The notes under the pieces are model-generated. The model was not told the origin of the DNA and ran no database searches. It worked only from the letters and a program-made list of their open reading frames with translations. This document shows positions 1 through 37,247 of a DNA stretch of 37,247 bases, in pieces. The position numbers and the translations under genes were made by a program. Location: positions 1 through 37,247 of the forward strand of contig DAIDJK010000220.1 in assembly GCA_027450225.1 (NCBI GenBank). Direction: 5' to 3'. This DNA comes from Bryobacterales bacterium (lineage in GTDB: Bacteria > Acidobacteriota > Terriglobia > Bryobacterales > Bryobacteraceae). Within the stretch, counting starts at the first letter, position 1, and the number at the start of each line of letters is the position of its first letter.

Positions 1-102
1 CGGCACTATCCCGCAATATGCGGCCAGACGCAGGTCGTGAACGCCCGCCATTTTCTGGCCGCCGGCTTCGCCGCCGAACTCGAAGAATTGCAGCCTCGCT
101 GA
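1..102 (+). CDS. C-terminal end of an upstream CDS ([33 protein letters not shown]), function not recognised
   Basis: Frame 1 is open from base 1 to TGA at 100-102; ends 55 bp before the PYP start on the same strand. Confidence 0.5.
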
Positions 103-157
103 AACGAAATTCTCAAAAAACCGTAAAGTTCCCCCGCGTCCATCCGATTTATTTCTT

Positions 158-535
158 GTGCAGGTGAAAACACTCACTCCGGCCGATCTCGACAACGTCC
201 TCTCGCGCATGGACGCGGCCGAAATCGATGAACTCCCTTTCGGCGCCATCCAGCTGGACAAAAGCGGAAAGATTCTGACCTATAACTCCGCCGAAGCCGA
301 CATCACCGGTCGAAACCCGGCAGCCGTCATCGGCAAAGACTTCTTCAAAGATGTTGCCCCGTGTACCGCCCGGCCGGCGTTCCAGGGCGTGTTCCAGCAG
401 GGGGTGCTCAACGGCAGGCTCGACACGCTCTTCGATTACACGTTCGACTACAACATGAAACCGACTCAGGTGAGGGTGCATATGAAAAAGGCGCTCGTCG
501 GCGATACCTTCTGGATCATTGTCCGCCGCATCTGA
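158..535 (+). CDS. pyp: Photoactive yellow protein (PAS-fold blue-light photoreceptor)
   Basis: 125 aa; motifs [33 protein letters not shown] and FDY.M.PT.V.VHMKKAL.GD match Halorhodospira PYP (recalled) without gaps. Y42, E46, T50, R52, C69 and M100 fall at identical numbering. GTG start at 158. Confidence 0.93.
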
Positions 536-567
536 GAAAAGCGCCGTCTGGTGAGAGAATAGCGAGC

Positions 568-1707
568 GTGAAGTTGCTCCCCGTCGCCGCAGTCGCGGCG
601 CTTTCATTCAGCATGAGCGCGGCCCGTATCGCCGCTCCCCAGGTCTCGCTGATTCACGCCCCGAATGGCGGCATTCAGCCGCAGGCCGTGGAGGAGAATG
701 GCGTGGTTCACCTCATCTACTTCTCCGGGGACGCGGCGCACGGCGATCTCTACTACGTCCGCTCCGCCGATTTCGGCGCGACGTTTTCCACGCCCATCCG
801 CGTGAATCAGAATCCAGGCGATTCCATTGCCATCGGCAACATCCGCGGCGCGCAGATCGCCGTCGGCCGCAACGGCCGTGTTCACGTGGCATGGAATGGC
901 GCCACAGCCGACCCACGCCGCTCGCCCATGCTCTACGCGCGCCTCAACGATGCCCATACCGCCTTCGAGCCCGAGCGCAACCTGATCCACTCCGCCTGGG
1001 GAATCGACGGCGGTGGAACCGTCGCCGCCGATCCCAAAGGGAACGTCTACGTGATGTGGCACGCGCCGATTCCTGGGCAGAAGGGGGAGGAAAACCGCCG
1101 CGTCTGGATCGCAAAATCGACCGATGACGGCGCCACCTTCGCCCCCGAAACCCTGGCGTTCTCCGAGCCCACCGGCGCCTGCGGTTGCTGCGGCATGCGC
1201 GCTTATGCCGACCCGGAAGGCAACCTCTACGCGCTCTTCCGCTCCGCCACAAACGTCGTCAATCGCGATATCTGGCTGCTCCGTTCCACAGACCATGGCC
1301 GCGGCTTCGAGGGAAAGGATATTTCCCACTGGAATATCGGCGCCTGCGTCATGAGTTCCGAATCCCTCGCGCCCGCGCCCGATGGCGTCCTCGCCGCCTG
1401 GGAATCCGAGAAGCAGGTTTACTTCGGCCGGATCGCGGCCGGCGCGGCGGGCATCTCCACCCCCGTAGCCGCGCCTGGCGCGCCGCAGAACCGAAAATAT
1501 CCCGTAGCCATCAGCGATTCGCGCGGCGAAACTCTCTTCGCCTGGACCGAGGGCATGGCATGGAAGCGCGGCGGCGCAGTCGAATGGCAGGTTTATGATC
1601 GCGGCGGCCAGCCTGAATCCGTCTCCGGCAAACAGGATGGCGTGCCCGCCTGGAGCGTCATCACTGCCTTCGCCAAACCCGACGGCGGCTTCGTAATCGT
1701 GTATTGA
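568..1707 (+). CDS. Secreted sialidase/BNR-repeat-like protein
   Basis: GTG start at 568 gives a signal peptide (MKLLPVAAVAALSFSMSAARIAA). Repeated 'D.GATF..P', 'D.G.VYV.W' and 'S.D.GRGF' motifs are typical of BNR/sialidase-like beta-propellers. The ATG at 361 in the ORF track lies inside pyp and is not needed. Confidence 0.7.
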   Translation: MKLLPVAAVAALSFSMSAARIAAPQVSLIHAPNGGIQPQAVEENGVVHLIYFSGDAAHGDLYYVRSADFGATFSTPIRVNQNPGDSIAIGNIRGAQIAVGRNGRVHVAWNGATADPRRSPMLYARLNDAHTAFEPERNLIHSAWGIDGGGTVAADPKGNVYVMWHAPIPGQKGEENRRVWIAKSTDDGATFAPETLAFSEPTGACGCCGMRAYADPEGNLYALFRSATNVVNRDIWLLRSTDHGRGFEGKDISHWNIGACVMSSESLAPAPDGVLAAWESEKQVYFGRIAAGAAGISTPVAAPGAPQNRKYPVAISDSRGETLFAWTEGMAWKRGGAVEWQVYDRGGQPESVSGKQDGVPAWSVITAFAKPDGGFVIVY

Positions 1708-2833
1708 AATTTCCCGTTGACCTCGGCCTCGTGCTGTCCAGCATCGCGGCCTCCGAGCTTGCCCGTCTTCGCCGGCGCTCCATCCTCGATGACGACCTCT
1801 GGTCGATCGGCCCCGATACCCGCTTTGGGGACGCCGCGCTGCCGCTCGATTCCATTGAACTTCTCTCCCTGGCTGCTGCCGTCAGCGAGATGTTCCACCT
1901 GGCGGAATCCGGCGCGGGCGACTACCTTCTGCGGTATCGCTCGATCGCCGAATGGAGGGAAATCGTCGCTCAGGCCTGGCTTTCGGAGCGCATCACGTTC
2001 CGCACCTCCGGCTCAACCGGCGAGCCGAAAAAATGCGCCCATCGGACCAGCGATCTTCGCGCCGAGCTTCAGCTTCACGCCGCCCGGTTCACGCCGCCGG
2101 AATCAGGAATGCCGGCGCGTGTCGTCTCCTGCGTTCCGGCCCATCACATCTACGGTTTCCTGTTCACCGCGATGCTGCCTTGCACGCTGGGCATTCCGGT
2201 CGTGCGCTCACGGGGCATTCCACAACTCGCGCCACGCGACCTCGTCATCGCCACCCCATATGTCTGGCGCCATATCGATCGCGCGATCGACCACTTTCCG
2301 GATCACACGTTCGGCGTCACGTCCGGCGCGCCCTGTCCGGACGACTTATTCTCTTCTCTCACCCGGAAGGGCCTTGATCTGACCGAAATTTACGGCTCGA
2401 GCGAAACCGCCGGCGTGGGCTCCCGCACCGTGGCTGGCGCTCCGTTCGAACTTCTCGCGAACCGCCCTGCCTTGCCCGAAGTTCCTGACGAAATCGAAAT
2501 GGTCGCTACCCGCCGTTTCCGCGTGCTCGGCCGAAAGACGGCGCGGTTCAGGTGGCGGGCGTGAACGTATTCACTGCCCTCGTCTCGCGCAAAATCGCGG
2601 AACACCCGGAGGTCCGAGAATGCGCTATTCGCAAGATGAATGTCGATGAGGGCGAGCGATTAAAGGCGTTTATCGTGTGGCGCGATGCGCCTGTTCCAGC
2701 CGCGGAATTCGAAGCATGGCTTATCGCGAAACTCGCAGGACCCGAGCGCCCGGCCATGATTTCCAGCGGTCCCGCGCTTCCCCGCGGCGAAAGCGGCAAA
2801 CTGTCCGACTGGCCCGCCTTGTCCACGCCATAG
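1704..2833 (+). pseudogene. AMP-dependent synthetase/ligase, probable p-coumarate:CoA ligase, split by a 1-nt frameshift near 2537
   Basis: Frame-0 part has ITFRTSGSTGEPKKCAHRTSDL (adenylation P-loop-like motif) and EIYGSSETAGVGSR. The rest (GRK|DGAVQVAGVNVF...VRECAIRKMN...LPRGESGKLSDW) is in the next frame and fits the AMP-ligase C-domain. Restoring one base near 2537 gives the canonical G-R-K-D-G-A-V-Q motif. TTG start at 1704 overlaps the upstream stop. Could be a sequencing error or recoding rather than a true pseudogene. Confidence 0.75.
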
Positions 2834-2860
2834 CCGCAACTACCGTCAGCATGGTAGAAA

Positions 2861-2880
2861 ATGGTTCCCTGGGGAACCAT
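2861..2880. promoter_or_regulatory. Perfect 9-bp inverted repeat ATGGTTCCC-TG-GGGAACCAT between the ligase gene and hppA
   Basis: Direct reading: ATGGTTCCCTGGGGAACCAT. No T-tract follows, so an operator is more likely than a terminator. Confidence 0.4.
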
Positions 2881-3016
2881 CAACTGGCCCGAAACGGACA
2901 ACAAATCCCGGTGGGCTTATTGCAGCTTCGCGATTGGCCTGGATAGTCTATTGCAAGGCTGGACAATCGGTAGCCAGCACGTTTTGTTGAGAATTCAGAG
3001 GGGATTACTCAAGCAC

Positions 3017-5540
<2,524 letters not shown>

Positions 5541-5542
<2 letters not shown>

Positions 5543-5568
5543 CCGCGGGTTTCGCCGGCCGCTTTTTT
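5541..5568 (+). terminator. Imperfect intrinsic terminator after hppA
   Basis: agccgcgg-gtttcg-ccggccgct followed by TTTTTT immediately after the hppA stop. Confidence 0.5.
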
Positions 5569-5641
5569 CATTTCGGAGCCGCGTGGCCCGCACGCGGGCA
5601 AGCCGGCGGCGCATGCCCGCCAGTTATCCTGGTACTGAAAT

Positions 5642-6415
5642 ATGGCCTGGGAGAAGGAACTTACCACCGGCGCGGAGATCGCGCGCAAAGCCGGACAACT
5701 CGCGCTCAAGATTCGCGAGGGGAATATTGGGGTCGAATCCAAGTCGGACGAATCGCCCGTCACCATCGCGGATCGTGAATGCGAGAAGCTCATCGTCAGC
5801 GAACTGGAAAAAGCATTCCCGGACGATGGCGTACTCGGCGAAGAGGGCGCGAACCGCGAACCGGCGAACGGCCGCAAGTGGATCATCGATCCCATCGACG
5901 GCACGCGGGATTTCATCCGCGGTACCCGCGCCTGGAGCGTGCTCATCGGTCTTGAGCAGAACGGCAAGGTGGTCGCCGGACACGCCTACTTCCCCGCTTT
6001 CGATGAAATGTACTCCGCGGCGAAGGGCGAAGGCGCTTTCTGGAACGGCCAGCGCATGCGGGCTTCGGACGTCCAGAAAAAAAGCGAAGCCCTGCTCTGC
6101 TGCAACGGTCTCGGCTTCATGCACCGTTATCCGTTCGCGAATCAGCTTGTCGAATGGCTGCGCGACTTCTGGACCGTGCGCAGCATGGGCGGCTGTCTCG
6201 ACGCCATGCTGGTCGCCAGCGGCCGCGCCGACGCGTGGCTCGAAGCGCAGGCGAAGCCCTGGGATCTGGCGCCGCTGAAGATCATTGCCGAAGAAGCAGG
6301 CTGCGTCACGTTCGATTTCGAAGGCAAGGAGACGATCTATGGCGGTAATTTCGTCATCTGCGTTCCCTCCCTGGCCGACGAGTTGAAGCGCTTCACGGCG
6401 CGCCGCTCGGAATAG
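5642..6415 (+). CDS. Inositol monophosphatase / histidinol-phosphatase (HisN-like) family protein
   Basis: Motifs GEEG, WIIDPIDGTRDFIRG and 'AKPWDLAPLKIIAEEAG'. Confidence 0.88.
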   Translation: MAWEKELTTGAEIARKAGQLALKIREGNIGVESKSDESPVTIADRECEKLIVSELEKAFPDDGVLGEEGANREPANGRKWIIDPIDGTRDFIRGTRAWSVLIGLEQNGKVVAGHAYFPAFDEMYSAAKGEGAFWNGQRMRASDVQKKSEALLCCNGLGFMHRYPFANQLVEWLRDFWTVRSMGGCLDAMLVASGRADAWLEAQAKPWDLAPLKIIAEEAGCVTFDFEGKETIYGGNFVICVPSLADELKRFTARRSE

Positions 6416-6425
6416 AGTTTCCTTC

Positions 6426-7454
6426 ATGAGAATTGCCGAGCTGATTGGCCTCAAGAAGTTTCGCGTGGCGGATGGTCCCGAGCCCGAGCCGCGCAAAGGC
6501 GAAGTGCTGATCCAGGTGGGCGCGGTCGGCGTCTGCGGGTCGGACATGCATTATTACGCCGAAGGCGGCATCGGCGATTCCCGCGTCAAATATCCCGTGG
6601 TGCTGGGGCACGAACCCGCGGGCACGGTCATCCGCACCGGCCCGGACGTCACCGGCATTTCACCGGGGGACCGGTTCGCGCTCGAACCGGCCATTCCCTG
6701 TCAGGCATGCGAGATGTGCCGGCGCGGCCTGCAGAACCTCTGCGACAACATGCGCTTCATGAGCTCCGGCGGCGTACCGGGTTTTTTCCGCCAGCGCGTC
6801 GTGCTGCCGGCCCACAATCTCATCCCGATCCCGCAACACATCAGTCTGGAAGTGGCGACGCTGATCGAGCCGCTCGCCGTGGTTCTGCATTCCATGAAAT
6901 TCGCCTCTCTGCGGCCGGGGGAAACGGCCGCCGTGTTCGGCGCGGGGCCCATCGGACTGCTCACCATCGCGGCGCTCAAGCTGGCAGGCGCTTCCCGGAT
7001 CTGGGCCGTGGAACCCGTGGCGCACCGCCGCGACATGGCGAAGCACATGGGCGCGGATGTGGTGCTCGACAAGACGGACCCGGAAAAGACCATCCTGAAG
7101 GACACCTCCAATCGCGGCGTCGATGTGGCGTTCGATTGCGCCGCGAAGAAGGGCACCGTGCGCCGCGTTGTCGCGTCGCTGGCCAAGGCGGGGAGGCTGG
7201 TCTACACGGGAATTCCTTCCGAACTCGACATTCCATTCGACGCTGTCGGGCTCCGCAAGAAGGAGCTTACGATCTACAACGTCTATCGTTCCAACCACCA
7301 GAGCGAAGCCGCGCGGGATCTTTTGGCCACGCACTCGAGGTACTTCGCTCCTCTGGTTACCCACACCAAGGCGCTCGATGACATTCAGGCCGCCTTCCTC
7401 GTCGTCGACCGGTATCAGGACGGCGTCGGCAAAATGGTGATTACAGCGGCCTGA
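6426..7454 (+). CDS. Zinc-dependent medium-chain alcohol/polyol dehydrogenase (sorbitol/L-iditol dehydrogenase-like)
   Basis: GVCGSDMHYYAEG, LGHEPAGTV, CRRGLQNLCDNMRF, GAGPIGLLTIAALKLAGA motifs. Confidence 0.9.
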   Translation: MRIAELIGLKKFRVADGPEPEPRKGEVLIQVGAVGVCGSDMHYYAEGGIGDSRVKYPVVLGHEPAGTVIRTGPDVTGISPGDRFALEPAIPCQACEMCRRGLQNLCDNMRFMSSGGVPGFFRQRVVLPAHNLIPIPQHISLEVATLIEPLAVVLHSMKFASLRPGETAAVFGAGPIGLLTIAALKLAGASRIWAVEPVAHRRDMAKHMGADVVLDKTDPEKTILKDTSNRGVDVAFDCAAKKGTVRRVVASLAKAGRLVYTGIPSELDIPFDAVGLRKKELTIYNVYRSNHQSEAARDLLATHSRYFAPLVTHTKALDDIQAAFLVVDRYQDGVGKMVITAA

Positions 7455-7562
7455 GCGGCCGCTCTGTTCGTTTCCAGCCAGAACCGCGATATTTCCTACA
7501 GCGGTCGTCCCCGGCTTTCGATAGAATCCCCGCATAAAGCTCGGGAGGTTCTTTTTTCACAA

Positions 7563-10500
7563 ATGAGATGGATTACGCTGCCCCTTTGCGCGCTGGCAGT
7601 CTCAGGCGTGTTGTTTGCCCAGGCGCTGGGTGAAATAGCCGGCGAAGTTCGCGACCCCGCCGGCGCCACGGTTCCCTCAGCCACCGTTACGCTGACGAAC
7701 ACCGCGACCAATGCGGTTCGCACGGCGACCACCAACGATTCCGGAATTTACGACTTCCCTGCCCTGCAGCCTGGGCCTTATCGCGTGCGCGTCGAGCACC
7801 CCGGATTTCAGGCCGCCACCCGCCAGGACATCGAACTGCAGGTGCAGCAAACTGCGCGCGTCGATTTCACCATGCAGATCGGCAACGCCAGTCAGGAGAT
7901 CGACGTCAGCGCGTCCGCCGAGCAGTTGAATACCGACGACGCCACCGTGGGTACCGTCATCGAGAACCGCTCCGTCGTCGATCTGCCGCTGAATGGTCGG
8001 GACTATCTTCAACTGGTAGCGCTGAGTCCGAACGTGACGTCCGGCTTCTCCGCTCCCGGCCAGGCCGCGGCGCGCCAGGGCGGACAGCGCGCCAGCGAAA
8101 ACTTCGCCGTCGCCGGTCAGCGTGGCGTCTTCAACTACTACACGCTTGACGGCATGGACAATACCGACGTGAATTTCAACCTGTACCTGTTCGAGCCGTC
8201 GATCGACGCCGTTCAGGAATTCAAGGTGCAGACCGGCGTTTATCCGGCCGAGTACGGCCGCGAAGCGACGCAGATCAACGTTTCCACGAAGCCCGGGACC
8301 AATGCTTTCCATGGCGCCGCGTTCGAATTCCTGCGCAACGATATCCTCGACGCCAAACAGTACGATTTCATCGGCACCGCGCCGCCGAAAACCCCGTTCA
8401 AGTGGAATCAGTTCGGATTCGTGCTCGGCGGACCCGTCTGGATTCCGCATGTTTTCAACGGCAGGGACAAGCTGTTCTTCATGTCCAACTACGAAGGCTT
8501 CCGGCTGCGAACGCAGGCGAACGGCGTCTTTACCGTTCCCACAGCCGCCGAACGCGGCGGCGATTTCTCGGCCGTCCCGAACGTGACTTTGTACGACCCG
8601 GCATCGAAGAACATCGTGAACGGATCGCCGGTCGGCTCAGTGTTCCCCGGCAACATCATTCCCGCCAGCCGGATCAGCACCGTTTCTCTGAAGCTGTTGC
8701 AGTATTACCCGCTGCCGAACATCAACACCGGCGGCATCATCCGCAACAACTATCAGGACGTCCTGCCGAATCCGCAGAATCGCGATCAGTTCACGCAGCG
8801 CATCGATTACACCGAGAACGAGAAATCGACCTGGTTCTTCCGCTACAGCTGGGATGACGAGAATTCCCTCTCCAACGGCATCTTCGAGAACGGTTCCACC
8901 GTCATCACCGGCGCGAAGCAATGGGAGCTTTCAAATACCCGGGTGATCTCGCCGACGCAGGTGAACCAGGCGCTTTTCGGGGTGAACGACTTCCACAACA
9001 TCTCCGGCACGCAGCTCGGCGGGAAAGTGGACGTGGTGGATCAGCTCGGAATTCCGGGTCTTACGGCGCCGAACTCGCTGAGCTGGGGCATCCCGAATGT
9101 GGGCTTCAACAATGGAGCGCCTTACAGCGGTTTCGGCAACGCCACCAGCGCGCCATTCGTGACCGCGGATGCGGCGTTCCAGTGGGCCGATAACTACTCC
9201 TGGACCCGCGGCAAACATTCGCTGCGCTTCGGCGGAGAGGTCCGCCGCGACCGCTACAACGAATACGGCAATGAATTCTCGCGCGGCCAGTTCCTGTTCA
9301 GCGGCCAGATGACCGGCAATCCGTTCAAAAGCCAGCAGAACGGGGATGCCTTCGCGGACCTGCTGCTCGGCTACTGCGCTACCTGCGCGGACGCCGTGAA
9401 CCTTGCCTTCACGCAGTTCCGCGCCACCAGTCAGGCTTATTATGCGGACGATACCTGGCGCGTCACGTCGAAAGTAACAGTCACCGCCGGCCTTCGCTAT
9501 GAATTCGTTCCACCCTGGTATGACAAGAGCCAGAGCATTCTGAACACGATTGTTCCCATCATCCCCACTTTCGCCAACGATACCAATCCGGCGGATCAGC
9601 CGGTCATGTACCGCCCCGGCACGGGTAACTTCTACCAGAATTATCAGAACGTGCGCTTCGATCCCCGCATCAACACCGTACGCAGCAACCTCTATGGCGG
9701 CCGCCTCGTGCAATCCGACCCCACCAATTTCGCCCCGCGCATCGGCATCGCTTACAGTCCCACGTCAAAGTGGACCATCCGCTCCGGTTTCGGCATCTTC
9801 TACGATCAGGAGTCCGGCAATTCACGCTTCGATCTGGCGCGCGGCTGGGGCAAGATCCAGGTGAGCGGCGCGTCCAACGTGCCCGCCACCACCTACAACA
9901 ACTTCATCACTTCCACCGGCTCTTACTTCCTGCTGAATCAATCGCCGAATGCGTTTGGCGTGCAGCCGAACATCAAGACGCCCTATACGGTGCAATACCT
10001 GTTCAATGTGCAGCGGGAGGTCGGAAAGAACAGCGTGCTCGAAGTCGGTTACGAAGGCACCGAAGGCCACCACCTCGAAGGTTTGCAGGATACGAATATG
10101 CCTGTGCCTTCCGGCAACGGATCGAGCGAGGCTTCGCGCTCGCCATTCCCGTACCTCGGCATCATTCAAAACGTGATTGGCCAGTACGACAGCAACTACA
10201 ACGCGCTCGATGTGAAATATACCCACAGCTACAACGCGGGCGTTACTTACATCCTTGGCTACACGTGGTCGAAGTCGCTCGACGACGCGAGCGCCATCCG
10301 CGGCACATCCACCGACATTTTTCCGCAGAACAGCCTTTGCCTGCGCTGCGACTGGGGCCCTTCCGGATTCAACATTCCACAGCGTGTGGTGCTTTCCGTC
10401 CTCTACGATCTGCCTTTCGGCGCCGGCAAACGCTTTCTCAATCACGGCGGCATCGTCAACCAGATACTGGGCGGATGGCAGGCGGGATCGATCATTACGG

Positions 10501-10943
10501 ATCAATCCGGCTACCCGATCAACCCCGCGTCCGGCGTGAATTCATCGGGTACCAACCACTACGGAGAGATCCGTTACAGCGCGACCGGGATTTCGCCGAA
10601 CCAGAACAACCAGATCGCCACCACAAACGCGCGCTGGTTTAACCCCGCCGCGTTCGCGCTTCCGGTTCCCGGCAACTTCGGCAACATGTCGCGCAACGTG
10701 CTCGTCGGGCCGTCGCTGTTCAACTGGGATGCGTCGCTCCACAAGCTGTTCACCATCACGGAGCGGCAGAACATCGAGTTCCGCTGGGAGTTGTTCAATT
10801 CCTGGAATCACCCGAACTGGGGCAATCCGAACATGACGTGGGGAAGCACGAGTCTGACAACGCCCGGTCCCGCGTTCCTCACCATCACGAGCACGCAGAC
10901 CAACATGCGGCAAATGCAACTGGCCCTGAAATACAACTTCTGA
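7563..10943 (+). CDS. TonB-dependent receptor with N-terminal carboxypeptidase-regulatory-like domain (Oar-like)
   Basis: Signal peptide, then GEIAGEVRDPAGATVPSATVTLTNTATN (CarbReg), plug domain (VVDLPLNGRDYLQLVALSPNV) and a long beta-barrel ending in aromatic F. Confidence 0.92.
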   Translation: MRWITLPLCALAVSGVLFAQALGEIAGEVRDPAGATVPSATVTLTNTATNAVRTATTNDSGIYDFPALQPGPYRVRVEHPGFQAATRQDIELQVQQTARVDFTMQIGNASQEIDVSASAEQLNTDDATVGTVIENRSVVDLPLNGRDYLQLVALSPNVTSGFSAPGQAAARQGGQRASENFAVAGQRGVFNYYTLDGMDNTDVNFNLYLFEPSIDAVQEFKVQTGVYPAEYGREATQINVSTKPGTNAFHGAAFEFLRNDILDAKQYDFIGTAPPKTPFKWNQFGFVLGGPVWIPHVFNGRDKLFFMSNYEGFRLRTQANGVFTVPTAAERGGDFSAVPNVTLYDPASKNIVNGSPVGSVFPGNIIPASRISTVSLKLLQYYPLPNINTGGIIRNNYQDVLPNPQNRDQFTQRIDYTENEKSTWFFRYSWDDENSLSNGIFENGSTVITGAKQWELSNTRVISPTQVNQALFGVNDFHNISGTQLGGKVDVVDQLGIPGLTAPNSLSWGIPNVGFNNGAPYSGFGNATSAPFVTADAAFQWADNYSWTRGKHSLRFGGEVRRDRYNEYGNEFSRGQFLFSGQMTGNPFKSQQNGDAFADLLLGYCATCADAVNLAFTQFRATSQAYYADDTWRVTSKVTVTAGLRYEFVPPWYDKSQSILNTIVPIIPTFANDTNPADQPVMYRPGTGNFYQNYQNVRFDPRINTVRSNLYGGRLVQSDPTNFAPRIGIAYSPTSKWTIRSGFGIFYDQESGNSRFDLARGWGKIQVSGASNVPATTYNNFITSTGSYFLLNQSPNAFGVQPNIKTPYTVQYLFNVQREVGKNSVLEVGYEGTEGHHLEGLQDTNMPVPSGNGSSEASRSPFPYLGIIQNVIGQYDSNYNALDVKYTHSYNAGVTYILGYTWSKSLDDASAIRGTSTDIFPQNSLCLRCDWGPSGFNIPQRVVLSVLYDLPFGAGKRFLNHGGIVNQILGGWQAGSIITDQSGYPINPASGVNSSGTNHYGEIRYSATGISPNQNNQIATTNARWFNPAAFALPVPGNFGNMSRNVLVGPSLFNWDASLHKLFTITERQNIEFRWELFNSWNHPNWGNPNMTWGSTSLTTPGPAFLTITSTQTNMRQMQLALKYNF

Positions 10944-10952
10944 GCGGCGGCA

Positions 10953-10980
10953 GGCGGCGCGGCAGTCACACCGCGCCGCC
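10953..10980. terminator. GC-rich perfect hairpin between convergent genes
   Basis: ggcggcgcgg-cagtcaca-ccgcgccgcc, 10-bp perfect arms, 8-nt loop; lies at the convergent 3' ends of the TBDR and macro genes. Confidence 0.45.
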
Positions 10981-11517
10981 GCGCAATACCGCTTCGTGAA
11001 TCCGCAACGCTTCTTCTCCGAACAGCACGAGCGAGGCGCGGCCCAGGCTTTTCGCTCCCTCCATCAGATGCCTCCGGATTTCCCCGATCGCGATTTCGGC
11101 CCCGCCGCGCATCGGATAGCCGTAGACTCCGGTGCTGATGGCCGGAAACGCAATGGATTCCAGCCCGCGCTCTTCGGCCATCGCAAGGCAGACCCGATAA
11201 CAGGAGGCCAGCAGTTCGGCCTCGCGCCGCCCGCCGCCGCTCCAGACCGGCCCAACCGTGTGAAAGATGAATCTGGCCGGCAGAAGACCCGCTCCGGTGG
11301 CCACCGCCTGGCCCGTTGGGCACGTTCCAATCCGCGCCTGAATGGCATCCAGTTCACGGCGCATCTCCGGGCCCGCCGCACGATGAATCGCGCCATCCAC
11401 GCCACCACCGCCGGCAAGATGCGAATTCGCCGCATTCACGATCGCGTCGGCCTCCACGCGCGTAATGTCGCCCTGCTCGATTTGAAGAATCTTTCCGGCT
11501 TCAGACCGCCAGATCAT
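10966..11517 (-). CDS. Macro-domain protein (O-acetyl-ADP-ribose deacetylase / ADP-ribose-1''-phosphatase family)
   Basis: GDITRVEADAIVNAANSHLAGGGGVDGAIHRAAG and AFPAISTGVYGYP motifs. Confidence 0.94.
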   Translation of the reverse strand: MIWRSEAGKILQIEQGDITRVEADAIVNAANSHLAGGGGVDGAIHRAAGPEMRRELDAIQARIGTCPTGQAVATGAGLLPARFIFHTVGPVWSGGGRREAELLASCYRVCLAMAEERGLESIAFPAISTGVYGYPMRGGAEIAIGEIRRHLMEGAKSLGRASLVLFGEEALRIHEAVLRGGAV

Positions 11518-11518
11518 C

Positions 11519-12085
11519 TCAGCCTGGAACCGGGTCCTCTACCGCCAAAGGAAATAATCCGCATTCGAGCCAGACATCCGGCATCACGTTCTGGACCAGC
11601 CATAAGGAATCGATAAGAAATCCTCTTTCTCCCTTGTAGCCGGCCCATTCGTCAGCGGCCAGGCGGCGCAGGTTTTCAACCGAATCGGCCGGAATATCCT
11701 GGGCGAGCGTGATGTGCGGGTGATAGGGAAAGGCAGTCCGGAACTGCAGATCGCCGCAATCGAGCGCGCAATTGAGAGCGCGCAGATCGGCATCCCCCTG
11801 CGCCACGCTCAGATAGATGACATTCGAGACCGGGAACACCCTGATTTCGCCCAGTTGCACGCGGAATGGGCTCACGTCCCGGAGCTCAGGCGCGAGCCGA
11901 GCCTTCACCACTTCCAGATCCGCCTCGACCGGCCGTGGCGGCAGAATCGTGACGTGCGCATGTGGTTTCGATGTCGGCGTCAGGCGGATACGCAGGTTAT
12001 CGAGAAAATCGCAAAGCGGAGCGGGCACATAACTCACCAGCGCAAACTGGCTTACGGTCCGCCCATCCCCTCGGGCAGTCGGCAT
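11519..12085 (-). CDS. 2H phosphoesterase family (LigT / 2'-5' RNA ligase-like)
   Basis: Two HxT/HxT-like motifs: KPHAHVTILPPRP and YHPHITLAQDI. Confidence 0.85.
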   Translation of the reverse strand: MPTARGDGRTVSQFALVSYVPAPLCDFLDNLRIRLTPTSKPHAHVTILPPRPVEADLEVVKARLAPELRDVSPFRVQLGEIRVFPVSNVIYLSVAQGDADLRALNCALDCGDLQFRTAFPYHPHITLAQDIPADSVENLRRLAADEWAGYKGERGFLIDSLWLVQNVMPDVWLECGLFPLAVEDPVPG

Positions 12086-12180
12086 TTCTGTACTTCATTT
12101 TAATGCTGGACCTCTGCGGCGGAGCGCCGCGGGCGAAAACAGCCAGTCCGAAGCGGTCGAGGCATGCCGGGGCGGCGGAT

Positions 12181-12471
12181 TTACGCCACCGCCGGGGGGA
12201 GATGCGTGCGGGCGATCTCGATCTCCCGGCGCAGTTCGCCGAGCAGGGGGCCGAAAGGAACCCTGCGGTCCTGGCGGAGCCGGTTCAGACGCTGCTCAAT
12301 ATCCAGGATGATCCGGTCGGCGTCTTCGAGCGCGCGCATCGCGTTCTCGCGATCGCCGGCCTCGCAGCCGGCTTCCGCCAGATCCACCAGCCCGAATCCG
12401 ATCTCGCAATCCGCTTCCACGAAATCGACTGCCATCCGATCGGACAGTCCTGGTCCGATTACACTTGACAC
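12181..12471 (-). CDS. Small hypothetical protein
   Basis: Likely true portion of the longer ORF 12181..12744, which otherwise runs antisense into rpmI. GTG at 12471 or ATG at 12435 gives [28 protein letters not shown]...HLPPAVA. Confidence 0.45.
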
Positions 12472-12609
12472 GATGCCTCCGGAGCGTCTCGATTGTATAA
12501 GGATTCGGGCCCGGATGTAAGGGGCCGGCAATCCGCGGGCGGGATCGGGACAGGCAAGGCGGGAACCGGCAGCCCGTGTGTTACCATTTTTATTTCCCGG
12601 AACATTGTC

Positions 12610-12804
12610 ATGCCTAAACTGAAGACACACAAAGGTGCGTCTAAACGGTTCAAAAAGACCGGGACGGGTAAGGTGGTGCGGCAGCATGCTTTTGCGCGCC
12701 ACATCCTCACGTCCAAGACGCGCAAACGCAAGAACAAGCTGCATCGCTCGGTCGTCGCCGATGACGCGGACCAGGCCACGCTGCAGCGCATGTTGCCTTA
12801 CTAA
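12610..12804 (+). CDS. rpmI: 50S ribosomal protein L35
   Basis: [45 protein letters not shown]; strong family match. Confidence 0.97.
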
Positions 12805-12822
12805 GGCAGCCGCGGGGTAGCG

Positions 12823-12868
12823 GAACAGCGCACAAACGTTCCACCTAGGACGCCATTGTGCGCAGTTC
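12823..12868 (+). promoter_or_regulatory. Structured intergenic hairpin between rpmI and rplT
   Basis: GAAC-a-GCGCACAA...TTGTGCGC-a-GTTC, with an inner partial helix (cg-t-tcc/gga-cg); no T-tract after it. Confidence 0.5.
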
Positions 12869-12945
12869 GAACAGAAGCGGCAGACGGAGCCACCGCACGT
12901 GCCCGATCAGCCGCAAAACTGAAGTAACTTACCAGGAGAAGAAAC

Positions 12946-13314
12946 GTGCCCAGAGTAAAACGTGGTACCAAACGCCGTCAGAATCGCGCCAAAACGCTTG
13001 AGCGCGCGTCCGGTTTTTTTCTAACAAAAAGCAAACTGCACCGCGCCGCGCAGGAAGCGGTTGAGCGCGCGCTCAAGTTCGCCTATGTCGGCCGCAAGAA
13101 CAAGAAGCGGGATTATCGCTCGCTCTGGATCGTGCGCATCGGCGCGGCCGCCCGCGAATCCGGCCTCTCCTACAGCAAGCTGATGCACGGCCTGAAGCTC
13201 GCGGGGATCACCCTGGATCGCAAGGTGCTCGCCGAGACCGCCACGGCCGATCTCGCGCAGTTCGCCACTCTTGCCGAGCAGGCGAAAACCGCACTGGCCG
13301 CCGCCGAAAAGTAA
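12946..13314 (+). CDS. rplT: 50S ribosomal protein L20
   Basis: [68 protein letters not shown] start with an AGGAGA-type RBS. Confidence 0.97.
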
Positions 13315-13335
13315 GCCGAGGATTTCCCGCACACC

Positions 13336-13605
13336 ATGGCTTCCATGCAGCAGCAACCCGAAGTGGACACGCTCGCCGGCCTCGAAGAGCGAATCCAGAG
13401 GGCCGTCGCTCTCGTGAATCGGCTCCGCCAGGAGAAGGACGGGGCGTTGAAGGATCTGGCCGAAACGCGGTCGAATCTGGAGCAGTCGCAGCAGGAAAAC
13501 GAGCGGCTGAACACCGAACTCGAGGAGATGCGCGAAGAGCGCCGCCAGGTTCGCGCCCGCATCGAACGGCTCCTCGGCCACATCGACCAGCTCGGCGCGG
13601 CCTGA
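13336..13605 (+). CDS. Short coiled-coil protein, ZapB-like
   Basis: About 89 aa, almost entirely heptad-rich coiled coil, directly upstream of ZapA. Confidence 0.5.
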   Translation: MASMQQQPEVDTLAGLEERIQRAVALVNRLRQEKDGALKDLAETRSNLEQSQQENERLNTELEEMREERRQVRARIERLLGHIDQLGAA

Positions 13606-13655
13606 TCGCTAAAGGCCGCGTCCGCGCGTAGAATGAGGACAGCGCGCCGTCCTCG

Positions 13656-13958
13656 ATGCCCGACGCAAAAAAATCAGTTCGTGTTCACATCTTCAACCAG
13701 AGCTATACGCTGCTGGCGGAGGGTGACGCGCGCGACGTCGAGGAAATCGCAGGCGAGGTGGATGAACTGATGACCTCCATCGCCGGCCGGACTTCTTCGG
13801 GCGATCCGGCCCGTGTTGCTGTGCTCGCCTGCCTGCACCTGGCGGACAAGCTGCGCGCCGCGGAAAAGCAGCTTCGCGATTATGCGGACAAATCCGAGAA
13901 AATAGCCAGCCTGCTCGAAGAGGCTTTCCTCGAAACGCCTAATTCAACCGGCGTTTGA
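13656..13958 (+). CDS. zapA: Cell division protein ZapA
   Basis: KSVRVHIFNQSYTLLAEGDARDVEEIAGEVDELM...ARVAVLACLHLADKL, typical ZapA fold and length. Confidence 0.8.
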   Translation: MPDAKKSVRVHIFNQSYTLLAEGDARDVEEIAGEVDELMTSIAGRTSSGDPARVAVLACLHLADKLRAAEKQLRDYADKSEKIASLLEEAFLETPNSTGV

Positions 13959-15384
13959 CGTCGATATTCAGCCGCTTGATCTTCTGGTTCAGCGTGGAAA
14001 GCGGCACGCGTAACGCCTCCGCCGCCTCGGTCTGGCTCCAGTTGAACCGCTCCAGATAATCGATAATCGTGCGGCGCTCGAAATCGGCCACGATTTCCCA
14101 TAGGGAAGCATCGGCCGGCAGGGCGCCGTTCTCATTGCGGCGAATGCGGATGCCGCCCGCGTGCAGAAGGTAATCCGGCAGCACGTCGAGCGGAATCAGC
14201 GATGCGGACGCCAGAACCACGGCGCGTTCCACGATATTTTCCAGTTCCCGCACGTTGCCGGGCCAGTTGTGGTCGAGCAGCAACTGCATCGCTTCGGGAT
14301 CGAAGCGCAGCGTCGTCTGGCCGTTCGGGCCGAGGAATTTGTCGTTTTCCCGGCTGAATTTTTCAAGGAAGTGACTGGCGAGGATCGGAATATCTTCGCG
14401 CCGGTCGCGCAACGGGGGCAAGTTGATGTTGATGACGTTCAGCCGGTAATAGAGATCCTCGCGGAATTTCTTCTCCTCCACCATCTTCCGCAGGTCGGCG
14501 TTGGTGGCGGCCAGAATGCGGACATCCACCTTGATCACGTCGTTCGATCCGAGCGGCGTGAACTCCTTTTCCTGAATCACGCGCAGCAGCTTTGCCTGGA
14601 TTTCCGGTCCGATGGTGCCGACTTCGTCAAAGAAAATCGTGCCCTTGTGCGCCACTTCGAACGCGCCTTTTTTGTTCTGCACCGCGCTGGTGAAGGCGCC
14701 TTTCACATGCCCGAACAGCGTCGATTCGAGCAGTTCGGTGGGCAGCGAGCCGCTGTTTACCGGAACGAACGCATGGTCCACGCGGGGCGAATTGGCGTGA
14801 ATCGCCTTGGCGATCAATTCTTTTCCCGTGCCCGTTTCCCCGGTGACCAGGATGGTCGAGCGGCTGGAGGCGACCTGCGTCACCAGATCGAGCACCCGCA
14901 GCATACGCTCGCTTTTGCCGACGATATTGGGGAAGCTGTAGCGCTGCTTGAGCGCCCGCTTGAGCTGCGTATTCTCATCGATCAGCCGCTGCCCGGCGAT
15001 GACGCGGTCGATTTCGATCAGCAGCTTCTCGTTGTCCCAGGGCTTCGGCAGGTAGTCGTTCGCGCCCAGTTTTACGGCCTGAACCGCGGCTTCCACGGTG
15101 CCGTAAGCCGTGATCATGAAAATGGGCGTATGGCGGTCGCGTTCGCGGATATCGCGGAGCACTTCCATGCCGGATTTGTCCGGCATCATGAGATCGAGCA
15201 GCACCAGATCGTAGGCCCTGGATTCGAAACGCCGCTCCCCTTCCGTGGCGTTCTGGGCCAGATCCACCTGGTAGCCTTCCAGATCGAGCAGCGCCTCGAG
15301 GCTTTCGCGAATCTCCGCTTCGTCATCGATGACGAGAATGCGGCCTTTGGCGGCCGCCGCCACTCTGTCGCGCGTCGCCATCAT
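13939..15384 (-). CDS. NtrC-family sigma-54-dependent response regulator
   Basis: REC domain (ILVIDDEAEIRESL...LVLLDLMMPDKSG), AAA+ domain (GETGTGKELIAKAIH, GAFTSAVQNKKGAFE), Fis-type HTH C-terminus. Confidence 0.95.
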   Translation of the reverse strand: MMATRDRVAAAAKGRILVIDDEAEIRESLEALLDLEGYQVDLAQNATEGERRFESRAYDLVLLDLMMPDKSGMEVLRDIRERDRHTPIFMITAYGTVEAAVQAVKLGANDYLPKPWDNEKLLIEIDRVIAGQRLIDENTQLKRALKQRYSFPNIVGKSERMLRVLDLVTQVASSRSTILVTGETGTGKELIAKAIHANSPRVDHAFVPVNSGSLPTELLESTLFGHVKGAFTSAVQNKKGAFEVAHKGTIFFDEVGTIGPEIQAKLLRVIQEKEFTPLGSNDVIKVDVRILAATNADLRKMVEEKKFREDLYYRLNVININLPPLRDRREDIPILASHFLEKFSRENDKFLGPNGQTTLRFDPEAMQLLLDHNWPGNVRELENIVERAVVLASASLIPLDVLPDYLLHAGGIRIRRNENGALPADASLWEIVADFERRTIIDYLERFNWSQTEAAEALRVPLSTLNQKIKRLNIDVKRRLN

Positions 15385-18224
15385 CAGGCGTGTACCGCCT
15401 TTCTTATGGCCGGGAATTCGAGGTGAAAGCGCGTACCTTCATTCGGCCGCGAGATCGCCTCAATCGATGCGCCGTGCTCCTGCACGATTCCGTACGTTAC
15501 CGAGAGTCCCAGGCCCGTGCCCTTCTTTGCCGACTTGGTGGTGAAGAATGGATCGTAAATGCGGCTCAGATGCTCGGGCGAAATGCCCGATCCGGTGTCC
15601 TCCACATCCACTTCGATCGCGCCGCTTCCGCTGCGGCGCGTGGAAACGGTGATTACGCCGCCCGAAGGCATGGCGTCGCGCGCATTGATAAACAGGTTCA
15701 GGAAGACCTGCTGCAGCTTTCCCGCGTTTCCCTTCACCGGTTCGAGCGCGGGATCGAGATTCTTTTTCACTTCGATCATCGCCTTTTTGAGTTGATGCTC
15801 CAGCAGAGATAACGTTTCTTCGATTACGCGGTTGAGCTGCACGTCGGCCAGCTCGCTCGTCGAAGTACGGGAGAAGTTCAGCAGTGAATTGACGATTTCG
15901 CTCGCGCGGAACGTCTGGCGCGCGATTTTCTCGAGCATGCGGGACTTCTGCTCATCGTCGGCCACCTGCTTGGCGAGCATCTGCGCGTAGGTGGAGATGA
16001 CGGCAAGCGGCGTGTTGACTTCATGCGCCACGCCCGCGGCAAGAAGGCCGATACTCGAAAGCTTGTCCGCCTGCACGAGGCGGCGTTCGAGTTCGGCGCG
16101 GTCGGTAATGTCGTCGAAAATGACGAGGCGGCCAATCTGCTGGGAATCGCGCGAAATGAGCGGCGCGATGGCCACATTCATGGTCCCTTCGCCGCGCGGC
16201 GTATCGACGGCGAATTTGTCCAGATGGTGGATGGTCATTTCGCCGCGCGTGCGCGCCAGTTGTTCCACCAGCGGAGCCGGCAAAAGTTCGGAAAGCGTGC
16301 GGCCGACTGCGTCCTCGCGTACGATCCCGCTCAACCGCTCCATCTCGGCGTTCCAGCTCTCGACCCGGTCGTCGAGCCCCACCGCGAGAATGCCGACGTT
16401 GATCGATTCGACGATGTTCTCGCTGAACTCTTTCAGGCGCTCGTACTCGTCCACCTTCTCGCGCAGCGAGCGATAAAGACCGATGTTGTCGATCGCGATG
16501 CCAACGTAGTTGGTGAGCGTCTGCAGCAGTTCGACGTCTTCGGTCGAGAGGAATTCGCCGGTTTCGGTGCGGCTCACGCCGAGCCAGGCCGAGACGCGGC
16601 CGCGGACCGTGCATGGCAGGTAATAGTTGAGATCGAGATCCGCGATGGTGCTGCGCATGTTCGCCGGCCAGGACTGAGCCACCGCGTCGAGGTGATACCT
16701 TGTGCGCTCGAAAAAGATATAGGGAGCGTCGTGCGGGTGATCGAGGAAGCTCAGCTCCAGTTTCCCCGGCGAATCGATGGGACGCGCGCTCGACCCCATG
16801 GACATCCCCAGCTTCCATTTCGCCTCCCGGTCCGGCAGAAAGAACGCGACGTGCCGGATGGAGAGCGTCTGCATCAGCCGGTCGGCCACCGATTGCAGCA
16901 TGTGGTCGAGTTCGGTTTCCGAATTGAGCTCTCTGGCGAACTCGATCAGGGTGCGGCGGTAATCGTACCGGTCGCGGTAAAAATAGCGGTCGAGGCGCTC
17001 CTGAATCCAGTTGCGAATCGGCTGGAAAAGGAACGTGGCCACCAGCATCACCGTGATGAGCCAGAAGTTGCCGAGATCCTTGAAGTTCTTCTGAACCGCG
17101 CTGCCGACGCTGAACACGATGGCGTAAAAAGCGGCGAGCACGCAGAGTGTGGCTAGCGTGTAGGCGTATCCGCGGCGGAAGATGATATCGACGTCCATCA
17201 GCCGGTACCGCACGATGGCGTAGGCGATGGTGAGCGGAACCAGCGCCAGCGTGACCACCGCATAGTTCATGTACTGGCTGACCGGGAAACCGGCGACGTA
17301 AGGAATCGTGTTCAGGATGGCGAACGGCCCGATGCCGAAGATCACGCCATTGCGCAACCACTTGAGCTGCTGGCGGACGACCGGATCGTCAGCGCGCCGC
17401 CAGGCTGATATCAGGACGAAGCCGCTCAGGACGTAATACGCGGTCCAGAGCCCCATCCAGGAACGATCGAGCGCGTCGCGATCGGAAATCAGCGAGGAGC
17501 CGGGCGTGGCGAGCAACCCCAGGGCGAAGCCGAGATGGACCAGAAGGAGAATAGCCCCCGGCACGTAAATCAGAGGGGCCATCCAGCGGCGGTACCAGGA
17601 GCGGGGTTCGGGGAACGTGGCGCAGAAATGCAGGAACAGCGCCGGCGAGAGCCATCCCGCCGCGACGTTGCCCCAGTAGATCACCTGATCGAAGGCGTTC
17701 AGCTTACCGGTGTAGTGGAAGCAGGACAGGATGAACGAAGTCAGGCAGAAGACATAAAAATGCCGGGCCTTATAGGCGCTGCCGCGGCGAATGTAGATGA
17801 AAAAACCGATTCCCAGATAGACGACGCCGACCAGATACTGCCAGGTGATGCCGAACCCCCGTTGTGCGGCTCGCACCGTGAGCGTGACGGGAACATCCAC
17901 GCCAGACCGGCGGACCACGTAACGCACCTGCCTCCATGCGCCCGCGCCGGCCAGTATCCGTGGCACGTCGTTCACATCCGTGATGTGGTTTCCCTGAATG
18001 CTTTCGAGAACATCTCCGGCGCGGATTCCGGCAAATTCCGCCGCTCCGCCGGGATCGAGCCGAGCCGCGATAACCCGGCCCGACCGTTCCATCCACGCCG
18101 CGCCGTCGTCCGGCAACGGAAATCTGTGGATCTGCTGAAAGTTCAGGGCGGCCGCAATAGCGGCCGCGACCGTCACGACGGTCAGTATGGCCGTCGAGAA
18201 CTGGAATTTGAGTTCCTGAAGCAT
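15384..18224 (-). CDS. Membrane sensor histidine kinase with PDZ, multi-TM, GAF and PAS domains
   Basis: N-terminal TM plus PDZ-like ARLDPGGAAEFAGIRAGDVLESIQG, several TM helices, GAF-like region, PAS region, then HisKA (GLLAAGVAHEVNTPLAVI) and HATPase (NLFINARDAMP, DTGSGI, GTGLGLSVTYGIV). Confidence 0.9.
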   Translation of the reverse strand: MLQELKFQFSTAILTVVTVAAAIAAALNFQQIHRFPLPDDGAAWMERSGRVIAARLDPGGAAEFAGIRAGDVLESIQGNHITDVNDVPRILAGAGAWRQVRYVVRRSGVDVPVTLTVRAAQRGFGITWQYLVGVVYLGIGFFIYIRRGSAYKARHFYVFCLTSFILSCFHYTGKLNAFDQVIYWGNVAAGWLSPALFLHFCATFPEPRSWYRRWMAPLIYVPGAILLLVHLGFALGLLATPGSSLISDRDALDRSWMGLWTAYYVLSGFVLISAWRRADDPVVRQQLKWLRNGVIFGIGPFAILNTIPYVAGFPVSQYMNYAVVTLALVPLTIAYAIVRYRLMDVDIIFRRGYAYTLATLCVLAAFYAIVFSVGSAVQKNFKDLGNFWLITVMLVATFLFQPIRNWIQERLDRYFYRDRYDYRRTLIEFARELNSETELDHMLQSVADRLMQTLSIRHVAFFLPDREAKWKLGMSMGSSARPIDSPGKLELSFLDHPHDAPYIFFERTRYHLDAVAQSWPANMRSTIADLDLNYYLPCTVRGRVSAWLGVSRTETGEFLSTEDVELLQTLTNYVGIAIDNIGLYRSLREKVDEYERLKEFSENIVESINVGILAVGLDDRVESWNAEMERLSGIVREDAVGRTLSELLPAPLVEQLARTRGEMTIHHLDKFAVDTPRGEGTMNVAIAPLISRDSQQIGRLVIFDDITDRAELERRLVQADKLSSIGLLAAGVAHEVNTPLAVISTYAQMLAKQVADDEQKSRMLEKIARQTFRASEIVNSLLNFSRTSTSELADVQLNRVIEETLSLLEHQLKKAMIEVKKNLDPALEPVKGNAGKLQQVFLNLFINARDAMPSGGVITVSTRRSGSGAIEVDVEDTGSGISPEHLSRIYDPFFTTKSAKKGTGLGLSVTYGIVQEHGASIEAISRPNEGTRFHLEFPAIRKAVHA

Positions 18225-18433
18225 TCAGCCCATGTGTGCGCCGACACTCCCATGGCGCACTCCCGTTTGTTGCTTAAATGCAGTTACGTGACCAGAGATT
18301 TCCACCGCATGCCGAACGACGCCGTTGAAAACAATGGGGTTGCCACGCACACCGAAATACCTGCTTCCAAATTTGGAATCAGCCACTCCGAACAGGGGGT
18401 TGGAATCCCTTCTTTAGAACCTGTCCGGCCAGC

Positions 18434-18844
18434 TTACACCTGGCAACCGGGCCTCAGCTTCCGTAACCACTCGGCGAAGGTGGCTGGCGCTTCCATGGTG
18501 GAAAGACGGCTTTGGCGCACGAGCGCCCAGTCATCGAAGCGACCCGAGGATTTGATCTCCTTCAGCGTAACCGGGGGCTCCACGCGGCAACGGAATCTGA
18601 AACCGGCGACAGCAAGTTTGGGTTCGTTCGGATCGGCTCTGCCGGGCGAGATGACGTCCGCCACGCCGACCACGGCGGCATCGCTCATGCTGTGGTAGAT
18701 AAAAACGCGGTCCCCGGTCTTCATCTCCCGTATGGCCTTGAGCGCCTGGGGATTGCGGACTCCATCCCAAACGGTTTCGCCGTCCCGCTCGAGTTGTTCG
18801 ACCGAATACGTCTCCGGGTCCGTTTTTGCGAGAAAATACCTCAT
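18434..18844 (-). CDS. EVE-domain protein
   Basis: MRYFLAKTDPETYSVEQLERDGETVWDGVRNPQALKAIREMKTGDRVFIYHSMSDAAVVGVADV; characteristic EVE/PUA-like sequence. Confidence 0.9.
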   Translation of the reverse strand: MRYFLAKTDPETYSVEQLERDGETVWDGVRNPQALKAIREMKTGDRVFIYHSMSDAAVVGVADVISPGRADPNEPKLAVAGFRFRCRVEPPVTLKEIKSSGRFDDWALVRQSRLSTMEAPATFAEWLRKLRPGCQV

Positions 18845-18922
18845 AGCACGCTCGACTACCTCCGGCACAAAGGTCAGTATAGTCTTGATGGCGGTCGACC
18901 CTGTTACGATCGAACGAGTATT

Positions 18923-19741
18923 ATGAACCCCAGGATACTGGTGGTCCTCACCGGTCTTGCCCTTTTGTGCGCCGCGATCGCGCAAGGCCAGCAGACGTCG
19001 CCAACAGACAAGGCGCCGCCCGATAAGGCGGCTGTCGCCAGCAGTGGTACCGAGCCCGGCTCGGGCCAGGCTGCTGGACCCAGCGTTTCTGTGGGACCCG
19101 ATCAGGTGCGGCCCGCAAATGCGCAAAACGAACCCAACACGGCTCCGGCCGGCCAGCCGGCCGCAAGACCGGCAGGCGGCCCGGCAGAGCCCGTTCCAAA
19201 CCCGAACTCGCCGAAACGCGCTGCTTCGAAGCTGCCCCCGCAAGCTGCCGGTCCGATGAACGGAGATGCCCACCCTTACATCGTTGGCCCACTCGACGTA
19301 CTCGAAATCCGGGTGTGGAACGATCCGAAGCTGAGCGGAATGTATCCGGTGCGCCCGGACGGGATGATTTCGATTCCGCTGATCGGCGAAATGCGCGCCG
19401 ACGGGCTCAGCGTCCCGGCGCTCAGCGACGCGCTGAAACAGCGGCTGAACTCGGTGATGAACGATCCCGAGGTGAATATCCAGGTCGCCAAGATCAACAG
19501 CAAGCGGGTTTTCGTATTCGGGGGCGTAATGAAACCGGGCGAGATGCCGCTTTACGAGAATATGACCGTGCTCGATGCGCTTTCCAACGTGGGTTTCAAG
19601 GATTTCGCCAATCCCAAGAAGATCACGATCATGCGCGGCAATCAGATTTTCCACTTCAATTACAAGGAAGTGAGCAAGGGCAAGCACATGGAGCAGAACA
19701 TTTACCTGCAGAACGGAGACCGGATTTTCGTTCCTGAATAG
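18923..19741 (+). CDS. Polysaccharide export outer-membrane protein (Wza/SLBB family)
   Basis: Signal peptide from ATG 18923, Pro/Ala-rich linker, then YIVGPLDVLEIRVWNDPKLSGMYPVRPDGMISIPLIGEMRADGLS and an SLBB-like region. Confidence 0.9.
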   Translation: MNPRILVVLTGLALLCAAIAQGQQTSPTDKAPPDKAAVASSGTEPGSGQAAGPSVSVGPDQVRPANAQNEPNTAPAGQPAARPAGGPAEPVPNPNSPKRAASKLPPQAAGPMNGDAHPYIVGPLDVLEIRVWNDPKLSGMYPVRPDGMISIPLIGEMRADGLSVPALSDALKQRLNSVMNDPEVNIQVAKINSKRVFVFGGVMKPGEMPLYENMTVLDALSNVGFKDFANPKKITIMRGNQIFHFNYKEVSKGKHMEQNIYLQNGDRIFVPE

Positions 19742-19758
19742 GGCGAGAGACAGAAATC

Positions 19759-21465
19759 ATGACTGCCGCCCCAGCCACCAATTACGTTACGATCGCCCGG
19801 CGCAACCTCGATCTGGAGGACTACATCGATATTGCCCGGCGGCATGTGGGCTGGATTCTCGGTCCTGCCTTCGCCGGCCTGGTGATTTCGATCGTGGTGG
19901 CGTTCGTTATTCCCAACACCTACGTGTCGAGCGCGGAGATGGAGATCACGCCCGCGCAGGTTTCGAGCAATCTGGTGCCGGCCGCGGTGACGCAGCAGCT
20001 CACCGACCGCATCATCTACATGGAGAATCAGATCCTGAGCCGGTCGAATCTCTCGCAGATGATCCAGGACCCCCGGCTCGATCTTTATAAATCGAAACGC
20101 GCGAAAGAACCTCTCGACGACGTGATCGACCAGATGCAGAAGGACATCCGGATCGAGATGAAGGGGATGGACGAAAACGGAAACCGGCACGCTTCGGCCT
20201 TCCAGATTTCGTTCTCCTACCCGGACCGCGTGAAGGCGCGCGACACGGTGGCCGCGCTGGTGACGGCGTTCGACAACGCGAATGCGAAGGCGCAGCGGCA
20301 GGCGCAGGCAACAGTCAGCGGATTCACCAACCAGCAGGTAGCGCAGGCGAAGGCGGATCTGGACAAACTCGACCAGACGCTGACGCGATTCCGCATGGAC
20401 AACCCGGGCCGGCTGCCCGAGCAGTCCACGATCAACATGTCCGAGCTGAGCACGCTGACCAATCAGCTGGGCGCAACCAACGACGCGCTCAACCGGCTGG
20501 CCGAGAACAAGGCCACGCTGCAGACGCGGCTGCAGACGGTGAACGCGCAGATCGAGAATTACCGGCTGTTCCAGCAGACTTCGTCAGATTATGGAACGCC
20601 GGTGGCGGAGCAGAATGACCGGCTCCTGCAGTTGAACAAAACGATCACCGAGATGGAGTCGCAGCTGGCGATTCTGCGCAAGACGTTCAAGGACAGCTAT
20701 CCGGACGTCCGTGAATACCAGCAGCGAATTCAGGTGCTGCGGGCCGAGCGCGACGATCTGCAGAAGAAACAGGACGCCGCCGAACGCCGGCGCGAGGAAG
20801 AGATCACCGCCAGCAAAAAGAACGCGGAGAAGCTGAACCCATCGAATCTGGGCCTCGCGCAGCGCATTACCGAACTGAGAGGCGAAGCGGCGCAGATCGA
20901 AACGGCGATCAAGCTGTGCGACAACGACATTGCCGCGCGCACCAGGGCGCAGGCGCAGATTTCGCGTGAAATCGACACTTACAAAGGGCGTCTCGCGGCG
21001 ACTTCGGGGATCGAAGCGCAGTATCAGGAAATGCTCCGCCAGGAACAACTGGCGAGCCAGAAGTACCAGGAAATGCTGCGCAAGCAGCAGATTGTGGATG
21101 AGAACGGAGATCTCGTCCAGCGCGAAGCGGGCGAGCAGCTGACGGTGCTCGATCCGGCGTCGCTGCCGGAAAAACCCGACAAGCCGAACCGGCTGGTCTA
21201 TATCGGCATGGGTTTTCTGGCGTCGTTGTTGATCGGGCTGGCGCTCGCGGGAGTTCAGGAGGCCCGCGATACGTCGCTCAAGAACCTGAAGGACGTGAGG
21301 GCGTACACGAACCTGCCCGTGCTCAGCAGCATTCCGCTGCTCGAGAACTCGGGTATGGCAAAGCGGAAGAGGCGCGTGGCGTATCTCGCGTGGTCGGCGG
21401 GAATGATTGTGGGGGTGGTTGCGGTAACCGCCGCTCTCTACTATCACTACTTCTTGGCCGGATGA
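19759..21465 (+). CDS. Wzz/GNVR-type chain-length determinant protein
   Basis: N-terminal TM (WILGPAFAGLVISIVVAFVIP), long coiled-coil, C-terminal TM with P-rich 'PEKPDKPNR' motif before it. Confidence 0.87.
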   Translation: MTAAPATNYVTIARRNLDLEDYIDIARRHVGWILGPAFAGLVISIVVAFVIPNTYVSSAEMEITPAQVSSNLVPAAVTQQLTDRIIYMENQILSRSNLSQMIQDPRLDLYKSKRAKEPLDDVIDQMQKDIRIEMKGMDENGNRHASAFQISFSYPDRVKARDTVAALVTAFDNANAKAQRQAQATVSGFTNQQVAQAKADLDKLDQTLTRFRMDNPGRLPEQSTINMSELSTLTNQLGATNDALNRLAENKATLQTRLQTVNAQIENYRLFQQTSSDYGTPVAEQNDRLLQLNKTITEMESQLAILRKTFKDSYPDVREYQQRIQVLRAERDDLQKKQDAAERRREEEITASKKNAEKLNPSNLGLAQRITELRGEAAQIETAIKLCDNDIAARTRAQAQISREIDTYKGRLAATSGIEAQYQEMLRQEQLASQKYQEMLRKQQIVDENGDLVQREAGEQLTVLDPASLPEKPDKPNRLVYIGMGFLASLLIGLALAGVQEARDTSLKNLKDVRAYTNLPVLSSIPLLENSGMAKRKRRVAYLAWSAGMIVGVVAVTAALYYHYFLAG

Positions 21466-21548
21466 GGAAGCAGGCGCGGGCTTTTCGCGTGCGCCTGACG
21501 GAAAGAAGACGCGCAGACGGAAGATCTGCGTCATAAAAAAAGGCCAAA

Positions 21549-22514
21549 ATGAGCCGAATACACGATGCTCTTCGGAGGGCAGAAAAATTTCCCGAGGCCG
21601 CTGAGGCGCCGGACGCCGGGGCGGAAATCACTGCGGAAGAAGCGATTGCGTACGTACCCGAGGCGGATGTGGAACTCGCGTACCCTGCGCCCGTGGAACT
21701 TCCGGTTGCGACTGCGCCGCATATGGTCAGCCGGGGAGAAGCGAAATCGCCCGACGTCGAATGGCGAACTCTGCTGACGCGGTGTCCGGTGGTTCCTTTC
21801 GCGCCGGCGAACGAGGGGCATCTGTTCGACTCCAGCCGGCCGCAGGAAGCTCCATCGGAGGAATTCCGGATTCTGCGGACACGCCTGAATCACATGCAGA
21901 CGAGCGACAACCTGCGCTCGATCGTGATCACCAGTCCCTCGCCGGCGGAAGGCAAGACGTTCGTGGCGTTGAATCTGGCGCTGGCCGAAGCGCAACTGGA
22001 AACGCCGGTACTCCTGATGGATCTCGATCTGCGCCGTCCCACAGTGCACGATCTGCTGCAGATCCGGCGCGCGCCCGGTTTTTCCGATTTCGTGCTGGGT
22101 CAGGCGCCGCTTGACGCCTGCCTGCGGCGCATCGAGGGCAGCAATCTTTACGTGATGCCGGCCGGCACGCTAGCGCGGAATCCCCTGGAACTGCTGAATA
22201 TGCGGCAGGTCCGGGTGCTGCTGGACAACCTGCGAAAGGTTTTCGGGTGGGTGATCATGGACACGCCGCCGCTGCTGTTCTCGGCGGATGCGAACCTGAT
22301 GGCGACGCTCACCGACGGGACGATTCTGGTGGTGCGGATCGGCTCGACGACTTACGACAACGTGGTGCGGGCCATGCAGTCACTGTGCGAGAACAACGTG
22401 CTCGGCATCGTGGCGAACGGCGCGCGCGCGGGCGAACTCTACAGCAAGTACACGTATTACTACCAGCGCACGGGGGCGGAGAACGGCGAAGTGGAGCCGG
22501 CGTCCGCTGAATAA
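21549..22514 (+). CDS. CpsD/CapB-family bacterial tyrosine kinase
   Basis: MSRIHDALRRAE start; Walker A-like SPSPAEGKTFVALNLA; VLLMDLDLRRPTVHDLL; VIMDTPPLL; C-terminal Tyr cluster YSKYTYYYQR. Confidence 0.9.
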   Translation: MSRIHDALRRAEKFPEAAEAPDAGAEITAEEAIAYVPEADVELAYPAPVELPVATAPHMVSRGEAKSPDVEWRTLLTRCPVVPFAPANEGHLFDSSRPQEAPSEEFRILRTRLNHMQTSDNLRSIVITSPSPAEGKTFVALNLALAEAQLETPVLLMDLDLRRPTVHDLLQIRRAPGFSDFVLGQAPLDACLRRIEGSNLYVMPAGTLARNPLELLNMRQVRVLLDNLRKVFGWVIMDTPPLLFSADANLMATLTDGTILVVRIGSTTYDNVVRAMQSLCENNVLGIVANGARAGELYSKYTYYYQRTGAENGEVEPASAE

Positions 22515-22552
22515 GTAAACTTTCCGGGCCTCCAGCCGGTCGAGCGAACGGA

Positions 22553-23050
22553 TCAGACGCGCACGGCAATCTGGTTCGATTCGAGCACAGGGGCGTCGGG
22601 CCGCGCCGCTGTCAGCCTGATCCGGTACTCGCCTTTCGCGCGCATGTCGAATATCGAGCCGACAGGGATTTCCGTCTCGACAGGCTGACCCGGCGCGAGG
22701 TCGAGCGTGACGCCGCGCGGGTGGCGCTCCGGCTTCAGGAGTTCACGGCCAAAAGGCGTGAGAGCGGCAGGCGAGCCATCCGGCCGCGTTACTCCGATCG
22801 AATAGAAAATCAGCCAGGCCGGGATGCTGAAGCGCTGCCTTGCGTCCGAAACATTTCGCAGCACGGCGGAGACGGAGGGCAGCTGATCCGGATCTTCCTT
22901 CGGGATCTCACGAATCGACACGGCAAGCCCGCCCGCCGGCGTACCCCATTCGCGATTCGTCAGATCGATCGTCTTCGGAGGATCGTCACGGACGCTGAGG
23001 CCGAGCTTCGCGAACCAGTCGAGAGTGCCGCGCAGGATACCTATTGCCAC
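22553..23050 (-). CDS. Hypothetical protein
   Basis: 165 aa ORF, start overlaps the upstream phosphatase stop by 10 nt; no recognised motif. Confidence 0.65.
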   Translation of the reverse strand: MAIGILRGTLDWFAKLGLSVRDDPPKTIDLTNREWGTPAGGLAVSIREIPKEDPDQLPSVSAVLRNVSDARQRFSIPAWLIFYSIGVTRPDGSPAALTPFGRELLKPERHPRGVTLDLAPGQPVETEIPVGSIFDMRAKGEYRIRLTAARPDAPVLESNQIAVRV

Positions 23051-24609
23051 ATCTCCTGGAGCACGCGCCCCACCGAACCGCTCGGCTCCTCGACTCCGAC
23101 GATCGCGGCGAGCGTGGGCGCGATGTCGTTCACCGTAATTTTCCCGTAATACTTGCCGGCGTGAACGCCCGGTCCCATGAAGATCACCGGAACATGCGTG
23201 TCGTAGCTGAAAGGAGTACCGTGGGACGTGCCGGTGGCCTCGTAGATATAGAACGCGTCCGGAATGACAATGATGTCGCCCGAACGCTTGCGGTAAAAGC
23301 CATTGCGCACCGCCGTGCTGATGTAATCGTCGAGCACGCGGCCGTTCAGGAGGTCTTCGCGCGTATACACGCGGAACACATGCGGCATCCTGCGAGCCGC
23401 TTCGGCGGCGGTGCGCTCCACGTCGGCTTCATTCAGTCCTTTGGAGGCGATCAGTTCCGTGTTGAGGTAAGGAATCGGGCCGGCTGTGCCAACGATCCAC
23501 CTGCCTTCGCCATATTTCGCAACCATGGCATCGTTCATGGCTTTGAGCAGCGCGGGCTCGGAATTGCGGCCGCCGATCATGTGCCGGCCTTCGTTCACTT
23601 CCGGAACCGGAGCAACGCCGTGGTCGGCCGTCATCACGAAGAGTACGTTGTCCATGCCCACTTCGCGATTCACGGCTTCGAACAGCTTGCCGAGTTCGCG
23701 ATCGGTGCGGATGGCCATGTCGCGGACCTCGGGAGAGTCCGGTCCCATGGCGTGGCCGACGTAGTCGTTCGAGGAGAAGCTGACGGCCAGGATGTCGGTT
23801 CCCGAATGATGGCCGAGGCGCTCGGCTTTGAGCGCGTGCTCAGCGAAATCCTCGATCATTTCGTTGCCCCAGGGGGTGGCCTCGAGCGAGCGGCACTTCG
23901 GAACGCCATTGGCCGCGGCAGTGCCCATGCCGCAGAACGGTTTCGCGCCGGGCTGGCGGTCGATCGGATACCAGGCCGCATTCACGGCGCGGGCGGAAGG
24001 CTTGTCGCGATTGACCTCTTCCACCCAGGCGGGCAGAGTTTCCTTGTAATAAGTGCTGGTGACCCAGTGGTCGGATTTGTCGTCGAACCAGTAGGCGCCG
24101 TCCGCCATGTGGCCTACCGGAAGGATGGCGGCGCGATCTTTTATGGAAATCCCGATCACTTCAGACTGCTGGCCGGACATCTTGATCTCGTCGCCCAGGG
24201 TGCTGACGAGCAGGCGGCGCGGCGAAGAACCGGTGGCGCCAGGAGCGCCGCCGACCAGTTTCGTATCCGGGTCCGAGACGCTCGTTACCGTCCTGCCGGT
24301 TTCGCGGTCGAACCATTCATTGCCGACGATACCGCTGATCGAGGGCGTGGCGCCGCTCAGAAACGTGGAATGGCCGATGGCCGTAACCGTAGGGAAATGC
24401 ACGTGATGAGCGTCTTCGAACACCGCCCCTTCGGTGAGCATCTTCCTGAAGCCGGAAGTGTAGGAGGACTGGAAGCGGGAAAGGTAATCGTAACGGAACT
24501 GGTCCACCACCACGGCGAGGATCAGTTTCGGTTTTTTCGGCGGCGGGGCCGGCGTGAAGGCGACGCACGAATACCCGAGAAACAGCAGGACTGCAAGGAC
24601 GCGTTTCAT
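23041..24609 (-). CDS. Alkaline phosphatase superfamily protein (PafA / type I phosphodiesterase-like)
   Basis: Signal peptide; VVDQFRYDYL; HFPTVTAIGHSTFLSGATPSISGI (Thr nucleophile region); GISIKDRAAILPVGHMADGAYWFD; MTADHGVAPVPE. Confidence 0.9.
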   Translation of the reverse strand: MKRVLAVLLFLGYSCVAFTPAPPPKKPKLILAVVVDQFRYDYLSRFQSSYTSGFRKMLTEGAVFEDAHHVHFPTVTAIGHSTFLSGATPSISGIVGNEWFDRETGRTVTSVSDPDTKLVGGAPGATGSSPRRLLVSTLGDEIKMSGQQSEVIGISIKDRAAILPVGHMADGAYWFDDKSDHWVTSTYYKETLPAWVEEVNRDKPSARAVNAAWYPIDRQPGAKPFCGMGTAAANGVPKCRSLEATPWGNEMIEDFAEHALKAERLGHHSGTDILAVSFSSNDYVGHAMGPDSPEVRDMAIRTDRELGKLFEAVNREVGMDNVLFVMTADHGVAPVPEVNEGRHMIGGRNSEPALLKAMNDAMVAKYGEGRWIVGTAGPIPYLNTELIASKGLNEADVERTAAEAARRMPHVFRVYTREDLLNGRVLDDYISTAVRNGFYRKRSGDIIVIPDAFYIYEATGTSHGTPFSYDTHVPVIFMGPGVHAGKYYGKITVNDIAPTLAAIVGVEEPSGSVGRVLQEMWQ

Positions 24610-24727
24610 CGTTTTCCTTCCATTATGTCCGCAGCGGCCCTGCCGAGGGTTGCACGGGCATTACGAGGCAGGTTTTTCGACCGTTGTATCAAATCTTCCG
24701 GCGCTATACTGAAAATTCAGAGGTAAT

Positions 24728-25174
24728 ATGCACAAGTACGGGAAGTTCGCGATTCTCATCGCGATCATCGTCGGCGCTCTCCTGTGGCTCGCGACGGCGG
24801 GAATCGGCAGTTCTCAGACTTACTACAAGACGATCTCCGAACTCCAGAAGATGGGTTCGACCGCATCCGCGAGAACCGTTCGCGTGGGCGGCGACATTCA
24901 GGCGAATTCGATCGTGCGGCAGGGCAGCGTGGTGAAGTTCAATCTTGTGCAGGACAGCCGCGTTCTGCCGGTGATGTATGACGGGCGCGATCCTTTGCCG
25001 GACACCTTCAAAGACGGCGCGCAGGCGCTCGCCGGAGGGCGCATGGGCGCCGACGGCGTGTTCCACGCCTCCGAGGTCCAGGCCAAGTGCGCTTCGAAGT
25101 ATGCGCCGAAGCCGGGCGCAGCGCCGGATCAGCTGCAGAAGAAAGCCGCCGAAGCGGTTCGCTCCAGTCTTTAA
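24728..25174 (+). CDS. ccmE: Cytochrome c maturation haem chaperone CcmE (CxxxY variant)
   Basis: N-terminal TM, TYYKTISEL, VRVGGDIQ, FHASEVQAKCASKYAPK (C in the haem-binding His position). Confidence 0.9.
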   Translation: MHKYGKFAILIAIIVGALLWLATAGIGSSQTYYKTISELQKMGSTASARTVRVGGDIQANSIVRQGSVVKFNLVQDSRVLPVMYDGRDPLPDTFKDGAQALAGGRMGADGVFHASEVQAKCASKYAPKPGAAPDQLQKKAAEAVRSSL

Positions 25175-25206
25175 GGTAGCCACCGCGTCTTCAGGAGATT
25201 CATAAG

Positions 25207-27213
25207 ATGGAAAACGTAGGCGCTCTCTCGCTGATTCTGGCGTTTTGCATTTCGCTGTACGCCGTAATCGCCAGCATCGTGGGGAAGGTGAAGCGCAGGC
25301 CGTTCCTCGCGCTTTCGGGCGAAAGGGCGGTGCTGGCCGTATGGGTTCTGGTTTCCACCGCGGTCGGCATTCTGCTGTATGCGCTGATGACGGGCGATTT
25401 CCACCTTGCCTACGTCGCGTCGCACACGGACCGGGCGCAGCCGCTGTTTTACAAGTTCGCCGCATGGTGGGGCGGGCAGGAAGGCTCCCTGCTGCTGTGG
25501 AGCTGGCTGCTCGCGACATACGCGGCCGTGGTGGTGATCACGAACCGGAAGCGCAACCGGGCGCTGCTGCCGTGGGTGGTGGCGGTAATTTCGTCGGTCC
25601 AGTTCTTTTTCCTGATTCTGAATGCATTCGTCGCGAGCCCGTTCCAGGTGCTGGCTTCGGATCACGTGATCGTATCGGTACCCGATGGCATGGGGCTGAA
25701 CCCGCTGCTGCAGTACTGGGCGATGGTGATTCATCCGCCGTTCCTGTATCTCGGCTACGTCGGGTTCACGGTGCCTTTCGCCTTCGCGATGGGGTCCCTG
25801 ATTACGCGAGCGCCCGGCGAAAGCTGGATACACACGACGCGCCGCTGGACGCTGGTGACGTGGATGTTCCAGAGCATCGGAATTTGCCTCGGTTCCGGCT
25901 GGGCTTACCACGTGCTCGGCTGGGGCGGTTACTGGATGTGGGACCCGGTGGAGAACGCGTCACTGCTGCCGTGGCTGAGCGGCACGGCGTTCCTGCACTC
26001 GGTGATGATGCAGGAGAAGAAGGGAATGATGAAGGTCTGGAACATGGTCCTCATCGCCGCCACCTTCTTCCTCGCCATCTTCGGGACCACGCTGACGCGT
26101 ACGGGCCTGGTGAGTTCGGTGCATGCGTTCGCCGAATCGCCCATCAAGACCTATTTCGTTTCATTCCTCGGCATCGGGATCGCCGCGACGGTCTGGCTGA
26201 TTCTGGACCGCCTCGATTACCTGAAGAGCGAGGCGGAGCTCGAGAGCGTGGTGTCGCGCGAATCGAGCTTCCTGTTCAACAACCTGATTCTGCTGGCCAG
26301 CTGTTTCGCGGTGCTGTGGGGAACGCTGTTCCCGGTGATCACCGAGAAATTCGGCAGCGAGAAGATCAGCCTGGGTCCGGAATGGTTTGACCGGCTGATG
26401 GTGCCGATCGGGCTGTTTCTGCTGTTCCTGACGGGCGTCGGTCCGCTGTTCGCATGGCGGCGCACTTCAATGGAGAGCCTGCGCAAGAACTTCATGTGGC
26501 CGGGGCTCGGGATGCTGATCGTGGCCGCGGCGCTGTTTGCCGGCGGGATGCACAACCCGTATTCGATCATTTCGCTCGGCTTCTGCTTCTTCGTGGCGGC
26601 CACCATATTCATGGAGTTCTTCCGCGGCGCGCACGCCATCAGCGAGAAGACGAAAGTCGGTTTCGTGCCGGCGGTAATCGAGCTGACGCACCGCAATACG
26701 CGGCGCTATGGCGGGTACCTGGTGCACATGGGCGTGGTGCTCATGTTTATCGGATTCAGCGGCGCGCCGTTCGACCAGAAGGCGATCGGCGAAGTCCCGA
26801 AGGGCGGCTCGATGCAGGTGGGCGCGTATACGCTGAAGGTGGTGGACATGACGGAATCCGAGAAACCGGATTACGTCGAAGACACGGCGATCCTGCAGGT
26901 TTTCAAGAACGGCAGGGATCTGGGGACGCTCGAGCCCGCGCGGCGCTTTTACAAGGCGCAGCAGCAGGCGACGGCCGAGGTCGGATTGCGGCCGCGGCTC
27001 AACGAGGATCTCTACATCAACTATGCCGCAAGTCAGGGTGGCAAGGCCACGCTGCAGGCGTATGTGAAACCGCTGGTGAACTGGATCTGGATTGGCGCCG
27101 TGGTGCTGGTTTTCGGCACGCTGATCGCTCTGGTGCCGAGCAAAGTCGCGCGGTCGTATCCGCGCACGGAAGTGGTGGGGATCGCAAAGAAAAATGCGCC
27201 GGTTGAAGCGTAG
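25207..27213 (+). CDS. ccmF: Cytochrome c maturation haem lyase subunit CcmF
   Basis: WGGQEGSLLLWSWLL, WGGYWMWDPVENASLLPWLSGTAFLHSV, GTTLTRTGLVSSVHAFAESP. Confidence 0.96.
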   Translation: MENVGALSLILAFCISLYAVIASIVGKVKRRPFLALSGERAVLAVWVLVSTAVGILLYALMTGDFHLAYVASHTDRAQPLFYKFAAWWGGQEGSLLLWSWLLATYAAVVVITNRKRNRALLPWVVAVISSVQFFFLILNAFVASPFQVLASDHVIVSVPDGMGLNPLLQYWAMVIHPPFLYLGYVGFTVPFAFAMGSLITRAPGESWIHTTRRWTLVTWMFQSIGICLGSGWAYHVLGWGGYWMWDPVENASLLPWLSGTAFLHSVMMQEKKGMMKVWNMVLIAATFFLAIFGTTLTRTGLVSSVHAFAESPIKTYFVSFLGIGIAATVWLILDRLDYLKSEAELESVVSRESSFLFNNLILLASCFAVLWGTLFPVITEKFGSEKISLGPEWFDRLMVPIGLFLLFLTGVGPLFAWRRTSMESLRKNFMWPGLGMLIVAAALFAGGMHNPYSIISLGFCFFVAATIFMEFFRGAHAISEKTKVGFVPAVIELTHRNTRRYGGYLVHMGVVLMFIGFSGAPFDQKAIGEVPKGGSMQVGAYTLKVVDMTESEKPDYVEDTAILQVFKNGRDLGTLEPARRFYKAQQQATAEVGLRPRLNEDLYINYAASQGGKATLQAYVKPLVNWIWIGAVVLVFGTLIALVPSKVARSYPRTEVVGIAKKNAPVEA

Positions 27214-27706
27214 GTTTTCGTTCCTGCCCGCACAACGCATCGCGCGGGTGTTGGCTTGTGTGCTCCTTGCGGTGCTGGCGCTGGCGCAGTCGGAAAGCCA
27301 GATCGAAAGCGACGAGGTGAAGCGCGTCGGATCGCATATCACCTGCCAGTGCGGCTGCGCCGACAATCTGAACTGCAACATGTCGGGCGGCCAATGCCAT
27401 TTCTGCAAGCCCGCGCGCACGAAGATTTTCGAAATGCAGAAGGCCGGGATGAGCGATTCGGCGATCATCGCGAGCTTCGTGAACCAGTACGGCGCATCCG
27501 TCCTGCGGCACGATCCGAATTCGTTCTTCTGGCTGATCCCGTATGTGGGGCTCGCGCTGGGGCTGGTGATTCTCGGGTTCATCGTTCGCCGGTGGGCTCG
27601 GCGGCCGCGCCCGGCGACGGCGGCAGGGCCCGCGGCGGAAGACGATCCCACGTATATGCGCTACAGAGACGCGGTGGAGAAAGATCTTTCGAGGCTGGAA
27701 CAGTAG
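27194..27706 (+). CDS. ccmH: CcmH/CycL-family thiol oxidoreductase-like protein, Cys-rich
   Basis: ITCQCGCADNLNCNMSGGQCHFCKPARTKIFEMQKAGMSDSAIIASFVNQYG followed by a C-terminal TM; overlaps ccmF by 20 nt. Confidence 0.85.
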   Translation: MRRLKRRFSFLPAQRIARVLACVLLAVLALAQSESQIESDEVKRVGSHITCQCGCADNLNCNMSGGQCHFCKPARTKIFEMQKAGMSDSAIIASFVNQYGASVLRHDPNSFFWLIPYVGLALGLVILGFIVRRWARRPRPATAAGPAAEDDPTYMRYRDAVEKDLSRLEQ

Positions 27707-27707
27707 C

Positions 27708-28133
27708 GTGGAAGCGAGTCTGATTTTTGGCGGACTGCTGGGCGCGCTTGCCATCGGCTTCCTGCTGTTCATCCGCACACAGGATCTGCCACCGGCCGCG
27801 CCTGTTTCGCCGTTCCAGCATCTGGACGAACGCAAGGCGGCCATTTATGAGAGCCTGCGCGATTTGCAGTTCGAATACCGGCTGAACAAGCTTTCCGACG
27901 CCGATTACCAGGCGACGAAGCTCGAGCTGCAGAAGGAACTGGCGCACGTGCTGGCGGAAACGGACAAGATCAAGGCGACCCTCGCCGCATCCGGAAAGGC
28001 GCCGCAGCCGGTGGCAATTCCGGCGAAGGCGGCCGCCGCGAAGAAAAGCGTCTGCCCCAGCTGCGGCGCGCAATTCGACAAGGCTCTGAAGTTCTGCGGC
28101 GAGTGCGGCAAGCCGATGGGGGTTGCAGGATGA
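27708..28133 (+). CDS. Membrane-anchored zinc-ribbon protein in the ccm operon (CcmI-like position)
   Basis: N-terminal TM, coiled region (KAAIYESLRDLQFEYRLNKLSDADYQATKLELQKEL), C-terminal CPSCGAQF...FCGECGKPMG. Confidence 0.8.
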   Translation: MEASLIFGGLLGALAIGFLLFIRTQDLPPAAPVSPFQHLDERKAAIYESLRDLQFEYRLNKLSDADYQATKLELQKELAHVLAETDKIKATLAASGKAPQPVAIPAKAAAAKKSVCPSCGAQFDKALKFCGECGKPMGVAG

Positions 28134-29272
28134 GATGCAGCATGAGACCCGGGATGGCACGGCTCGGCGTTCTGGCGGTCGCGTGGTCTGCGGTCGCTTT
28201 CGGAGCGGTGGATGGCGTAGTCGTCAACAAAACCACCGGTAAGCCGCAGGCGGGCTCAACCGTAACCCTGTTCCAGACCAGTTCGCAGGGACCGCAGTTC
28301 ATCGATTCCGCGAAAACCGGACCCGACGGCAAATTCGTGATCACGAAGGAGCCCGGGCAGCCCGGCGGCGGGCCCATGCTCCTGCAGGCCGTGTTCGATG
28401 GGGTGCAATACAACAAGATTCTTCCGCCGGGCGCGCCGACCTCGAATGTGGAGATTCCGGTTTTCAACTCTTCGAAGAAGCCCGCCGGCGTGGATGTGGC
28501 GCAGCACATCATGCTGCTGCAGCCGGATTCGACCGGGGTTCTGAACGTGAACGAGATCTACGATTTCCAGAACGCGGGCAAGCTTACCTGGAACGATCCC
28601 GACGCGGGGGAACTGCGATTCGAATTGCCGGAGGCGGCGCAGGGCAAAGTGGAGATCGACGCCACCGCGCCCGGCAGCATGCCGATCCGCCGCGCGGCGG
28701 ATCCGGCGGGCAAACCGAATCAGTTCAAACTGGATTTTCCGATCAAACCCGGTGAAACCCGCATTGAACTCTCCTGGACGATGCCGTTCAATACGCCGGG
28801 CGTATTCGAAGACCGCGTGCTGATGAAAGGCAACGCGCCTACCCGTGTTCTCGCGCCGCCGGGCGTGACGCTCAAAGGCGATGGCGTCGAGAACCTGGGG
28901 CAGGAACCGCAAACGCAGGCGACGATCTACAGCATGAAAGGGCCGGATCTCCGGTTTGACGTGGAAGGCACGGGCGAACTCCGCGATGCGTCTTCCGGCG
29001 GATCGGGCGGCGGCGACGGGCAGGACAACAACGGCAGCCCGCAGCTGACGCAGAATCTGCCGAAGCTGTTTCATCTGGAGATTTCGAGCGCCGGGCTGTT
29101 CGACTCGATGGGCGCGGTGAAATGGATTCTGATCACCGTGGTTGCGATGCTGGCGTTCGGCTTCGTTCTGCTCTACCGCAAAGGCAACCCGGCTGCGGAG
29201 GCGGTTTCCGCTCAGCCGGCCGATTCAGAAAAATCAGCACAACAGACAAGGCATGCTCGCGGTCGCGGTTGA
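28130..29272 (+). CDS. Carboxypeptidase-regulatory-like domain membrane protein in the ccm operon
   Basis: ATGA overlap with previous gene; GAVDGVVVNKTTGKPQAGSTVTLFQ (CarbReg-like) and C-terminal TM WILITVVAMLAFGFVLLY. Confidence 0.75.
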   Translation: MRCSMRPGMARLGVLAVAWSAVAFGAVDGVVVNKTTGKPQAGSTVTLFQTSSQGPQFIDSAKTGPDGKFVITKEPGQPGGGPMLLQAVFDGVQYNKILPPGAPTSNVEIPVFNSSKKPAGVDVAQHIMLLQPDSTGVLNVNEIYDFQNAGKLTWNDPDAGELRFELPEAAQGKVEIDATAPGSMPIRRAADPAGKPNQFKLDFPIKPGETRIELSWTMPFNTPGVFEDRVLMKGNAPTRVLAPPGVTLKGDGVENLGQEPQTQATIYSMKGPDLRFDVEGTGELRDASSGGSGGGDGQDNNGSPQLTQNLPKLFHLEISSAGLFDSMGAVKWILITVVAMLAFGFVLLYRKGNPAAEAVSAQPADSEKSAQQTRHARGRG

Positions 29273-29954
29273 TCGCGTCTGGAAGTACTTCGGCGATTAC
29301 CCGGCGCTGCGCGGCGCCTCGCTGAGCGTGGAGCCGGGCGCTTGTCTGGCGTTGCTCGGCCGCAATGGGGCGGGCAAGACGACGCTGCTGCGCATCCTCG
29401 CCGGCCTCTCGAAACCGGGCCAGGGCGAAGCTCTGATTCTCGGCGCGCCTTCCCGCGACGAGGGCGTGCGCAAGCGGATCGGGTATCTGGGGCACGGCAT
29501 TGGCGTCTACGACGATCTTTCGGCGGTTGAAAATCTGCGCTTGTTCGGCCGGCTGATGGAGATGGAAAATCCGGCGCGGGCGGCCGACTCGGCGCTCGAA
29601 CGCGTCGGTCTCGCGAATGTGAAGGACGGCCTCGCGCGCGAATTCTCGCGCGGCATGCGCCAGCGGTTGGCGATAGCGCGGGCGTTTCTGCACGATCCCG
29701 ATGTGCTGTTTCTCGATGAGCCGTTCACGTCGCTCGACGACCGTGCGATTGCGGTATTGCAAAGGATTTTGAGCGAGGCGCAGGCGCGCGGCGCCACCAT
29801 CGTGATGTCCACGCACCAGATTCGGGAAGCGATGGAACTGGCCAGCCAGGTGGCGCTGCTCGAGCGAGGCAGGATCGTGCACGCGGGCGAGCGTACGGCG
29901 GAGATGCTGGCCGATCCCACGTGGCTCTACAGGACCTTCGGAGAGGCGCAATAA
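29253..29954 (+). CDS. ccmA: ABC transporter ATP-binding protein CcmA
   Basis: LLGRNGAGKTTLLRILAG, FSRGMRQRLAIARAFLHDPDVLFLDEPFTSLD; ATG 29253 chosen; followed immediately by ccmB. Confidence 0.9.
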   Translation: MLAVAVDRVWKYFGDYPALRGASLSVEPGACLALLGRNGAGKTTLLRILAGLSKPGQGEALILGAPSRDEGVRKRIGYLGHGIGVYDDLSAVENLRLFGRLMEMENPARAADSALERVGLANVKDGLAREFSRGMRQRLAIARAFLHDPDVLFLDEPFTSLDDRAIAVLQRILSEAQARGATIVMSTHQIREAMELASQVALLERGRIVHAGERTAEMLADPTWLYRTFGEAQ

Positions 29955-30638
29955 GTGAAGCGCGGGCTGCTGGCTGCGCTGTCCATCGCGCGAAAAGATC
30001 TGAAGACGGAATTGAGGACGAAGGAATCGCTGAACGCCAGCGCTTCGTTCGCGCTCGTCATTCTGGTGCTGTTCAGCTTCGCGTTCGATCTCGACCGCGA
30101 GAGCATCTACGCCATTTCGGGCGGGCTGTTGTGGCTGGTTTATTCCTTCGCCGGCGCGCTGATCGTCAACCGCAGCTTCGCGCGGGAACTGCCGAACGAT
30201 TGCCTCGATGTGCTGATCGCATCGCCCACGCCGGCCTGGTCGCTGTTTCTCGGCAAGGCGATCGCCGCGTTCTTTCTGCTGTTGATCGTCGAAGCCATCT
30301 CCCTGCCCGTGTTCGGCCTGTTTTACAACATCAGCTGGACCGGCGTATTCTGGCCGCTGCTGCTCACCATCTCGCTCGCCACGTGGGGGATTACGGTTGT
30401 GGGAGCGGCCTTCAGCGCCGTAACGGTGAATGTGCGGCTGAGAGAACTGATGCTGCCGGTGCTGCTCTATCCGGTGCTGATTCCGCTGCTGATCGGCGGC
30501 ATGGGAATGACGACGCAACTACTGAGCGGCAACATGGCGGCGGCGGACCGCAATCAGTATCTGCGTCAGTTGATCGCCTTCGACGCCATTTATACGGCGC
30601 TCGCAGTCTATTTGATCGAGTTTGTTCTGGTGGTATAA
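29955..30638 (+). CDS. ccmB: Haem exporter protein CcmB
   Basis: IARKDLKTELRTKESLNASASFALVILVLFSFAF and 6-TM pattern; GTG start directly after ccmA stop. Confidence 0.92.
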   Translation: MKRGLLAALSIARKDLKTELRTKESLNASASFALVILVLFSFAFDLDRESIYAISGGLLWLVYSFAGALIVNRSFARELPNDCLDVLIASPTPAWSLFLGKAIAAFFLLLIVEAISLPVFGLFYNISWTGVFWPLLLTISLATWGITVVGAAFSAVTVNVRLRELMLPVLLYPVLIPLLIGGMGMTTQLLSGNMAAADRNQYLRQLIAFDAIYTALAVYLIEFVLVV

Positions 30639-30646
30639 ACAAACGA

Positions 30647-31327
30647 ATGCGCGAAAAAGCCGTCTACGCATGCGCGATCGCGGGTATAGCGCTCATGGTG
30701 TGGAACCTTCACACCATCTTTATGGGTTTGCCGAACGATGCGCTGCAGGGATTCATCTTCCGCATCATCTTCATTCATGTTCCGGCCACGATAGCAGCCT
30801 ACTGCTTCTACACGGTGGCGCTGGTGACGAGCATTCTGTTTCTGGCGCGCAGGAACTTCGTTTACGATTCGATCTCGGTGGCCTGCATCGAAGTCGCCAC
30901 GGTGCTTATCCTGGTGAATCTTGTCACCGGCAGCATCTGGGGGCGCAATCAGTGGGGCGTCTGGTGGGCATGGGACCTGCGGCTCACAACGCAGCTGATG
31001 TGTTTCCTGCTTTATCTCGGTTATCTGCTGGTGCGGCCGGCCATCACCGAGCCCACGCAGCGCGCGACTCTGAGCGCCTTCATCGCCATCTTCGCTTATG
31101 CGGATATCCCGCTGGTCGTGATGGCCATCCGGCTTCCGAACGTCCGCACACAGCATCCCGGACCGGTGCTCGAAACGGGCGGCCTCGCTCCTGTGTACGT
31201 GGCGCCGTTCGTCATCGGCATCTTCGTGATGCTGCTGATCGGTACCGCGCTCATTCTGGTTCGGTTGCAGCAGGAATCCGAGCAGCGGGAAATCGATTCG
31301 CTGCGGCGTGAACTCCACGCGTTATAG
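30647..31327 (+). CDS. ccmC: Haem exporter protein CcmC
   Basis: FIHVPATIAAYCFY, SIWGRNQWGVWWAWDLRLTTQLMCFLLYLGYL (WGxWWxWD). ATG at 30647. Confidence 0.95.
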   Translation: MREKAVYACAIAGIALMVWNLHTIFMGLPNDALQGFIFRIIFIHVPATIAAYCFYTVALVTSILFLARRNFVYDSISVACIEVATVLILVNLVTGSIWGRNQWGVWWAWDLRLTTQLMCFLLYLGYLLVRPAITEPTQRATLSAFIAIFAYADIPLVVMAIRLPNVRTQHPGPVLETGGLAPVYVAPFVIGIFVMLLIGTALILVRLQQESEQREIDSLRRELHAL

Positions 31328-31396
31328 AATCACCTTTCCGGGAGTTGACGAGCGCACGGCACGCCACCTGGTTCGGCGTTGTGCGCGCTGACAAAT

Positions 31397-31549
31397 ATGG
31401 ACATTACCAATCTGCGGTTTCTGTTCTACGGTTATTCGGCCGCATGGCTGATCGTGATTCTGTTCGTTCTGCTGCTGGTGCGGCGCGGCAGCCGCATCGA
31501 CCGCGAACTGAGCCGCCTCAAGGCGCTCCTGGCCGACCGGCAGCGATAA
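31397..31549 (+). CDS. ccmD: CcmD-like small membrane protein
   Basis: 50-aa ORF absent from the ORF track: MDITNLRFLFYGYSAAWLIVILFVLLLVRRGSRIDRELSRLKALLADRQR*, single TM plus charged helix, downstream of ccmC. Confidence 0.8.
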   Translation: MDITNLRFLFYGYSAAWLIVILFVLLLVRRGSRIDRELSRLKALLADRQR

Positions 31550-31573
31550 ACTCCACGTACAGGAGATCGTTCC

Positions 31574-32944
31574 ATGAATCGCCGAAGCTTATTGAAGTCG
31601 GCCGCGTCCGCGGGCCTTTTCGCGCTGGTCACCCCCAAAGAGGAGCGCGCGCAACAGGCCGTTGAGAAGGCCGTGCGCGGGTTGCCTGCCCCGAAGATCA
31701 AAGACATTCAGGTGATCGAATGCGCGCCGGCGGGCGTGCGGCTCGATGTAGTAAAGATACTCACGGATCAGGATGGACTCTACGGCTACGGCTGCGCCAC
31801 GTTCACGCAGCGCGCCGATCTGATCAGGCCCGCGGTGGAACGCTACCTGAAGCCGCTGCTCCTCAACCATCCGGTCGACAAAATCGAAGACACGTGGCAA
31901 ATGTGCTACGACAGCTCGTACTGGAAGAACGGGCCGGTGCTGAACAACGCCATCAGCGGCGTGGATCAGGCGCTGTGGGACATCAAGGGCCGCATGGCCA
32001 ACATGCCCGTCTACGATCTGGTGGGCGGCAAGTGCCGTGAAGCGGCGGATGCCTACACGCATGCGCAGGGCGCGGATTTCCAGCAGTGCATCGATATGGC
32101 GAAGCACTTCATGGAACAGGGTTTCCGCAATGTTCGCGTGCAGGTGGGAACGCCGGGATATGAAGGCTATGGAGCCGGGGGACGCGGGGGCGCGGGCGGC
32201 GCGGGGGCTTCGGCCGAACTGGTGAAGGGGCTCGATCCGGGGCCGGTTTTCGAATCGCTCCCGTATATCCGGCGCGCTCTGAAGCTGTTCGAGATGGCCC
32301 GCGTGCAACTGGGCGAGGAAGTCGGCCTGTTGCATGACGTGCACGAGCGCGTGTCGCCGAATCAGGCCGTGATGTTCGCGAAGGAAGCGGAAAAGTATCA
32401 CCTGTTCTTCATGGAAGACGCGCTTTCGCCCGAGGATATCGCCTACTTCCGCCAGATCCGCTCGCAGTGCGCGACCCCGCTCGCGATGGGCGAACTATTC
32501 AACAGCCCGCACGAATGGAGCCCTCTGATCTCGGAGCGGCTGATCGATTACATCCGCGTTCACGTGTCGCAGGCCGGCGGCTTCACGCCCGCTCGCAAAA
32601 TTGCGATTCTCGGCGAGCACTTCGGCGTGAAAACCGCGTGGCACGGCCCGGGCGACGTCTCACCCGTCGGCCACATGGCGAACGTTACGCTCGACGTGGT
32701 CAGTTACAACTTCGGCATTCAGGAGTACACGCCGTTCAACGACAACGTGCGCGAAGTATTCCACGGCTGCCCGGTGCTCGAAGACGGTTACATATGGCCG
32801 AATGCGAAGCCGGGCTGGGGAATCGAAGTGGACGAGAAGGCCGCGGCGAAGTTCCCGTTCGGCCGCGAACGCGGCCCGCGCGCCAATCTGAACGGCGGAT
32901 GGGGCGAACTGCGCCGCCGCGACGGCCAGATCATTAAGCAGTAA
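31574..32944 (+). CDS. Enolase-superfamily protein (RspA / mannonate dehydratase ManD-like) with Tat-like leader
   Basis: IKDIQVIECAPAGVRLDVVKILTDQDGLYGYGCATFTQRADLIRPAVERYLKPLL...NGPVLNNAISGVDQALWDIKGR; N-terminal MNRRSLLKSAASAGLFAL. Confidence 0.9.
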   Translation: MNRRSLLKSAASAGLFALVTPKEERAQQAVEKAVRGLPAPKIKDIQVIECAPAGVRLDVVKILTDQDGLYGYGCATFTQRADLIRPAVERYLKPLLLNHPVDKIEDTWQMCYDSSYWKNGPVLNNAISGVDQALWDIKGRMANMPVYDLVGGKCREAADAYTHAQGADFQQCIDMAKHFMEQGFRNVRVQVGTPGYEGYGAGGRGGAGGAGASAELVKGLDPGPVFESLPYIRRALKLFEMARVQLGEEVGLLHDVHERVSPNQAVMFAKEAEKYHLFFMEDALSPEDIAYFRQIRSQCATPLAMGELFNSPHEWSPLISERLIDYIRVHVSQAGGFTPARKIAILGEHFGVKTAWHGPGDVSPVGHMANVTLDVVSYNFGIQEYTPFNDNVREVFHGCPVLEDGYIWPNAKPGWGIEVDEKAAAKFPFGRERGPRANLNGGWGELRRRDGQIIKQ

Positions 32945-32986
32945 CATCCGTCTGCAAGGTATCGCCGGCCCGGAAGTTCCACCAGC

Positions 32987-33963
32987 ATGTGGCGCGACAT
33001 ACGAATCGCGTTTCGCCTGTTTCGCCGCGCCCCGGCGTTCACCGCCATTGCCGTATTCTCGATCGCGCTGAGTATTGCCGCCACGGCCATCGTCTTCACG
33101 GCAATCCGCGCAGTCCTGCTCGAGCCGCTGCCTTATTCCGAACCGGAGCGACTGGTTCAGCTTCGCACCGACAGTCCGGGTTTCGAGCCATCGCGCGCCG
33201 ACTGGATGTTCTGGAATGACTATCAGGAAATCCTGCGCCGGACCCGCACGCTCGAATCGGCCGGATTCTACGCGAATGCGGTTCTCGATCTGGGCGGCGG
33301 CGAATCGGCGCCTCCGGAAGCGCTCTACGGGGTTCGCATCACGGCAAGCCTCTTCCCCGCCCTGGGCGTCTCCCCCATGCTGGGGCGGAATATCGAGCCG
33401 GACGATGATCGGCCCGCGCATTCCGACGCGATCATCCTGAGCTACGGGTTGTGGGCGCGGCGGTTCAATCGCGATCGCGGCATCGTGGGCCGCACCATCA
33501 CCGTGAACGCTCAGCATTGCCTCGTCCTCGGCGTGATTTGCAGTCTCTTGTCGGCGATTCGCTGGCCGATCGCCGGTTCATCGCCACCCTGCTTTTCTCG
33601 ACGGCTTGCCTCGCGCTGCTGATCTCGCTCGGCGGGATTTACGGCGTCACGTCCTTCCTCATCTCCCGGCGGACCCAGGAGATCGGAATCCGTATGGCGC
33701 TGGGAGCCTCGCCGCGTCAGATCGAAAATCTTGTCTTCCGCGAAAGCCTTCCGTTGATTGCGGGCGGGATCGCGGCAGGAATTGCTCTGTCCCTCGTTCT
33801 GGAGCGCGTGGCGCGCACCCGCGTTCCCGGCCTCGAAAGCGCGGGGACAGGAGCCACGATTGCGGCTGCGATTTCTGTCGCGGCTGCCGCGGCTGCGGCC
33901 TGCTGGTCTCCCGCCCGCCGCGCGATGCGGATCGATCCCGCAGGCGCGCTTCGCAACGAGTGA
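32987..33963 (+). pseudogene. Internally deleted and frame-disrupted FtsX/MacB-type permease (ADOP-like remnant)
   Basis: N-terminal MacB-like domain in frame 2 (MWRDIRIAFRLFRRAPAFTAIAVFSIALSIAATAIVFTAIRAVLLEPLPY...) and C-terminal FtsX domain in frame 1 (SLADRRFIATLLFSTACLALLISLGGIYGVTSFLISRRTQEIGIRMALGASPRQI). The middle of a normal about 800-aa protein is missing; junction about 33530-33550. Confidence 0.8.
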
Positions 33964-33967
33964 GCGC

Positions 33968-33996
33968 AAAACGCGAAAGCCCTCCCGAAGGAGGGC
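33968..33996 (-). terminator. Intrinsic terminator for the BON-domain gene
   Basis: On the minus strand GCCCTCC-TTCG-GGAGGGC followed by TTTCGCGTTTT. Confidence 0.75.
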
Positions 33997-34027
33997 CATG
34001 CAAAGCCGAGCTGGCCGAAAAACGAGC

Positions 34028-34600
34028 TTACTTGCCTTCGACCTGCAGATTGTTGTCTACCGAGAAAACGTTCGGTACGGTGTTCGCCTGCGTGCCGACG
34101 ATCTGCTTGTCCATCTGATTCGCAACCACGCCTTCCAGCCGCACATGGCCGTTCTTCACGATGATGTGAATGGACGGAAGCGCCTGGAATCCATAGCGTG
34201 TGGCGAGCACAGGGTCGCCGTATATTTTGCGGGCCATCGCGCGGCGGATCTGCCAGTCCATCGGCGACACCGGAAGCACTTCGATGTTGTTCACCACGTT
34301 GGTGACGCCTTCCACGCGTTTGACGACATTCTGAGCGTCGGACTTCAGCACCGGATTGGTCACCTGGCCCATCAGCGTGACCGTACCGCCGTCCACGCGG
34401 AAACCAAGATCATCGAAAATCGTGTAATAGGGCAGCATCACCAGCTGGTGCCGAACTTCGCGGATCAGGTGAGCTTCGTTCGCCGGACCCTGCACATACG
34501 GATCCATATGCTGCGGCGGCTGCGAAGTCTGATCGTTCGCGGCAAATACGCCAGGCGCAGCCAGTGCGCCCGCGAGCAGAACCAGAGCGAGTTTCTTCAT
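34028..34600 (-). CDS. Secreted BON-domain protein
   Basis: Signal peptide MKKLALVLLAGALAAPGVFAA; two BON-like segments (FRVDGGTVTLMGQVTNPVLKSDAQNVVKRVEGVTNVVNNI and IIVKNGHVRLEGVVANQMDKQIVGTQANTVPNVFSVDNNL). Confidence 0.88.
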   Translation of the reverse strand: MKKLALVLLAGALAAPGVFAANDQTSQPPQHMDPYVQGPANEAHLIREVRHQLVMLPYYTIFDDLGFRVDGGTVTLMGQVTNPVLKSDAQNVVKRVEGVTNVVNNIEVLPVSPMDWQIRRAMARKIYGDPVLATRYGFQALPSIHIIVKNGHVRLEGVVANQMDKQIVGTQANTVPNVFSVDNNLQVEGK

Positions 34601-34810
34601 CTCTTTGTCCCTCCACCCATTTAGATGCACGGATACTTCCAAAGTCGCGTTACGGCCGCTACGGCCGTCTTATCGGTGTGTTTGCCGGGTCCTGTCACTC
34701 GCCGGAGTTGCGCCACTGCCCGCGCTGGTGGTTCGCGGCCACCGGCGCGGCCGAATCCGCGCGCTGCGCCAGATAAAATAGTCCAAAGTCGTCGAAATAC
34801 CGGAGGAAAC

Positions 34811-35086
34811 GTGAAAATTCGAACGATTATTGGAGCGTCAATTCTGCTCGCGGGCGGCATTGCGGTCGCACAACATCCGCCCGTGGAAAATGTGGGTCCT
34901 CGGAGACATCCGAATCTGGCGGCGGCTCAGCGCCTTTGTGAGCAGGCGTTTAACCGCATTGGCGACGCGCAGCAGGCCAACGAGTGGGATATGGCCGGCC
35001 ACGCTGCCAAAGCGAAAGAACTCCTGGACCAGGCAAATCGCGAACTGAAGCTGGCCGCCGAAGCCGCCAACCGCAATCGCCGCTAG
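34811..35086 (+). CDS. Small secreted helical hypothetical protein
   Basis: GGAGG RBS then GTG at 34811; signal peptide then AAQRLCEQAFNRIGDAQQANEWDMAGHAAKAKELLDQANRELKLAAEA. Confidence 0.7.
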   Translation: MKIRTIIGASILLAGGIAVAQHPPVENVGPRRHPNLAAAQRLCEQAFNRIGDAQQANEWDMAGHAAKAKELLDQANRELKLAAEAANRNRR

Positions 35087-35091
35087 CCGCC

Positions 35092-36511
<1,420 letters not shown>

Positions 36512-36608
36512 AGTTGCCCGTTAGCCGGTATCCGCGCCGGAGCCGGAAGCTATACTCGGAGGGGTATGAGGCGGCACAGGCGTCAGCGCCGCGCCGCCCG
36601 ACGATCAG

Positions 36609-37247
36609 GTGCAACCGCGTATCCGTTTCCGATCCCTCCTGATCCTGGCCGCCACAGCGATTTTCGCCACCTGCCTGTCACTGCTGCTGAGCTGGACTGC
36701 GCTGGGCCATCAGTTCGACGACTACGCGTACGATTTTCTCTTTCGCCTCGAGCAGCCCGCGCCCTGGCAGCCCGACTCGGCGATTCTCGCGATCGACGAA
36801 GCAACTCTTTCGCGCTACGGCGGCCTCACGGGTATCCGCACGGCTCTCGCCGAGGGAATCGAAAGGATTCTCCCCGCCGGTCCGAAAGCGGTCGCGGTGG
36901 ACGTGATCCTCGCCGAACCCGCATCGGCGGACGCCGATCGGCGCCTCGAGCAGGCTTTCTCCCGGACTCCGAATCTGGTGCTTTCGAGCGACCTGACCGG
37001 CTCCGGACCGGACATGCACTGGGAAGATCCGATCCCGCGCTTCGCGAAATACGCGGTCGCCATCGGCCAGGTTCACGCCGATCTCGATAAGTACGACGCC
37101 GTCAGTCGCGATCTGCCGCTCGAAAAGATCGCCGGCCATGAGCGGCGCTGGGCGCTCGCGCTCGCCGCCTTCGCCGCGGCGAACCACGCGCAGATCCTCG
37201 AATCGCCGGAGGATTTGACCGTTGGACCGGTCCGCATCCCGGCGGAT
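36609..37247 (+). CDS. CHASE2-domain sensor protein, 5' part (runs off window)
   Basis: Frame 3 open to window end, absent from the ORF track: VQPRIRFRSLLILAATAIFATCLSLLLSW...FDDYAYDFLFRLEQPAPWQPDSAILAIDEATLSRYGG...GPKAVAVDVILAEPASADADRRLEQAFSRTPNLVLSSDL. Confidence 0.75.
   Translation, partial: MQPRIRFRSLLILAATAIFATCLSLLLSWTALGHQFDDYAYDFLFRLEQPAPWQPDSAILAIDEATLSRYGGLTGIRTALAEGIERILPAGPKAVAVDVILAEPASADADRRLEQAFSRTPNLVLSSDLTGSGPDMHWEDPIPRFAKYAVAIGQVHADLDKYDAVSRDLPLEKIAGHERRWALALAAFAAANHAQILESPEDLTVGPVRIPAD

Follow-up and report, generated by a model that had tools for sequence, protein, structure and literature searches.

A classical photoactive yellow protein ahead of an interrupted and frame-broken ligase gene in an Acidobacteriota-type draft genome

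A short open reading frame at the edge of an acidobacterial contig raises the question whether a genuine photoactive yellow protein (PYP) is encoded there and whether its host could also provide the chromophore. The window, i.e. the whole stretch of DNA that was analysed, is one entire contig (C220) of 37,247 bases from a draft genome that comprises 4.72 Mb in 555 contigs and is 91% complete, and pyp starts 157 bases from the left contig end. Very probably its product is a stand-alone PYP apoprotein of the classical (clade A-like) kind whose chromophore pocket is complete. The host genome is of Acidobacteriota type, and pyp is followed by a propeller gene native to the genus and by a frame-broken homologue of the 4-coumarate–CoA ligase pCL. 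In the best reading the protein is structurally fit to serve as a blue-light receptor, but its own supply of chromophore is in doubt because the ligase is frame-broken and no PF00221 match was found in the genome. The relevant features are:

158–535, + strand: pyp, a 125-aa single-domain photoactive yellow protein (TIGR02373, alignment with the Halorhodospira protein, residue table, AlphaFold and Foldseek)
568–1707, + strand: BNR-type β-propeller protein of 379 aa (genus orthologues, alignment, weak BNR_2 match under the cut-off)
1704–2564, + strand: first part of pCL with the AMP-binding core (TIGR02372, 184 bits), running 8 codons past the frameshift
2529–2539, + strand: apparent one-base deletion, where the frame switches within GR(K)DG, a conserved motif
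2534–2833, + strand: second part of pCL in the other frame, C-terminal ligase domain, which carries the GK motif (TIGR02372 positions 297–385, 55 bits)
2861–5542, + strand: sodium-translocating pyrophosphatase of V-type (NF001950, 1417 bits), outside the PYP system

The translation of 158–535 on the + strand begins with a putative GTG start and comprises 125 aa; a second in-frame GTG at position 164 is a possible alternative. With the NCBIfam equivalog TIGR02373 (curated cut-off 143.05 bits) the protein scores 175.4 bits (E = 4.4e-52), and a search of the PDB sequence set gave 33 matches at E ≤0.01 (best E 3e-49), each of them a PYP, a PYP domain or a derivative engineered from PYP. The Halorhodospira PYP is 61% identical over residues 9–125 (phmmer, E about 4e-48). 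A preliminary description had announced an alignment without gaps across 125 residues: it is indeed gapless but significant over 117 residues only, and residues 1–8, which have no significant alignment to the Halorhodospira protein, are also of low confidence in the AlphaFold model. Both the reading frame and the residue numbering shared with that protein were confirmed by phmmer, the residue table and the TIGR02373 score, Y42, E46, T50, R52, C69, T70, F96, D97 and M100 being numbered identically in the two proteins. In the residue table the Halorhodospira-numbered sites of the window PYP were compared with those of 34 other PYPs, whose commonest state is that of the window at L26, F28, G29, I31, D34, G37, Y42, N43, E46, I49 and T50 as well as at R52, F62, F63, V66, A67, P68, C69, F96, D97, M100 and W119. 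The residues that define PYP membership, namely Cys69 (thioester) and Tyr42/Glu46 (phenolate), are present according to both the table and phmmer, and Cys69 is the predicted attachment site of p-coumarate.

That a generic PAS domain became PYP-like by convergence can be regarded as practically excluded. Pfam assigns the window protein to PAS and has no single PYP family (Xing 2022, PMC9664959), but the generic PAS S-box model of NCBIfam gives 16.2 bits, under its cut-off, against 175 bits for PYP, and the identity to the Halorhodospira protein goes along with retention of C69, E46, Y42 and the whole pocket. The best hits are thus not generic PAS domains without C69 and E46, and convergence is refuted at the level of sequence.

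The AlphaFold model of the window PYP, built with 23 aligned PYPs, has a pLDDT of 84.7 with residues 1–6 below 50, and it predicts a PYP-type PAS fold. Foldseek superimposed this model on solved PYPs with an rmsd of 1.2 Å across 116 residues, gave a TM-score of 0.89 for 2PHY and ranked PYPs or PYP-derived entries as hits 1–41 in the PDB (TM up to 0.92); generic PAS domains appear only below about 40 such entries. Fold, equivalog score, complete pocket residues and the PYP-activation type of the ligase encoded nearby all bear out the earlier designation as a bona fide PYP. Known PYP biochemistry would imply that p-coumaroyl-CoA, made by pCL, acylates Cys69 and that Tyr42 and Glu46 hold the phenolate of the chromophore. 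Blue light would then isomerise the chromophore, Glu46 would protonate it and the partly unfolded protein would signal to a partner protein. Since PYPs with Thr50 absorb at 445 ± 2.7 nm (PMC12826048) and the window protein has Thr50, its absorption is predicted at about 445 nm.

On the contig no kinase, GGDEF, chemoreceptor or other regulator gene was found adjacent to pyp, and promoter and terminator scans revealed nothing that exceeds the shuffled expectation. CheW proteins are encoded elsewhere in the genome and a chemotaxis-type output via these proteins is possible. Gas vesicles were rejected as the output of the window PYP because a search for gas-vesicle protein (PF00741) in its genome (G000) gave none. 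The suggestion of a little-described signalling system is only partly right and applies to the output side; the photoreceptor itself is a textbook model.

What is new here is the interrupted and frame-broken supply operon, which is a local peculiarity. Among 80 named pyp loci 72 contain pCL directly downstream of pyp and none contains the propeller gene, and of the loci examined only the window has its pyp and pCL set apart by a gene of 1.1 kb. The distance from the pyp stop to the propeller gene is 32 nt, and the propeller stop overlaps the pCL start by 4 nt. The interposed protein starts with a stretch that resembles a signal peptide and contains the motif GACGCCG; from its sequence it is predicted to be a secreted β-propeller. 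Eleven of the 18 other same-genus genomes carry an orthologue (58–67%). Within the genus this propeller family (window 568–1707, L116–L127) is conserved, predicted to be secreted and marked by an invariant GxCGCCG motif, and in two genomes (G006 and G012) its gene is located directly 3′ of a citramalate-synthase-like gene.

TIGR02372, the model for 4-coumarate–CoA ligases of the PYP-activation family, is the best family of the window ligase by a wide margin. With both frames read through the ligase reaches 244.6 bits and remains below the curated cut-off of 334.7 bits, as do the intact pCLs of G538 and G587 with 292 and 297 bits. Its identity to pyp-linked ligases amounts to up to 47% over 356 columns and up to 51% in the C-terminal part. 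The alignment with 10 other pCLs runs unbroken through the frame change. Either one base was truly deleted there or the change stems from an error of assembly or sequencing. Being frame-broken and separated by the propeller gene, the window ligase does not represent an intact pCL next to pyp. A pCL-like ligase without the N-terminal part is found in another genome of the genus in which no PYP was detected (L157:7704–8612 in G004); it groups with pCLs of the window's family (96/93) and is possibly the remnant of a lost pyp operon.

No aromatic ammonia-lyase (TAL, PF00221) was found in the 91%-complete draft of 555 contigs. A match to the same family is also lacking in 4 of 12 other pyp genomes tested, several of these four being drafts, and a TAL gene is not strictly required, since of 113 published pyp operons no more than 7 include one (PMC12826048).

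These observations could be explained by a decaying relic: the frameshift in pCL would be genuine, TAL would have disappeared and the PYP apoprotein would either have no use or be close to loss. We consider this unlikely. A one-base frameshift in an otherwise alignable pCL, the lack of a PF00221 match, the native gene inserted between pyp and pCL and the long terminal branch of the PYP (see below) would all fit such decay. Nevertheless, the window PYP is fully intact with every pocket residue kept, and the alignable C-terminal ligase part in its open frame implies that the damage either arose recently or stems from the assembly. TAL may simply be missing from a draft of this completeness and fragmentation, and the four lyase-free genomes mentioned above possess an intact PYP. 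If, conversely, the ligase frame were intact and TAL absent, holo-PYP would be formed only with external p-coumarate, a plant phenolic; this we hold to be distinctly improbable. The same low probability attaches to the corollary that the PYP acts as a coincidence detector of blue light and plant phenolics, with the secreted propeller co-expressed in the operon.

An artefact, i.e. a pyp gene of another organism that was mis-joined or mis-binned, is very unlikely even though pyp lies so close to the contig edge in a fragmented assembly and the 33-residue tail upstream of it (1–102) has no Pfam family and no convincing match in any fetched locus. The order of pyp, genus propeller, pCL and pyrophosphatase cannot result from one mis-join, and pyp resembles its contig neighbours in GC (58%) and GC3 (77%). 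Of the 19 genomes of the genus that were searched, the window's own among them, 18 contain the pyrophosphatase (orthologues 78–87%), which serves as a vertical marker, and because both the propeller and the pyrophosphatase genes have same-genus orthologues the pyp contig can be considered native to the genus. Additionally, full-length matches of the long TonB protein of the window occur only on Granulicella and Acidisarcina plasmids, a pattern of sequence similarity that supports the placement in Acidobacteriota. Thus, the chromosome was rightly described as acidobacterium-like. Elsewhere on the contig (32987–33963) overlapping MacB_PCD and FtsX pieces in different frames represent an apparently truncated and frame-broken ABC permease.

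Returning to the classical PYP with doubtful chromophore supply, it does not extend the range of the family, as had been proposed. Acidobacteria are among the 10 PYP phyla listed by Xing 2022 (PMC9664959), Acidobacteriota hold 2.4% of the 984 PYPs of Dohmen 2025 (PMC12826048) and Acanthopleuribacter pedis carries a PYP, so the window protein newly joins a known family in which its phylum was already represented. Named classical PYPs with 53–64% identity to it come from Pseudomonadota, Spirochaetota, Thermodesulfobacteriota and one acidobacterium, the mentioned A. pedis. A screen of 396 genomes across the phylum gave 21 with a PYP-family match (E <1e-12), only that of the window exceeding the TIGR02373 cut-off. 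Within the window's order any PYP match occurs in 7 of 257 genomes and a classical PYP in 4 of 257, i.e. in the window's genome, G537, G538 and G587, the last with two copies. Our finding gives a phylum in which classical PYPs are few one more clear example, and it illustrates the patchiness of pyp inside a single order of acidobacteria. With pCL broken and interrupted and TAL missing, the locus lends itself to the question where such bacteria obtain the chromophore.

In the Halorhodospira halophila pyp–pCL–TAL operon the ligase follows downstream on the same strand, as its homologue does in the window, and its PYP (PDB 2PHY, 1NWZ) shares the length of 125 residues and the pocket including T50, R52 and M100. 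The window differs by the interposed secreted-propeller gene, the frame-broken ligase and the absence of a detected TAL. By taxonomy A. pedis (L065; Acidobacteriota, Holophagae) belongs to the same phylum and has a classical PYP 61% identical to that of the window, with a ligase whose C-terminal part is 51% identical. In contrast with the window this ligase is intact and directly downstream of pyp with no gene interposed, and PF00221 lyases are found in the genome. Closer by taxonomy are the PYPs of the window's family (G537, G538, G587; L192–L195), which are likewise single-domain proteins with Y42, E46 and C69 but only about 50% identical to the window PYP; pCL is directly downstream in 3 of their 4 copies, whereas that of the window is separated.

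In the phylogenetic reconstruction the other classical PYPs of the family cluster with one alphaproteobacterial PYP in a starred clade, and the window PYP is placed outside on its own long branch (terminal length 0.66 against a median of 0.15). Both the window PYP and its pCL fall into unresolved polytomies, and the attempt to identify a donor from these trees failed. AU tests did not reject a grouping of the window PYP with the other PYPs of the family (p-AU 0.166) or with Acanthopleuribacter (p 0.167), nor of the window pCL with the family pCLs (p-AU 0.146). The window PYP was probably acquired independently of the family's other PYPs, though this falls short of proof. The patchy distribution and the position of pCL beyond a native gene suggest that the pyp–pCL pair was gained by horizontal transfer and then rearranged; the case for transfer is drawn from distribution only, because the trees resolve no donor and a single origin in the family is not rejected. 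Phage origin was dismissed, the search of viral contigs having given a single hit of 34% identity, and so were plasmid relatives, for which four records of classical PYPs with 58–60% identity (Niveispirillum, Caballeronia, Indioceanicola) were found, none of them close.

Two relatives within the family show a different neighbourhood. In G538 (L192:7547–14915) pyp–pCL and TAL adjoin a gas-vesicle cluster with GvpA, GvpF/L and GvpK, and CheA, MCP and CheB are located beside the same pyp locus; in G587 (L194:152–8485) pyp–pCL adjoins genes for GvpA, GvpF/L and GvpK. Gas-vesicle genes near pyp have already been described in Rhodobacter capsulatus and in a strain of Loktanella (PMC3646047, citing Kyndt 2004), and no report of such a linkage in Acidobacteriota was found in the literature searched. 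The arrangement in G538 and G587 suggests light-linked buoyancy in the window's acidobacterial family, so that light control of buoyancy becomes testable in another phylum.

In the same genus, PYP-like proteins (G003, G014; L169, L170) share Y42, E46 and C69 with the window PYP but are only 36–38% identical to it, remain under the TIGR02373 cut-off and have T50 and R52 changed; their genes overlap a PAS-PAS-GGDEF gene and no ligase is located there. Across L169:5636–7356, L170:5434–7076 and L196:6398–8210 such divergent PYP-like genes, all with Y42, E46 and C69 kept, adjoin a second gene that overlaps in two cases and in L170 contains PAS and GGDEF domains according to Pfam. These pairs in the window's genus and family likely represent a route from PYP to c-di-GMP. 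Among more distant loci, classical PYPs occur in Desulfobacterota MAGs labelled SulCav (L035, L036, L045), which by name only may denote a sulfidic cave; in such a possibly lightless habitat a blue-light receptor would be odd. Finally, two PYP genes lie close together on opposite strands in Skermanella (L042:3506–3844 with 6001–6375), and a pair on opposite strands is also present in Acidisphaera (L084:5454–5801 with 6001–6348), where the copy at 6001 has Phe42.
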